Of a stretch of 46,328 bases of DNA, positions 1 through 46,328 are shown piece after piece. The DNA lies in IMG/VR virus record IMGVR_UViG_3300032116_000363, positions 1 through 46,328 of that record. One strand, written 5' to 3'. A model generated the notes under the pieces. That model was not told the DNA's origin. It ran no database searches and worked only from the letters and a program-made list of their open reading frames with translations. How positions within the stretch are numbered: the first letter of the stretch is position 1; every line of letters begins with the position of its first letter. The position numbers were made by a program, and so were the translations under genes. The DNA comes from a virus.

Positions 1-288
1 AAGCGAGGTCTTGATTGGCGACGTGAGTTCGGTCGCGGCGGGATTGGGCCAGGCCAGACAACCGCACGCATGCTCATCAGCAACACGATGACGATCCCGC
101 GCGTTCGCAAGATGCGCGCCTTTCTTGCGCGACACGAGGTTGACAAGCAGGGTGAAGGATTTAAGCCCGGACAGGACGGGTTCCCGTCGGCTGGTCGTAT
201 CGCATGGGCGCTCTGGGGCGGAGATCCTGGGGTTGCTTGGTCAAATAAGATCATGCGCCAAGTTGAGGCACGAGAGCGAAAGAGCTAA
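1..288 (+). CDS. C-terminal fragment of a phage head-associated protein (partial at left edge)
   Basis: The frame is open from base 1 to the stop at 286-288, so this is the 3' end of a larger gene. An internal ATG at 70 is not needed as a start. The visible 95 residues end in a recognisable tail module: an ARHEVDKQGEGF segment, then PSAGRIAWALWGGDPG, then a basic C-terminus. I know this module from the C-termini of phage portal or capsid-maturation-protease type proteins; its function is not known to me. The assignment to a head protein rests on that recollection. Downstream genes are early genes, so the structural block probably ends here. Confidence 0.6.
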   Translation, partial: KRGLDWRREFGRGGIGPGQTTARMLISNTMTIPRVRKMRAFLARHEVDKQGEGFKPGQDGFPSAGRIAWALWGGDPGVAWSNKIMRQVEARERKS

Positions 289-388
289 CTCGTGGCCGCG
301 GAGAAGACATATCACACCCAACCGTGCTATTGTCTTCCTTGTCGCGTGATGGCGGCTGAGAAAGGAAATGAAAGGAAGGGAGGCTCTG

Positions 389-871
389 ATGAGTCACGAC
401 TACTTCAAGGCGTATCGAGAAGGTCACGGGTACAACTACTACGTGGCGGGAGACCTAAGAAGTCGCGGGATTGAGTGCACGGTCCCAGATTTAGAGATTG
501 AGCACGACTCGAATAAGTGGTCAAGATTCACCAAGAACGAAAAGGACATCATCCTTTCAAATGGCGACATTCTTGAGGTCAAGTCTGTCCGTCAAGAGTT
601 TGGTGAGGACCCAGAGTCTTGGCCCCTAGAGCGGATCATTGTTGATACCTATAGCGGATTCAATGGCAAGAGCAAGCGCCCAATTGCTTATGTGTTCGTG
701 AGCCAGAAAACCAAGAAGATGCTTGCGATGTCAACTGCCAATCCAAGTCTATGGTCTGTGGAGCGCAAGTTTGACAAATACCGCCAGAAAGAAGACGACT
801 TCTATTTCGCTCCCAAGCGGTTGTTGCGTCCGCTAGACAAGCTGGTTGATTATCTCAAGAGTCGCCAGTGA
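389..871 (+). CDS. Putative PD-(D/E)XK-type endonuclease, hypothetical
   Basis: 160 residues. I chose ATG 389 over ATG 368 because GGAAGGGAGG lies 6 nt upstream of 389. Around residues 51-63 a hydrophobic strand ending in ILSNGDILEVKS gives the D-x-ExK pattern of restriction-endonuclease-like folds. The rest shows no domain I can name. The stop overlaps the GTG of the HNH gene (GTGA), so the two nucleases are translationally coupled. Nuclease activity is inferred from the short motif only; it could equally be a structural protein with a chance match. Confidence 0.55.
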   Translation: MSHDYFKAYREGHGYNYYVAGDLRSRGIECTVPDLEIEHDSNKWSRFTKNEKDIILSNGDILEVKSVRQEFGEDPESWPLERIIVDTYSGFNGKSKRPIAYVFVSQKTKKMLAMSTANPSLWSVERKFDKYRQKEDDFYFAPKRLLRPLDKLVDYLKSRQ

Positions 872-1197
872 AAAGATCTCGCATCAAGAGGACAATCCGC
901 CACAAGGACCCAGTGACCCTTGGCGTTGCCCAAGAGGTCTTAAAGCGGGACGGCGGGTGCGTCGGACCAAGGATTGGAATGTACGGTCGCTGTGGCACGC
1001 AGTTCGGCCCATCAGACCGATTCGGACTAGAGCTTGACCACGTCAACGGCTCTGGGCTCGGAAAGCGTGGACCATCAATCCCCGAAAATCTTGTATCCCT
1101 GTGCGGGCTCCACCACAGAATGAAGACGGAACAGTCTAGGGTCTGGCGCCCAGTCCTTAACGAATATCTTGAAAAGTTTTACAAGGAGAAGCCCTAG
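868..1197 (+). CDS. HNH endonuclease
   Basis: 109 residues starting at GTG 868, overlapping the previous stop. The HNH/beta-beta-alpha-metal core is visible: Asp57-His58 (LELDHVNG), Asn74 (PENLVSLC) and His82-His83. Cys31, Cys42 and Cys79 are candidate zinc ligands. The protein is small and self-contained like phage HNH proteins that either cleave DNA at packaging or act as homing endonucleases. Its place next to another nuclease and far from terminase makes a packaging role less clear. DNA cleavage is family knowledge; the target is unknown. Confidence 0.85.
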   Translation: MKRSRIKRTIRHKDPVTLGVAQEVLKRDGGCVGPRIGMYGRCGTQFGPSDRFGLELDHVNGSGLGKRGPSIPENLVSLCGLHHRMKTEQSRVWRPVLNEYLEKFYKEKP

Positions 1198-1209
1198 GTC
1201 TCTCTCCCC

Positions 1210-1238
1210 TTGACATGTCAATGGGAGCCCCCTAGAAT
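1210..1238 (+). promoter_or_regulatory. Sigma70-type promoter for 1268-1495
   Basis: TTGACA (1210-1215), 17-bp spacer, TAGAAT (1233-1238). It lies in the only sizeable gap of the left region, 30 bp before the next start. Confidence 0.75.
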
Positions 1239-1267
1239 GTGGTCATGAAGATGGAAGGAGCGACCAA

Positions 1268-1495
1268 ATGGCAAATTGCGTGAATTGCGGAAAGCAGGTC
1301 ACGTCGCCTGAGGCTGCTCGGTGCTGGTGGTGCAACCACAAACACCGCTCCACTTCGGCTCTTGCATCGCTTGAAATCCGGGCGAGCGAGATCCAAGCAC
1401 TAAAAGATTCTGGAATGACAATGGTGGACATCGCGGGGAAACTCGGGATTAGCCGCCAGCGTGTGTATCAGATTCTTGGAAAGGTAAAGAAGTGA
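1268..1495 (+). CDS. Zinc-ribbon plus helix-turn-helix DNA-binding protein
   Basis: 75 residues, ATG at 1268 behind GGAAGGAG. Residues 5-22 carry CVNC and CWWC, a small zinc ribbon. Residues 45-70 (SGMTMVDIAGKLGISRQRVYQIL) form a sigma70-region-4 or Fis-like helix-turn-helix of the same SRQRVYQI type as the regulator at 23862-24368. It is the first gene behind a good promoter and probably regulates this operon or another phage promoter. The targets are unknown. Confidence 0.75.
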   Translation: MANCVNCGKQVTSPEAARCWWCNHKHRSTSALASLEIRASEIQALKDSGMTMVDIAGKLGISRQRVYQILGKVKK

Positions 1496-1779
1496 CAGAA
1501 ACTCGAGAGATTGAGTTGGAGCTTCGCGGTCGGTCGGTGTTTGTTGCCGCACTGGAGTCACATCCTGTCGCAACGACACTGGGCCATAATCAAGCAGCAG
1601 AAAAAGAAAGTCTTCTGCTCTCCGTCGTTGCCGATGCCCACGAACTTCTTGAGGCTGAGCTTGCTGACTCAGGGGAAATCCTTGACTCAGAGGGTAGGCT
1701 TTGGGTGGATCGCGGCATTAGCTTTGCATGTGAGGAATGGCTGCGTTCTCCGGATGACATTAATACGGTAGGTGTCTAA
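1492..1779 (+). CDS. Hypothetical protein, acidic
   Basis: 95 residues from GTG 1492, overlapping the previous stop by 4 bp (GTGA). Acidic, mostly helical in appearance, no motif recognised. A competing overlapping frame (1511-1771) has poorer composition and no ribosome-binding site. Coupling to the zinc-ribbon regulator upstream and the HTH gene downstream suggests one early operon. Confidence 0.6.
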   Translation: MTETREIELELRGRSVFVAALESHPVATTLGHNQAAEKESLLLSVVADAHELLEAELADSGEILDSEGRLWVDRGISFACEEWLRSPDDINTVGV

Positions 1780-1813
1780 ACTTAGTGGGGAGAAGGGGAG
1801 GGAATGGCGCCTT

Positions 1814-2050
1814 ATGCAGCGCGCGACATGCGCGCACATCTGGCAGATCATTGACGACTCTTGCATTCCTCACGATGTGGTGGCAAAATACCTAGAGTGT
1901 CATCCGCAGTACCTTCGGGACCTGCGATTCGGACATGTGAAGATGAGCCAGCCGATGAGGGCTAAGATTAGCGACTTTCTCGGGGTTGCCGAGGAGGAAT
2001 TGTTTAGTGAGTATCTGCGCAGAGCCGCAGAGCTTAAGAAAGGTAGGTAA
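1814..2050 (+). CDS. Putative XRE-like helix-turn-helix protein
   Basis: 79 residues if translation starts at ATG 1814 (GGGGAGGG 12 nt upstream). A GTG at 1772, overlapping the previous gene by 8 bp, would add 14 residues. The middle (IPHDVVAKYLECHPQYLRDL followed by MSQPMRAKISDFLGV) looks like a Cro/XRE helix-turn-helix in which the recognition helix is followed by a C-terminal helix. Likely a small DNA-binding regulator; operator unknown. Confidence 0.6.
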   Translation: MQRATCAHIWQIIDDSCIPHDVVAKYLECHPQYLRDLRFGHVKMSQPMRAKISDFLGVAEEELFSEYLRRAAELKKGR

Positions 2051-2055
2051 AAGAG

Positions 2056-2646
2056 ATGGCTTATGGAAATAGCGCAGCGCCAGAGAAGCGCAAGGCATTC
2101 GCGGCAGACTACGTTGAGGTAGCAGACCGCATCAAGGCGTGGTACGACGCGTATCCCAATGCGCGCATTGAGACGGAGCTTGTTCAGCTCACCGACAAGA
2201 TTGTCGTGATGAAGGCGCAGGTCTTCCGCGGCGAGACGGTTGATGAGAAGCCAGCAGGTATCGGTCACGCCTCAATGGCAATCCCCGGAAGCACGCCATA
2301 CACGCGCGGTTCAGAGCTGGAGAATACCGAGACAAGCGCTGCTGGTCGTGCGCTGGTCATGGCCGGTCTTCCTTCCAAGAAGGTTGCCTCTGGTGATGAG
2401 ATTCGTGCCAAGAGCGGTGCTGCACCAAAGGCAGATCCAATCGTTGCAGCTGCCAAGGAAATCTTTGCAGATGTTGACATTGAAGAGACTCCAATTGTTT
2501 TGAACTGGCTTGATGCCATTCAGGCCGCATCTGATGCAAACGAGTTGCAGAGGGTTGGTCAGGATATTTCTGGTCTAGATATGACTGATCGCGAGCGACA
2601 GGTTCTTCAAAGCGCTTGGAAGAATAAGCGCGCGAAGTTCGCCTGA
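2056..2646 (+). CDS. ERF-like single-strand annealing recombination protein
   Basis: 196 residues. The N-terminal half has the pattern of phage ERF-type annealing proteins: ARIETELVQL, then IVVMKAQVF, then an ELENTETSAAGRALVMAGL segment matching the ET-A-GRAL-G signature. The C-terminal third is a linker plus a helical tail. Such proteins coat and anneal single strands during phage recombination. The next gene, a RecB/Cas4-like exonuclease, is the usual partner that makes the 3' overhangs. The two overlap by one base. Confidence 0.7.
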   Translation: MAYGNSAAPEKRKAFAADYVEVADRIKAWYDAYPNARIETELVQLTDKIVVMKAQVFRGETVDEKPAGIGHASMAIPGSTPYTRGSELENTETSAAGRALVMAGLPSKKVASGDEIRAKSGAAPKADPIVAAAKEIFADVDIEETPIVLNWLDAIQAASDANELQRVGQDISGLDMTDRERQVLQSAWKNKRAKFA

Positions 2647-3518
2647 TGGAGTTGATCAGATACGACGAGCGGCATCCAGAGTACGTCAGCGTCAGTGAGC
2701 TAAGGGAGTTTCTCTCTTGCCCACTCCGCTGGTGGTACAAGTACCGACTTGGACTCTGGACGGACAGGACGACTCCGTTCTTTGCGCTTGGTACATCAGT
2801 CCATTCTGGTCTCCAGAATTGGTATGAGCCGATTGCTGGCGGCAAGAAGACTGGCGACCTTGGGAAGGCATACGATGCCTATAAGTTGACCTACGCGCAG
2901 GAATCACAGAAAGTTGACTGGATGGCGGAAAAAGATGCTGATCCGATTGGTCAGCAAGCCATGGGGCAGGAGATGCTACGTGCGGCACTTACGGAGGGAG
3001 ATCCCTGGGTTGCCCATGCCGTTGAGCGCACGATGTATGCAGAGATCAAACACAGCCGCCTTGGTAAACTGCCGATCAAGTTGAAGGCGCAGGTTGACAT
3101 GATCACCACGAACAAGGATGTTGTTGAGCATAAGACTGCATCGAGGAAGTGGGAGGAGGGTCGCGAGCATGGCGATATTCAGGCAACCGCCTATGTGCTT
3201 GCTGTTCGGGACAATTTTGATCATGACCCAGAGGTCACGTTCAACATCATCAGCAAGAGTGCAAAATCCCCCAATGTTGACCGCAGGGTCACTCGTAGGG
3301 GTCAGGATGCGCTAGATAAGCTTTATATCTCGGTGAGGGCGTTCCTTGACGCGCAGGAAAAGGGCGTCTACCCTAATCCTTCGTCATGGGCGCATGCGAC
3401 GTGTGAGTACAAGGAGGTTTGCGACAAATGGGAAAGCCATCCACAACTTCTACCAGAGCGAAAAGTGCTCAAGACAATGATTCCGGGGCTACGCGACGCA
3501 CGAACAGTCAAGGAATAG
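2646..3518 (+). CDS. RecB/Cas4-like PD-(D/E)XK exonuclease
   Basis: 290 residues. The N-terminus SELREFLSCPLRWWYKYRL (residues 17-35) is typical of the RecB/AddB nuclease family. The catalytic strand pair shows Asp151 (KAQVDMIT) and Glu161-His-Lys163 (VVEHKT), followed by the QATAY motif near 179-183. Cys25 plus CEYKEVC near residue 255 could hold an iron-sulfur cluster as in Cas4, although only three cysteines are obvious. It should resect DNA for the annealing protein encoded just upstream. The next gene starts inside its last 91 bp. Confidence 0.85.
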   Translation: MELIRYDERHPEYVSVSELREFLSCPLRWWYKYRLGLWTDRTTPFFALGTSVHSGLQNWYEPIAGGKKTGDLGKAYDAYKLTYAQESQKVDWMAEKDADPIGQQAMGQEMLRAALTEGDPWVAHAVERTMYAEIKHSRLGKLPIKLKAQVDMITTNKDVVEHKTASRKWEEGREHGDIQATAYVLAVRDNFDHDPEVTFNIISKSAKSPNVDRRVTRRGQDALDKLYISVRAFLDAQEKGVYPNPSSWAHATCEYKEVCDKWESHPQLLPERKVLKTMIPGLRDARTVKE

Positions 3519-3832
3519 CTGGCAGGACGCTCCCAGAGTGGGTTGCGCACATCGTCGGCGTCGGAAATAAGTCGGGGGCGGTTGGAGACTTCATGGCAGC
3601 GGTTAGCGGAAGGCCACTCACCAAGCCACAGTATGCACGGATGGCAAAAATCTATAAGGAATACCCGCACGGACTTGAATCACTGCTCGCAGCGATCTGT
3701 TTTGTAGCAATCAAGGACTTGAAGGGCGATCCGCTGGATTATCTGCAGAAAATATCAGACAAAAAGCAAGGAAAAAAGAGGGAGAGCAACGATGAGCGAG
3801 GTTTCAGCCGTGATGAATACGTTGAATCCTGA
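3428..3832 (+). CDS. Hypothetical replication-region protein
   Basis: 134 residues. ATG 3428 is preceded at 10 nt by AGGAGG; an in-frame TTG at 3419 is too close to that site. Residues 1-35 are Ser/Thr-rich and probably disordered. A globular stretch (about 36-105) follows, with a lysine-rich end. It overlaps the exonuclease gene at its start and the helicase-loader gene at its end. Position just before a DnaC-like gene would suit an initiator or helicase-adaptor protein, but I see no motif that proves this. Confidence 0.6.
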   Translation: MGKPSTTSTRAKSAQDNDSGATRRTNSQGIAGRTLPEWVAHIVGVGNKSGAVGDFMAAVSGRPLTKPQYARMAKIYKEYPHGLESLLAAICFVAIKDLKGDPLDYLQKISDKKQGKKRESNDERGFSRDEYVES

Positions 3833-4487
3833 TACAGCTACCTACGAGGTGGGGATTTTGACGAAAGCAGGAGTTCCAGAGCGCTATTTGCCGCATTCAT
3901 TTGAAAATTTTGTTGTCAATGACAAGACAACAAAGGCTTTTGAGGTTGCGACGGAGTGGGCTGCGCTTAAAGATCCAAAAGATCGCGGATTTTCCCTTAT
4001 TGGAGCGCCTGGCGTCGGCAAAACACATCTTGCTGTGGCTGCACTGCGTGAAGTTGCAAGACTTTGGGGCGCTCAGCGACTTGAGGAGCGTGGTGTTGAG
4101 CTCTATCGCGACCCAAAAACGATGGTTGAGCAGAATATGCGCTTCATTAACGTGCCAATCTTTATGGATAAGCTCCGAGAAAGCATCAGGTTGAGCGAAT
4201 CGAGGGCGCAAGACCTCTGGGAGTTTTCCCTTGAGCGAGCATCAGTGGTCGTCCTTGACGATTTCGGCAAGGAGAAGGCAACTGATTGGGTGACTGAGCG
4301 TCTCTATGTCCTGATTGAGAGCAGGTACCAGCACATGAAGTCCACCATTGTGACCTCTAACCTTACCCTTGATCAACTGGACGACCTTGGTTACGGGGCA
4401 TCGGTGAGTAGATTGCAAGAAACTGGTCGTGTTGTCAGAATAGATGCGAAGGATCAGCGACCGGAGATCGGTGCTCGGAACCGATGA
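3792..4487 (+). CDS. DnaC-like helicase-loader ATPase
   Basis: 231 residues. AAA+ signatures are complete: Walker A GAPGVGKT (71-78), Walker B VVVLDDFG (152-159), sensor I TSN (188-190) and the SRLQE arginine-finger box near 206. Length and order match phage and bacterial DnaC/DnaI proteins that load the replicative helicase. No helicase gene lies in the window, so it probably recruits a host helicase or one encoded elsewhere. Good ribosome-binding site AGGGAG 7 nt before ATG. Overlaps the methyltransferase start (ATGA). Confidence 0.85.
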   Translation: MSEVSAVMNTLNPDTATYEVGILTKAGVPERYLPHSFENFVVNDKTTKAFEVATEWAALKDPKDRGFSLIGAPGVGKTHLAVAALREVARLWGAQRLEERGVELYRDPKTMVEQNMRFINVPIFMDKLRESIRLSESRAQDLWEFSLERASVVVLDDFGKEKATDWVTERLYVLIESRYQHMKSTIVTSNLTLDQLDDLGYGASVSRLQETGRVVRIDAKDQRPEIGARNR

Positions 4488-5764
4488 ATCGAGAACTACG
4501 CCACGCGTCGTTCTTTAGTGGAGTAGGAGGGCTTGATCTTGGTTTTGAACGAGCAGGAATCAGAACAGTTAGCGTCAGCGAAATTGACCCATTCGCCAGA
4601 TCCGTCCTTGCCAGCAGATTCCCGGGAGTCCAGCAGCTTGGAGACATCGTCGCACTTGCTGATCATGAGCTTTCCAGCGTGGTTCAGCAGACAGCCGACG
4701 TACTTCAACGACGTGGCGGACCCGCTGACGGTGAAGGCAGGACCACCAGCGGTGATGATTGGAAAACAGCAGATATCTGGAGCGCAGGTTTCCCCTGCCA
4801 AGACCTCTCAGTCGCTGGAAAGCGGAAAGGATTTACCGATGGAAGAAGATCAGTCCTTGCCTTCACATTCCTTGACCTTGTGGAACGATTCAGACCTCGG
4901 TGGCTTGTGCTGGAAAACGTCCCCGGTCTCTTCTCTTCCAACAATGGAAGGGACTTCCTCGCCCTCCTCAATGAAATGGACAACCTCGGGTACGGTATTT
5001 CGTGGAGAACTCTTGATGCACGATTCTTTGGAGTCCCCCAGAGACGCCGTAGAGTATTCATTGTCGCGAGTCTTGGAAGCGACCGCGCCGGAGAGGTTCT
5101 TCTTGAGTGCGAAGGCGGCTGTGGGCATACTCAGGCGCGCAAATCGTCGTGGCAGGCAACTTCCGGAGGCTCTGAGCAGCGCCCTGACGTCGCTGGCGCT
5201 CTCCTCGCCAGATACCACAAGGGAGCTACAAGCACCGTTGAAAACGGACAACTCGTTGTCACCACAGCTCTCACTCGTGGAGGGCTCGGTGGGGGCTTCG
5301 GACCAGACGATAACGACGCCCAAGGAAACAAACTCGTCGTTGGTTCGGAGGCTTACACCAGTGGAATGCGAACGACTGATGGGCTGGCCGGACGGGTGGA
5401 CAATCCCAACTTCCGAGCAATGGGTGCCGCGTTCCCGAGCCAAGAAGACATCCAAGTAGACCACCACGCCTATAGCATCCGAGAGGACGCAAAAGCAGAT
5501 AACTTTTCCGCGACACCAATAAAAACCGCACGAGCTCTTAATGCGGTCTGGCCAAGTGTTCAGAGCCACCATGCGCAGACCTTTATCGCGTCCGTATATC
5601 AAAACAATGATGTCAAGTATGGGATGCAGGATAGCGATCTGCTCCCAACAGGGCTTGATTCCAGCAGGTACAAGGTTTGCGGCAACGGGGTTGTGGCAAA
5701 TGTGGCAGAATGGATTGGACATCGGCTAGTAGAAGTGGATAGGAAATGGACAGAGTTGAAGTGA
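4484..5764 (+). CDS. C5-cytosine DNA methyltransferase
   Basis: 426 residues with the ordered motifs of the family: motif I FSGVGGLDLGFERAG (10-24), motif IV GFPCQDLS with catalytic Cys105, motif VI ENV (144-146), motif VIII QRRRRVFIV (186-194) and motif X GNGVVANVAEWIG (400-412). The region 210-390 is the target-recognition part. It should methylate cytosine in phage DNA, typically to escape host restriction. The TPVECERLMGWPDGW stretch that normally sits in this frame before motif X is instead encoded in the +1 frame here (see the overlapping feature). Confidence 0.9.
   Translation: MNRELRHASFFSGVGGLDLGFERAGIRTVSVSEIDPFARSVLASRFPGVQQLGDIVALADHELSSVVQQTADVLQRRGGPADGEGRTTSGDDWKTADIWSAGFPCQDLSVAGKRKGFTDGRRSVLAFTFLDLVERFRPRWLVLENVPGLFSSNNGRDFLALLNEMDNLGYGISWRTLDARFFGVPQRRRRVFIVASLGSDRAGEVLLECEGGCGHTQARKSSWQATSGGSEQRPDVAGALLARYHKGATSTVENGQLVVTTALTRGGLGGGFGPDDNDAQGNKLVVGSEAYTSGMRTTDGLAGRVDNPNFRAMGAAFPSQEDIQVDHHAYSIREDAKADNFSATPIKTARALNAVWPSVQSHHAQTFIASVYQNNDVKYGMQDSDLLPTGLDSSRYKVCGNGVVANVAEWIGHRLVEVDRKWTELK
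4665..5459 (+). CDS. Overprinted ORF inside the methyltransferase gene
   Basis: A 264-residue frame nested in the methyltransferase gene; the frame is open from 4533 (TTG). ATG 4665 begins MSFPAWFSRQPTYF, which resembles the start of proteins I know overlapping phage cytosine methyltransferases. Further signs are SPAKTSQSLESGKD, then a segment with RFFLSAKAAVGILRRANRRG, then RRLTPVECERLMGWPDGWT. The last is a methyltransferase signature in the wrong frame relative to motif X. I infer either a genuine overlapping gene or a frameshift product. The ribosome-binding site is weak. It could still be relic coding. Confidence 0.5.
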   Translation: MSFPAWFSRQPTYFNDVADPLTVKAGPPAVMIGKQQISGAQVSPAKTSQSLESGKDLPMEEDQSLPSHSLTLWNDSDLGGLCWKTSPVSSLPTMEGTSSPSSMKWTTSGTVFRGELLMHDSLESPRDAVEYSLSRVLEATAPERFFLSAKAAVGILRRANRRGRQLPEALSSALTSLALSSPDTTRELQAPLKTDNSLSPQLSLVEGSVGASDQTITTPKETNSSLVRRLTPVECERLMGWPDGWTIPTSEQWVPRSRAKKTSK

Positions 5765-6219
5765 TGGATATGAAAGAGGTCTATATCTACGGCATCCCAG
5801 TACCCCAGGGCTCTTCCCGCGCGTTCAATCGCGGCGGGCGCGTTGTCGTGACAAGCGACAACCCAAACCTGAAGAAGTGGCGCGAGTATTGCGCGTTTGT
5901 GCTTCGGAAGGATATTTCTGCTGGCGTGACCATTGATGGTCCCGTCTGTGTTGATCTGGCGTTCTATTTTGAGCGCCCGAAATCCCATCTGAATGGCTCT
6001 GGCAGCCTGAGGAAGGGATATAGCAGCAGCCACATCGTGAAGCCAGATCTGGACAAGTTGGTCAGAGCCATCTTGGACTCAGGGACGGTAGGATTGGTGT
6101 GGCGCGATGATGCGCAGGTCGTCCGCTTGACGGCCACAAAAAACTACGTGCAGGAATCGGGGGCGGAAGCGTTGCCCGGGGTGCGCGTAAAAGTATGGAA
6201 GGAAGAAGCTAATGATTAA
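5746..6219 (+). CDS. rusA: RusA-family Holliday junction resolvase
   Basis: 157 residues from ATG 5746; starts at 5764 or 5770 are possible and give a more usual N-terminus (MKEVYIYGIPVPQG). The RusA acidic cluster is visible: KPDLDKLVRAILD (Asp101, Asp103, Asp111), then RDDAQV (Asp121-Asp122) and a lysine near 132. RusA dimers cut four-way junctions, here at the end of a recombination module of annealing protein, nuclease and helicase loader. Overlaps the methyltransferase end and the SSB start. Confidence 0.85.
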   Translation: MDRVEVMDMKEVYIYGIPVPQGSSRAFNRGGRVVVTSDNPNLKKWREYCAFVLRKDISAGVTIDGPVCVDLAFYFERPKSHLNGSGSLRKGYSSSHIVKPDLDKLVRAILDSGTVGLVWRDDAQVVRLTATKNYVQESGAEALPGVRVKVWKEEAND

Positions 6220-6604
6220 GCTTCAACTGATCGGTCGGGTTGGCTCAAAGCCAGAACTGCGACAGACAAAGGCGGGACGACCCGTCGCGAACTTCAATGT
6301 GGCAGTGTCCTCGGGAAAGGATGCCAACGGTGAGTACACCTCCAAGTGGTATCCAGTCACCTGCTGGGACGGTCGTGCCGAACTCGCAACCAAGATCATT
6401 GAGAAGGGCGACCTTGTCTTGATTGAGGGAAGCCCAGAGTTAAGCTCGTGGGTTGATAAGAAGGACGAAGAGCACCTCGAGTTGATGGTGCACTGCAAGT
6501 TCCTGCAGGTCCTCGCGCGCAGCAAGCGCAAGGATGGGGAAGAGCCGGTAGCCTCGGTGAGCCCGCAGGAAGTCGTACAGACATTTGACGATCTTCCGTT
6601 CTAA
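6212..6604 (+). CDS. ssb: Single-stranded DNA-binding protein
   Basis: 130 residues. OB-fold pattern LIGRVGSKPELRQTKAGRPV near the start, then FNVAVSS, then KWYPVTCWDGRAELATKIIEKGDLVLIEG. The C-terminal tip DDLPF matches the acidic DDIPF-type tail used to recruit replication partners. Slightly short linker compared with bacterial SSB. Coupled to rusA by an 8-bp overlap. Confidence 0.92.
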   Translation: MIKLQLIGRVGSKPELRQTKAGRPVANFNVAVSSGKDANGEYTSKWYPVTCWDGRAELATKIIEKGDLVLIEGSPELSSWVDKKDEEHLELMVHCKFLQVLARSKRKDGEEPVASVSPQEVVQTFDDLPF

Positions 6605-6613
6605 GTAGCGATC

Positions 6614-6979
6614 ATGCTCCCAGCACACAGTCCCAAGGTCGCGCTGTATCTGTTGATGCAGAGCAGCATGCTTGGGATTGCTCGTGCTGGGGGCATCTAT
6701 CGTCTCTTCTGTTTTGATGACCTCCGCATTGACATAGAGGCGATGGATATCCACGGCGAAAAGTGGGTGCTTGACTTTGAGGACTTTGCCAAGGAGGCAC
6801 GAGTCTTCAACCACGAAGACTTTCCAGAGTTCCTAGAGTTTTATCCACAGTCATGCAACCAGATGATGCTTGAGATGGTGTGGAAGCAAAGCGAGCGGCT
6901 TGACATCCCATCACTATCAGAGCTTGTCAAGGCATTTAAGCCGGTGCAGTACGGACGAATACGGAAGGACAATCCGTAA
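6614..6979 (+). CDS. Hypothetical protein
   Basis: 121 residues from ATG 6614. The sequence is rich in aromatic and acidic residues (FDDLRIDIEAMDI, FEDFAKEARVFNHEDFPEF) with no recognised domain. The upstream ribosome-binding site is poor, so the start is uncertain; it is probably co-translated with ssb. Function unknown. Confidence 0.6.
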   Translation: MLPAHSPKVALYLLMQSSMLGIARAGGIYRLFCFDDLRIDIEAMDIHGEKWVLDFEDFAKEARVFNHEDFPEFLEFYPQSCNQMMLEMVWKQSERLDIPSLSELVKAFKPVQYGRIRKDNP

Positions 6980-7022
6980 TTTGGTATACTCCACCACCCA
7001 ACAATTGATAGCGGAGGTTCCT

Positions 7023-7352
7023 ATGGCGATCAAAGCGACAGACGACACATTCCAGAAGCAAGTACTTGAATCCACCAAGCCAGTCCTTGTAGACCTTTGG
7101 GCGCCGTGGTGCCAGCCCTGCAAGCAGATTGATAAAGAGCTTGCCGATATTGAGACTCAGTACGGAAACAAGGTCACGGTGGTCAAGGTCAATATTGATG
7201 AGAACCCAGCAATCGTGAAGAACCTAGAGATTCGTTCGGTTCCTACGCTCTTGTTCTACGCTGGTCGCAATGCTGCTCCGCTCTCCATCATCGGGCCTAC
7301 AACATCCAAGCAGATTGCGAGTAAATTCCGCCTGTCAGAGCTTCCCGGTTGA
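7023..7352 (+). CDS. trxA: Thioredoxin
   Basis: 109 residues, the usual thioredoxin length. Active site WCQPCK with Cys30 and Cys33 (Gln replaces the usual Gly), the buried acidic residue in VLVDLWAPW, and the cis-proline loop SVPT (Pro74). GGAGG sits 5 nt before the ATG and a TATACT box lies about 35 bp upstream. Phage thioredoxins can serve as reductants for ribonucleotide reductase or as polymerase processivity factors; neither partner is in the window. Confidence 0.92.
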   Translation: MAIKATDDTFQKQVLESTKPVLVDLWAPWCQPCKQIDKELADIETQYGNKVTVVKVNIDENPAIVKNLEIRSVPTLLFYAGRNAAPLSIIGPTTSKQIASKFRLSELPG

Positions 7353-7434
7353 TGCGCCCCAACTTCGGAAATTTTATATTTTTTCAGGCACCGTCTCCCC
7401 TCCCTCCCTGCTGCCGCAGTACGGGGTGGAGCCG

Positions 7435-7962
7435 ATGACCCAGCCACAACCTGCCTCAACACTTATTGAATATGTAGCAGTCAGTACGCTCACGACCCAC
7501 CCACGCAATGCGCGTGATGGCGACATTGGAGCCATCATCACCAGCATCCAGCAGAACGGCTGGTTCGGGACAATCGTCGCGCAGAAGTCCACCCGCTACA
7601 TCCTTGCGGGGAACCATCGCTTCATGGCAGCCCGTCAGCTCGGGATGACCCACGTCCCTGTCTTCTGGGTTGATTGCGATGACGAGCGAGCCCTTGCCAT
7701 CCTGATCGCGGACAACCGAACGAGCGATATCGGGCGATGGGATGAGCAGAGCCTGATAGATATCCTCTCCGACCTCCAGCAGTCAGATCTGCTGCTTGGG
7801 ACGGGCTATGACGATGAGGACCTTGCCAAGCTCCTTGGAGACGTGCAGTCAGAGCAGGTGGAGAAGGAGGAGCGCTTGATTGAGTGCCCCAAATGCGGGG
7901 AGCGCTTTAGTGCAGGTGCGAAGAGTCGTCCCCAAAAATCTCGTCTAGATCAGGAGCTGTAA
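7435..7962 (+). CDS. ParB-like nuclease-domain protein with zinc knuckle
   Basis: 175 residues. A ParB N-terminal (sulfiredoxin-like) domain spans about 10-95: THPRNARDGDIGAIITSIQQNG and then LAGNHRFMAARQLG with the GNHR motif at 59-62. CPKC (151-154) near the C-terminus resembles half a zinc ribbon. Phage members of this family often sit near DNA methyltransferases and are thought to act on DNA or nucleotides rather than in partition. No parA is present. The 3' end overlaps the convergent gene 7907-8152. Confidence 0.8.
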   Translation: MTQPQPASTLIEYVAVSTLTTHPRNARDGDIGAIITSIQQNGWFGTIVAQKSTRYILAGNHRFMAARQLGMTHVPVFWVDCDDERALAILIADNRTSDIGRWDEQSLIDILSDLQQSDLLLGTGYDDEDLAKLLGDVQSEQVEKEERLIECPKCGERFSAGAKSRPQKSRLDQEL

Positions 7963-8152
7963 AGCCAGCAGGAACCCCATCCCACAGGATGCGGAACTCC
8001 CCACCCTTCCCAGCCTCATAGTCCTTCTGGAGCCACTCCCCGATGATGGACATGGTGTCCCGCTCGGTCAGGGCGATATCCGATGCCCCATCGTGCTCGA
8101 TGTGCCACATCGGTACCTTGCCAGTTATGCGTGTTACGCGGTACTCGTTCAC
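7907..8152 (-). CDS. Hypothetical protein, leaderless candidate
   Basis: 81 residues on the opposite strand to its neighbours, GTG start at 8152. Composition is protein-like: MWHIEHDGASDIALTERDT and FRILWDGVPAGF. No ribosome-binding site is seen. TAAAAT (8159-8164) ends 6 nt before the GTG, as expected for a leaderless transcript, although no good -35 box is present. Its 3' end overlaps the ParB-like gene by 56 bp. Function unknown. Confidence 0.55.
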   Translation of the reverse strand: MNEYRVTRITGKVPMWHIEHDGASDIALTERDTMSIIGEWLQKDYEAGKGGEFRILWDGVPAGFTAPDLDEIFGDDSSHLH

Positions 8153-8187
8153 CCTGCTATTTTACCGCCCGCCAGCCGCCTGCCCAC

Positions 8188-8216
8188 TTGCCAAGACATC
8201 TGCAACCCACTAGAAT
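8188..8216 (+). promoter_or_regulatory. Promoter for the metallopeptidase gene
   Basis: TTGCCA (8188-8193), 17-bp spacer, TAGAAT (8211-8216), 33 bp before the GTG at 8250. Confidence 0.65.
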
Positions 8217-8249
8217 GGACGAGATATCCACCAGAGCAGAGGAGCCAGT

Positions 8250-8744
8250 GTGACGCGACCGAAGTGGACCAAGTCGTTCATTTTCCAGCTTGACTGGGGT
8301 ACTGGCATGCCAGTCAAGGCGCTCAATCTCTGGGAAGGGAATTTGCGCTTCCTTGAAGAGCTGCTCAAAAAGTACAAGCTGGATTTGGTTCAGGTCTTTA
8401 TCCATTGGCATAAGGACCCCGATGAGATCCACTACTGCGGTGTGACGTGGATGGACGAGCGCCGTATGGCGTTCTGCGCTGGTAACGACAAGGAGACGAT
8501 GCTCCATGAAGTCGCGCATTTGATGATGATGTATCCAGAGCACGATGAGCTCTGGTCCGATCAGCTGCTCACCCTGCACAAGGATAATCTGACGGCCAAA
8601 GAGCTCCGCGTTGCCGATGCCGAGCTGTGCAAGGACTACACCGCAGCCGCAAAAGCCTATAAGAAGCGCTACGGCAAAGAGCCACCCAAGGTGACGAAGC
8701 GTCGCCGAAATAGCGCAGTTGACGAACCAACAGAAAAATCATAG
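8250..8744 (+). CDS. Putative zinc metallopeptidase (HEVAH)
   Basis: 164 residues, GTG start with GGAG 3 nt upstream. HEVAH (86-90) is a zincin motif; a third histidine (His98 in YPEHDELW) and Trp102 follow, resembling SprT/WSS1-like spacing. The C-terminus is lysine and arginine rich. Zinc-dependent peptide cleavage is implied by the motif; the substrate is unknown. Its own promoter separates it from the ParB-like gene. Confidence 0.7.
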   Translation: MTRPKWTKSFIFQLDWGTGMPVKALNLWEGNLRFLEELLKKYKLDLVQVFIHWHKDPDEIHYCGVTWMDERRMAFCAGNDKETMLHEVAHLMMMYPEHDELWSDQLLTLHKDNLTAKELRVADAELCKDYTAAAKAYKKRYGKEPPKVTKRRRNSAVDEPTEKS

Positions 8745-8747
8745 AAT
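8719..8747 (+). promoter_or_regulatory. Promoter for the mazG operon
   Basis: TTGACG (8719-8724), 17-bp spacer, TAGAAT (8742-8747). It overlaps the end of the metallopeptidase gene and serves 8769-9656. Confidence 0.7.
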
Positions 8748-8768
8748 TGCGATAGATAGGGAGGGACA

Positions 8769-9134
8769 GTGAAGCAGACCAAGCTCAGGGAAAACGCGTT
8801 TACGTTCTACCAGCGACATGCCGCCAAGACGGCACGCGCCCACTACTCCTTTGATGACTCACGACACGGGCGTATTGCCGTTGCCTCGATGGGGCTTGCT
8901 GGCGAGACCGGGGAGTTGATTGACGCCCTGAAGAAGTGGATCGGCCACGGGCATGAGCTGAACCTCACCGAGGTGGAGAAGGAGCTTGGAGATATCCTCT
9001 GGTACGTTGCAGAGATTGCGACCACCCTAGAGTTGCGCCTTGATCAAATCGCTGAAAAGAACTACGACAAGTTGGCTGCTCGATACCCAGAAGGATTCTC
9101 TGAGGAGAGGAGTAAAAATCGTGGAGCTTCTTGA
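8769..9134 (+). CDS. mazG: MazG-like nucleotide pyrophosphohydrolase
   Basis: 121 residues, GTG start behind GGGAGG. Residues 38-80 carry MGLAGETGELIDALKKWIGH and EVEKELGDILWYVAEIA, the metal-binding EExxE/ExxD helices of the all-alpha NTP pyrophosphohydrolase fold. Phage MazG proteins hydrolyse non-canonical or regulatory nucleotides; substrate cannot be told here. The following gene overlaps its end. Confidence 0.85.
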   Translation: MKQTKLRENAFTFYQRHAAKTARAHYSFDDSRHGRIAVASMGLAGETGELIDALKKWIGHGHELNLTEVEKELGDILWYVAEIATTLELRLDQIAEKNYDKLAARYPEGFSEERSKNRGAS

Positions 9135-9432
9135 AAACCGCGCACGCGTCGTCAGATTCAATGGGGTTGACGACCATCTGATCGTGTACGACCCCAATGA
9201 GGGGCTATGGTCAGTGATGCGTATCGTAGAGACGAACGACGAGCCACTATATGAACCAAAGCTTGGAGATGGCGAAGCAATGTGGTACAGCACCAATGCT
9301 GCGCTCAATATCCTTGAAGGAGAGCTGCACATCAGCAAGGTCACGACCACACATCGGTCCGAGCTTGCCAAGATCCTCTGGGAAATTCGTACAAGCGACC
9401 CAGAGAGCGAACGAGAGGATGCAGGGCAGTAA
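9121..9432 (+). CDS. Hypothetical protein
   Basis: 103 residues from GTG 9121, with GGAGAGGAG 8 to 16 nt upstream inside the mazG end. Contains two likely beta strands (RARVVRFNGVDDHLIVYD and WSVMRIVE) and an acidic C-terminus. No family recognised. Part of the mazG operon; its last base is the first base of the next ATG. Confidence 0.6.
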   Translation: MELLENRARVVRFNGVDDHLIVYDPNEGLWSVMRIVETNDEPLYEPKLGDGEAMWYSTNAALNILEGELHISKVTTTHRSELAKILWEIRTSDPESEREDAGQ

Positions 9433-9656
9433 TGTACGAAGAGCCATCCCGCATCTGCACTCGATGTAAAGAAGACTGGCCGGACGACGAAGAGTTCTAT
9501 CGCCCAGGGCACAAGCAGTGCCGCGCCTGCGAATATGAGGTCAAACTAGTCGCCCCGTCACGATCTCCTGAGTCGCGGAAAAAGGAGGCGGAGCGGCGCT
9601 CCAAGCGTCGGCGAGATGCTGCCGCTGCTGCACGGAGGGGTAGCTCAGCGGTTTAG
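9432..9656 (+). CDS. Small zinc-finger protein overlapping a tRNA gene
   Basis: 74 residues. CTRC (9-12) and CRAC (30-33) form a treble-clef-like pair, followed by a very basic helix rich in Arg, Lys and Ala (about residues 47-70). This could bind nucleic acid. The last 23 bases of the gene are the first 23 bases of tRNA-Ile, an unusual overlap. Confidence 0.7.
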   Translation: MYEEPSRICTRCKEDWPDDEEFYRPGHKQCRACEYEVKLVAPSRSPESRKKEAERRSKRRRDAAAAARRGSSAV

Positions 9657-9710
9657 AGCACTCGGCTTATATCCGAGCGGTCCTTGGTTCAAATCCAAGC
9701 CCCTCTACCA
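9634..9710 (+). tRNA. tRNA-Ile (anticodon UAU)
   Basis: A 77-base cloverleaf. Acceptor GGAGGGG pairs with CCCCTCT (one G-U at the first pair), D-arm GCTC/GAGC, anticodon stem CTCGG/CCGAG with loop CTTATAT, T-arm CTTGG/CCAAG with loop TTCAAAT, discriminator A and encoded CCA. The anticodon TAT reads the AUA isoleucine codon directly, without needing lysidine modification. A phage with moderate GC would gain from this in a host where AUA is rare. Confidence 0.93.
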
Positions 9711-9904
9711 TCATCTCCTCTTGACACGTGTTTGACGCGCGCTGCGAAAAAAAATATCTGTGCCGGTGGGTGTTTGGGTCAGGTCTTGACACTCGTTGGG
9801 GGGTTGGTGAAAAATCGGCATGGGTGTCCCGCAAAGCCGGGGAGGGGGGGCCGCGGGCGCGGGGTGGGGGTTGAGCGCGTTCCAGCTTCTTTTCGCGCAC
9901 AATG

Positions 9905-9934
9905 AGAGAGGCGGGGATTTCTCCCCGCCTCTCT
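9905..9934. terminator. Bidirectional hairpin between convergent blocks
   Basis: A perfect 13-bp stem (AGAGAGGCGGGGA with its complement) with a 4-nt TTTC loop. It lies between the + strand early operon with its tRNA and the - strand small-gene array, so it can stop transcription from both sides. No strong U-tract on either side. Confidence 0.7.
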
Positions 9935-9954
9935 GGTTTCGCGTTTCGTTTAGT

Positions 9955-10164
9955 TCAATGAATCTGGTTCCAGCAGTCCTCGCAGATTTGGATTTCGTCG
10001 TGGTAGGCGTACTCCTCTCCGTTCCATCCGCTAGGATTTATTGCGAGAGTTTGCGTTGCGGGATTCTCGCAGACGAAGGCGGAGGTTAGTTCCTCAATCT
10101 GGCAACGATTCTCCTCCCCCTTGATGAGAGTCCCGAAGACTTTTCCGAAGTTTACTTCTGCCAT
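9955..10164 (-). CDS. Hypothetical small protein
   Basis: 69 residues, ATG at 10164 behind AAAGGGG. Two cysteines near the C-terminus (ICEDCW) and one near residue 32 suggest a partial zinc site. Last gene of the array in transcription order. It follows 10214-10390 after a 10-bp GAAA-tetraloop hairpin and has no promoter of its own that I can see. Confidence 0.65.
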   Translation of the reverse strand: MAEVNFGKVFGTLIKGEENRCQIEELTSAFVCENPATQTLAINPSGWNGEEYAYHDEIQICEDCWNQIH

Positions 10165-10182
10165 TTTCTTTTCCCCTTTCTT

Positions 10183-10206
10183 GGGGAGGGGCTTTCGCCC
10201 CTCCCC
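10183..10206 (-). terminator. Intergenic GAAA-loop hairpin
   Basis: GGGGAGGGGC, loop GAAA, GCCCCTCCCC (reading the - strand). It sits between two genes with no promoter after it, so it is probably a partial terminator or mRNA-stabilising stem rather than a full stop. Confidence 0.55.
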
Positions 10207-10213
10207 GCTTCCC

Positions 10214-10390
10214 TTACTTTGAGAGGAGGGCGGAGATTTCCTCCGCCATCTCTGCGCCCCAGAGGGCTTCTTCCATCTTCGCTTCTGCGGCGTAGTCTTG
10301 GGCTTCGTCCGAAGCGCAGGACTCGCAGAGAGCGGAGGCTAGGCGATCGGTCCACTCATAGTCCGATCCGCACCAGAGGCACTTTGCCAT
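10214..10390 (-). CDS. Zinc-ribbon small protein
   Basis: 58 residues from ATG 10390 with AAAGGGG 7 nt upstream; an upstream in-frame ATG is ignored because it lies in the leader. CLWC (4-7) and CESC (23-26) make a zinc ribbon; the rest is an acidic helix. The leader holds an 8-bp hairpin (about 10410-10432) directly after the promoter. Confidence 0.7.
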   Translation of the reverse strand: MAKCLWCGSDYEWTDRLASALCESCASDEAQDYAAEAKMEEALWGAEMAEEISALLSK

Positions 10391-10441
10391 CTCGTTTTCC
10401 CCTTTCTCTTGGGAGAGGCTTTCTGCCTCCCCTCTGGTACT

Positions 10442-10470
10442 ATTCTCGCCGATAATGGGCAAGAATACAA
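10442..10470 (-). promoter_or_regulatory. Promoter of 10214-10390
   Basis: Reading the - strand: TTGTAT (10465-10470), 17-bp spacer, GAGAAT. Weaker than the other array promoters. Confidence 0.5.
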
Positions 10471-10485
10471 GCCCCAATCTCCGGA

Positions 10486-10501
10486 TAGAACATGCGTTCT
10501 A
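10486..10501. promoter_or_regulatory. LexA-like operator (GAAC-N4-GTTC)
   Basis: Perfect inverted repeat TAGAAC-ATGC-GTTCTA, containing the GAAC-N4-GTTC core of Gram-positive LexA boxes. It is 16 bp upstream of the -35 box of the 10214-10390 promoter. A further GTTCTA half-site follows at about 10506. Confidence 0.4.
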
Positions 10502-10536
10502 TTTTGTTCTAGCCGCTGGTCTGGCGCGCGTGGTAT

Positions 10537-10580
10537 GCATTACGCATAACCCATAACCCATAACCTATAACCCCTAACCG
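10537..10580. repeat. ATAACCC heptamer run 1
   Basis: Begins TGCATTACGCATAACC and continues as degenerate ATAACCC/CTAACC units. Located between the leader side of one gene cassette and the 3' hairpin (10582-10605) of the next. Confidence 0.7.
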
Positions 10581-10613
10581 AAGGGGAGAGGCTTTCGCCT
10601 CTCCCCTCTCTGG

Positions 10614-10772
10614 TTAGATTCTGCCTTGCCTTCTTGCCCTGTCGTAGGCTTCTGCTTTCTCCCAGAGATCGTCCTGCTTTCTCTGGTAGTTTTCCAGCTT
10701 CTGGATCACCAGAATCCCTACCATTACCACGAGTGCGCCAGTCGTTGCGCCAGTCAAGAACACCTCAAACAT
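10614..10772 (-). CDS. Small single-pass membrane protein
   Basis: 52 residues from ATG 10772 (AAAGGGG 6 nt upstream). Residues 5-23 (FLTGATTGALVVMVGILVI) form one transmembrane helix, followed by a highly charged cytoplasmic-type helix with KQDDLWEKAEAYDRARRQ. It resembles small phage membrane proteins or spanin-like stubs but lacks a lipobox. Own promoter, own 6-bp leader hairpin, and a 10-bp 3' hairpin. Confidence 0.7.
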   Translation of the reverse strand: MFEVFLTGATTGALVVMVGILVIQKLENYQRKQDDLWEKAEAYDRARRQGRI

Positions 10773-10819
10773 TTGCTTTCCCCTTTCACTCTTGCGGGGT
10801 CATCTGCCCCGCTGCCTAT

Positions 10820-10848
10820 ACTATGCCAGAGAGTCGCGCCAGAGTCAA
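10820..10848 (-). promoter_or_regulatory. Promoter of 10614-10772
   Basis: TTGACT (10843-10848), 17-bp spacer, CATAGT (10820-10825); a TAGTAT with 19-bp spacing overlaps it. The transcript would begin just before the hairpin GCGGGG-N7-CCCCGC. Confidence 0.65.
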
Positions 10849-10911
10849 GAGCCAAGATGCGGCCCAGCCGCCGGCTGTGCCTGCCCGCGTATGCGTGGAG
10901 CTGTCTGCTGT

Positions 10912-10970
10912 ATGCCATAACCTATAACTCATAATCTATAACTTATAACTTATAACCCATAATCCGTAAG
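10912..10970. repeat. ATAACY heptamer run 2
   Basis: Tandem units such as CATAACC, TATAACT, CATAATC, TATAACT and TATAACCC, period about 7, ending at the 3' hairpin of 11012-11203. Confidence 0.7.
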
Positions 10971-10974
10971 TGGC

Positions 10975-11006
10975 GGCGAGGAGGAGAGGGGAATCCCCTC
11001 CTCGCC
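10975..11006 (-). terminator. 3' hairpin of 11012-11203
   Basis: 10-bp stem GGCGAGGAGG/CCTCCTCGCC immediately after the stop codon. No U-tract. Confidence 0.55.
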
Positions 11007-11011
11007 TGTTG

Positions 11012-11203
11012 CTATTCTCGCCAGCCGCAGGCTGCGCACCTGCCTGTGAGTAGGGCTGTGAGTGAAGCATCCGTCCCCGCCTTCAGGCACTCGCAGGAGT
11101 CCAGAATCTCGCGCACCTGCGCGTCAATCATCTGCTCCCACATTGCCTCTGCCTGCTCCTCCCATCCCGTCCCGTAGTCGTCCATCTCGTTGTAGTCCAT
11201 CAT
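11012..11203 (-). CDS. Hypothetical acidic Cys-containing protein with structured leader
   Basis: 63 residues, ATG at 11203 with AGGGGAG 3 nt upstream. The N-terminal half is acidic and aromatic (DYNEMDDYGTGWEEQAEAMW). Four cysteines at the C-terminus (CECL and CAAC) could bind zinc. No family recognised. Its mRNA begins with the complex folded leader at 11221-11280. Confidence 0.65.
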   Translation of the reverse strand: MMDYNEMDDYGTGWEEQAEAMWEQMIDAQVREILDSCECLKAGTDASLTALLTGRCAACGWRE

Positions 11204-11220
11204 CTCTCCCCTTTCTTTTT

Positions 11221-11280
11221 AGAGGGGGTGCCAGCAGGTCCCTCGCAGGAGTCCCTAGGCTGGTCTTACCTCTGCCCTCT
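11221..11280 (-). ncRNA. Structured 5' leader, copy B (possible riboswitch-like element)
   Basis: Reading the - strand, +1 falls on the A of AGAGGG, 6 nt after the -10 box. P1 AGAGGG/CCCTCT closes a core that begins CAGAGGTAAGACCA. P2 is CCAGC/GCTGG, and a terminal loop contains TCCTGCGAGGG. Copy A at 17074-17135 keeps the core letters but changes both strands of P1 and P2 in a pairing-preserving way. I do not recognise a known riboswitch class. Confidence 0.6.
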
Positions 11281-11286
11281 GGATAC

Positions 11287-11315
11287 ATAATGCCACGCCC
11301 ACGCTCTGGTGTCAA
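11287..11315 (-). promoter_or_regulatory. Promoter of 11012-11203
   Basis: TTGACA (11310-11315), 17-bp spacer, CATTAT (11287-11292). Confidence 0.7.
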
Positions 11316-11380
11316 GTAGTCATTGTGGCGGGCAGATGCCGGCAGACCACCACCGCACACGGCCGCGCGCGATACCTGCT

Positions 11381-11432
11381 ATGCCATAAGTCATAACCCG
11401 TAAGTCATAAGCTATAACCCATAAGTCATAAC
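11381..11432. repeat. ATAAGT/ATAACC heptamer run 3
   Basis: Alternating CATAAGT, CATAACC, CGTAAGT, CATAAGC, TATAACC, CATAAGT and CATAACG. Same 7-base period as the other runs. Confidence 0.7.
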
Positions 11433-11614
11433 GAAGTGGCGGCCACGGCCTCGAGTCTGGACCTAGTGCCCGGTATCGGCCTCGTAGATGGGCCTAGGAG
11501 CCACCAGGAGCCGCGAAACGTGCCCGGGTGCTGTCTTGGTACTCCTAGCGAGCTGTGAGCCACTTTTGGGCATCTTTGGACGTATGCCGGGTGAATAGTT
11601 TGGGGCAATAAGAA
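11433..11614. other. About 180 bases without a supported gene
   Basis: GC-rich with CCGGGTG/CCCGGGTG and GAGCCAC/CCACCAGGAGCC repeats. The only long frame (11426-11764, - strand) has unnatural composition and overlaps the better gene 11662-11865. No promoter pointing into it is clear. Possibly an RNA or a site; nothing firm. Confidence 0.4.
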
Positions 11615-11646
11615 GCCCCGCCCCCAGGCGTACCCAGGGACGGGGC
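11615..11646 (-). terminator. Terminator of 11662-11865
   Basis: GCCCCG/CGGGGC outer stem with an inner CCC-GGG stem, followed on the - strand by TTCTTATT. Confidence 0.7.
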
Positions 11647-11661
11647 GAGTCCAACCGGGGA

Positions 11662-11865
11662 CTAGGCTTCGTATAGATCGCCCAACTTCACCAGGGCGGC
11701 TAGCGCCTGGTCCAGGGAGCCACCCTGGGGGATTGCTTCGGAGCCGGGCTGGGAGTCCAGCCACTCGGCGGCTTCCCCGCCGGCTTGATCCATGAGGCGG
11801 ATTGCCACCGCCAGGGCTTCGGCGGCTTCTACGATTGCCGCCCGGAGTTCTTGTTGCTCCGTCAT
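11662..11865 (-). CDS. Hypothetical helical protein
   Basis: 67 residues, ATG at 11865 with GGGGGAGG upstream. Alanine-rich amphipathic helices (LRAAIVEAAEALAVAIRLMD; LDQALAALVKLGDLYEA) suggest a small helical bundle or coiled coil. No family recognised. Leader carries a CCAGGA-GAA-TCCTGG hairpin. Confidence 0.65.
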   Translation of the reverse strand: MTEQQELRAAIVEAAEALAVAIRLMDQAGGEAAEWLDSQPGSEAIPQGGSLDQALAALVKLGDLYEA

Positions 11866-11924
11866 TGATTACCTCCCCCAGGATTCTCCTGGATTGTGTG
11901 GGCTACACTCGTCCCACTTCCACA

Positions 11925-11953
11925 AGTTTATTCCAGCCCGGGCACTATGTCAA
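11925..11953 (-). promoter_or_regulatory. Promoter of 11662-11865
   Basis: TTGACA (11948-11953), 17-bp spacer, TAAACT (11925-11930). Confidence 0.75.
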
Positions 11954-12000
11954 GCCCCAAAAACGAGGGTGGGGGGAGGAGCTACCCTCCCCCGTCCCCG

Positions 12001-12138
12001 CTAGTTTCCCGTAGCCTCCGCCTCCGCCATCGCCTCCGCGTCTTGGGCGTAGGACTCATAGCATCCCCGGCAGACCGTATCCCAGCAGTCCCCATCAATC
12101 ACGATAGTTTCTGCCCCGCACTCTACGCACTCAATCAT
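12001..12138 (-). CDS. Small zinc-ribbon protein
   Basis: 45 residues from ATG 12138. CVEC (4-7) and CRGC (23-26) give a four-cysteine zinc site, with a short acidic, Ala/Glu-rich tail. Too short for most gene finders, but it has a perfect promoter and a long structured leader (12179-12252). The ribosome-binding site is weak (GGGGGT, 6 nt). Confidence 0.65.
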   Translation of the reverse strand: MIECVECGAETIVIDGDCWDTVCRGCYESYAQDAEAMAEAEATGN

Positions 12139-12178
12139 GTTCTACCCCCTACTACACTCGCCCCAGCTAGGGCTATTG

Positions 12179-12252
12179 AGAGGGGCGGGATTTGGTACAC
12201 CGACAACGGCTACCGAGTTGGTAGGTGGCGTGTGGCCTCCCTCAACCCCTCT
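12179..12252 (-). ncRNA. Structured 5' leader, type C
   Basis: +1 would again fall on the first A of P1, 6 nt after the -10. P1 AGAGGGG/CCCCTCT (7 bp) encloses small stems: GGC-CACAC-GCC, CTACC-AACTC-GGTAG and CCG-TTGT-CGG. An outer GGGA/TCCC is possible. The internal sequence differs from copies A and B, so this is probably a separate leader type. Only one copy is seen, so the fold has no covariation support. Confidence 0.45.
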
Positions 12253-12258
12253 ACAAGT

Positions 12259-12287
12259 AGAATACTACGCCCAGCGGCTCATGTCAA
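12259..12287 (-). promoter_or_regulatory. Promoter of 12001-12138
   Basis: TTGACA (12282-12287), 17-bp spacer, TATTCT (12259-12264). Confidence 0.75.
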
Positions 12288-12344
12288 GTAGTTGCGCGCC
12301 CGGCATCGCCCCTCGATCGAGTGAGTACCTCGTGCCGGGGACTA

Positions 12345-12390
12345 TGCATTATGCATAATTCGTAACCGCTATAACCTATAACCCGTAGCT
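12345..12390. repeat. ATAACC heptamer run 4 with ATTATGCATAAT palindrome
   Basis: Perfect 12-bp palindrome at 12348-12359, then CGTAACC, TATAACC, TATAACCC and CGTAGC units. Confidence 0.65.
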
Positions 12391-12391
12391 A

Positions 12392-12415
12392 GGGCGGGGG
12401 CCGTAACCCCCGCCC
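12392..12415 (-). terminator. 3' hairpin of 12425-12652
   Basis: GGGCGGGGG/CCCCCGCCC 9-bp stem, 6-nt loop, directly after the stop codon. No U-tract. Confidence 0.55.
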
Positions 12416-12424
12416 CGCTACCGT

Positions 12425-12652
12425 TTAGATCATCGCCCGATAGTTGGCGTATGCATCAACGATGTCGCCGCTACCGAGATAATCGCCAGACACCCGCGCG
12501 ATAAATGCCGCCGATACCATGAGCTCAAGCGCGGCGGATACGCTATCCGTGGCGGCTAGCCTATCGGCGTATGTCTCATCATCGCCCGCATACACTTCGG
12601 AGAGGCTCTCAATGAGGCTCTCGTCATTTTTGATGGTCTCCAAGATGTCCAT
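12425..12652 (-). CDS. Hypothetical acidic helical protein
   Basis: 75 residues, ATG at 12652 with GGGGGG 5 nt upstream. Acidic and Ala/Ser-rich helices throughout; no cysteines and no recognised family. Its promoter is close to consensus and a TTGTTACA operator cluster lies 22 bp upstream of the -35 box, so its expression may be controlled by that operator's protein. Confidence 0.65.
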   Translation of the reverse strand: MDILETIKNDESLIESLSEVYAGDDETYADRLAATDSVSAALELMVSAAFIARVSGDYLGSGDIVDAYANYRAMI

Positions 12653-12699
12653 GACACCCCCCTATACACTCATGCGGCTGTATCTCAACCGCTACACCT

Positions 12700-12728
12700 A
12701 CTATAGCGCGGTATGGCGATAATGTCAA
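12700..12728 (-). promoter_or_regulatory. Near-consensus promoter of 12425-12652
   Basis: TTGACA (12723-12728), 17-bp spacer, TATAGT (12700-12705). The transcript begins close to a 7-bp hairpin GCGGTTG-AGATA-CAGCCGC. Confidence 0.8.
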
Positions 12729-12750
12729 TACTCCTGGGGGGTATAGCCGA

Positions 12751-12804
12751 TTGTTACAATGTAACAATACTCGATTGTTACAATCCCGGATTGTTACATG
12801 TTAC
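12751..12804. promoter_or_regulatory. TTGTTACA operator cluster 1
   Basis: Three sites: TTGTTACA-A-TGTAACAA, a perfect palindrome at 12751-12767; TTGTTACAAT at 12775-12784; and TTGTTACATGTTAC at 12791-12804. Likely bound by a dimeric regulator. Confidence 0.55.
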
Positions 12805-12843
12805 GCCATAACCTATAACTCGATAACCCCTAACCGGCCTAAC
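12804..12843. repeat. ATAACC heptamer run 5
   Basis: CATAACC, TATAACT, CGATAACCC, CTAACC and CCTAAC units between operator cluster 1 and the 3' hairpin of the next gene. Confidence 0.65.
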
Positions 12844-12855
12844 TGCTGGAGCTAC

Positions 12856-12885
12856 CCCCCCCCGCCCTTTATAGGGGCGGGGGGT
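12856..12885 (-). terminator. 3' hairpin of 12894-13139
   Basis: CCCCCCGCCC/GGGGCGGGGGG-type stem with TTTATA in the loop, next to the stop codon. Confidence 0.55.
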
Positions 12886-12893
12886 GCTGGGCT

Positions 12894-13139
12894 CTACTGC
12901 TCGGCTACCATCACGACGATATAGCCCGCCGCGCCTGTCGTAGGCTCTAGCCGCGCGCCATACTTGCCCGCGCTTCGTGACTCACGCACCACGCGCCAGT
13001 CACCTAGTAGCACCTCGGCGGTGTCGTAGGCTTCACGCTCGGCGATCCTGTTAGCATCGGCGAGTGTTGCGAGTCCGATAATCTCGGAGATTCCGTCAAA
13101 CTCGGGCCCGCTCTTATCAACCACTACCACCTTGTACAT
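12894..13139 (-). CDS. Hypothetical protein
   Basis: 81 residues, ATG at 13139 with AGGAGGTG 5 nt upstream. Begins with a beta strand (YKVVVVDKS), then a helix with an ADANRIAEREA pattern, then strands (WRVVRES and GYIVVMVAEQ). A small alpha/beta protein of unknown family. Standard cassette with promoter and 6-bp leader hairpin. Confidence 0.7.
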   Translation of the reverse strand: MYKVVVVDKSGPEFDGISEIIGLATLADANRIAEREAYDTAEVLLGDWRVVRESRSAGKYGARLEPTTGAAGYIVVMVAEQ

Positions 13140-13184
13140 TTAGCACCTCCTACACTCTTGCGGAGCTTCTACCCCGCTGCTATC

Positions 13185-13213
13185 AGTTTAAGGGATAGGG
13201 GCGGAGGAGTCAA
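13185..13213 (-). promoter_or_regulatory. Promoter of 12894-13139
   Basis: TTGACT (13208-13213), 17-bp spacer, TAAACT (13185-13190). Confidence 0.75.
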
Positions 13214-13231
13214 TCCCCCGCCCCGCCCCCT

Positions 13232-13510
13232 TTAGGCTTCTACCTCGTAGACTTCGCCGCCGCTCTTGAGGCTCACGATGGCATCAAGAGGGATTGAGCG
13301 GTAGCCCTTGGCGGCTACATCATAAACCGAGAGGAGCCCCTTATCCGAGAACTTGTAGGCGGCGTCCCCGCCCTTGAGGTGAGCCTTTACGCCAGTGCGG
13401 GCTACCATCTCGCGCACTTCGCCAGTGGTGCGCTTCACGAACTTCACCGAGAAGATTTTCCCCTCGGTTGCGGTCAGAATCTCTGCCGCCTTTACTGCGG
13501 TGATCTTCAC
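13232..13510 (-). CDS. SH3-like phage protein, paralogue 1
   Basis: 92 residues from GTG 13510. Contains IFSVKFVKRTTGEVREM, then ARTGVKAHLKGGDAAYKF, then LLSVYDV and YRSIPLDAIVSLKSGG. This pattern is common in phage proteins annotated as SH3 beta-barrel fold proteins. The gene 15701-15991 encodes a close paralogue (shared RTTGE, ARTGVK-HLKGGDAAY and IPLD-I-SL). Function unknown; a small nucleic-acid or protein-binding barrel is plausible. Confidence 0.75.
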   Translation of the reverse strand: MKITAVKAAEILTATEGKIFSVKFVKRTTGEVREMVARTGVKAHLKGGDAAYKFSDKGLLSVYDVAAKGYRSIPLDAIVSLKSGGEVYEVEA

Positions 13511-13554
13511 GATCTACCTCCACACTCTGGCGGTTCTCTTGACCGCCTATGGCA

Positions 13555-13583
13555 AGAGTAAAGCATAAAGCGTTAAGAGTCAA
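13555..13583 (-). promoter_or_regulatory. Promoter of 13232-13510
   Basis: TTGACT (13578-13583), 17-bp spacer, TACTCT (13555-13560). Leader hairpin GGCGGT-N7-ACCGCC. Confidence 0.7.
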
Positions 13584-13630
13584 TGGGTTGTTTGATTAAG
13601 ATTCCTTAACAATCGGGCGGCTGCCCGGCA

Positions 13631-13672
13631 TTGTAACAATCGAGTGCGCCTGGATTGTTACAATGTAACAAT
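13631..13672. promoter_or_regulatory. TTGTTACA operator cluster 2
   Basis: TTGTAACAAT at 13631-13640 and the palindrome TTGTTACA-A-TGTAACAA at 13655-13671, about 50 bp upstream of the 13232-13510 promoter. Confidence 0.55.
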
Positions 13673-13726
13673 GCTATAACCTAACCCGCGCAGGCCATAA
13701 CCTCATGAGCCCTAACTGAGGAGCTA

Positions 13727-13750
13727 GGGCGGGAGCCGTAGCCCCCGCCC
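13727..13750 (-). terminator. 3' hairpin of 13757-14065
   Basis: GGGCGGGAGCC...GCCCCCGCCC stem directly after the stop codon. Confidence 0.5.
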
Positions 13751-13756
13751 CTCCCG

Positions 13757-14065
13757 CTACGCGTTGGCGTTGGCGGTCTGCTCTTCTTCGTTGCGGATTG
13801 CGTCCTCAACATAGTGCTCGGCGATTTCGTCCCAGTTCACCGCGGCGAGTGCCGCGCCCAGAAGATCGGCGGCGAGTCCATCGCCAACATTGCACACCTC
13901 GCGAACGGATTCCCGAAGGTATTCCGCCATGCGGTATGGTGCGCTGCTTTCTCCAGACTCTGCGAAGTATCGCGCCTGCTCCTCTACGCTCTGAGGGTCA
14001 CCGATTGCGCCCTCACTGATCCAGAGATTGACCAACCAAGTTTCGCGGTTCGTCCATCCGTTCAT
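13757..14065 (-). CDS. NRETW-type conserved phage protein
   Basis: 102 residues, ATG at 14065. The start MNGWTNRETWLVNLWISE is a widespread phage hallmark (the NRETWLVNLW family, which I believe is DUF7249). The rest is acidic and helical. Function of the family is unknown to me. Cassette with own promoter, GCGGG/CCCGC leader hairpin and AGGAGGTACTAG ribosome-binding site. Confidence 0.75.
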   Translation of the reverse strand: MNGWTNRETWLVNLWISEGAIGDPQSVEEQARYFAESGESSAPYRMAEYLRESVREVCNVGDGLAADLLGAALAAVNWDEIAEHYVEDAIRNEEEQTANANA

Positions 14066-14113
14066 GCTAGTACCTCCTACACTCTGGCGGGTTGATTCTC
14101 CCGCTCTTTGTTG

Positions 14114-14142
14114 ATTGTCTCACCTTTGCGCGCCTGTGTCAA
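14114..14142 (-). promoter_or_regulatory. Promoter of 13757-14065
   Basis: TTGACA (14137-14142), 17-bp spacer, GACAAT (14114-14119). Confidence 0.65.
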
Positions 14143-14228
14143 GCATCGCGGCGGGGAGCTGCTCGATCTCTTCGCCGGTGGCCGTAGCCCGCGGGCGATC
14201 CCCGCGAGCTATAACCCCGAGCCCTAAC

Positions 14229-14384
14229 CTAGCAGCGTCCGTGTGCGCCGTTGCACCCGCCGAGAATCATCGCCGCGAAGAATAGAATCACGACAACCGC
14301 GGCGAGTATCTTCGTCCTGCGCGCCTCCTGCGCCTCCTCCCACGCGGCGGTGTCGCGGAGCGGGGGGAAGTCCCCCCGCCTCAC
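14229..14384 (-). CDS. Small single-pass membrane protein
   Basis: 51 residues from GTG 14384, overlapping the stop of 14381-14560 (GTGA). A charged N-terminal helix (about 1-25) is followed by one transmembrane helix (ILAAVVVILFFAAMILGG) and a short Cys-containing tail. Translation is coupled to the upstream gene. Could be a small holin-like or accessory membrane protein; nothing decisive. Confidence 0.6.
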   Translation of the reverse strand: MRRGDFPPLRDTAAWEEAQEARRTKILAAVVVILFFAAMILGGCNGAHGRC

Positions 14385-14560
14385 GCCTCCACCTCCCCGA
14401 AGGACTTCACGATGTACGCGGCGCGGCGTTCGTTTGCGCGTGCCGCCTGTCGCGCCTTCTCGCGGAGTTCGTTCTGCTGGCGGACGGTTCCTTTGCCCGT
14501 CATCACCATCGCGCTCCTGCGCTTCTCAACCTTGCGTGCTCGGTTCTCCCACTTTTCCAC
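14381..14560 (-). CDS. Very basic small protein
   Basis: 59 residues from GTG 14560, AAAGGA 7 nt upstream. More than a third of the residues are Arg or Lys, in one long helix (RKVEKRRS, RQQNELREKARQAARANERR). Possibly nucleic-acid binding. First gene of a two-gene cassette with the membrane protein that follows. Confidence 0.55.
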   Translation of the reverse strand: MEKWENRARKVEKRRSAMVMTGKGTVRQQNELREKARQAARANERRAAYIVKSFGEVEA

Positions 14561-14609
14561 TTCTCGTTCCTTTCACACTCTTGCGGTCGGATTCTCCGCC
14601 GCTGCTGCT

Positions 14610-14638
14610 ATCTTCTCACCTATGCGCCGCTCTGTCAA
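14610..14638 (-). promoter_or_regulatory. Promoter of 14381-14560
   Basis: TTGACA (14633-14638), 17-bp spacer, GAAGAT (14610-14615). Confidence 0.6.
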
Positions 14639-14704
14639 TACCCTGTTGCGGGATTCTCTGGCCGCACCCTGCGCCATGATCGAGTGCGCCCCAGCTGCGA
14701 GATA

Positions 14705-14728
14705 GGGGCGGGGGATAACCCCCGCCCC
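14705..14728 (-). terminator. 3' hairpin of 14735-15025
   Basis: GGGGCGGGGG-ATAA-CCCCCGCCCC, a perfect 10-bp stem with a 4-nt loop next to the stop codon. No U-tract. Confidence 0.6.
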
Positions 14729-14734
14729 TAACCC

Positions 14735-15025
14735 CTACCCGATAACCGCCGTTCGCACCGTGTAGCCCTGCTCCTTGCGAACCCCTTCCACGAAGTCCAT
14801 GCCCGCGTATGCGGTCGGGATCTCGCGGATGTAGGTGTCCCCCATCTCCCACGAGCCGTAGGTCATCGGGCTCCTCACCGCGACGAACCAACGAGCGTAT
14901 GGATTCGCGCGCTCTGCGTCAGGGCTCTGGTAGCGCTTCAGGACGCGCCACTCCCAATCACCTTGCACGATGATGTGGTACGGGTTCTCTACGCTGCGTG
15001 TCTTGCCGTGTAGGTTCTTGCTCAT
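14735..15025 (-). CDS. Conserved phage protein, function unknown
   Basis: 96 residues, ATG at 15025 behind GAGGAGGTGCTAG. Contains GDWEWRVLKRYQSP and ARWFVAVRSPMTYGSWEMGD followed by TYIREIPTAY, a pattern I associate with conserved small actinophage-type proteins. Probably an alpha/beta fold. Own promoter and 7-bp leader hairpin; operator cluster 3 lies upstream. Confidence 0.7.
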   Translation of the reverse strand: MSKNLHGKTRSVENPYHIIVQGDWEWRVLKRYQSPDAERANPYARWFVAVRSPMTYGSWEMGDTYIREIPTAYAGMDFVEGVRKEQGYTVRTAVIG

Positions 15026-15070
15026 CTAGCACCTCCTCACTCTTGCGGTAGCACTTCCACCGCTGCAAGC

Positions 15071-15100
15071 ATCATACACCCGCCGCTGCGGTGGTGTCAA
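15071..15100 (-). promoter_or_regulatory. Promoter of 14735-15025
   Basis: TTGACA (15095-15100), 18-bp spacer, TATGAT (15071-15076). Confidence 0.7.
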
Positions 15101-15136
15101 GCGGTCATGTGCGCGCTCGATCTAGACGCGCCCCGG

Positions 15137-15169
15137 TTGTAACAATCCTATTGTTACAAGTGTAACAAT
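15137..15169. promoter_or_regulatory. TTGTTACA operator cluster 3
   Basis: TTGTAACAAT (15137-15146) and TTGTTACA-AG-TGTAACAAT (15151-15169), 37 bp upstream of the 14735-15025 promoter. Confidence 0.55.
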
Positions 15170-15180
15170 ACACGCGCGAC

Positions 15181-15217
15181 CATAACTCGATTACGCATAA
15201 CCCCTAACCCCTAACCG
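15181..15217. repeat. ATAACCC heptamer run 6
   Basis: CATAACTC, then GATTACGCATAACCCC, then CTAACCCC and CTAACC. The run includes the recurring ATTACGCATAACC seed. Confidence 0.65.
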
Positions 15218-15234
15218 GCGTGAGAGCTCTGGCC

Positions 15235-15275
15235 AAAAAGAAATCCCCCCCGCTGGCGCAACAGCGGAGGGGATT
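15235..15275 (-). terminator. Rho-independent terminator of the 15318-15575 cassette
   Basis: AATCCCCTCCGCTG stem with its complement around TTGCGC, followed on the - strand by TTTCTTTTT. One of the few array terminators with a true U-tract. Confidence 0.8.
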
Positions 15276-15317
15276 GTGGGCGGAGGGTGGCGGAGTGTAC
15301 ACCGCCCTCCTGTTGTC

Positions 15318-15575
15318 CTAGATGCCGCTCCTAATGGCGGCGTTGAGTCGTTCCTGCGCGCTGATCTCGGAGGTGAAGTCCTCGTGTCCGAAGATTTCCG
15401 CGTACCCCATAGGTGTCCCTGTGTCCACCGACATCTTCTCAAACCAGAAGCACCCGAATCCGTCCGCGTCCTGTCCCTGATAGATGCGGGCGAAGGTTGT
15501 TCCTGCGCCGTTCGTGTGAATCTGATACCAAGTGTTCACTCCTACTTCAATCCTGTTGATTGTCGTTGCGCTCAT
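15318..15575 (-). CDS. Hypothetical protein
   Basis: 85 residues, ATG at 15575 with GGAGGAAG 2 nt upstream. N-terminal beta strands (INRIEVGVNTWYQIH, TTFARIYQG), then an aromatic segment (GFGCFWFEKMS), then a helix. No family recognised. Leader has an 8-bp hairpin with GAA loop. Confidence 0.65.
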   Translation of the reverse strand: MSATTINRIEVGVNTWYQIHTNGAGTTFARIYQGQDADGFGCFWFEKMSVDTGTPMGYAEIFGHEDFTSEISAQERLNAAIRSGI

Positions 15576-15626
15576 TACTTCCTCCTTCGTTCACTCTGGC
15601 GAGAGATTCTCTCCCGCTCTGCTGTT

Positions 15627-15656
15627 AGTCTATCACACTCTCCTAGATTACGCAAA
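15627..15656 (-). promoter_or_regulatory. Weak promoter of 15318-15575
   Basis: TTTGCG (15651-15656), 18-bp spacer, TAGACT (15627-15632). Confidence 0.45.
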
Positions 15657-15667
15657 CCCCGAAGGGT

Positions 15668-15691
15668 GGGGAGGGGATCGCTCCCCTCCCC
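15668..15691 (-). terminator. 3' hairpin of 15701-15991
   Basis: GGGGAGGGGA-TCGC-TCCCCTCCCC perfect 10-bp stem. Confidence 0.6.
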
Positions 15692-15700
15692 TGTGGAGTC

Positions 15701-15991
15701 CTAGCGGACTACCACATACTCCTCTCCGCCTTCGCGGAGGGAGATGATCCCGTCAAGCGGGATCGCGCGATACGCCTTCTTGTTGAGATCCCAGACCGAG
15801 AGAAGGCTCTTCTCGGAGAAGGAGTAGGCGGCATCACCGCCTTTGAGGTGCTTCTTCACACCCGTGCGAGCGTTCATCACGCGCTCCTCGCCCGTTGTGC
15901 GCTTGATGAAGCGTACCGAGAAGATGCGCCCCTCGGTTGCGGTGAGGAGGTCTGCTGCCTCCTTCATTGAGATGATCGTTGGATTCTCCAC
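15701..15991 (-). CDS. SH3-like phage protein, paralogue 2
   Basis: 96 residues from GTG 15991 with AAAGGAGGAG upstream. Clear paralogue of 13232-13510: shares TATEGRIFSV-FIKRTTGE, ARTGVKKHLKGGDAAY and IPLDGIISL. The pair arose by duplication within the array or by independent capture of related cassettes. Own promoter and a 7-bp leader hairpin GATCGGA-N7-TCCGATC. Confidence 0.75.
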   Translation of the reverse strand: MENPTIISMKEAADLLTATEGRIFSVRFIKRTTGEERVMNARTGVKKHLKGGDAAYSFSEKSLLSVWDLNKKAYRAIPLDGIISLREGGEEYVVVR

Positions 15992-16040
15992 GATCTCCTC
16001 CTTTCACTTTTGATCGGATCACTTGTCCGATCTACTTTGT

Positions 16041-16069
16041 AGTTTACGCCCTATTCGCGTTGGTGTCAA
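16041..16069 (-). promoter_or_regulatory. Promoter of 15701-15991
   Basis: TTGACA (16064-16069), 17-bp spacer, TAAACT (16041-16046). Confidence 0.75.
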
Positions 16070-16130
16070 CACCGATCTTTGAGCCTGCTGTGCGCTCCTC
16101 GATTTTCGCACTCGCAGCTCCGGAGGCATA

Positions 16131-16169
16131 GGGGTTAGGGATAACCCCTAACCCCATAACCCCTAACTA
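16131..16169. repeat. CTAACCCC run 7 forming a hairpin
   Basis: GGGGTTAGGG, ATAA, CCCCTAACCCC, then CATAACCCC and CTAAC. Here an inverted copy of the heptamer pairs with the direct copies, so the repeat doubles as the 3' hairpin of 16167-16355. Confidence 0.65.
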
Positions 16170-16355
16170 CGCGAAGGTGAGTCCGTCCTCGGTGATGCCG
16201 TGAAGGATGTCAGCGATGTAGCGATGCTCAACCGCGACACCATTGCCGAGAGTCAACGCATCAGCGGGGATGTGTTCCTCCACCCATGCGTTCGCCTCCT
16301 CGGTCTTAGGGATGAGGAGAAACACCGAACCGCCGTTCACAAGATCAAAGTCCAT
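16167..16355 (-). CDS. Hypothetical small protein
   Basis: 62 residues, ATG at 16355 behind AGGAGGTGTTAA. Starts FDLVNGGSVFLLIPKTEEAN and continues to VAVEHRYIADILHGITEDGL, a pattern seen in other small phage proteins of unknown function. Own promoter and GCGAG/CTCGC leader stem. Confidence 0.7.
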   Translation of the reverse strand: MDFDLVNGGSVFLLIPKTEEANAWVEEHIPADALTLGNGVAVEHRYIADILHGITEDGLTFA

Positions 16356-16400
16356 TTAACACCTCCTACACTCTGCGAGATCATTTGCCTCGCTGTTGCG

Positions 16401-16429
16401 AGTCTATCAAACTCTCGCGCCGCTGTCAA
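16401..16429 (-). promoter_or_regulatory. Promoter of 16167-16355
   Basis: TTGACA (16424-16429), 17-bp spacer, TAGACT (16401-16406). Confidence 0.75.
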
Positions 16430-16485
16430 CTCTCATGTTGGACGCTCGCAGCTGCGTTCTCGATTTTTCTCTGAGGCCGGTGGCA

Positions 16486-16521
16486 GGGGTTAGGCATTAC
16501 GCCTAACCCCTAACCCCTAAC
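16486..16521. repeat. CTAACCCC run 8 with 10-bp hairpin
   Basis: GGGGTTAGGC-ATTAC-GCCTAACCCC followed by TAACCCC and TAACGG. Overlaps the 3' end of the RadC-like gene and can act as its terminator. Confidence 0.65.
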
Positions 16522-17050
16522 GGCTCAGCGCAGCCGCAGCCGCGTTGAATCCTCCCAAGAGGCTCGTTGGCTCCTGCTCCATCCAGAGGCTCTGATTCTC
16601 TGATCGGATGCTGCGATACGATCCCGCCGCGCCAAGAACAAGATGGTCAAGAACCTCAATGTCCAAGAGTCGCGACGCTGCGATCACTTCCTTCGTGAGT
16701 TGGATGTCCTGCTCGCTCGGCTCCGCATCACCGCTAGGATGATTGTGAACCACAACGATGCCGCAACCGCCCGCTGCGATGGCGTACCTGAACAACTCAC
16801 CGATGCGGACGCTCGTGCCTGTTGCTGTTCCTGTATACACGCGGTCAATCCCCATCAGTCCGTTGCGTCCGTCAAGCGTCATCACCCAGAGGGACTCCTG
16901 CGTGAGTCGGTCAGCGTCAGCCCTGAACAACTCCACCGCTGCGACTGGTCGCTCAACGCGATACGGCTGCGGCTCTGCGATTTCGTGGCGTACCACCTCA
17001 ACGCTGAACCGCTTCCACTCTGTTGCGCTTTGCTTCTTTGCCTTTGCCAT
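16517..17050 (-). CDS. radC: RadC-like JAB/MPN-domain protein, copy 1
   Basis: 177 residues, ATG at 17050 behind AGGAGGTGCTAA. The JAMM metal site is intact: His102-Asn-His104, seven residues, Ser112-x-x-Asp115 (HNHPSGDAEPSEQD), with LDHLVLG following. The usual N-terminal helix-hairpin-helix of full RadC is absent. The family's role in phages is unclear; JAMM proteins are usually metallo-isopeptidases. A second, divergent copy lies at 22349-22882. The mRNA starts with structured leader A. Confidence 0.85.
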   Translation of the reverse strand: MAKAKKQSATEWKRFSVEVVRHEIAEPQPYRVERPVAAVELFRADADRLTQESLWVMTLDGRNGLMGIDRVYTGTATGTSVRIGELFRYAIAAGGCGIVVVHNHPSGDAEPSEQDIQLTKEVIAASRLLDIEVLDHLVLGAAGSYRSIRSENQSLWMEQEPTSLLGGFNAAAAALSR

Positions 17051-17073
17051 TTAGCACCTCCTTCACTCTATCT

Positions 17074-17135
17074 AGCGGTGGTGCCACCCGAAGCCCTCGC
17101 AGGAAGCCTCTCTGGTGGTCTTACCTCTGACCGCT
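17074..17135 (-). ncRNA. Structured 5' leader, copy A (possible riboswitch-like element)
   Basis: +1 falls on the A of P1, 6 nt after TAAGAT. P1 AGCGGT/ACCGCT, core CAGAGGTAAGACCA, P2 CCACC/GGTGG, P3 GAGGC/GCTTC and loop TTCCTGCGAGGG, then GGCACC before the P1 closing strand. Same order and core letters as copy B at 11221-11280, with compensatory changes in P1 and P2. It sits 23 nt before the ATG of the RadC-like gene. Confidence 0.6.
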
Positions 17136-17141
17136 ACAAGC

Positions 17142-17171
17142 ATCTTACACCCACCGCAGCGCACCTGTCAA
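17142..17171 (-). promoter_or_regulatory. Promoter of the RadC-like gene
   Basis: TTGACA (17166-17171), 18-bp spacer, TAAGAT (17142-17147). Confidence 0.7.
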
Positions 17172-17266
17172 GCCCAGACATGCGCCCCCGGTCGGCACCT
17201 GGTCGCGCTCGATAGGCGCAGATCGAGCACCTACCGCGCAGCTCATAACCGCACCGGCCATAACCG

Positions 17267-17308
17267 AAAAAGAGAGAACCCCCAGAGCCGTCGCCCTGAG
17301 GGTTCTCT
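17267..17308 (-). terminator. Rho-independent terminator of the 17272-17493 RNA
   Basis: 9-bp stem AGAGAACCC/GGGTTCTCT-type with an inner CAG/CTG pair, followed on the - strand by CTCTTTTT. Confidence 0.8.
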
Positions 17309-17493
17309 TGTCGGTTGTTAGTTCGGAGCCTGATCTTGGCTCCTCCCTCTCACCCTACCGCTCCCACCGATCCATTGGTGCCCTAGCGGTCATCACGCCT
17401 TTGCCTCTCTATACCCGCATTTTTCGGCTGCGGCATTTGCTCGCTCGTCCAGAGTCTCACCTAGTCGGTTGCGTTCCTAGGATTGCTCCCGAC
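17272..17493 (-). ncRNA. Independent small noncoding RNA candidate (~220 nt)
   Basis: A full transcription unit without a credible gene: promoter at 17500-17528, terminator at 17267-17308. Stems in order from the 5' end: AGTCGG/CCGACT; CCGCA/TGCGG; CCGCT with CACC/GGTG and AGCGG; GGAGCC/GGCTCC; then the terminator. The longest internal frames are 12 to 17 codons without ribosome-binding sites. No known RNA family recognised. It could also be a long leader whose gene was lost. Confidence 0.6.
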
Positions 17494-17499
17494 TTCACT

Positions 17500-17528
17500 A
17501 CAATAAGGCACCAAGAACCCCCTGTCAA
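17500..17528 (-). promoter_or_regulatory. Promoter of the 17272-17493 RNA
   Basis: TTGACA (17523-17528), 17-bp spacer, TATTGT (17500-17505). A second TTTGACAAAG and the palindrome ATTCAT-C-ATGAAT lie just upstream. Confidence 0.7.
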
Positions 17529-17659
17529 GCACTTTGTCAAAGATTCATCATGAATATTTTGTATGCAGAGGCGGCCGCACCGGTATTCGCTCGATGGATA
17601 ACCCAGGCGGGCATAACCGGGAACCATAACGACACGAGCTATAACCCACGCCATAACAG

Positions 17660-17687
17660 AAAAGGGGCAGAGCCTAAGCCCTGCCCC
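17660..17687 (-). terminator. Terminator of 17712-18125
   Basis: GGGGCAG/CTGCCCC stem followed on the - strand by TTTTCTG. Confidence 0.7.
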
Positions 17688-17711
17688 CTCTGCGCCCTTT
17701 CGGGCTTCCGC

Positions 17712-18125
17712 TTAGTACGCGCGGATTACGTTGACCTCAATGCCTAGCGCGTTGAACGTGCTGTTGCCGTATGGGTAGCCGCCGTTATCTAGCGCCTTGG
17801 TGATCTTTGCGACCTCATCGGCGGTCAAGCCGCGCAGGTCATCATCGGACACCAGCGAGCAGGTACCAGCCAGCCCACCGCCCAGCAGGTACGCTGGCGC
17901 GCTGTTGGTGATCTCTGCGAGCAGGTCGCACGCGGTCAGGTTGTTCGTTGGGTTTGCCTTGAGCAGCCCCTCCTCATCGCAGAGCAGCGCCACCTTGACG
18001 CCGCCCAGCGTGCCCCGACCTGCGACCTCTACCATCTGGCAGTCGGTCAACTCGTACAAGCCAGCCAAGCCGCTTCCGCGGGTTGAGAGGCTAATCTTTC
18101 CGTTCTCTACCTTGAATCCGTACAT
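17712..18125 (-). CDS. Hypothetical protein
   Basis: 137 residues, ATG at 18125 behind AGGAGGTGCTAG. Beta-rich N-terminal half (GFKVENGKISLSTRG, VKVALLCDEEGLLK), then a glycine-rich stretch (YLLGGGLAGTC) and a DDDLRGLTADEVAKITKAL helix. No family identified with confidence. Own promoter and a GGCGG/CCGCC leader hairpin. Confidence 0.65.
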   Translation of the reverse strand: MYGFKVENGKISLSTRGSGLAGLYELTDCQMVEVAGRGTLGGVKVALLCDEEGLLKANPTNNLTACDLLAEITNSAPAYLLGGGLAGTCSLVSDDDLRGLTADEVAKITKALDNGGYPYGNSTFNALGIEVNVIRAY

Positions 18126-18171
18126 CTAGCACCTCCTTGCACTCTGGCGGCTCATCTGACCGCCTAATGGC

Positions 18172-18200
18172 ATGGTAAAGCCTAGCCAGCAGAAAGTCAA
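18172..18200 (-). promoter_or_regulatory. Promoter of 17712-18125
   Basis: TTGACT (18195-18200), 17-bp spacer, TACCAT (18172-18177). Confidence 0.65.
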
Positions 18201-18496
18201 CCGCCAACCCCAGCGAGAAGTTGCTTGTGGTGCGCGTCGGTTGTCGGCTCTACGGAGGCCCCGCAATCGCAGCACACCGTAAGGTCGCATGGCGTAAGTT
18301 CGCCCTGCTCGTACTCTGTGGCGTTGTCGCAACTCTCGCAGCCCCTAACTCTTTCCTCATGTAGCCACCGAATAACCTCATGCTTGCACTCGCAATCATA
18401 GGATTCATAACCGCAGTCGCACGATGCGACAAAGCAGCCCTCCTCATGACCTACCTTGTCGCAGTCGCGCCAATCAAACGAATGCTCGTGAGCCAT
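18197..18496 (-). CDS. Cysteine/histidine-rich zinc-binding protein
   Basis: 99 residues, ATG at 18496, GGAGG 7 nt upstream inside the end of the previous gene's spacer. At least ten cysteines in pairs (CDCGYESYDCECKHE, CESC, CDLTVCCDCG) plus several histidines: probably two or three zinc sites. Co-transcribed with 18499-18927 just upstream. Role unknown; could be a protein-protein adaptor. Confidence 0.7.
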   Translation of the reverse strand: MAHEHSFDWRDCDKVGHEEGCFVASCDCGYESYDCECKHEVIRWLHEERVRGCESCDNATEYEQGELTPCDLTVCCDCGASVEPTTDAHHKQLLAGVGG

Positions 18497-18498
18497 AA

Positions 18499-18927
18499 CT
18501 ACGCCTCCGTCAAGTGAGCGAAGGTGTATTGGGGGAGGTCGCCCAACTCTGGCTCCTCAACCTCCACCCAAGTCCAATTCATCGCGCCGATGTCGTACAG
18601 ACCGCAGCACGATGTCGGATACACAATGTATGGATCGTCATCTGGGGTGCGACCGCCACCCGTCATCACAAACGCATTGAGCCGCGCGTCATAGGACGCA
18701 AACTCTACGCTGTCGCCTTTGTCGTTGTACTTTGCGCCAAGCAGGTGCGTGTCTGCCGCGATTCGCATCGCCTCTGCGAAGGTGAACGCTGGGCATGTCC
18801 AGCCGTTCCATCGGTAATCGGTACGGACGCGCGCCTTGTATGGTCCGCCGTAGTCCTCGTCAATGTTCACCCACGCCTCTCTGCTCGTCGCAGGGTCGCA
18901 ATGTACGCACTTCTTTTCTGTGTTCAT
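18499..18927 (-). CDS. Hypothetical protein
   Basis: 142 residues, ATG at 18927 behind AGGAGGTGCTAG. CVHC near residue 7-10, an aromatic middle (RTDYRWNGWTCPAFTFAEAMRI) and PTSCCGLYDIGAMNWTWVE toward the end. No family recognised. First gene of a two-gene cassette with its own promoter and a 6-bp leader hairpin GCCACC/GGTGGC. Confidence 0.65.
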   Translation of the reverse strand: MNTEKKCVHCDPATSREAWVNIDEDYGGPYKARVRTDYRWNGWTCPAFTFAEAMRIAADTHLLGAKYNDKGDSVEFASYDARLNAFVMTGGGRTPDDDPYIVYPTSCCGLYDIGAMNWTWVEVEEPELGDLPQYTFAHLTEA

Positions 18928-18975
18928 CTAGCACCTCCTACACACTCGTGCCACCACTTCTGGGTGGCTAATGCC

Positions 18976-19004
18976 ACTTTAGACGCTCGTTGTCTTGGAG
19001 TCAA
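18976..19004 (-). promoter_or_regulatory. Promoter of 18499-18927
   Basis: TTGACT (18999-19004), 17-bp spacer, TAAAGT (18976-18981). Confidence 0.7.
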
Positions 19005-19182
19005 GCCCCTCATTGTGCTCTGCGAGCCAGAGCGCCTCTCGCGCGTCGGATGCCTTGACCTCCTCAAGCCACTTGCGCAGCTTCGTGGTCTCAAACCCAT
19101 CCGCCTCTAACTCGGCAATGCGCTGCTCAACGCACGGAGCATAATCGCAATAGAACTTTTCGCACACCTTGATCTTAGACAT
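18979..19182 (-). CDS. Small helical protein
   Basis: 67 residues, ATG at 19182, GGAGGTGG upstream within the end of 19175-19369. Three cysteines near the start, then a charged helix (CVEQRIAELEADGFETTKLRKW). Second gene of the cassette driven by the promoter at 19411-19438. Its 3' end overlaps the promoter of the next cassette. Confidence 0.65.
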   Translation of the reverse strand: MSKIKVCEKFYCDYAPCVEQRIAELEADGFETTKLRKWLEEVKASDAREALWLAEHNEGLDSKTTSV

Positions 19183-19369
19183 GTTCCACCTCCTCTACTA
19201 CCGCGTCAAACGCAGCCGTCGCACACGGCACGCAATAGACGCTAATCAGATGACCCTGCGCTCTGGTTGAGATGTATTTGATTTCACCTGTATCGCGGAT
19301 CAGCACTTTCTCATCATCGTAGAAAAGAACCGCGTTGCACTTCACGCACGCTTCCATTTCTCCGCTCAT
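19175..19369 (-). CDS. Small zinc-ribbon protein
   Basis: 64 residues, ATG at 19369 behind AGGAGGTGTTAG. CVKC (8-11) and CVPC (46-49) frame a beta-ribbon, followed by an acidic helix. Overlaps the next gene by 8 bp. Confidence 0.7.
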   Translation of the reverse strand: MSGEMEACVKCNAVLFYDDEKVLIRDTGEIKYISTRAQGHLISVYCVPCATAAFDAVVEEVEHV

Positions 19370-19410
19370 CTAACACCTCCTTACTACACTCACCCAAATG
19401 GGCTATGCCC

Positions 19411-19438
19411 ATTATACAGACACCATCGCCAGAGTCAA
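19411..19438 (-). promoter_or_regulatory. Promoter of 19175-19369
   Basis: TTGACT (19433-19438), 16-bp spacer, TATAAT (19411-19416). Transcript begins near GCCCATTTGGG. Confidence 0.75.
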
Positions 19439-19480
19439 GCCCCCGGTTTTGAGCTGCGCACTCGATTTCGGCCAGAGCAT

Positions 19481-19530
19481 CGGGGTTATGGATTACGCAA
19501 TCGGCATAACCCATAACCCCTAACTACTAA
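19481..19530. repeat. ATAACCC heptamer run 9
   Basis: GGGGTTATGGATTACGCAATCGGCATAACCCATAACCCC-type arrangement: an inverted first unit, the ATTACGC seed, then direct units. It runs into the stop of 19531-20037. Confidence 0.65.
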
Positions 19531-20037
19531 CTACTTCTTAGCGAACATCGCGTCAATGCGCTCCACCATCGCAACCTGTTGCGCGTGGAGGTCAGCAACC
19601 TCAATCGGAGCGGCGTGTGTGTAGATGCGCTGCCCTGAGAGCAGATACATCTTGCCGTCCCTGAACTCCCACTTCCAAAAGTCGCCGTCCTCACCTGTCC
19701 ACTCGTAGTCGCCTTCCTCAATGAACGGAGCAGCGGCGGCAAAGAACACATCCTCTTGCCCTGTCTTGTTGTCGTAGCACGAGATCAGCAGATCGCCGTT
19801 CTCGTCATCGTTCACCTCAAAGCCCAACTCCGCGAACACCGCCTTCGTGTCTGGGAGTGTGCGCAAGTCCTCTGGCATCCACGAATACCAGAAGCGTGGA
19901 GCCTTATCGCCACCAGACGAGCCGCCTCGCTTCGCCTTGTTCGGTGCGTCTTGGAGCGCCATCAGCGCCTCATACGCCTTGTCAAGATTCTCTTTCTTGA
20001 TTCGCAGTTCGCCGTTGCCGTTTACGTAGTACCCCAT
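19531..20037 (-). CDS. Conserved phage hypothetical protein
   Basis: 168 residues, ATG at 20037 behind AGGAGGTGTTAG. N-terminus GYYVNGNGELRIKKENLDKA, then LGFEVNDDENGDLLIS with a DVFFAAAAPFIEEGDYEW and WKWEFRDGKMYLL region. This order recurs in small phage proteins of unknown function that I know. Own promoter; leader hairpin CCCC-ACTT-GGGG. Confidence 0.7.
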   Translation of the reverse strand: MGYYVNGNGELRIKKENLDKAYEALMALQDAPNKAKRGGSSGGDKAPRFWYSWMPEDLRTLPDTKAVFAELGFEVNDDENGDLLISCYDNKTGQEDVFFAAAAPFIEEGDYEWTGEDGDFWKWEFRDGKMYLLSGQRIYTHAAPIEVADLHAQQVAMVERIDAMFAKK

Positions 20038-20081
20038 CTAACACCTCCTATTCACTACTCACCCCAAGTGGGGCAACTCAC

Positions 20082-20110
20082 AAGGTAAAGCATAGACTCG
20101 CGCTTGTCAA
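20082..20110 (-). promoter_or_regulatory. Promoter of 19531-20037
   Basis: TTGACA (20105-20110), 17-bp spacer, TACCTT (20082-20087). Confidence 0.7.
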
Positions 20111-20136
20111 GCGGCAACATGGAGCTCAAAGGAAAT

Positions 20137-20170
20137 CCCCCGGAATGTGGAGTGTGACACATACCGGGGG
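20137..20170 (-). terminator. Terminator of the 20246-20927 operon
   Basis: CCCCCGG-T-ATGTG stem with its complement, then ATTTCCTTTG on the - strand. A second GGGG/CCCC hairpin lies just upstream (about 20187-20208). Confidence 0.7.
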
Positions 20171-20245
20171 AGTAGAGAGCCGACTGGGGGAGGTGCACCC
20201 CAGTGCTGGCTCGTAGATAACGCGCGCAGTATAACTCGAGTGAGC

Positions 20246-20317
20246 CTAACTCCTGCGCAGAATAAGTCCTGCGTAGGCAATCATGAGTAGGCATAACCCC
20301 CAGAACACCTCGATCAT
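20246..20317 (-). CDS. Micro membrane peptide
   Basis: 23 codons from ATG 20317, overlapping the preceding stop (ATGA). Nearly all hydrophobic (VFWGLCLLMIAYAGLIL) with RRS at the end: one transmembrane helix with a positive C-terminus. Translational coupling and composition support it; the size makes it uncertain. Confidence 0.45.
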   Translation of the reverse strand: MIEVFWGLCLLMIAYAGLILRRS

Positions 20318-20487
20318 GCTTCGTCCACCACTGAGTCGTAGACAGACACTTCGGTGTCGTCCCGGAACTCTGCTGCGTCAAGGTTCACGCCGATGTTCAG
20401 TGCTGCGTCTTCAGCTTCTTTGGAGGTTTCAGCCTCCACCTGAATCCACTTATGCCCGATGAACTCTAACCTCACTGCGTACTTCAT
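20314..20487 (-). CDS. Small hypothetical protein
   Basis: 57 residues from ATG 20487, overlapping the stop of 20484-20927 (ATGA). Strand-helix-strand pattern KYAVRLEFIGHKWIQVEAET then SKEAEDAALNIGVNL, like a small ferredoxin-like domain. An upstream extension in the same frame is rejected as it runs antisense-like through the neighbour. Confidence 0.65.
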   Translation of the reverse strand: MKYAVRLEFIGHKWIQVEAETSKEAEDAALNIGVNLDAAEFRDDTEVSVYDSVVDEA

Positions 20488-20927
20488 AGCGCCTTTTCCG
20501 CAACGAGAAAGTCTTCCACCTTCTTCGCGTACTCGGTACAAATGTCGCACCCAGCGCACTCTTCGTTTCCAAGTGATACTTGGATCGTGTGGAACGCGTC
20601 CTCGCACTCCCCTGGATTATCGTGGCAGACAAACTGATGCTCTACTCCTGCGAAATACTTGCTGCGCTCCCAGCAATCATCTAGGAAGTCGTCATGCGCC
20701 TTCGTGGTGTTGATGCGCTCAAACAGGAAGTTGTACCAACCGTAGCAGACCTCTGCTAGCGCAAAGTTGGTGTTATTCCCTGCCGTGTCCTCAACCGTCT
20801 GATAGACGGTGTAGAACTTGCCGTGATTATCGCGAACGAATAGCAACGCGTTCTTCTCTGCGTTGTACCACGACTCGATCGTGATGCTACCGCTCGGCTG
20901 TTCCTCGTGAAGATTCTTCCAACTCAT
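20484..20927 (-). CDS. Hypothetical protein with C-terminal Cys cluster
   Basis: 147 residues, ATG at 20927 behind GAGAGGAGG. Residues 23-60 are beta-rich (NALLFVRDNHGKFYTVYQTV). The last 50 residues hold six cysteines and several histidines (CWERSKYF, HQFVCHDNPGECEDAFH, CAGCDIC), probably metal binding. First gene of a three-gene operon. Confidence 0.65.
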   Translation of the reverse strand: MSWKNLHEEQPSGSITIESWYNAEKNALLFVRDNHGKFYTVYQTVEDTAGNNTNFALAEVCYGWYNFLFERINTTKAHDDFLDDCWERSKYFAGVEHQFVCHDNPGECEDAFHTIQVSLGNEECAGCDICTEYAKKVEDFLVAEKAL

Positions 20928-20969
20928 CTCTTCCTCCTCTCACTACTGCGGGAACACCCCCGCCACCAA

Positions 20970-20998
20970 AAGGTAGCAGGGGTGCCCCGATTCGTCAA
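20970..20998 (-). promoter_or_regulatory. Promoter of 20484-20927
   Basis: TTGACG (20993-20998), 17-bp spacer, TACCTT (20970-20975). Leader hairpin GCGGG/CCCGC. Confidence 0.6.
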
Positions 20999-21477
20999 CC
21001 CGCTGGTGCGGGTGAAATGGCTCCTTCGCTGTACTTCTGGCGAAGGGATTGAAGCGACTCCAACTCCTTATCCCAGAGGAACGCGACACAGAAACGAATC
21101 TCGTCGCCAATGTCCTTGAAGTACGGCTCGGTATCGCCTTCCTCGTACTGGTTCACCATGTTGAAGACCTTGTGCGTTTCGCCGTTGAACTCGTGGTCAA
21201 CGAATGCTGCGTGCCACGCCTCTGGCAAATCGCGAATCTCCGCATAGTCGCCAATGACTGCGACGCGGTCGCCATGCCAACGACCCTTGAACACGCCATC
21301 GTCATTACCGAAGTCGCCGCCGCCGCGTGCGTCCTTGTAGGCGCACAGAGCGTAGAGAACATCGGAGAGTGAACCCTTGAAGCCAGTGTGTTCCCACTGC
21401 TTCGCGCCGTAGCCGAGTTCGTGCGGGAAGACCATCTCCCGCTTGTCTAGGTTGAACAGTCCGTGGTACTGACCCAT
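20995..21477 (-). CDS. Conserved phage protein (GQYH family), function unknown
   Basis: 160 residues, ATG at 21477 behind GAGGAGGTGTTAG. The start MGQYHGLFNLDKREMVFPHELG followed by GAKQWEHTG and, further on, GRWHGDRVAVIGDYAEI is a layout known from many phage and actinobacterial small proteins. No activity is known to me. Own promoter; leader hairpin GCAGGG-GCTT-CCCTGT. Confidence 0.75.
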   Translation of the reverse strand: MGQYHGLFNLDKREMVFPHELGYGAKQWEHTGFKGSLSDVLYALCAYKDARGGGDFGNDDGVFKGRWHGDRVAVIGDYAEIRDLPEAWHAAFVDHEFNGETHKVFNMVNQYEEGDTEPYFKDIGDEIRFCVAFLWDKELESLQSLRQKYSEGAISPAPAG

Positions 21478-21520
21478 CTAACACCTCCTCTACACTACAC
21501 AGGGAAGCCCCTGCCCTACT

Positions 21521-21549
21521 ACCTTACTCGCTTTGTGGCTCGGAGTCAA
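21521..21549 (-). promoter_or_regulatory. Promoter of 20995-21477
   Basis: TTGACT (21544-21549), 17-bp spacer, TAAGGT (21521-21526). It lies inside the 3' end of 21524-21724. Confidence 0.65.
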
Positions 21550-21724
21550 CTACCCCCACAGAAAGCGCTGCGAATGCCCAGCGGGTCGGCAGCCTCGATC
21601 GTGTCCCGGCTAACTCTTCGGTGCACTCTTCGCACCGATAGCCACCGCGAGCGTCTGGCCGCAACCCATGCCGCGAATTGTTTGGACACACTGGAGCTCG
21701 TAGTTCCGTATTGCGCTTGCCCAT
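21524..21724 (-). CDS. Small zinc-finger protein
   Basis: 66 residues from ATG 21724, AGGAGGTG 6 nt upstream; the longer in-frame ATG at 21760 lies before that site. CPNNSRHG and CEEC form a zinc-finger pair, followed by an Arg/Ser-rich tail. It follows 21782-22102 after a hairpin and has no promoter of its own. Confidence 0.6.
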   Translation of the reverse strand: MGKRNTELRAPVCPNNSRHGLRPDARGGYRCEECTEELAGTRSRLPTRWAFAALSVGVVDSEPQSE

Positions 21725-21748
21725 AAGTGCACCTCCTAACTGGTGTAT

Positions 21749-21771
21749 GGGCGGGAGCATAACCCCCGCCC
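21749..21771 (-). terminator. Hairpin between 21782-22102 and 21524-21724
   Basis: GGGCGGG/CCCGCCC stem around GGTTATGCT. Probably partial, since the next gene lacks a promoter. Confidence 0.5.
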
Positions 21772-21781
21772 ATAACTGTTC

Positions 21782-22102
21782 TCAATAACTCGCTTCGTCC
21801 TCGTCCCACTCCGCGCACTGCGGAATGAGGGAGGTAAACCCTTCGTTTGGGTCGCCATCCACCGTCCGAACGGCTTCCACGAACCGCAACATACACGAGT
21901 TCGCGTACCACTGCTTTACCGTGGTAAGCATCTGCTCGGGGCTCATTGACGATGATGGAATGAGCGGGTCATAGCCGTACTCCTCCATCTGGTCCATTTG
22001 CGCGTCATCCATCAAGACATAAATCTTGTGGCACTGATCAAAGGCGATTCCCTTCGCCATCTCTACCGCGACTTCCACCCTGTCCCAGTTTGCTGCTGGC
22101 AT
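21782..22102 (-). CDS. Hypothetical protein
   Basis: 106 residues, ATG at 22102 behind AGGAGGTGTTAG. Alpha/beta appearance: WDRVEVAVEMAKGIAFDQCHKIYVLMDDAQMDQM, then a helix with EQMLTTVKQWYANSCMLRFV. Acidic C-terminus. No family recognised. Leader hairpin GTTGGG-GCTT-CCCAAC. Confidence 0.65.
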   Translation of the reverse strand: MPAANWDRVEVAVEMAKGIAFDQCHKIYVLMDDAQMDQMEEYGYDPLIPSSSMSPEQMLTTVKQWYANSCMLRFVEAVRTVDGDPNEGFTSLIPQCAEWDEDEASY

Positions 22103-22146
22103 CTAACACCTCCTATCACTACTCGTTGGGAAGCCCCAACAGACCA

Positions 22147-22175
22147 AGTCTACTACTCTTGCGTCAAGGAGTCAA
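22147..22175 (-). promoter_or_regulatory. Promoter of 21782-22102
   Basis: TTGACT (22170-22175), 17-bp spacer, TAGACT (22147-22152). Confidence 0.65.
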
Positions 22176-22371
22176 GATAGCCCTCAAGCCAGACGCGCGT
22201 GTTCTTCGCATCCAAGACTCGATCGTATGCTGGCACCCATAACCCAGTGCCCCTAACCTCATCGGAAATAACTAGTAGATCCTCTTCTAGCTTGCGCACT
22301 CGATTCCTGGCGTTCTTAACCCGGGAAACCATAAGTGCACGGCGCCTGTCAACTTCCGGCTTCTTGCTCAT
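22153..22371 (-). CDS. Basic coiled-coil-like small protein
   Basis: 72 residues from ATG 22371 with GGAGGGAGG upstream; the longer frame to 22461 is not needed. Rich in Arg/Lys and Leu heptads (RVKNARNRVRKLEEDLLVIS). Overlaps the end of the second RadC-like gene by 23 bp and is probably co-expressed with it. Confidence 0.65.
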   Translation of the reverse strand: MSKKPEVDRRRALMVSRVKNARNRVRKLEEDLLVISDEVRGTGLWVPAYDRVLDAKNTRVWLEGYLDSLTQE

Positions 22372-22882
22372 CCGTATCCTCCCTCCGTATAACCCCTGAC
22401 GCCACAACCCCCGCGATCTGCGGAAGATCATCGGTAATCCACCGACCAAACTCCTCTTCAAGGTGAATGGATCGGTATTCGGACGACCCTAACACAACGT
22501 TGTCTACAAGTTCAATGTCTACAAGCGAACAGGCGATAAATAACCCCTTCGCCATGCGAATGTCGCCCTCTGATGGGACCGCCTCTCCTGACGGGTGATT
22601 GTGCACGAGAATAACCTTCTTCCCGCCCATGAGGATGACTGGCCGCAAGACATTGGAGAACTCCACCTCTGCCTCGCTGATCCCGCCCTTAGACACTTCG
22701 TAGATTCCGAGAATGCGGTTGATGTCGTCCAAGATCACTGCGAGCACGGCTTCTCGATCAAGCCCGTCGTAGTACTCGCGCAGTCCAGCGACGAGCTCGT
22801 CGGTATCGTTGACGACGATGGGGGGAGCATCCGACGACGTCCGCCGGATGTCCACCTCATACGCCCTGTACGTGAAACTCAT
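22349..22882 (-). CDS. RadC-like JAB/MPN-domain protein, copy 2
   Basis: 177 residues, the same length as copy 1 but only distantly similar. JAMM site intact: His94-Asn-His96, Ser104-x-x-Asp107 (HNHPSGEAVPSEGD), followed by DIELVDNVVLGSSEYRSI. The N-terminus (about 1-45) is unrelated to that of copy 1. Part of an operon with 22879-23148 upstream and 22153-22371 downstream. The presence of two active-looking copies argues for distinct substrates. Confidence 0.85.
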   Translation of the reverse strand: MSFTYRAYEVDIRRTSSDAPPIVVNDTDELVAGLREYYDGLDREAVLAVILDDINRILGIYEVSKGGISEAEVEFSNVLRPVILMGGKKVILVHNHPSGEAVPSEGDIRMAKGLFIACSLVDIELVDNVVLGSSEYRSIHLEEEFGRWITDDLPQIAGVVASGVIRREDTDEQEAGS

Positions 22883-23148
22883 ACGAAGTCGTCGTCGTCC
22901 AACTTCTCGTTGTCCAATTCATCGCCCTCCGAATCGGCGCGATACAGATAGTCGCGCTCTGGGTAGATCTGTGTGCGATCCTGCTTTCGCGCGGGGAATA
23001 CCACATCGCTAGAGTCAATCTCCAATAGCACAGAGTCTATCCCAACATCGTTGACCTTTGCCATTGCGTCAATCAAGTTATCTGCCTTGATGAGCACATC
23101 GCGCTCAACCACGAACTTGGTTGAGAAGCGGTAGTACCTCTTGCTCAC
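22879..23148 (-). CDS. Hypothetical acidic protein
   Basis: 89 residues, ATG at 23148, overlapping the previous stop. N-terminal beta-alpha unit (YYRFSTKFVVERDVLIKADNLIDAM) and an Asp/Glu-rich tail of about 15 residues. No family recognised; probably an early protein acting with its operon partners. Confidence 0.65.
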   Translation of the reverse strand: MSKRYYRFSTKFVVERDVLIKADNLIDAMAKVNDVGIDSVLLEIDSSDVVFPARKQDRTQIYPERDYLYRADSEGDELDNEKLDDDDFV

Positions 23149-23420
23149 TTGGACACCTCCTCTTTCTCAATGATCAGGCGACCCCCGCCGTTCTGCTCAT
23201 CGTCCATAGACACGACGACCGAATAGACTGCACCCTTGACCATCACGCGTAGGACTGGGAATGGGACAAGCCCATCTGCCTCCTCCACACGACCGCCGAG
23301 AATCACACCGCCAATGAGCGGCTCAATCATCTCGCTTGAGATGTAATGGAACTCCCGATCCTCTGGGAGAAGCGTTGCGCGCTCCTTCACAAGCGCATCG
23401 TGATCAACTAGTCCGTTCAT
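23145..23420 (-). CDS. Hypothetical protein
   Basis: 91 residues, ATG at 23420 behind AGGAGGTGTTAG. Beta-rich: a glycine-containing IGGVILGGRVEEADG and VLRVMVKGAVYSVVVSM stretch, ending in a charged tail. First gene of the operon that includes RadC-like copy 2. Leader hairpin AGCCC-AGTT-GGGTT. Confidence 0.65.
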   Translation of the reverse strand: MNGLVDHDALVKERATLLPEDREFHYISSEMIEPLIGGVILGGRVEEADGLVPFPVLRVMVKGAVYSVVVSMDDEQNGGGRLIIEKEEVSK

Positions 23421-23454
23421 CTAACACCTCCTTCTACACTACAACCCAACTGGG

Positions 23455-23790
23455 CTACTCGCCAGTGTATCCGTAGCCGTTGTCAATGTCAAGCCACTCA
23501 ATCGTAGGGTAGTAGCCCTCTTTGAGTCGGCGCTCCACAAGCCAGAGTTCCTTGCCAGTGTGTCCCTCGGCAAGCACTTCCGGAATGTACTCAATCACCT
23601 CATCGCAATCAAGGCAGTTGATTGTGTCTACGACTCCGCCCAAATGGAATTCGCCATCTGGAACAAACTCTCGCTTGGAAAACTCGCTCGGATTAAACGA
23701 AATGGGGGACGAACCATTCAGGTAAATGCCGTCCAAGACGCCGTCCCAATTCCGAGCCGCGGGTGTCGGGCACCCTTTATGCACATACAT
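23455..23790 (-). CDS. Hypothetical protein
   Basis: 111 residues, ATG at 23790 with GGAGGCG 2 nt upstream. Contains a CLDCDEVIEYIP segment, a PISFNPSEFSKREF stretch and an acidic-aromatic end. No family recognised. Its 3' end carries the -10 box of the next promoter. Confidence 0.65.
   Translation of the reverse strand: MYVHKGCPTPAARNWDGVLDGIYLNGSSPISFNPSEFSKREFVPDGEFHLGGVVDTINCLDCDEVIEYIPEVLAEGHTGKELWLVERRLKEGYYPTIEWLDIDNGYGYTGE
23464..23492 (-). promoter_or_regulatory. Promoter of the 23145-23420 operon
   Basis: TTGACA (23487-23492), 17-bp spacer, TACACT (23464-23469); a second TTGACA directly follows the first. Confidence 0.65.
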
Positions 23791-23836
23791 AACGCCTCCT
23801 TCCTAACTCTTCCTACCGCAGGTGCGGCAGCCCCGA

Positions 23837-23865
23837 GTGTAATACGGGGCTGCCTAACCTGTCAA
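23837..23865 (-). promoter_or_regulatory. Promoter of 23455-23790
   Basis: TTGACA (23860-23865), 17-bp spacer, TTACAC (23837-23842). The spacer and start region also form a 9-bp stem GCAGCCCCG/CGGGGCTGC, which can end transcription of the upstream gene. Leader hairpin CCGC-ACCT-GCGG follows. Confidence 0.6.
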
Positions 23866-24368
23866 CCCTGTGAGATGTAGAACGTTCCCTTCTTCCACAG
23901 TGCAGCTCGCTTCGCCTCAACGCCCCACTTCCGGAGGAGTGAGTTCACGTGCTGTGCTCGAGTACCATAACTCTCGGCGATCTCGCGAAGGCGCTCGCCT
24001 GCATGGTATCGCTTGATGATGTCAGCCTTGACGTTGTCGTCGGTGAACTTGCCCTTGCTGATCTTCACGCCTGCGCGTCGCAGTGCGCGTGCAATCGTGT
24101 CTGGGCTAACTCCGAACGAAAGTGCTGCTTGAGACTTGCTCCCAAGCTTCACTGCCTCGGCGACATACTTCTGCGTGGTGGCCTCATCCACTGGACGACG
24201 ACCGCGCCGTGCCGGGGGAACCACAACGCCGAAGCGCTTAAAGATCTGGCTCACTCGCTGCCGAGTGATCCCAAACTTCTGACCGATCTCTGCCATCGTT
24301 GCACCAGTCTGGTACATGGCAATAACTTCCTGATCCCGCCCTACGGGGAAGCGAACAATGTCTCCCAT
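23862..24368 (-). CDS. Multi-HTH DNA-binding regulator
   Basis: 168 residues from ATG 24368 (AAAGGA 9 nt upstream). Three helix-turn-helix segments are visible: MYQTGATMAEIGQKFGITRQ with RVSQIF; then SQAALSFGVSPDTIARALRRAG; then RYHAGERLREIAESYGTRAQ. The first matches the sigma-region-4-like type of 1268-1495. The array promoters and TTGTTACA sites are natural candidate targets. No promoter of its own is obvious. Confidence 0.75.
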   Translation of the reverse strand: MGDIVRFPVGRDQEVIAMYQTGATMAEIGQKFGITRQRVSQIFKRFGVVVPPARRGRRPVDEATTQKYVAEAVKLGSKSQAALSFGVSPDTIARALRRAGVKISKGKFTDDNVKADIIKRYHAGERLREIAESYGTRAQHVNSLLRKWGVEAKRAALWKKGTFYISQG

Positions 24369-24442
24369 AATCCTCATTCCTTTCGTAGCTTCGCACGCAT
24401 TTGCGAATGCCATAACTGATAACTCCCAATGCGGGGAGTGTT

Positions 24443-24471
24443 GGGGGTGGGACGATGTACATCCCACCCCC
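24443..24471 (-). terminator. 3' hairpin of 24479-25171
   Basis: GGGGGTGGGA/TCCCACCCCC perfect 10-bp stem, 9-nt loop, after the stop codon. Confidence 0.6.
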
Positions 24472-24478
24472 GAAGTCA

Positions 24479-25171
24479 TTAGCCTCCGACGACTCCGCCG
24501 AAGTGCTCGTTGCAGAAGCGTTCCATTGCGTTCATTGGAACCTTGTCGTAGTCCCGATCCCAGTCCTCGGTGAACGCGCCGTCTGGCATCTGACCCATGT
24601 CGTAGTCCTCTCGGCGAATCTCAACGCCATCGGCGTAGAGCACTTCACCCGCGTAGCCCATACCCGCTTCGCAATAGCGGTGAGCGATTCGCAGTGTCGG
24701 GAACTTCTCCGCGAGTGCTGCGACCACTGGCTCGGCTGGCGACCACGCCGTATCAAACCCATAGTTGGTCTGACCCGCAATGGTGCTGCCGTCGTCAGTG
24801 CGGTCGTGCCACACCTCACTTGCAGACCACTTGGTACCCCAATGGCTGATGTTCCAGTTGTACCAGTTGTCTGGGTGATTGCTGAACGATGGCATGCCGT
24901 GCGTAGGGCATGGATCTTGGAACCCAACCTTCTTGCCGTCAATGACCCAGATATGAAGATTTTCGTTCTCTGGGTCTTTCACCGCCTGCGATTCGCAACC
25001 ACACACATACTTGTTGTGGTTGCAATCCGATGAATACATCTCTGTCTCCGGTGGCGGCATGATCTTCTCAAAGGTGAATGCGGATTCGTCGCTCTTGACG
25101 AACTCGATCAACTTGGCGACCTCTGCCTCATCGCCCTGAATGTCTACCTGATTTACGCACCAGTTTGGCAT
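24479..25171 (-). CDS. Api92-like ferredoxin-fold protein
   Basis: 230 residues, ATG at 25171 behind AGGAGGTGTTAG. MPNWCVNQVDIQG at the start and a central WYNWNISHWGTKWSASEV are hallmarks of the phage Api92-like family with a ferredoxin-like domain. In typical members the two halves form one fold; here a Cys/His-rich insert (about 49-95) separates them. Function unknown in the family. Confidence 0.8.
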   Translation of the reverse strand: MPNWCVNQVDIQGDEAEVAKLIEFVKSDESAFTFEKIMPPPETEMYSSDCNHNKYVCGCESQAVKDPENENLHIWVIDGKKVGFQDPCPTHGMPSFSNHPDNWYNWNISHWGTKWSASEVWHDRTDDGSTIAGQTNYGFDTAWSPAEPVVAALAEKFPTLRIAHRYCEAGMGYAGEVLYADGVEIRREDYDMGQMPDGAFTEDWDRDYDKVPMNAMERFCNEHFGGVVGG

Positions 25172-25214
25172 CTAACACCTCCTACCTTTCTGCACCGCAA
25201 GTGCGGCGCCTACT

Positions 25215-25243
25215 ACTATACCAGTGGATCTCCCTATTGTCAA
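25215..25243 (-). promoter_or_regulatory. Best array promoter (24479-25171)
   Basis: TTGACA (25238-25243), 17-bp spacer, TATAGT (25215-25220). Transcript starts at or near a 7-bp hairpin GCGCCGC-ACTT-GCGGTGC. Confidence 0.85.
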
Positions 25244-25374
25244 AATCCAATCCCAAAGAACCAGAACAACATTGACCATCCACCGCGCCGACTCCTTCGG
25301 CGACTCCTCCCGCGACGCGCGTATTCTTTACGAGCGTACTCATGGGCTATCGCCATCTCAATCGGGTCTAGCAC
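25240..25374 (-). CDS. Arg-rich small protein with hydrophobic tail
   Basis: 44 codons from GTG 25374 (GGAG 3 nt upstream). A helical start, then YARKEYARRGRSRRRSRRGG, then a C-terminal hydrophobic aromatic tail (WSMLFWFFGIGF) that could enter a membrane. It has a perfect promoter and 7-bp leader hairpin like its neighbours. Its stop overlaps the next promoter's -35 box. Confidence 0.6.
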   Translation of the reverse strand: MLDPIEMAIAHEYARKEYARRGRSRRRSRRGGWSMLFWFFGIGF

Positions 25375-25413
25375 TTTCTCCAACCTTTCTTGCCCAATAC
25401 TAGGGGCAAGTGC

Positions 25414-25442
25414 ATTCTAGGCTGTATCTCTGACGATGTCAA
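25414..25442 (-). promoter_or_regulatory. Promoter of 25240-25374
   Basis: TTGACA (25437-25442), 17-bp spacer, TAGAAT (25414-25419); leader hairpin CTTGCCC-N8-GGGCAAG. Confidence 0.75.
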
Positions 25443-25443
25443 A

Positions 25444-25920
25444 TCAGGGGATGCGGATCTCAACTTTCATGACGCCCTGCCCGAGGGGGACGCCGAGCTT
25501 CTCCCAGACCGCAGGGGCGAGGTCTATCAGGCGGGTATCCAGTGGGTCGCTCTTCCGACCCCAGCAGCCGCACCAGTCCACGACCCAGACCTTCACCTCG
25601 ATTCCGGTCTTCTTGGACTTGACCCAGATGGCGTAGGGCTTGCGCATGTACTTATGACCGATCACGCGCCGGAGGGCTGGGCCTGCCGCGGCGTAGAGCT
25701 TCACCGCTTTGCCCCATTTGTTGGGCTGGGTATACCACGCGTTGTTCTTGGTCGCGTCGTACCACGTCGCACGACCAATCAGCGGCTTCCTAACTGAGGG
25801 GGCATCGAGGTACCAGCGATCCCGGGGACCGTCGTAGGCCAGCTTCCTAGTGGCCTCGCCAGGAATAGCGCATGCAATAACTACCCCGACAATAACTGCT
25901 AGCAATAACTTCAGGCGCAT
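25444..25920 (-). CDS. Secreted double-psi beta-barrel (RlpA/expansin-like) protein
   Basis: 158 residues from ATG 25920, AGGAGGTG 6 nt upstream; the longer ATG at 25947 precedes the site. A signal peptide (MRLKLLLAVIVGVVIACA) is followed by a barrel domain: GRATWYDAT near 50, AAAGPALRRVIG, VVDWCGCWGR and LIDLAPAVWEKLGVPLGQG. The aspartates of this fold bind peptidoglycan glycans or cut them in MltA-like relatives. Probable role at the host envelope. Confidence 0.75.
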   Translation of the reverse strand: MRLKLLLAVIVGVVIACAIPGEATRKLAYDGPRDRWYLDAPSVRKPLIGRATWYDATKNNAWYTQPNKWGKAVKLYAAAGPALRRVIGHKYMRKPYAIWVKSKKTGIEVKVWVVDWCGCWGRKSDPLDTRLIDLAPAVWEKLGVPLGQGVMKVEIRIP

Positions 25921-26205
25921 AACTGCACCTCCTAACCCACCCACCATAACCCAGCGACTAAAGGGCTGTCAAATAACTTCAAATCTAAAGGTGTGCCGAA
26001 TAACTGTCAAATCTTGTAACAAACTTAACAACTGCACGTGGGTAAGTGGTTAAGTTTTCTTAACCTTCCTTATCAACACCATTGATAGGGTTCCTGACAG
26101 TGTCAATTACCACATATACTCCCGGGGAGTATTTGCTGAGCGTGCGAAATTGTGCGAGAAATAACTGCAAGGAATAACTGCCAGGCATAACTGCCAGCAC
26201 CGAAT
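25866..26205. repeat. AATAACTGC repeat field
   Basis: Units AATAACTGC, CATAACTGC, AATAACTTC and CATAACC recur inside the 5' end of the secreted-protein gene and across the following noncoding gap. They are the local form of the array heptamer, with CTGC replacing CCC. More single copies occur at 26345-27265. Confidence 0.6.
25944..25972 (-). promoter_or_regulatory. Promoter of the secreted DPBB gene
   Basis: TTGACA (25967-25972), 17-bp spacer, TTATGG (25944-25949). Confidence 0.55.
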
Positions 26206-26358
26206 CGAGCACAAAAAGGGGAAAGGGGGGGGAACCTTTAAGGAGGGGGGGGATAGGGGTGCTCTGGCTCGGGACTCAGGGTTCAGGGCCTATATACCTA
26301 GTTGACAATAAAAGGCGCCGTGCGTGTTTGTATTAAACTCTGTGCGTAACTGCAGGAG
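25975..26358. other. Noncoding switch region between - and + strand genes
   Basis: No gene supported. It holds AATAACTGC repeats, a GGTTAAG-TTTT-CTTAACC hairpin (26048-26065), a TGACA-G-TGTCA palindrome (about 26093-26103), several TTGACA boxes and a G-rich tract near 26220. It separates divergent transcription units, so it is a candidate control region or replication start. Confidence 0.5.
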
Positions 26359-26387
26359 TTGCAAACGCCAAAACGGTGTGCTAGGAT
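26359..26387 (+). promoter_or_regulatory. Promoter of 26463-26810
   Basis: TTGCAA (26359-26364), 17-bp spacer, TAGGAT (26382-26387), followed by a 5' hairpin GCAGA-TTC-TCTGC. Same architecture as the - strand array. Confidence 0.65.
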
Positions 26388-26462
26388 GCAGATTCTCTGC
26401 GGGGGGGTAGGGTGCGACGGCGACGGACGACGGGTGACGGGCCTGATGAAAGGGAGGGACAA

Positions 26463-26810
26463 ATGAGCGATTCCAAGAAGCTCGGGATGTGCAACTACTG
26501 CCAAGAACTTGGTCCTGTGTTTGAGCAGGAAGACAAGAACGGCACACCAACATTTCTCATCTGCCATAACTGCATCAGCGATATCAACGTTGGCATTGCG
26601 ATCAAAGAGCAGGTTGAGAAGAAGCGCGAGAAGTGGGATCGCAAGCGACCAGGCGATACCGGGTATAAGACCCTGAAGCCAAAGGAGATCTGGGAGCTTT
26701 ATCACTACGAATCCTATGAGGACTACCAGAAGGACCTTGAGCGCCAGCGTCGCGTTGCTGAGGATGAGCGCCAGCGCATCGAGGGGCTACAACAGGACGG
26801 GTTCTTCTAA
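26463..26810 (+). CDS. Zinc-ribbon protein with coiled-coil tail
   Basis: 115 residues from ATG 26463 with GGGAGG 6 nt upstream. CNYC (10-13) and CHNC (34-37) form a zinc ribbon. Residues 45-110 are strongly charged helices (KEQVEKKREKWDRKR; KDLERQRRVAEDERQRIEGL). Function unknown; looks like an adaptor. The two structured RNAs follow directly. Confidence 0.7.
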   Translation: MSDSKKLGMCNYCQELGPVFEQEDKNGTPTFLICHNCISDINVGIAIKEQVEKKREKWDRKRPGDTGYKTLKPKEIWELYHYESYEDYQKDLERQRRVAEDERQRIEGLQQDGFF

Positions 26811-26836
26811 GTACCTGCTTCTGGTATCATGACCCC

Positions 26837-26968
26837 AGCACACCCGGTCTGAAGGTTCGGGGCTCCCTCCTTTTGGGCCAACCTCGGTTGGTTGTTTACG
26901 TGAGCCCAACTAACACGGGCCTAAGCGTTAGCGCTGCCCCAACGAATCGGGGGGTTGACCGGGGTGCT
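26837..26968 (+). ncRNA. Tandem structured RNA, copy 1 (132 nt)
   Basis: A TATCAT box ends 6 nt before the first base of stem P1. P1: AGCAC-ac-CCGGTC pairs with GACCGG-g-GTGCT. Inside are P2 AGGTTCG/CGGGCCT, P3 GGGCTC/GAGCCC with a CCAAC/GTTGG hairpin, P4 AGCG-TTAG-CGCT and P5 CCCC/GGGG. The -35 region is weak (TTCTTC). Shares CCCAGCACAC, GGCCTAAGC, GCGCTGCCC and GTTGACC with copy 2. No credible reading frame; no known RNA family recognised. Confidence 0.65.
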
Positions 26969-26984
26969 ATTACTCATCTAGAAT
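26955..26984 (+). promoter_or_regulatory. Promoter of RNA copy 2
   Basis: TTGACC (26955-26960, inside the 3' end of copy 1), 18-bp spacer, TAGAAT (26979-26984). Confidence 0.6.
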
Positions 26985-26990
26985 AACCCC

Positions 26991-27099
26991 AGCACACTGG
27001 GTCTGAGGTCTTCCGCCCTGGTTAGGTACCCCCTTTACAGGGCAAGCGAATCTGCGGCCTAAGCTTCGCGCTGCCCGTGCACGGGTTGACCCAGGTGCT
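26991..27099 (+). ncRNA. Tandem structured RNA, copy 2 (109 nt)
   Basis: +1 at the first base of P1, 6 nt after TAGAAT. P1: AGCAC-ac-TGGGTC with GACCCA-g-GTGCT. P2: AGG+CCGC with GCGG+CCT. P3: GCCCTG/CAGGGC. P4: AGC-TTCGC-GCT. P5: CCCG-TGCA-CGGG. Every stem of copy 1 has a counterpart with different but still paired bases. The end again contains GTTGACC, a -35-like box for a decayed third unit (TTATCT at 27111). Confidence 0.65.
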
Positions 27100-27169
27100 A
27101 CTTCTCTTCCTTATCTGCGAAAAGCGCGGCGCATAACACTAGGAAGATGATGCAGATGGTGGTGAGCAT
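27098..27169 (-). CDS. Micro membrane peptide 3
   Basis: 23 codons from ATG 27169, overlapping the previous stop (TAATG). Hydrophobic helix TICIIFLVLCAALFA followed by DKEEK. Third of three consecutive micro membrane genes; its stop touches the end of RNA copy 2 on the other strand. Confidence 0.5.
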   Translation of the reverse strand: MLTTICIIFLVLCAALFADKEEK

Positions 27170-27228
27170 TATCGGCTCATCATAACTGCCATCAGGCAGA
27201 GCCCAATAGCAACCAGAATAACTTCCAT
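27169..27228 (-). CDS. Micro membrane peptide 2
   Basis: 19 codons from ATG 27228, one base after the previous stop at 27229-27231. Almost entirely hydrophobic (MEVILVAIGLCLMAVMMSR), one short transmembrane helix. Supported by position and composition only. Confidence 0.45.
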   Translation of the reverse strand: MEVILVAIGLCLMAVMMSR

Positions 27229-27300
27229 CTATCGCTCAGTCTCGGCGAGATACCAAATAACAGCGAAAATAACTGCTAGGAACAAAACCCCGTAAATCAC
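27229..27300 (-). CDS. Micro membrane peptide 1
   Basis: 23 codons from GTG 27300, overlapping the stop of 27297-27473 (GTGA). Hydrophobic core YGVLFLAVIFAVIWYL and a charged AETER end. Together with the two following peptides it forms a translationally coupled membrane-peptide cluster. Confidence 0.5.
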   Translation of the reverse strand: MIYGVLFLAVIFAVIWYLAETER

Positions 27301-27473
27301 TCACACCCCTTGTGTCGGTGGAAGAAGCTACTCGATCGCTTCGCTCCCTCAAAGCCTAGCACCAAGACGGTGGTCACCTTGTCTGACATCATCCGGTCAC
27401 CACACTTGGCGCAGACGCGCCTGGTGAGGACTGGCTTTGCTTTCTCTTTCTTGACTGCCGTTTTCCCTGCCAT
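27297..27473 (-). CDS. Small basic zinc-finger-like protein
   Basis: 58 residues from ATG 27473 with GGAGG 7 nt upstream. A Lys-rich start (KTAVKKEKAKP), CAKCGDRM, then FFHRHKGC at the end: a possible CxxC-HxxxC zinc site. Heads the operon with the three micro membrane peptides. No clear promoter upstream. Confidence 0.6.
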   Translation of the reverse strand: MAGKTAVKKEKAKPVLTRRVCAKCGDRMMSDKVTTVLVLGFEGAKRSSSFFHRHKGCE

Positions 27474-27479
27474 ACCTGT

Positions 27480-27978
27480 TCCTCCATAACTCTCCCCATA
27501 GTCCGGGTACGACCAGTGCGGAGGTGGGGAGGATCACCTATCGCACGAGCTGGCGTCCGATGGGCCAGCACGCCGTACCCTTATCCCGCCATGTCGGAGT
27601 GCGGGCGCTCGGCATACTAGGAATCGGAACCCAACATGCTTGGTGCAGTGTGGTGGATTGTTACAGTGAATGCAATAACCGAAGAATCTATGTAAAGAGG
27701 TGGCAAAACCCCTGAAAATTGGTGCCAAGTGTTGACACTTTTGTGCTCAGATTGGCTGGGAATAGGGGGAAGATTGGGGGTCTGGAAAAAATTGACGTCG
27801 GTCTGTCTATATGGCAGGTGTTTTCGCCGCCTCCGCAGCACCCACCCATTTCTCACTCACTTCTCGATCTCGCCGTGAACTCAGCAACCACCCACCTCTG
27901 TACCAGTCATACCTTTTACTCATTCGTGCTCAGCAACCGATATGCTGCGTCACTTGCTGCGCTTCTCAGTATCAGGGC
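27480..27978. other. Noncoding spacer of about 500 bases
   Basis: No gene with acceptable composition and start on either strand. It contains one TTGTTACA half-site (about 27658), TTGACA at 27734 and TTGACG at 27793 without good -10 boxes, and two related CAGCA(A)CCACCCA/CAACCACCCAC stretches (27837-27895). Lower GC than its surroundings in the middle. Confidence 0.45.
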
Positions 27979-28006
27979 TTGACGCACGCTTTCAAAGGCG
28001 TATAAT
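27979..28006 (+). promoter_or_regulatory. Promoter of 28049-28195
   Basis: TTGACG (27979-27984), 16-bp spacer, TATAAT (28001-28006). Followed by a 5' hairpin GCTCG-TCAATC-CGAGC and GGAGGAC before the ATG. Confidence 0.8.
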
Positions 28007-28048
28007 GCACACCTGCTCGTCAATCCGAGCACAATGTTTGGAGGACAC

Positions 28049-28195
28049 ATGTCCGCACTAGAGAAGCTCTTCGGTAAGAAGAAGGTTCAGACCAAGAAGG
28101 CGGTGCTTACACCGTCCGTGAAGAAGGCAGCTCCAAAGGGGAAGCCTGTCGTCCGTAAGACTGTCGCTAAGGGCGGTAAGTCTCGCGGTAAGTAG
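28049..28195 (+). CDS. Very basic histone-like small protein
   Basis: 48 residues. Lys/Arg-rich with KKAAPKGKP, VVRKTVAKGGKSRGK and an N-terminal SALEKLFGKKK. Resembles the Lys-Ala-Pro tails of histone H1-like or HU-tail proteins, so DNA or RNA binding is likely. It has the strongest + strand promoter in the window with a hairpin leader, suggesting high expression. Confidence 0.7.
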   Translation: MSALEKLFGKKKVQTKKAVLTPSVKKAAPKGKPVVRKTVAKGGKSRGK

Positions 28196-28335
28196 TCTCT
28201 ATAGACCGTAGGAGAGGGCGGGGTGCTTTTGGCGCCTGCCTCACGGCACCACGACCCTCACCTCACGGCTCAGCCTCGCTTCGCGAGTCTTCGGGCCTAG
28301 CCTGAGGCTCGTTGGCGATTAGAAAGGGAGTCACA

Positions 28336-28491
28336 ATGGATTACATCATTCCACTACTCATCGGGGGAGCAGTAGGGTTCATCTTTGCCGGGCTGGGGGC
28401 ATACGTCCCAGCGCCCCCAAACATCCAAGGAGTCCTAGGCGTAGTTGGTATCACCCTTGGATACATGCTGGCGGAGTACCTGCTCCGATGA
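28336..28491 (+). CDS. XapX-domain small membrane protein
   Basis: 51 residues from ATG 28336, AAAGGGAG 7 nt upstream. Two hydrophobic helices separated by YVPAPPNIQGVLG; the G-Y-PAPP-GVLGV-G--LGY pattern matches the XapX small membrane protein family. Function of that family is unknown. Overlaps the next ATG (ATGA). Confidence 0.7.
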   Translation: MDYIIPLLIGGAVGFIFAGLGAYVPAPPNIQGVLGVVGITLGYMLAEYLLR

Positions 28492-28586
28492 GGGGATTTG
28501 ATACGTGGTACTGGTTTGGGGTTGTAGGGCTCTGCTTTATGCTCGTGACCATCTTCTCGTTTGCTGTGGGGATGATCAGGTCGTGA
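28488..28586 (+). CDS. Single-pass membrane micro protein
   Basis: 32 residues, start overlapping the previous stop. Hydrophobic helix WFGVVGLCFMLVTIFSFAVG with a short basic end. Its stop overlaps the GTG of the FkbM gene (GTGA), a chain of coupled genes. Confidence 0.6.
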   Translation: MRGFDTWYWFGVVGLCFMLVTIFSFAVGMIRS

Positions 28587-29290
28587 GTGATCCTTGGGAA
28601 TATCCTGAAATATTCACTGGGGAAAATGATGTTAAATACCTGATTTGCCGAGAGGACGTAATCACCAAAGCAGAGCTCATTCGTGTCGGGAAAATATCGG
28701 CAGCAGAAATTTTTGAGCGGTACAGCCCTTCAATTGGCAATGGTGACTTAATCCTAGACATTGGAGCCCACTATGGCGGGTTTGGTATCTGGGCTGCAAA
28801 ACAATACCCATGGGCAGTAGTTCACGCGTGGGAGCCACAAAAACAACTGTTTTATGAGCTATGCGGAAACGCTGCAATCAACCACCTTGAAAATCTTTAT
28901 GCCTATGAACTGGGGGTTGGATCCGCGTCCGGAACAGCAACTTGCCACAAGGTAGATTACCGCTTGGCTACGAACCCTGGAGCCAATAAATGCACGACCA
29001 ATATTGACTCTTACTATATTCCAGCAGAAAGAGCAATAGAGGTCAAGATCGCTGCAATTGATAGTTACAATTTTGCAAACGTAAAAATGATAAAGATTGA
29101 TGTTGAGGGTATGGAGGGGGAAGTTCTTGATGGGGCCAAGCAAACCATTGCAGCAAGCCACCCGATGATTTTGCTAGAAGCTTGGCAAGATGACAAGGTT
29201 CGCAGAGACAACCTTATTAACACCCTCAAGAAAAGTAGATATAACAAATTTACAATCTTAGGCGACAACATCGTGGCAAGTAGTTTGTAA
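28583..29290 (+). CDS. FkbM-family methyltransferase
   Basis: 235 residues if started at GTG 28583, which overlaps the upstream stop; the frame opens earlier (28505) but that part lies over the membrane micro gene. SAM-binding motif LILDIGAHYGGFGIWAAKQY near 55-74, then VVHAWEPQKQLFYELCGNAA, and MIKIDVEGMEGEVLDGAKQTI toward the end, typical of FkbM O-methyltransferases. In phages these modify sugars or capsid glycans. Lower GC than its neighbours, suggesting recent acquisition. Confidence 0.85.
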   Translation: MSDPWEYPEIFTGENDVKYLICREDVITKAELIRVGKISAAEIFERYSPSIGNGDLILDIGAHYGGFGIWAAKQYPWAVVHAWEPQKQLFYELCGNAAINHLENLYAYELGVGSASGTATCHKVDYRLATNPGANKCTTNIDSYYIPAERAIEVKIAAIDSYNFANVKMIKIDVEGMEGEVLDGAKQTIAASHPMILLEAWQDDKVRRDNLINTLKKSRYNKFTILGDNIVASSL

Positions 29291-29294
29291 GACC

Positions 29295-29885
29295 ATGAAT
29301 ACTACAGGTCTAGCACGAGCTTTCGTCTTTGCCCTGCTTTCGGTCGCTGTTCTTTTACCGTTTCTTGCGCTTGCGGCAAACAGGACATACGGCATGGATG
29401 AAGGAGCATCACCAGAGCCGACCAGCATTGCCCTAGAAGAGCCCGCGCCAGAACCAACCCTAGAACCTACGCCAGAGCCCACGCCTGATCCAACGCCAAG
29501 CCCGACGGCAACCCCAGAGATAACTCCGGATCCAATCTCAGTCCCAACACCGACTCCGGATGAAGTCCTTCAAGACACATGGTTCTCTCGCAGGACTTCG
29601 GAGGAGATCCAGGAATGGGCGGAAACACAAGAGGCTCAAGACCGAGCGTGGCTTGCCGCTGAGATTGCGTCAAGGGGAACAGAGCCATTCATCAAGACCT
29701 CAGTCTGCACAACGCGACCAATTTATTACGATGAAGATGGAACGCTGGTAGGCTATGTTGAGTCTTGTGTTGAGCGTGACTCATGGACATGGATCCCGTG
29801 CTGGCCGCCAGAAGCAATGCCGTGGTATCCTAGCGACTTCCCGCCACCAGCAAACTGGGTCGGCGTAAGGAGTGGATGCAGGTGA
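29295..29885 (+). CDS. Secreted or anchored Pro/Thr-rich protein
   Basis: 196 residues. N-terminal signal/anchor (ARAFVFALLSVAVLLPFLALA), then a Glu-Pro-Thr repeat stalk of about 50 residues (PEPT/PTPDP units). A globular domain with four cysteines follows (CTTRPIYYDEDG, VESCVERDSW, PCWPPEAM, GCR). The layout is that of a surface-exposed, likely glycosylated protein. Exclusion or envelope function is possible; no homologue recognised. Confidence 0.65.
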   Translation: MNTTGLARAFVFALLSVAVLLPFLALAANRTYGMDEGASPEPTSIALEEPAPEPTLEPTPEPTPDPTPSPTATPEITPDPISVPTPTPDEVLQDTWFSRRTSEEIQEWAETQEAQDRAWLAAEIASRGTEPFIKTSVCTTRPIYYDEDGTLVGYVESCVERDSWTWIPCWPPEAMPWYPSDFPPPANWVGVRSGCR

Positions 29886-30277
29886 GCAACTCTTTGGAGT
29901 ATCTAAAAGAGATGACTGGAAAGTGGCATATACGAGAACGATGGATTGAGGTTGACGGTGAGAACTACAAGTTCACCCAAGACCGAGACACAATGATCGT
30001 GACAGATCATATGGGGGCAGCGTTTGCCCGATTGTCAGTGCGCATTCCAGACAGGCCTGCACCGGATGGATGGTTCTGGCTACGAAACTGGAATGAAAAC
30101 GAGAAGTTCTGGGAGAGAATCTCTCAGCACTTTGAGCTTGGCACCGAAAGGGTGCAGGTCTCGCCGTATGTGGACACGGTACCGGCGAGATTCCTATTGA
30201 GTCCACTGGAGGCGACAAATGAGCGCAAAACCACGGAAGCTCTCAGCGAAGAGGGTCGTGACGAAGACATACTTTGA
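29876..30277 (+). CDS. Hypothetical protein
   Basis: 133 residues from ATG 29876 (GGAG 5 nt upstream), overlapping the previous gene. An N-terminal helix, then a beta-rich aromatic domain (WIEVDGENYKFTQDRD, GWFWLRNWNENEKFW). The end overlaps the next gene by 59 bp. No family recognised. Confidence 0.6.
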   Translation: MQVSNSLEYLKEMTGKWHIRERWIEVDGENYKFTQDRDTMIVTDHMGAAFARLSVRIPDRPAPDGWFWLRNWNENEKFWERISQHFELGTERVQVSPYVDTVPARFLLSPLEATNERKTTEALSEEGRDEDIL

Positions 30278-30395
30278 GTACGGCGTCACGCCAAGCACTC
30301 AAAGCACAAACGTCCTAGGAAATTACGTCAATTTCGTCCTTGGGGTGTTCCTTGTCTTTGGGATTTTCCTTATCGCGCAGGCGTTTGGGATCTGA
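30219..30395 (+). CDS. Small membrane protein
   Basis: 58 residues from ATG 30219 with a strong GGAGG 7 nt upstream. Basic N-terminus (KPRKLSAKRVVTK) and a C-terminal transmembrane helix (YVNFVLGVFLVFGIFLIAQAF). Positive-inside rule suggests the N-terminus is cytoplasmic. Stop overlaps the next ATG (TGATG). Confidence 0.65.
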   Translation: MSAKPRKLSAKRVVTKTYFEYGVTPSTQSTNVLGNYVNFVLGVFLVFGIFLIAQAFGI

Positions 30396-30613
30396 TGTCA
30401 GGACCAACACGGGAGGAAATGCTTGAGCTCGGAAGGGCGACTGGGCGTGTGTCTACTCGTGATGAGGCTGAGGCGATCATCGCTGGGCTTATGGGAACCG
30501 TTCGTTCCATCCGAGAAGAGTCTGGCCACGATAACGCTGTTGCCTGGTCGTTAATGGCAGCGATTGAGGGATTAAGGGAAACGATGCCGAGGATCAATGA
30601 AAAGACTTCGTGA
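30395..30613 (+). CDS. Hypothetical helical protein
   Basis: 72 residues, ATG overlapping the previous stop. Predominantly helical with Glu/Arg-rich surface (REEMLELGRATGRVSTRDEAEAI, IRE ESGHDNA). No domain recognised. Coupled to the membrane gene on either side. Confidence 0.6.
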   Translation: MSGPTREEMLELGRATGRVSTRDEAEAIIAGLMGTVRSIREESGHDNAVAWSLMAAIEGLRETMPRINEKTS

Positions 30614-30740
30614 CCTGCTGTGGTTTGTTGTGAACACAATCGCAACCGTGGCAATTACCGTTTCCGTCGGAGTAGCGATTACGGTAGGTGCTCTTCTGAC
30701 TGGAGTGGCGATATTTCTTGGGATTGTGCGACGGAAGTGA
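30597..30740 (+). CDS. Small membrane protein
   Basis: 47 residues from ATG 30597, overlapping the previous gene by 17 bp. One long or two short hydrophobic helices (VVNTIATVAITVSVGVAITV, GALLTGVAIFLGIV) between basic ends (KRLRD, RRK). Holin-like in size and topology, but there is no endolysin next to it. The end overlaps the opposing gene 30679-30987. Confidence 0.6.
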   Translation: MKRLRDLLWFVVNTIATVAITVSVGVAITVGALLTGVAIFLGIVRRK

Positions 30741-30987
30741 GTCGCCCCCACTCAATGTCTATCAACTGATCTTCGGTGTATACCCCGCGCCCCATGTGCC
30801 CCTGATGTCGGCAATACCACTTGGAGGACCCTTGAAGGTCAATCAATCCGCCGTGGAGGTGGTCTTGCGGGCAGATCGGGCCCCACAGCCAGCCATCGCT
30901 GACCCAGCGCAGGCGAACATCATCGCGAGAAGCTGGTGGCTCCCCTCGATGTTCTTCTGGTACCCGAAATGCTTTTCTGCGCTTCAT
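30679..30987 (-). CDS. Hypothetical Cys/His protein, leaderless candidate
   Basis: 102 residues on the strand opposite to its neighbours. The core (GPICPQDHLHGGLIDLQGSSKWYCRHQGH) looks like a zinc-binding knuckle I have seen in small phage proteins. No ribosome-binding site: the preceding bases are ACTCCTT. A -10 box CATACT ends 7 nt before the ATG, so the mRNA is probably leaderless. The 3' end overlaps 30597-30740 by 62 bp. Confidence 0.6.
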   Translation of the reverse strand: MKRRKAFRVPEEHRGEPPASRDDVRLRWVSDGWLWGPICPQDHLHGGLIDLQGSSKWYCRHQGHMGRGVYTEDQLIDIEWGRLTSVAQSQEISPLQSEEHLP

Positions 30988-30994
30988 AAGGAGT

Positions 30995-31022
30995 AGTATG
31001 GACCAAGATAAGCAAGTGTCAA
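30995..31022 (-). promoter_or_regulatory. Leaderless promoter of 30679-30987
   Basis: TTGACA (31017-31022), 16-bp spacer, CATACT (30995-31000), 7 nt to ATG. It lies inside the start of the + strand gene 30998-31156. Confidence 0.55.
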
Positions 31023-31156
31023 TACCAGAGGAGGTTCAGCCGGACCCCGAGGAGGTCATCTTGACGTGCGCCAACTGCGGTGCCAAAATGGATGAGCGAC
31101 GCTGTAAACTAGTCTGCGAGTGCGGGTATTTCGCTTCGTGCTCAGACTACTACTAG
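30998..31156 (+). CDS. Small zinc-ribbon protein
   Basis: 52 residues from ATG 30998 with AAGGAG 5 nt upstream. CANC (25-28) and a CKLVCECGYFASCSDYY tail provide five to six cysteines, a compact zinc ribbon of a type common in phages. An acidic N-terminus precedes it. Confidence 0.7.
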   Translation: MDQDKQVSIPEEVQPDPEEVILTCANCGAKMDERRCKLVCECGYFASCSDYY

Positions 31157-31165
31157 GAGGAAAAG

Positions 31166-31555
31166 ATGACAGGCCCTGTGGTTCATTTTGGTAACTATTC
31201 CATTGATGAGCAGTTGGAACTGCTTGATCGCGATCTCCGGGCGTACCAACGCATCTGGCTGATTGAGCGCAGCCCAGAAGGGGTATGGGGGATTGCCATC
31301 GTGAAAGACCTACCCCAGCACCAGTGGCCAGAGCCGAACGAGTACGGCGTGGTTCCCCACTCTGACACCTATCAGACCATCGTCTACCGTCGTCATGAGT
31401 GCCTCGCCAAGGCGATCTGGGATGCACGAGAAGACCTGTTGATCCGCAATGAAAATGACGACCACGAGAGCCACGATGCGGAGGCTGAGGAGAAGTTTGC
31501 TCAGCCAATCAACCCAGATCCAGTCACAGGGATTGCCGACCTACTGAAAAAGTAG
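31166..31555 (+). CDS. Hypothetical protein
   Basis: 129 residues, AGGAGG 6 nt before ATG. Mixed alpha/beta start (VVHFGNYSIDEQLELLDRDLR, RIWLIERSPEGVWGIAIV), acidic C-terminal region. No family recognised. Its last base is the first of the next GTG. Confidence 0.6.
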   Translation: MTGPVVHFGNYSIDEQLELLDRDLRAYQRIWLIERSPEGVWGIAIVKDLPQHQWPEPNEYGVVPHSDTYQTIVYRRHECLAKAIWDAREDLLIRNENDDHESHDAEAEEKFAQPINPDPVTGIADLLKK

Positions 31556-31842
31556 TGACCGCTGGGAGAAAGGATAAACCCAGCGGTCCCGAACATCATA
31601 GACCATTCCCAATGGTGTATGCTTTTGTTATGACAGATCGGGGAGGGGCTCCAACAGACCGGGTATGGGCAGTGTACTTTTTGTACGCTCAATCCTTTCC
31701 TGTGTCAATCAGCCTTGACCAGCGTCGCCCAGATGACGCAGAGCCGTATGCCGTCACCATCGCCGATGGGGAGGATGTGTTTATCCGGCTTTCCGATGAT
31801 GAGGTGAGTTGGCTGATTGCCAAGAAAGTGGGTGTTTCATGA
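31555..31842 (+). CDS. Hypothetical protein
   Basis: 95 residues if GTG 31555 is used; ATG 31612 (MVYAFVMTDRGG) would give 76. Beta-rich core (WAVYFLYAQSFPVSISLDQR, AVTIADGEDVFIRLSDDEVSW). Stop overlaps the next ATG (ATGA), so it is coupled to the glycosyltransferase-like gene. Confidence 0.55.
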   Translation: MTAGRKDKPSGPEHHRPFPMVYAFVMTDRGGAPTDRVWAVYFLYAQSFPVSISLDQRRPDDAEPYAVTIADGEDVFIRLSDDEVSWLIAKKVGVS

Positions 31843-32492
31843 GCCGCATGCTCCTGATCGTTCCAAGCCGCAAGCGACCAAAGTCATGTGACGAGGTCTT
31901 GAAAGAGTTTACGGAAAAGTCAGTCTGCTCTGACATTCTCTTTGGCCTAGATGACGACGATAAAAGTGTCTATTCGCCAGAGGTGCTCGCAAAGGCGGAG
32001 ATTAACCCGCGTATGCGCATGGGCGGCACACTCAACTTTCTCGCGAAGAAGTATGCCGATCAGTACGACTTCCTTGGATTTATTGGCGACGATCACCGAC
32101 CGCGCACGCAGGGGTGGGACCAGCAGCTCTGCGATGCCATTGGAGACAAGCCCGGCGTAGCCTACGGCAACGATCTCCTGCAGGGAAAGAACCTGCCGAC
32201 AGCAGTTGTTCTCTCTTCCAGCATCGTGCGCCGCATTGGATACATGGTTCCGCCAACGCTCGTCCATATGTATATGGACAACTTTTGGCGAGATTTTGGT
32301 GATGCCATTGGAAACCTACAGTACCGAGACGATGTCATTGTTGAGCACCTTCACTACCTTGCCGGAAAGGCGGTCAACGATCTTCAGTATCAGGAAGTCA
32401 ATGCGCCACACGTCTATGAAAGCGATCGAGTAGCATACGAGCTCTATGTTTCTACAGCGATGGCAGAAGACGTCGCCAAGGTGCTCGCATGA
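31839..32492 (+). CDS. Glycosyltransferase-like protein (GT-A fold)
   Basis: 217 residues from ATG 31839. Begins SRMLLIVPSRKRPKSCDEVL, then DILFGLDDDDKSVY, then YDFLGFIGDDHRPRTQGWD, which has the DxD-like metal site of nucleotide-sugar transferases. Length and layout match small phage family-2-like glycosyltransferases. With the epimerase next door and FkbM upstream it forms a probable glycan-modification module. Confidence 0.7.
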   Translation: MSRMLLIVPSRKRPKSCDEVLKEFTEKSVCSDILFGLDDDDKSVYSPEVLAKAEINPRMRMGGTLNFLAKKYADQYDFLGFIGDDHRPRTQGWDQQLCDAIGDKPGVAYGNDLLQGKNLPTAVVLSSSIVRRIGYMVPPTLVHMYMDNFWRDFGDAIGNLQYRDDVIVEHLHYLAGKAVNDLQYQEVNAPHVYESDRVAYELYVSTAMAEDVAKVLA

Positions 32493-33364
32493 AAATCCTA
32501 ATTACCGGTCACAAGGGATTCGTCGGTCGGCACTTCACGAAGTACTATCGTGATCTTGGTCATGAAGTGTTCGGGGTTGACATCACTGCCGACATGCCTC
32601 GGGATGCAAGGGACTTCTTTAGAAAAGACGATATCCAATGGGATCTTGTGATCCACCTTGCAGCTGTCGTTGGCGGACGAGCCAAGATTGAGGGGGATCC
32701 ACTCTCAGTAGCGGTTGACCTGTCCATTGACGCGGAAATGTGGCAGTGGGCGATCCGCACAAAGCAGCGACGAGTTGTGTACTTCTCATCTTCAGCCGCC
32801 TACCCGATTGAGCTCCAGACACGGGAAGATCACGTATCACTCTCGGAGCACATGATCAACCTCAACGATGTCCGAAGTCCAGACTTTACCTACGGATGGT
32901 CAAAGCTCACGGGTGAGTACCTTGCTCAGTTTGCGGCCGCCGAAGGGGTCAAGACCCACATCTTCCGCCCGTTCTCTGGATACGGAGAGGATCAAGCGCT
33001 GGACTACCCGTTCCCATCATTCATTGATCGTGCACGCCGCAAGGCGGACCCGTTTGAAGTCTGGGGTGATGGTCTGCAGACTCGCGACTTCGTTCACATC
33101 AGCGACATCGTTGAAACCGTGAATGCGGCGATTGAGCAGGATTATCGTGATCCGCTCAACATTGGAACCGGACGACCAACATCATTCCTTGCCTTGGCGG
33201 ACCTGGTCTGCTCAGAGGCTGGCTATAAGCCAGAGATCAAGACTCATCCCGACAAGCCAGTTGGTGTGTTCTGGCGGGTGGCTGACCCAACCCTGTCGTT
33301 CCACGTCTGGAAGCCACGAATCACGCTTGAGGAAGGTATTCGCAGGGCGCTTTTGACAACCTAG
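32489..33364 (+). CDS. NAD-dependent nucleotide-sugar epimerase/dehydratase
   Basis: 291 residues, extended SDR family. Rossmann motif TGHKGFVG (6-13), Ser100-Ser102 (FSSSAAYP) and the catalytic YGWSK (Tyr135, Lys139); FRPFSGYGEDQ and TRDFVHISDIVE are typical substrate-side segments. It should interconvert UDP-, GDP- or dTDP-sugars, feeding the glycosyltransferase encoded just upstream (4-bp overlap). Length is normal for the family. Confidence 0.9.
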   Translation: MKILITGHKGFVGRHFTKYYRDLGHEVFGVDITADMPRDARDFFRKDDIQWDLVIHLAAVVGGRAKIEGDPLSVAVDLSIDAEMWQWAIRTKQRRVVYFSSSAAYPIELQTREDHVSLSEHMINLNDVRSPDFTYGWSKLTGEYLAQFAAAEGVKTHIFRPFSGYGEDQALDYPFPSFIDRARRKADPFEVWGDGLQTRDFVHISDIVETVNAAIEQDYRDPLNIGTGRPTSFLALADLVCSEAGYKPEIKTHPDKPVGVFWRVADPTLSFHVWKPRITLEEGIRRALLTT

Positions 33365-33381
33365 CCACTAGGATCTACGAT
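33353..33381 (+). promoter_or_regulatory. Promoter of 33403-33780
   Basis: TTGACA (33353-33358), 17-bp spacer, TACGAT (33376-33381). Confidence 0.6.
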
Positions 33382-33402
33382 GCTCATAGAAAGGGGGGCT
33401 TG

Positions 33403-33780
33403 ATGGAGCCTTTGGAGTATCCGATTTACAAGGATGACGAGCAGACGTTTGAGAAGACGTTCGCCAAGATTTACAACGAAGCATATGAGTTGCTGTGCGA
33501 AAAGCAAGCACGGTACGGTGATTCCAACATTGAGCAGCTTGGTCTGCACGGAGTTATTAGCCGTATCGGCAACGACAAGATTGCCCGCGCGCGCAAGTTC
33601 ATGCAAGGCAAGATCGTTGATGGTCAAGTTATCCTTGACCCGCTTGACGAAAGCACATATGAATCTCTTGCAGACACACTCCTTGATATTGCCAACTATG
33701 CGCTGATCGCCGTTGCGCTGCAGCGCGGTCTATGGGGGGCACCAATGGAGCGCGATCTGCCAGAGCGTCCAAAGAAGTGA
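33403..33780 (+). CDS. DUF1599-like nucleotide modification-associated protein
   Basis: 125 residues from ATG 33403 (GGGGGG 5 nt upstream). The pattern LLCEKQARYGDSNIEQLGLHG, IGNDKIARARKF and ESTYESLADTLLDIANYALIAVALQ matches the nucleotide modification-associated domain 1 (DUF1599). This all-alpha family is related to MazG-type pyrophosphohydrolases. It may adjust nucleotide pools for modified DNA; no base-modification synthase is seen in the window. Confidence 0.75.
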   Translation: MEPLEYPIYKDDEQTFEKTFAKIYNEAYELLCEKQARYGDSNIEQLGLHGVISRIGNDKIARARKFMQGKIVDGQVILDPLDESTYESLADTLLDIANYALIAVALQRGLWGAPMERDLPERPKK

Positions 33781-34022
33781 ATCCTCAGTTCATTGAGGCT
33801 TTGAAAGCCGCAAGGAAAGAGGCTCGCATTGACGCGATCCGAGAGGGAATGCGCGCGTTGCACTCAGCAACAGCATGGGCACAAGCGCAGGAAGGCGACG
33901 ATGCATATCATCGTGGTCTACGAGATGGAATCCTATTAGCAATGGAGGCGATTGGGTATAACCGATGGGAAGCACAGCGCGGTATGAAATCTGGAAACTC
34001 GAGCGAGCAGAAGAAGGGGTAG
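33777..34022 (+). CDS. Hypothetical helical protein
   Basis: 81 residues if started at GTG 33777, which overlaps the previous stop (GTGA). ATG 33732 would extend it over the previous gene. Helical throughout (IEALKAARKEARIDAIREGMRAL, RGLRDGILLAMEAIG). No domain recognised. Confidence 0.55.
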   Translation: MNPQFIEALKAARKEARIDAIREGMRALHSATAWAQAQEGDDAYHRGLRDGILLAMEAIGYNRWEAQRGMKSGNSSEQKKG

Positions 34023-34171
34023 GCTACCGATGGGCGATATGGGATCAGGTCACAGACACAGTCGTAAAAAGCGGATTGGCCCAAACGGCAGACGACGCCG
34101 TAGGAACAGCGACGTTCTGGATTGGTTTTCTGACCGATATCGCAAACCGACTCCCGCAGCCAACCGAATAA
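33965..34171 (+). CDS. Hypothetical protein
   Basis: 68 residues from ATG 33965, overlapping the previous gene by 58 bp. Strand-rich (RYEIWKLERAEEGVGYRWAIWD) followed by a helix (LAQTADDAVGTATFWIGFLT). The overlapping frame that starts at 34030 has an implausibly Arg-rich start and is treated as a shadow up to 34258. Confidence 0.5.
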   Translation: MGSTARYEIWKLERAEEGVGYRWAIWDQVTDTVVKSGLAQTADDAVGTATFWIGFLTDIANRLPQPTE

Positions 34172-34257
34172 CCGGAGCATGGCTAGCAAAGTCATTTGCA
34201 CTTAGCAACACACATACAATCCCTCTTGTCAACAATGAAGATCTAAAAACAATCGCC

Positions 34258-34467
34258 ATGGAGATGATGGAGGTTGCATCAGCGGTGCATGGGGTTGATG
34301 GCTGCAAGATTACGCTCACGGAACCCCAACAGGGAGATCCATACTATGAGAGCGATATGGAGATGATTGTTGACGGGACACGCTACGATGTCGTACTAAC
34401 CTCACTAGACCTTAACGACCTATTGACATCTTCCGTTGGATGGATTAACAGACGGGGTATCCGATGA
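34258..34467 (+). CDS. Hypothetical protein
   Basis: 69 residues from ATG 34258; the frame is open further upstream without a good start. MMEVASAVHGVDGCKITLTEP then DMEMIVDGTRYDVVLTSLDLND looks like an alpha/beta domain. No ribosome-binding site is seen, so the start is uncertain. Overlaps the next ATG. Confidence 0.5.
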   Translation: MEMMEVASAVHGVDGCKITLTEPQQGDPYYESDMEMIVDGTRYDVVLTSLDLNDLLTSSVGWINRRGIR

Positions 34468-34676
34468 GCGCCTCTGAACGTCTTCGCAAGCTCGTTGAGC
34501 ATGCCGTCTCTGGGGACACCACCCCTGTACTGCGGGGGATTGGCGTTAGCCAGAGAGGCAAGGTTGAACTTTTTTCACGGCTGGCGTATATTGCTGGCCT
34601 CAAGCGAGCGCTTGAGATTGTTGAGGAATATGAAAGGGAGCAGGAAGATGGCGGACGCGAAGAATCTCGTCGTTGA
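34464..34676 (+). CDS. Hypothetical helical protein
   Basis: 70 residues from ATG 34464. Two amphipathic helices (SERLRKLVEHAVSG; AYIAGLKRALEIVEEYEREQE) joined by a short beta-like segment. Coupled at both ends by overlaps. Confidence 0.55.
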   Translation: MSASERLRKLVEHAVSGDTTPVLRGIGVSQRGKVELFSRLAYIAGLKRALEIVEEYEREQEDGGREESRR

Positions 34677-34842
34677 TTCCCGTGGGCGACCACTCAACGG
34701 CTGGCACTGCACGCAATGCGAATCAAAGATCTCCGATGAAGTGATGGATGGTTATCCGGGAACAATTGACCCAAGATTTAAGAAGGCCATGTGCCACAAA
34801 TGTAAGAAAGTGAAGGTTATTAAGAAATGGGATCAAAAGTAA
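34648..34842 (+). CDS. Small zinc-ribbon protein
   Basis: 64 residues from ATG 34648, GGAGCAGGA upstream. CTQC (23-26) and CHKC (51-54) flank a loop; the end is Lys-rich (KKVKVIKKWDQK). Overlaps the protease gene start by 16 bp. Confidence 0.65.
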   Translation: MADAKNLVVDSRGRPLNGWHCTQCESKISDEVMDGYPGTIDPRFKKAMCHKCKKVKVIKKWDQK

Positions 34843-35723
34843 GGGTTGTCATTGCTGCATTAGCTAGTGTGATTATCTCTATATCATCAGTAAATACTGT
34901 TATCGCTAAAAACAAGCCCGCTCAAAAACGAGATTTCAGAGCGGTAAAAACATGGAAACAAGGATATAAAGAAGGATGGGCGTTAGATAGGATAAATCAG
35001 GTGCACTGGCGACTTGATAAAGTACCTCTTGCAAATGAAAATGCTGGGGAAGGAATCACTATTTATGTTATTGATACCGGTGTTGGCGAGGAAGACTGCA
35101 ACGGTCACGGCACGGTTGTAGCAAGTATTGCTGCGGGGTCCGAATATGGGGTGGCCCCAGCGGCTGATATTGTAAGCGTCAAAGCCCTCAACTGCGAGGG
35201 GTCTGGCACAGCAGCAGATGTTATTGCCGCAGTTGAAATCGTTGCAGAAATGGCAGACCCAGAAACATCAGTGGTCAACATGAGCTTGGGGGGGCCGGCA
35301 AAAGCAAGTGTTGATGCTGTAGTTGCGTCGCTTGCGGAAAGAATGCCAGTTGTAGTGGCGGCTGGGAATGAGAGCACCGATGCCTGCGAGAAAACTCCCG
35401 CACGGGTTCCAGCGGCGATTACGGTGGCTGGGTACGATAACACAAATCTTCGGTCAATATTCTCTAATTACGGCAGTTGTGTTGATATTTGGGCGCCAGG
35501 AACAGCGGTAGACGGGGTTGATAAAAACGGTGACAGGGTACAGTGGAGCGGGACAAGTATGACAACGGCAATAATCAGCGGTGCAGTTGCATTCATCGCA
35601 AGCCGAGACGGAATTACAACAAGACAAGCTGCTGATAAAATGATGCAAACAGCAGCTCGTCCTTATTTGATTGATGCACGTCTTAATGGGAAATCAGCCT
35701 ACTCCTTGCTGATTGGGAATTAG
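34827..35723 (+). CDS. Secreted subtilisin-like serine protease (proteinase K type)
   Basis: 298 residues. Signal peptide (about 1-27), a short basic segment instead of a full propeptide, then the catalytic domain from WALDRINQ (51). Triad Asp83 (VIDTG), His94 (NGHGT) and Ser244 (GTSM), with oxyanion Asn171 (AAGN). Only 11 residues separate Asp83 from His94, far fewer than in proteinase K, so a surface segment is deleted. Markedly more AT-rich than its neighbours. Target could be host surface proteins or competing phages. Confidence 0.88.
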   Translation: MGSKVRVVIAALASVIISISSVNTVIAKNKPAQKRDFRAVKTWKQGYKEGWALDRINQVHWRLDKVPLANENAGEGITIYVIDTGVGEEDCNGHGTVVASIAAGSEYGVAPAADIVSVKALNCEGSGTAADVIAAVEIVAEMADPETSVVNMSLGGPAKASVDAVVASLAERMPVVVAAGNESTDACEKTPARVPAAITVAGYDNTNLRSIFSNYGSCVDIWAPGTAVDGVDKNGDRVQWSGTSMTTAIISGAVAFIASRDGITTRQAADKMMQTAARPYLIDARLNGKSAYSLLIGN

Positions 35724-37135
35724 AACCTACTACCCGTCTTCGCTGCCGTGAAGTAGAAACTGCTGCCACTGAGGTCAGCAGCATAGACAAGGGCATCCAC
35801 AAGGTCATCATGCTCCCCGTTTGGGAAAGATGCCATTTCAACCTCTAGATCCCTGATGCCGGGTGCGCTTTTGAGGTGGTACACCTTCCCTGCCTCATAT
35901 CGAGCGGCAAGCGCTCGTGCCCTTGTTACCTTGTCTTTATCGGGACGAACCGCCCGAGCAGGAAGATTGGTGGTCCCAAGAACCTCGCGCACAAATGTGC
36001 TCTGATGCTGCACCGCTTCAATGTTTACCGATTCAAGGTTTCTTGCGCTATCGTTGATCTCAGGTGGGTTTGGGACTAGGTATTGTGGCCAAAGCAGCCT
36101 TGGCCCGTCATCGGCGACCAAATCACCGTCACGACTGATTCCCGTTAACCAGTCACGATGACCTTCTGCAAGCCTCGCCCTCCACGCACCCACCACATAA
36201 AGGTTGTGCTCTGCATCTTCAACAACCTCAACACACGAGGTGTAGTCGCTGCGCTCTGAGGCAGAGGACGCAAGGTCAATCCCAACACGACGAGCACCAG
36301 CCGGAACGGCATCAACGTACTTAAATCGGTCATATCGGAAAATGTTTCCACCCATTGCCTGTACGTCGTTCTGGAACTGCAGCATGAAGATTGGCGTTCC
36401 AAGCTCTTCGCGCTTCTTTTCCATGTCAGCAACGGTGTACATTTCTGGCCAGAGGATGCTTTCACCCTCTACTGCCCTTCTAAGCATGACAGGCGTGCCT
36501 TTCTCTTTGAGGTCGTTATAAAAGTCGTCCTCGTGCCACCTAGTTCCGATATACCATCGTTTTGCGCCTGGCACAAGCATTGGGTCAACGACCTGCCAGT
36601 ATGTATCAGCAGCTTTTTGTCGCTGTACCGCAGTGGCATTCTCCTTCATGCCGACCATGTCGTCGCCGATCAGGATGTCCAAACGAGCGCCCGGCTTGAT
36701 TGATCCAAGTCCGTCAGCAAAGCATGTTGCATCTTTGCCCATGTTCGCCCCCTTGATTGTCCATACCTCATCTGTCCACTTAGGACCGACGACCCCATCC
36801 CTCGCCCACTCAAAGATCTCAGCAAAGTGCGGTGATTCAATAATTGCCTTAATGGCACGCGAGCGGGCAAGGGCATCAGACAGCACGGACGTTAGAATTC
36901 CAACCCGTATTTTTCCTTGACTCACACCGATGAGGCGGGCAACTCGATGGATAAGCTGGGTGGTCTTGGCATGGCCTCGGGGCATGAGCACAAGCGCGCG
37001 GTCGTTCTTGTCTAGGAAGCGCTCCATCTCCCTGAGATGTTTTGGAAATACAAGGTTGCTGACGTATTCCGCAAAGGCGGCGTCAGACGTTTTCGCTTGT
37101 TCCCTCAGCCACAGTCGGTACTGCTTGCTGTCCAT
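35720..37135 (-). CDS. terL: Terminase large subunit
   Basis: 471 residues, ATG at 37135 behind AGGAGG. ATPase: Walker A PRGHAKTT (52-59), Walker B LDILIGDD (152-159). Nuclease: GIDLASSASERSDYTS near 287 and EHDDLVDALVYA near 441, the RNase H-like acidic residues. The motor cuts and packages phage DNA into the prohead. Encoded opposite to the flanking accessory and tail genes, overlapping the protease gene end by 4 bp and terS by 53 bp. Confidence 0.93.
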   Translation of the reverse strand: MDSKQYRLWLREQAKTSDAAFAEYVSNLVFPKHLREMERFLDKNDRALVLMPRGHAKTTQLIHRVARLIGVSQGKIRVGILTSVLSDALARSRAIKAIIESPHFAEIFEWARDGVVGPKWTDEVWTIKGANMGKDATCFADGLGSIKPGARLDILIGDDMVGMKENATAVQRQKAADTYWQVVDPMLVPGAKRWYIGTRWHEDDFYNDLKEKGTPVMLRRAVEGESILWPEMYTVADMEKKREELGTPIFMLQFQNDVQAMGGNIFRYDRFKYVDAVPAGARRVGIDLASSASERSDYTSCVEVVEDAEHNLYVVGAWRARLAEGHRDWLTGISRDGDLVADDGPRLLWPQYLVPNPPEINDSARNLESVNIEAVQHQSTFVREVLGTTNLPARAVRPDKDKVTRARALAARYEAGKVYHLKSAPGIRDLEVEMASFPNGEHDDLVDALVYAADLSGSSFYFTAAKTGSRF

Positions 37136-37622
37136 CGGTTCCCTCCTCTAGAGCGTCGGCCCAGTTTCTTAGCCGCTTGGCAAGATCGTCGGCGCTAAGT
37201 CCATCAATTGCATGGTCAACGAGTTGCATTTGCAGGGCACCGCCATTTGGTCCGGTAAGCTCAACCTTAGATGCTTCATATGCACCAGTGAGCTTGGCAA
37301 GGCGATCTATGACCTCAAGTTGAAGCTTGAGAAATGCCACTTGACCGCTATAAGAGTTTTCCCTTGCGGAGGCATGACCGCCAGCAGCTGCTTTTGCAAT
37401 CCTATTTGCCCGCTCAATGAGCTCAATCTTGCTGTCAACTGGCCCAATCGCATCCTCAAGGGCCTGCTTACGCATTTTGGCAATGTATTTCTTAACTGTA
37501 TCTGGTTTTAGGTCAAGCCTGAGTGCAATCTCACTGGCGCTTACCCCACTGAAATGCAGGGTGTTAATGTCTTTCTCAAGCTGTGCCTGCGCATCTTTGG
37601 TGCGTCTTCCAATTTGTGCCAT
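37083..37622 (-). CDS. terS: Terminase small subunit-like DNA-binding protein
   Basis: 179 residues from ATG 37622, adjacent to terL. An N-terminal helix-turn-helix (LHFSGVSASEIALRLDLKPDTVKKYI, about 20-45), then long helices (ELIERANRIAKAAAGG, VAFLKLQLEVIDRLAKLTGAYEA), fitting the DNA-recognition and oligomerisation parts of TerS. No ribosome-binding site; TATAGT ends 6 nt before the ATG, so its mRNA should be leaderless. A longer frame to 37679 is rejected on that basis. Confidence 0.75.
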   Translation of the reverse strand: MAQIGRRTKDAQAQLEKDINTLHFSGVSASEIALRLDLKPDTVKKYIAKMRKQALEDAIGPVDSKIELIERANRIAKAAAGGHASARENSYSGQVAFLKLQLEVIDRLAKLTGAYEASKVELTGPNGGALQMQLVDHAIDGLSADDLAKRLRNWADALEEGTDGQQAVPTVAEGTSENV

Positions 37623-37628
37623 ATCTTC

Positions 37629-37659
37629 ACTATACCATATAATCTGCCCTTGACGGCAA
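37629..37659 (-). promoter_or_regulatory. Leaderless promoter of terS
   Basis: TATAGT (37629-37634), 6 nt to ATG; the best -35 candidate is TTGCCG (37654-37659) at 19 bp. Confidence 0.6.
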
Positions 37660-37660
37660 G

Positions 37661-37689
37661 TTGCAAGAAATTTGCGCATCGCCTAGAAT
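37661..37689 (+). promoter_or_regulatory. Leaderless promoter of 37696-38109
   Basis: TTGCAA (37661-37666), 17-bp spacer, TAGAAT (37684-37689), 6 nt to ATG. Divergent from and abutting the terS promoter. Confidence 0.7.
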
Positions 37690-37695
37690 TCTCTT

Positions 37696-38109
37696 ATGCC
37701 AAGACGAAAATGGCCACGTAAAAATGACTGCCCAGAAACCAAGCGTTTCCAAGAGGCCTGCATGGCTTGGGCCAGCCAAGCTGGGGTCAGTTTGAATGCA
37801 GTGTTTATTGCTGCTGGTAAAGCAAGAAGCAAAAAGCCGTACTGGGCAAAGGAGCGTTTCTATGGCGGGGTTATCCCGACAGACGACGACATTGCTTGGG
37901 CACGAATACACGCCATCAACAGCGTGCTCTCAACCGAAGATTTGGGCGCCCTCTACCAGCATCGTAAGTCGGTGGCAAAGTTTTGCTATTCTTGCGTGGG
38001 TAAGAGGGTGGATGATATCACTGCCAGATGCTGGGATATATCATGCCCCCTGCGCCCAATAAGCCCCCTCCCGCTCAAGAGCTCCGTAGAAAAGAAGCCC
38101 ATAGAGTAG
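37696..38109 (+). CDS. Hypothetical protein
   Basis: 137 residues from ATG 37696, no ribosome-binding site but an exact leaderless promoter. Basic start (PRRKWPRKNDCPETKRF), a helical middle and a Cys-containing segment (FCYSCVGKRVDDITARCWDISC) near the end that may bind zinc. Sits between terminase and tail genes; could be a packaging or head-joining accessory. No family recognised. Confidence 0.6.
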   Translation: MPRRKWPRKNDCPETKRFQEACMAWASQAGVSLNAVFIAAGKARSKKPYWAKERFYGGVIPTDDDIAWARIHAINSVLSTEDLGALYQHRKSVAKFCYSCVGKRVDDITARCWDISCPLRPISPLPLKSSVEKKPIE

Positions 38110-38124
38110 GCGGTTCTCTCAGGC

Positions 38125-38130
38125 TATAAT
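38125..38130 (+). promoter_or_regulatory. Leaderless -10 box of 38137-38484
   Basis: Consensus TATAAT, 6 nt to ATG; the -35 position (TAGAGT, 38102-38107) is poor. Confidence 0.5.
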
Positions 38131-38136
38131 CGCGGC

Positions 38137-38484
38137 ATGGCACTTTCCACCTATGACATGTCCGTTGAGCAGGGTAGCGATTACGCTACAACCATCACCT
38201 ACACAAACGATGCCGGTAACGCAGTAAACCTGACCGGGTACACATCGAGGATGCAGGTGAGGAAGTTTGCTGGCTCCGCAACCCCAGTTATGACATTCAC
38301 CAATACCAGCGGAATGACCATTACCGGCGCTAGCGGGGTTATTGACTTAGCCATTACGGCTGCGGCGCTCTCAACCATACCGCCTGGATCTTATGTATAT
38401 GATCTTGAGATCATTAGTGGCGCTGGGGCGGTTACCAAGCTTCTTGGCGGCGATTTTGAGGTATCTGCGGAGGTAACACGATGA
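38137..38484 (+). CDS. Tail-associated Ig-like/BppU-type protein
   Basis: 115 residues. Pattern SVEQGSDYATTITYTNDAGNAVNLTGYTSRMQVR is characteristic of phage tail or baseplate proteins with an N-terminal beta-sandwich. Beta-rich throughout. First gene of the fibre operon. Overlaps the next ATG (ATGA). Confidence 0.7.
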   Translation: MALSTYDMSVEQGSDYATTITYTNDAGNAVNLTGYTSRMQVRKFAGSATPVMTFTNTSGMTITGASGVIDLAITAAALSTIPPGSYVYDLEIISGAGAVTKLLGGDFEVSAEVTR

Positions 38485-38774
38485 GCCCAGTAAGCGTTAC
38501 GCAGGTCAACCGCAACGTATCCGTAACCAGCCCTGCCGCCAACGACCTGACGGTCTCAAGCGGGGCGGCTGGAAACCCCCATGGAACCTATACCCACAGC
38601 CAAGCAGCCGCCTCGGCCACCTGGACGATCACCCACAACCTGAACTGCAAGCCCTCGGTGACAATTGTAGATAGTGGGGGTAATGTCCAGATCGGGGAAG
38701 TATTGTACGATTCCGACAATCAGGTTACAGTAACCTTTGCCGCCGCCTTTAGCGGCTATGCATACCTAAACTGA
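38481..38774 (+). CDS. Putative tail/fibre accessory protein
   Basis: 97 residues. The second half (ATWTITHNLNCKPSVTIVDSGG, VTVTFAAAFSGYAYLN) is a beta module common at the C-termini of phage tail proteins. The first half is Ser/Thr/Ala-rich. Coupled to the upstream tail protein. Confidence 0.7.
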   Translation: MSPVSVTQVNRNVSVTSPAANDLTVSSGAAGNPHGTYTHSQAAASATWTITHNLNCKPSVTIVDSGGNVQIGEVLYDSDNQVTVTFAAAFSGYAYLN

Positions 38775-38784
38775 GGAGACGCCC

Positions 38785-40554
38785 GTGAAGGTCCTGACGA
38801 GTCTAACGCTTAGCAGCTTCCTAGACCTACAGAAGAATGAGCTGCGCAATGCAGCCGTTCAGGTTCTTGCCACCCCACCATCGTCGCCGGTTACGGGTCA
38901 GATTTACTACAACTCAGATATCAATGACGGCCCAGTCGGCCTCATGGTTTACAACGGCTCCCTCTGGGAGTCGGTTGGATCAATTGATGGTCTTCAGGGA
39001 ACCGCGCCGATTCAGGTTAGCGTTTCCGGTGGCGTTGCAACGATTAGCATTGATGCCGCAGACAGCGACAGCGCTGGCTCAATGTCGTCCGCCCATTACA
39101 ACCTTGTCAATGGCGCAACCGATAACAATACCGCTAGCACGCTGGTCAAGCGAGATGCCGATGGAGACTTCGCCGCTCGAGATATTGATGCACGCATGGT
39201 CATCCTCAGCGGAACGACCACCAATGCAACTGATGCTGCGACCAAGGCGTATGTTGATTCAGTAGCCCAGGGTCTTGATGTCAAGGAATCAGTGCATGTT
39301 GCAACGACTGCAAACCTTGCCTCCCTCAGCGGTCTGCTCACAATTGACGGACACACTATTGAAGCTGGTCAACGAGTCCTCGTCAAGAACCAGAGCACTG
39401 CCTCAGAGAATGGTATCTACGTCTCTGGTTCAAGCACATGGTCGCGAGCCGATGACTTTGATGGGACGCCTGCGGTTGATACTGGAGCATTCACTTTTGT
39501 TGAGTACGGTACTGTCAACGGTGGAACTGGTTGGGTTCTTACTACAACCGGGACAATCACCATCGGGACGACCCCACTTGCCTTCACGCAATTCTCCGGT
39601 GGTGGAACATTCACCGCTGGCGACGCGCTTTCGCTTACGGGATCTGAGTTTGATGTCAAGTACGATAACAGCACAATCGGCATCAACGGCAGCAATCAGA
39701 TTGAAGTCAAGGACAACGGCATTACATCCGCAAAGATGGCGGCTGGCTCCGTTGAGCTTGGAACAGACACCGTCAGCGGAACACTCGCGATTGCAAACGG
39801 TGGTACTGGTGCAAGCAGCGTTGCTGACAATCTAGTCTTCGCTGGTCCATCAACTGGTGGTCCTCTTGCCCCGTCATTCCGCTCACTTGTCGCTTCAGAT
39901 CTTCCAAACCACAGCACCGACAAGCTCACAAGCGGCACTCTTGGTGTTGCTCGTGGTGGTACGGGCGCTGCAACGTTCACCGCAGGATTCGTCAAGTCCT
40001 CTGGCGGCACTGATGCACTTACGACCGCAAGCACCGTATCGCTGACCACCGAAGTCACTGGCACACTGCCAGTTGCCAACGGTGGTACTGGTCAGTCAAC
40101 ACTCACCAGCAACGGCGTACTGCTCGGTAACGGCACAAGCGGGATTACACAGACCGCTGCAGGATCTGCTGATCAGGTCTTCCGAATCCCAGGAGCCGGT
40201 GGAGCCCCAGCATTTGGCGCAATCAACCTCGCGCAGAGCGCGGCGGTTACAGGCGCACTTGCCATCGCAAACGGTGGTACTGGCGCGACGACAGCCTCCT
40301 CAGCCCTCGCGGCCCTTGGCGGAACGTCTAAGTACACCGCCACTGTTGGAGACGGAAGCGCCACGACGATCACCGTGTCTCACGGTCTTGGAAACATTTG
40401 GGTTACCGCTCAGGTGTTCCAGGTCTCCAACGGTGAGCAGGTCTACCCAGACATCACTGTCGGCTTGACCACGGGAACACCAAACGGCACCGTTGTTCTG
40501 GACTTTGCTCAGGCCCCAACCAGCAACCAGTACAGGGTTGTTATAATCGGGTAA
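38785..40554 (+). CDS. Tail fibre protein 1
   Basis: 589 residues from GTG 38785 (GAGGAG upstream). N-terminal YYNSDINDGPVGLMVYNGSLWESV repeat-like segment. A shared fibre module (about 155-280) carries AYVDSVAQGLDVKESV, LVKNQSTASENGIY and WVLTTTG. At least four IANGGTGA/VARGGTGA-type repeats (about 335-515) form a beta-fibre shaft, and a C-terminal VTAQVFQVSNGEQVYPD domain repeats the beta module of 38481-38774. Binds host surface by family knowledge. Confidence 0.85.
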   Translation: MKVLTSLTLSSFLDLQKNELRNAAVQVLATPPSSPVTGQIYYNSDINDGPVGLMVYNGSLWESVGSIDGLQGTAPIQVSVSGGVATISIDAADSDSAGSMSSAHYNLVNGATDNNTASTLVKRDADGDFAARDIDARMVILSGTTTNATDAATKAYVDSVAQGLDVKESVHVATTANLASLSGLLTIDGHTIEAGQRVLVKNQSTASENGIYVSGSSTWSRADDFDGTPAVDTGAFTFVEYGTVNGGTGWVLTTTGTITIGTTPLAFTQFSGGGTFTAGDALSLTGSEFDVKYDNSTIGINGSNQIEVKDNGITSAKMAAGSVELGTDTVSGTLAIANGGTGASSVADNLVFAGPSTGGPLAPSFRSLVASDLPNHSTDKLTSGTLGVARGGTGAATFTAGFVKSSGGTDALTTASTVSLTTEVTGTLPVANGGTGQSTLTSNGVLLGNGTSGITQTAAGSADQVFRIPGAGGAPAFGAINLAQSAAVTGALAIANGGTGATTASSALAALGGTSKYTATVGDGSATTITVSHGLGNIWVTAQVFQVSNGEQVYPDITVGLTTGTPNGTVVLDFAQAPTSNQYRVVIIG

Positions 40555-40574
40555 ACCCCCGCTAGGAGGGCCCG

Positions 40575-41831
40575 ATGCCAAAGCTACTTAACAAACTAAA
40601 TCTTCCGCGGTACAGCAGCGCCCCTGCGTCCCCGGCGGAAGCCGACCTCTACTACAACACGTCAGATGACAAGATCTACGTGTATACGGGGGCGGCATGG
40701 GTTGAGGTCGGCTCTGGTGCTGGCGGATCTGGCGTTTATTACCAATCTGATGCTCCAGTAAGCCCAAACGATGGCGACATCTGGATTGACTCCGATGACG
40801 AGGTTGCATCGGTCACCTCAATCACCGACTCAACAAGCACCACATCGAGCACGGTTGCGGCAAGCGCAACTGCGGTCAAGTCAGCATACGACCTTGCCAA
40901 CGGTGCGATTGCCAAGTCACTCGTAGATGCAAAGGGTGACCTCATCGTCGCTTCTGCAGCAGATACCCTCGGCAGGCTTGAGGTCGGAACGAATGGATAT
41001 GTGCTCACGGCAGACTCCGCAGCGGCGTTTGGAATTAAATGGGCTGTGGCATCAGCCGCTGTAGATGTGCAAGAGTTCACTGGAAGCGGAACGTGGACAA
41101 AGCCAGCGGGAATGTCAGCAGCATATGTGATGGTTGTTGGTGCCGGTGGTGGCGGTGCAGGAAGGGAGGGCGGTGCCGGAATGGCAAATGGAGGTTCAGG
41201 CGGTTTGGTCTCAACTAGAATGTTTGCTGCAGCAGACCTTCCATCATCATCTTACTCAGTAACTATTGGTGCTGGGGGGACAGGTGGAAACCAGGCAAAT
41301 GGAAATGATGGAGGACAAACATCTTTCGGATCTCTTCTTGTTGCCCTTGGTGGAAGGGGTGGGGCAAAGAACGCTGGCAACACAGATGCCGTGTCGCAGA
41401 TTAGCCTTGGCGGTGTGCTTGTCAGCACTTCAGCTACTACAACTTCACTTCTAACCACTATTACAGCGGGTGCAGCAAGAAACTCCAATAACGTAACTGG
41501 TCAGATTCCAAATTACTATGGACCCGCTGCTGGGGGAAACTCATCCTCAACAGGTAGTGGTGCGGCTGGCGGCGGGGCTGGTGGTGCTGGGTTTGCAAAG
41601 TCTAGCGCACTTGGTGCAGGAGCCGCTGGTGGTGGAGCAACTGCTGGAGCCGCAGGATCAAATGCAACTGGTTTTGGAGATGGCGGAGGTGGTGGATCGT
41701 CCACCACGACGCCAGGTGCTGGTGGAAACGGTTTCCGTGGTGGCGGTGGGGGTGCTGGTGGATATGCCGGCAGTTCTGGTGCCACTGGTGGGACTGGCGG
41801 AGATGGATATTGCATAGTGATTTCTTGGTGA
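40575..41831 (+). CDS. Tail fibre protein with glycine-rich tip
   Basis: 418 residues; ATG 40575 behind AGGAGG. Residues 20-45 repeat the DLYYNTSDDKIYVYTGAAWVEV motif of the other fibres. A central shaft follows, then a C-terminal glycine-rich region (about 195-415) with GAGGGGAGREGG and GGGGGSSTT-type runs, as in phage adhesin tips with polyglycine helices. A TATAAT at 40543 with a CGGG/CCCG hairpin may provide a separate promoter. Confidence 0.85.
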   Translation: MPKLLNKLNLPRYSSAPASPAEADLYYNTSDDKIYVYTGAAWVEVGSGAGGSGVYYQSDAPVSPNDGDIWIDSDDEVASVTSITDSTSTTSSTVAASATAVKSAYDLANGAIAKSLVDAKGDLIVASAADTLGRLEVGTNGYVLTADSAAAFGIKWAVASAAVDVQEFTGSGTWTKPAGMSAAYVMVVGAGGGGAGREGGAGMANGGSGGLVSTRMFAAADLPSSSYSVTIGAGGTGGNQANGNDGGQTSFGSLLVALGGRGGAKNAGNTDAVSQISLGGVLVSTSATTTSLLTTITAGAARNSNNVTGQIPNYYGPAAGGNSSSTGSGAAGGGAGGAGFAKSSALGAGAAGGGATAGAAGSNATGFGDGGGGGSSTTTPGAGGNGFRGGGGGAGGYAGSSGATGGTGGDGYCIVISW

Positions 41832-41839
41832 GGTAAATA

Positions 41840-42109
41840 ATGACTAAATTTTTAATTATTAACAACCAGAATATTGTAGAGAATATCATTGTATGGGACG
41901 AGGAGTCTGAATGGACTGCGCCTGAAGGAATGACTATGATCATTGCCCCGGATGGCGTAAGCATCGGTTGGAAAAAAGATGGCGATGAATGGATCGCCCC
42001 AGAGCCTGCTGTTTCGTTGAGCTCAGAGCTTAACAGGGTCAGCGCGCGCGAAAAACTGACCGCTCTTGGCTTGACTGAGGCAGAGATTACAGCTCTGGTG
42101 GGTGAATAA
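41840..42109 (+). CDS. Fibre-assembly or tail-associated small protein
   Basis: 89 residues, ATG 41840. KFLIINNQNIVENIIVWDEESEW followed by a GWKKDGDEWIAPE segment resembles short phage proteins that sit between fibre genes and act as chaperones or caps. C-terminal helix (AREKLTALGLTEAEITAL). Lies between two fibre genes, with the next ATG sharing its last base. Confidence 0.65.
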   Translation: MTKFLIINNQNIVENIIVWDEESEWTAPEGMTMIIAPDGVSIGWKKDGDEWIAPEPAVSLSSELNRVSAREKLTALGLTEAEITALVGE

Positions 42110-43878
42110 TGGGTAAGCGCATATACGTTCGCTCTGGAGGAAACTGGGTTGATGTCACCACGCCCAGTGGGTCAGACGCTGACATAACGGCTGTTATCGC
42201 TGGAGACGGACTTACCGGAGGAGCCTCTAGCGGATCAGCGACTCTGGATGTCGTTGGTGGAACTGGAATTAACGTCACGTCTAATGCGGTTGCAGTAGAC
42301 ACTTCAATCATTGCTACTAGGGCATACGTAGACGCATATGCTCCGCAAATGAACTGGCACGGGGCTGTTAGCTACGCAACCGCAGCAGCGCTCCCAAACA
42401 GCCCCGCTTACGCTGCGGGAACTGCAGACGCGTCCGGCGGTTATGGTGTTGGCGCAACGCTGACTGCAACAACGTATGGTGCTCTCGTCATTGATGGAGT
42501 AACCATGACAAACAGCAACGAAGGATTCAGGATTCTAGTAAAAGACCAGGCAAATGCTGTCCATAATGGAATCTATGACATTACAGAGGCAGGGAACGGT
42601 TCTACTTATTGGGTTCTTACTCGCTCCGCAGACTCGGATAATCATGTCGCAGGACAGGTTTCTTCTGGCGATGCTGTCTTTTGTATCTATGGTGCAACCA
42701 ATGACCTGACTGGATTTGTTCTGATTTCAGAAGGGCCAACCTCTGGAGTGCATCAAATTGGCACAAGTGATTTAGACTGGTACCAATACACTGGCGTTAT
42801 TGCTGGAAGCGGAATTACGGTCAGTGGGCTAGTTGTCTCAGTTGATACTGGAACTGGACTTACAATTGATGGCACAGGTGTTGCTGTTCAGTTTAGCAAT
42901 TCAACGAGCAGCATATCGGAAACAGAGGCGGCAACCCCGCTCGCTGTAAAGACAACCTACGATATCGCCTATGCGGCAAATGGGCTTGCAACTACGGCAG
43001 TGCAGCCGACTATCATTAATGCAAAAGGCGATATTCTCGCAGGTACGGCAAATGACACGCTATCTGTTCGCTCAGTTGGATCAAACGGGCAACTCCTTGT
43101 AGCGGACTCCGGTGAGGCAACTGGACTCAGCTGGCTAACGCCGCCGTATCCAAATGCTGCAAACGCGGTTTTGACTGGCACTGTCACAATTGACAACAAC
43201 GCAGGATCCCCACAAGGTCTTGGTGGGCTTACCTCAGAGACAAGAATCCAAGCGGTGAGCGCTGACGGTCAAGATACGACAATTGTTCTTGATGCCCATG
43301 GAACATCTATACACGGCAAGCTTGTCTCTCGAGTATCTCGCGGGACAGCCGCCTCGCCAACCGCAACACAATCTGGTGACATCATGGCCGAAGTTGCTGC
43401 GTTCGGATACGGGGCAACTGGATACGGGTCAAGCCCGTCGGCAACCATTAGGGTTTCAGCCACTGAGAACATGACTGACTCCGCGCTAGGCGGAAAGATG
43501 GAAGTGCTGCTAATTCCGAATGGATCAACATCACCAGCAACTGCCGCAACAATTACAAACACAACACTTGACCTTCCAACTGGATCAGATTATAAAATTA
43601 ACAATACAAGCGTATTGTCAGCAAGCACGCTTGGCTCCGGCGTGACAGGATCATCGCTTACCTCTGTTGGCACAATTGGCACCGGAGTTTGGCAGGGTAC
43701 CGCTGTAGGCATCGCTTATGGCGGCACGGGGCAAACCACCGCCGCAGCAGCGGCAAATGCGCTTCTGCCGTCTCAGACTGGAATGAACGGAAGGGTTCTT
43801 CAGACGGATGGCGCAGGGAACCTCTCGTGGTATGCTATTGACATTAGCAACGCAACCATTGATGGAGGGAGCGCATAG
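42109..43878 (+). CDS. Tail fibre protein 2
   Basis: 589 residues, identical in length to fibre 1. Starts KRIYVRSGGNWVDVTTPSG. The shared module spans about 75-225 (YVDAYAPQMNWHGAVSYATA, RILVKDQANAVHNGIYDI, WVLTRSADSDNHVAGQVSSG). A shaft and a GIAYGGTGQTTAAAAANAL repeat near 540 follow. A central ADGQDTTIVLDAHGTSIHGK region is unique. Paralogue of fibres 1 and 3, probably with its own receptor or partner. Confidence 0.85.
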   Translation: MGKRIYVRSGGNWVDVTTPSGSDADITAVIAGDGLTGGASSGSATLDVVGGTGINVTSNAVAVDTSIIATRAYVDAYAPQMNWHGAVSYATAAALPNSPAYAAGTADASGGYGVGATLTATTYGALVIDGVTMTNSNEGFRILVKDQANAVHNGIYDITEAGNGSTYWVLTRSADSDNHVAGQVSSGDAVFCIYGATNDLTGFVLISEGPTSGVHQIGTSDLDWYQYTGVIAGSGITVSGLVVSVDTGTGLTIDGTGVAVQFSNSTSSISETEAATPLAVKTTYDIAYAANGLATTAVQPTIINAKGDILAGTANDTLSVRSVGSNGQLLVADSGEATGLSWLTPPYPNAANAVLTGTVTIDNNAGSPQGLGGLTSETRIQAVSADGQDTTIVLDAHGTSIHGKLVSRVSRGTAASPTATQSGDIMAEVAAFGYGATGYGSSPSATIRVSATENMTDSALGGKMEVLLIPNGSTSPATAATITNTTLDLPTGSDYKINNTSVLSASTLGSGVTGSSLTSVGTIGTGVWQGTAVGIAYGGTGQTTAAAAANALLPSQTGMNGRVLQTDGAGNLSWYAIDISNATIDGGSA

Positions 43879-44648
43879 TGTCTAAAGATAAGATTATAAA
43901 GTTCGTAGCCGATGTCAAGGTTGTTGAGGAATTTTGGCCAAGACCAATCGGCAAAGAGCTTCCGGAATGGTTTAAGAAAATGCCCGCGTATGGCGGGTTT
44001 GACGGTGCTGCCCCAGAGGAGAAGCGGGTGTCATCGCTTGCAGATTACAACTCTACAATTAAGCGATGTGTTCCTATTCTTGAAAGTCTTTCGCTTGGAT
44101 ACGTTTTACTCACCCATCAAGACGTATACGTCAAAATTGACAAGCCAAAAGCCGACAATGATCCAAACGATGTTGGTGGATGGCAATTCTCTTGGCGACC
44201 GGGCGTTTCAGAGGTCAAAGCGGTTGAGGGACACGCTTTTGGCCAGGCGAATGAGCACCCACTTGCCAAGCTGTTTCGCGGCAGGGATGTTCACAAGTGG
44301 ATCAATCCATGGAGAATTGAGACGCCACCAGGATATTCCACCCTTTTCCTGCCACCAATGAATAATCCTAATGGTTATTTCACAGCACTCCCAGGCGTGG
44401 TGGATACCGATGTATACACCAATGCGGTTAATTTCCCATTTGTCATTGAAAAAGAGGAGTGGGAGGGTGTTATCCCAGCTGGAACCCCAGTCGTACAAGC
44501 ATTCCCGTTCAAACGAGAATCATGGAAAATGCAAATTGGTGCTGATGCTGAAACTCTTGAGCGACATGAGCGCGCAGAATTGAAGTTCAGAACCCATATT
44601 GCATCTGTGTATCGCAGATTCTTCTGGCAAAGGAAAGAATTCAAGTAA
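43878..44648 (+). CDS. Conserved phage protein, function unknown
   Basis: 256 residues from GTG 43878. Pattern VVEEFWPRPIGKELPEWFKK, STIKRCVPILESLSLGYVL, KWINPWRIETPPGYSTLFL, PGVVDTDVYTNAVNFPF occurs in phage proteins (many cyanophages) of unknown function that I recognise by layout. It lies among fibre genes, so a tail or host-interaction role is possible. No catalytic motif seen. Confidence 0.7.
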   Translation: MSKDKIIKFVADVKVVEEFWPRPIGKELPEWFKKMPAYGGFDGAAPEEKRVSSLADYNSTIKRCVPILESLSLGYVLLTHQDVYVKIDKPKADNDPNDVGGWQFSWRPGVSEVKAVEGHAFGQANEHPLAKLFRGRDVHKWINPWRIETPPGYSTLFLPPMNNPNGYFTALPGVVDTDVYTNAVNFPFVIEKEEWEGVIPAGTPVVQAFPFKRESWKMQIGADAETLERHERAELKFRTHIASVYRRFFWQRKEFK

Positions 44649-46046
44649 ATGGCAAATCTAATTAAGCCTAGGCGAGATACGTCAGCGAATTGGTCTAGTG
44701 CCAATCCAACGTTGGCGTCTGGTGAAATTGCTTTTGATACAACCACCAAGCAGTTTAAGGTAGGTGATGGATCAACGGCATGGAACTCGCTTGCCTATGC
44801 CACTGAAACCCCAAGCGGCGCACAGACAAAAGCAGACACGGCAGAGTCTGATGCAATATCAGCAGCTGCCGCAGACGCTACATCACAGATTTCAACCCAT
44901 GCTGGACTGACTGCAACGCACGGGGCAACGGGTGCAATTGTTGGGACAACCAACACGCAGACCTTGACTAATAAAACAATTGATGGAAATAGCAACACAC
45001 TGACCGTTCTCAATGCCCAGACCACCGCAACGGCATCCTCCACCGCAAACACGATTGTTCTTCGGGACGGCAGCAGTAATACGGCAGTTAACCAAATCAC
45101 GCTTGGAGCTGATCCAAGCAGCGCAATGCAAGCTGTCACCAAGCAATATGCCGACAATATCTCATCCGGAATCCACGCTCATGAGGCCGTGAAGGCCGCA
45201 ACGACCGCAAACCTTTCTGCGACATATACCGCAGGAACTTCGGACGCGTCTGGCGGACTTGGAATAGGGGCCATTCTGACGGCATCATCAAACGGTGCAA
45301 TTAGCATTGATTCGTACTCCGCAGCGCTTAATGATCGCATTCTGGTCAAAAATCAGACAACGGCGACTGAGAACGGCGTATACAAGGTAACAACTGTTGG
45401 TGATGGGAGCACACCGTGGGTGCTTACCCGAGCAGATGATGCAAATAACAGCCCAGCTGGAGAGCTGAATCAGGGAGACTTTGTCTTTGTTTTAAATGGA
45501 ACGACCAATGCCAACATGGGCTTTGTGATGACTGCGGTAGGAACATCAACAAACCCAACTGGCGCAATAAAGATTGGCACCGACAACGTTGTCTATACCC
45601 AGTTCACTGGTGCCGCCCAAATCACTGCGACCGCGCCGCTACAGAAAACGGGAAACACCTTATCTATTGACGCGGCAAGTGGGTCCACCGCTGGAACGAT
45701 GAGCTCTGCGCATTACACCAAAGTTGATGCAATTCACATGCCTATCTCATTCCATATTGCAGGAACGCTCGCAGCCGGGGTTAAGGCACCGCGATTCATT
45801 GCCCCTGTTGCCATGACCCTTATTACTGCTCGAGCATATGCCAATGCCGGATCTGCGGTTACATACCGACTCGTCAAAAATGGGTCAACAAACTCAAATA
45901 CAAGCGCAAGCGTTGGGCAGGCGGTGGTGTCAACAAGCCTTAGCACAGTAACTTCTTTGGCAATTGGGGACACCTTGCAGGTTGAAATTGTCAGCGCTGG
46001 ATCTTCGGGGGCCGACCTATCCGTTACGGTGGAGGCGACCTATTAA
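44649..46046 (+). CDS. Tail fibre protein 3 with Mtd-like N-terminal domain
   Basis: 465 residues. N-terminus PRRDTSANWSSANPTLASGE and FDTTTKQFKVGDGSTAWNSL match the N-terminal domain of the major tropism determinant. A coiled Ala-rich link and TNTQTLTNKTIDGNSNTLT follow. The shared module lies at about 170-325 (RILVKNQTTATENGVYKVTT, WVLTRADDANNSPAGELNQG), and a beta-sandwich C-terminus ends the protein (FHIAGTLAAGVKAPRFIAP). Third paralogue of the set. Confidence 0.85.
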   Translation: MANLIKPRRDTSANWSSANPTLASGEIAFDTTTKQFKVGDGSTAWNSLAYATETPSGAQTKADTAESDAISAAAADATSQISTHAGLTATHGATGAIVGTTNTQTLTNKTIDGNSNTLTVLNAQTTATASSTANTIVLRDGSSNTAVNQITLGADPSSAMQAVTKQYADNISSGIHAHEAVKAATTANLSATYTAGTSDASGGLGIGAILTASSNGAISIDSYSAALNDRILVKNQTTATENGVYKVTTVGDGSTPWVLTRADDANNSPAGELNQGDFVFVLNGTTNANMGFVMTAVGTSTNPTGAIKIGTDNVVYTQFTGAAQITATAPLQKTGNTLSIDAASGSTAGTMSSAHYTKVDAIHMPISFHIAGTLAAGVKAPRFIAPVAMTLITARAYANAGSAVTYRLVKNGSTNSNTSASVGQAVVSTSLSTVTSLAIGDTLQVEIVSAGSSGADLSVTVEATY

Positions 46047-46328
46047 TGGCTACTGTCGCCGATACGTTCAATAGGTCAAATACAGCCCAAGGCACCCTTG
46101 GCTCTACGGACACGGGAAATCTTCCGTGGCAAAATCCAACGTATTGGGAGATTAACTCTAACGCTGCAAAGAACACGCAATCTGATGGTGTTGCATGGGT
46201 AGAAATTCCAAATCCAGATGCAACGATTGGGATCGTTACTGGAGCAGGTGGAACACACGGCAATGGGGTCGGGGCAGCATTCTGGGTTGAGGACGCAAGC
46301 AATTACTGGATTGCATACGTTCATTCTG
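46046..46328 (+). CDS. Tail/fibre protein, partial at right edge
   Basis: ATG 46046 overlaps the previous stop (TAATG) and the frame is open to the window end. ADTFNRSNTAQGTLGSTDTG followed by WEINSNAAKN is the start of a concanavalin-like or beta-sandwich domain found in phage adhesins. At least 94 residues are present. Confidence 0.75.
   Translation, partial: MATVADTFNRSNTAQGTLGSTDTGNLPWQNPTYWEINSNAAKNTQSDGVAWVEIPNPDATIGIVTGAGGTHGNGVGAAFWVEDASNYWIAYVHS

Follow-up and report, generated by a model that had tools for sequence, protein, structure and literature searches.

Tandem units in an uncultured phage look like a narrowly distributed family of structured RNAs with a conserved core and a replaceable arm

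Two diverged units (26837-26968 and 26991-27099, both on the + strand) stand in tandem between two convergent genes for CxxC proteins in an uncultured phage; they are very likely real structured RNA and, with slightly less assurance, a new family. They look like a narrowly distributed family of phage RNAs with a regulatory or decoy role. As judged from the aligned sequences, the core (a 12-bp closing helix with a bulged A, the junction UGA, the P5 hairpin and, in most copies, the P4 hairpin) evolves with its pairing kept, and the P2-P3 arm has been replaced whole between near-identical phages. The phage is the IMG/VR virus record IMGVR_UViG_3300032116_000363, the full stretch of which (46,328 bases, hereafter the window) was analysed; it encodes terminase, tail-fibre and other phage genes. 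The original prediction had proposed two units with common sequence blocks, and the units were found where it placed them, with the blocks in common. The features of the locus are as follows.

26463..26810, + strand: upstream gene for a small CxxC...CxxC protein, a neighbour kept in all carriers
26822..26830, + strand: extended -10 of copy 1 (TGG TATCAT), with no recognisable -35 (sequence; alignment of five phages)
26837..26968, + strand: RNA copy 1, 132 nt (sequence, shuffled-fold test, alignment, folds, covariance model)
26837..26849, + strand: 5' side of copy 1 P1, comprising 5 bp, the bulged A 26842 and 7 bp; its partner is 26957-26968 (covariation at two pairs)
26853..26922, + strand: P2-P3 arm of copy 1, an exchangeable module (arm replaced between L002 and L006; folds)
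26924..26935, + strand: P4 hairpin of copy 1, AGCG UUAG CGCU (folds, pair counts)
26936..26955, + strand: P5 hairpin of copy 1, GCCCC...GGGGU (last pair C-G, G-C, U-A or U-G across copies)
26955..26960, + strand: TTGACC, overlapping P1b on its 3' side; -35 of the promoter-like site of copy 2 (consensus match)
26957..26968, + strand: 3' side of copy 1 P1, GACCGGG GTGCT (folds, pair counts)
26979..26984, + strand: TAGAAT, the -10 of copy 2, 18 nt past TTGACC (consensus; L002 and L006 have TACAAT in this position)
26991..27099, + strand: RNA copy 2, 109 nt, with P1b CTGGGTC/GACCCAG (sequence, shuffled-fold test, folds)
27015-27020 with 27038-27043, + strand: P3 of copy 2 (folds)
27073-27086, + strand: P5 of copy 2 (folds)
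27297..27473, - strand: downstream gene in convergent orientation, encoding a CxxC protein of 58 aa

Pattern and protein-guided scans of IMG/VR brought the number of phages with the element to five: L002 and L006 have two copies each and L066 and L072 one each, which adds six copies to those of the window; the copies of L004 are identical to those of the window. Every copy found follows the same CxxC gene, the product of which (26463-26810) has no Pfam or PHROG match. A single slot between convergent genes holds two units in the window, L002 and L006, one in L066 and L072, and none in L182 and L183, where the flanking genes are present. These scans revealed no carrier beyond the five phages, nor did filtering of the retrieved loci by structure. 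The covariance-model search suggested by the original prediction, performed with the core over 20 phage records, recovered the known copies and no others, and so did not widen the family. A pattern scan of bacterial genomes found no carriers; nor did the covariance model, run over 396 genomes from a single phylum and 6 further ones. Both genome searches prove little, as there is no genome to serve as a positive control. Among cultured phages, the RNA region has no DNA match and the upstream CxxC gene no protein match, and the best matches of the window terminase are 23-26% identical.

The core runs in the order P1a (AGCAC/GUGCU), bulged A, P1b (seven pairs), UGA, P2-P3 arm, P4, P5, one U and P1. 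Six distinct cores remained after the removal of duplicates; all of them have the closing helix of 5+7 bp and the short P5 hairpin, and five of the six have P4. For the counting of pairs the arm was trimmed from the alignment beforehand, which leaves P3 out. In this core alignment 97.4% of the paired cells hold a pair, as compared to 92.7% in shuffles, and the covariation score is 0.187 as compared to 0.080, values that none of the 500 shuffles reached in either case. When the partner was slid by 1-3 columns, every register dropped to 30-49% paired. Changes on both sides were observed at three pairs, namely a P1 pair that is C-G or U-A, a P1 pair that is C-G, G-C, U-A or U-G, and the last P5 pair, which shows the same four types; the covariation thus comes from three two-sided pairs in six distinct cores, which belong to five phages. 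Because kinship alone can beat shuffles without any structure, weight is given to the pairs with four types and to the slid-register controls, and P1a and P4, being invariant across copies, are uninformative on covariation. G-U pairs occur on the + strand in P1, P2 and P5 and the matching A-C pairs are absent, which therefore favours an RNA made from the + strand. The original prediction had made its case depend on homologues with compensatory changes; such homologues were found, and the RNA reading survived.

Folding of single sequences supports the core more evenly than the arm. P1 and P5 were recovered in all copies, and P4 in all except window copy 2; for P2, the first copies of the window and of L002 and the unit of L066 show a clear preference, L006 copy 1 a partial one and the second copies none. 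Both window copies have more stable folds than their dinucleotide shuffles, with z scores of -2.2 (copy 1) and -2.9 (copy 2). The identical five-stem plan first claimed for both copies went too far, since window copy 2 disfavours both P2 (pairing probability 0.12) and P4 (0.11), and would pay about 1.3 kcal/mol for the common plan. Likewise, of the compensations announced in P1, P2, P3 and P5, those of P1 and P5 stand, whereas the P2 changes are one-sided only and the P3 stems are non-homologous, with different sequences. The inner loop of the P2-P3 arm of copy 1 contains CCUCCUUUUG, predicted to be unpaired.

The replacement of the arm is best seen by comparing L002 and L006. Upstream, these phages are 98.6% identical over about 870 bases; the linker and copy 2 show 100% identity, and the downstream side about 96-98%. 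Their copy 1 arms, in contrast, align over 39 bases with an identity of 61.5%, and the alignment has 41 gap columns. Both arms fold, each differently, and that of L006 is of the type found in L066 and window copy 1. The slot also coincides with a mosaic break: on its left side L006 is 95% identical to L072, which is itself identical to L066 there; on its right side the values are 67% for L006 and L066, and 86% for L066 and the window. Other elements were noticed in the same place. L188 (about 4160-4210) and L190 (about 430-480) have another nearly invariant hairpin-forming stretch, GCCACCAACGCGCCACGCTGTTGGGCGTTTCGGGGGGAAGTGGC; the distant relatives L079-L083 and L191 have a tRNA-Ile(TAT) after the same CxxC gene, i.e., in the slot of the RNA units; and in L079-L082 the tRNA is followed, on its 3' side, by direct repeats of the GTTATTGTCCGGGCTGGCGGGATCGAAC type, which recall the sequence of a tRNA T-arm. 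The slot thus accommodates structured elements of different kinds: RNA units, the other hairpin or a tRNA.

A promoter-like -10 is located 6-7 nt 5' of the RNA in all five phages, and in the window both TATCAT (26825-26830) and TAGAAT (26979-26984) end 6 nt before P1, as predicted. The copy 1 site of the window reads TGGTATCAT, that of L002, L006, L066 and L072 TGGTACAAT; its -10 is kept even though the window and the other four phages have unrelated coding ends immediately before it. The copy 2 site (TTGACC, 18 nt, TAGAAT) scores 10/12; both sites are matches to a consensus. The built-in promoters originally attributed to the units therefore stand as promoter-like sites at both copies, that of copy 1 being an extended -10 for which no -35 could be recognised. 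The related claim that each unit carries the promoter of the next one holds for unit 1, where TTGACC is the -35 of copy 2, and does not hold as a general property, as TTGACC is kept with no following -10 in last or only units (L066, L072 and second copies). The RNA therefore explains the conservation of TTGACC better, promoter use being an added role.

The constant core, the exchangeable arm and the varying copy number suggest an RNA that acts in trans, its specificity being set by the arm, and we tentatively propose such a scaffold plus exchangeable arm, with less than even confidence. The predicted start of each RNA is the first base of its closing helix (giving about 132 and 109 nt), and transcription would be from sigma-70-type promoters. 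The core may serve as a platform for stability and protein binding, whereas the arm would carry specificity for a target, be it an RNA or a protein, of the host or of a phage. As that target changes, arms may be exchanged and units acquired, duplicated or dropped, and changing selection, e.g., by host defence or host variation, could maintain this turnover. To the overall reading (two paralogous noncoding RNAs with a kept core and whole-arm replacement, and with transcription, platform and target roles that are presumed) we give a little under an even chance. We are more hesitant about the fullest version, that of a new class in which a constant junction scaffold has its arms swapped, duplicated or dropped to track a host target, and in which the closing helix supplies the -35 of the next unit. 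A counter-defence or host-takeover RNA would best fit the turnover of arms and units; that the units are counter-defence RNAs in particular seems unlikely. Arm replacement could also be neutral recombination. If the arm decides the target, L002 and L006 constitute a natural swap experiment, and the RNA could lead to an RNA or protein of the host that phages have to manipulate time and again. To our knowledge, few phage RNAs combine a kept scaffold with the exchange of a whole domain.

The statement that the RNA class was not recognised agrees with the searches against Rfam. The covariance models of its 4227 families were run, at the gathering score and at lax E-values, against the window as well as three loci with five of the homologous copies; nothing was found at the gathering score or at E up to 5 that matches a family, the single SECIS_3 hit (E 2.6) being at chance level. 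ARAGORN calls no tRNA in the window other than a tRNA-Ile with the anticodon TAT (9634-9710), and the units are accordingly no tRNAs with a cloverleaf, anticodon and CCA end. Some RNAs of the GOLLD and ROOL type are carried by phages. Like the units, GOLLD, ROOL and other large ornate RNAs (PMC12286853) are structured and have no known role, but they are far larger than the units, which match none of the Rfam families. RNA anti-CRISPRs (Racrs; PMC10651486) are also small noncoding RNA genes of phages, and counter-defence is a possible role of the units too; however, Racrs mimic CRISPR repeats, whereas the units are junction RNAs of 101-142 nt. Tandem riboswitches (PMC9481103) similarly have two similar structured domains in a row, but the units have a promoter-like site before each of them and no same-strand gene directly downstream. 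The leader position of a tandem riboswitch was not found here, since a - gene separates the units from the next + gene (near 28034), which has a promoter-like site of its own.

The nearest resemblance, as far as stem motif and overall layout tell, is to the Y RNAs. YrlA RNAs have a similar length, 5' and 3' ends that pair in a long stem and, sometimes, two tandem genes (24 nt apart in Xanthomonas). The units differ from them by a promoter-like site per unit, by the lack of an Rfam match and of a tRNA-like D/T domain, and by the absence of an Rsr gene from the phage records, which are possibly fragments. The YrlA covariance model (RF02553) gave no match, and folds compared with the Xanthomonas YrlA showed no tRNA-like domain opposite the stem. 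We do not file the units as Y RNA, because they lack the YrlA match and the tRNA-like domain and because the phages, to the extent that possibly fragmentary records can show it, lack the Rsr gene. Presumably, the closing stem matches vertebrate Y RNAs in sequence. Its GGUC-U-GA/UU-GACC motif (a seven-pair helix, a single pyrimidine and GA opposite UU) resembles the vertebrate Ro60 site as described (PMC4726728), which would suit an RNA binding a host Ro60/Rsr ring. Neither YrlA nor any other Rfam family matches, no TROVE (Rsr) gene is present in the 16 phage records, possibly fragments, and the examined Xanthomonas YrlA copies have the tRNA-like domain and lack the stem motif, so that we regard such a Y-RNA-like function as highly improbable. 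By eye, UCU-GA/GA might also be taken for a kink-turn.

Three other explanations were weighed against the trans-acting RNA with an exchangeable arm. The C-rich unpaired stretch CCUCCUUU of the arm, which resembles the 3' end of 16S rRNA, might let a base-pairing regulatory sRNA block the Shine-Dalgarno sequences of messages: CCUCCU or CCUCCC occurs in the arm of at least one copy in all five phages and is predicted to be unpaired in window copy 1. We nevertheless consider this doubtful, as pairing with the 108 candidate start regions of the window reaches -12.7 kcal/mol as compared to -12.4 for shuffled loops, neither window arm pairs with the ribosome-binding regions of its own phage better than composition-matched shuffles, and the L002 copy 1 arm lacks the C-rich stretch. 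The position between a + gene and a - gene, in a slot that other structured elements occupy in related phages, could also point to a cis-acting DNA or RNA element (a terminator, an insulator or the leader of the downstream + operon). This, too, appears rather improbable, because no U-run follows P1, the next + gene starts near 28034, beyond the opposing gene and the promoter-like site 27979-28006, the G-U pairs speak against a DNA palindrome, and L182 and L183 manage without the unit; inspection of the window sequence revealed no recognisable terminator after either unit. Finally, a copy number of 0-2, a replaced arm and mosaic flanks are what a decayed or mobile functionless repeat, duplicated and lost by recombination, might display. 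We find this very unlikely, given that the changed positions of P1 and P5 still pair and that the -10 is retained next to an unrelated coding end.

Elsewhere in the window, short repeats of ATAACC/CTAACC on the + strand, from which the right part of the window is largely free, crowd the intergenic spacers between 10500 and 27300, as in the following examples.

10546-10574, 10917-10957, 11393-11433, 12808-12828, 16141-16166 and 17598-17658, + strand: ATAACC/CTAACC repeats

In addition, a gene for a subtilase-like protease (34827-35723) adjoins the terminase gene.
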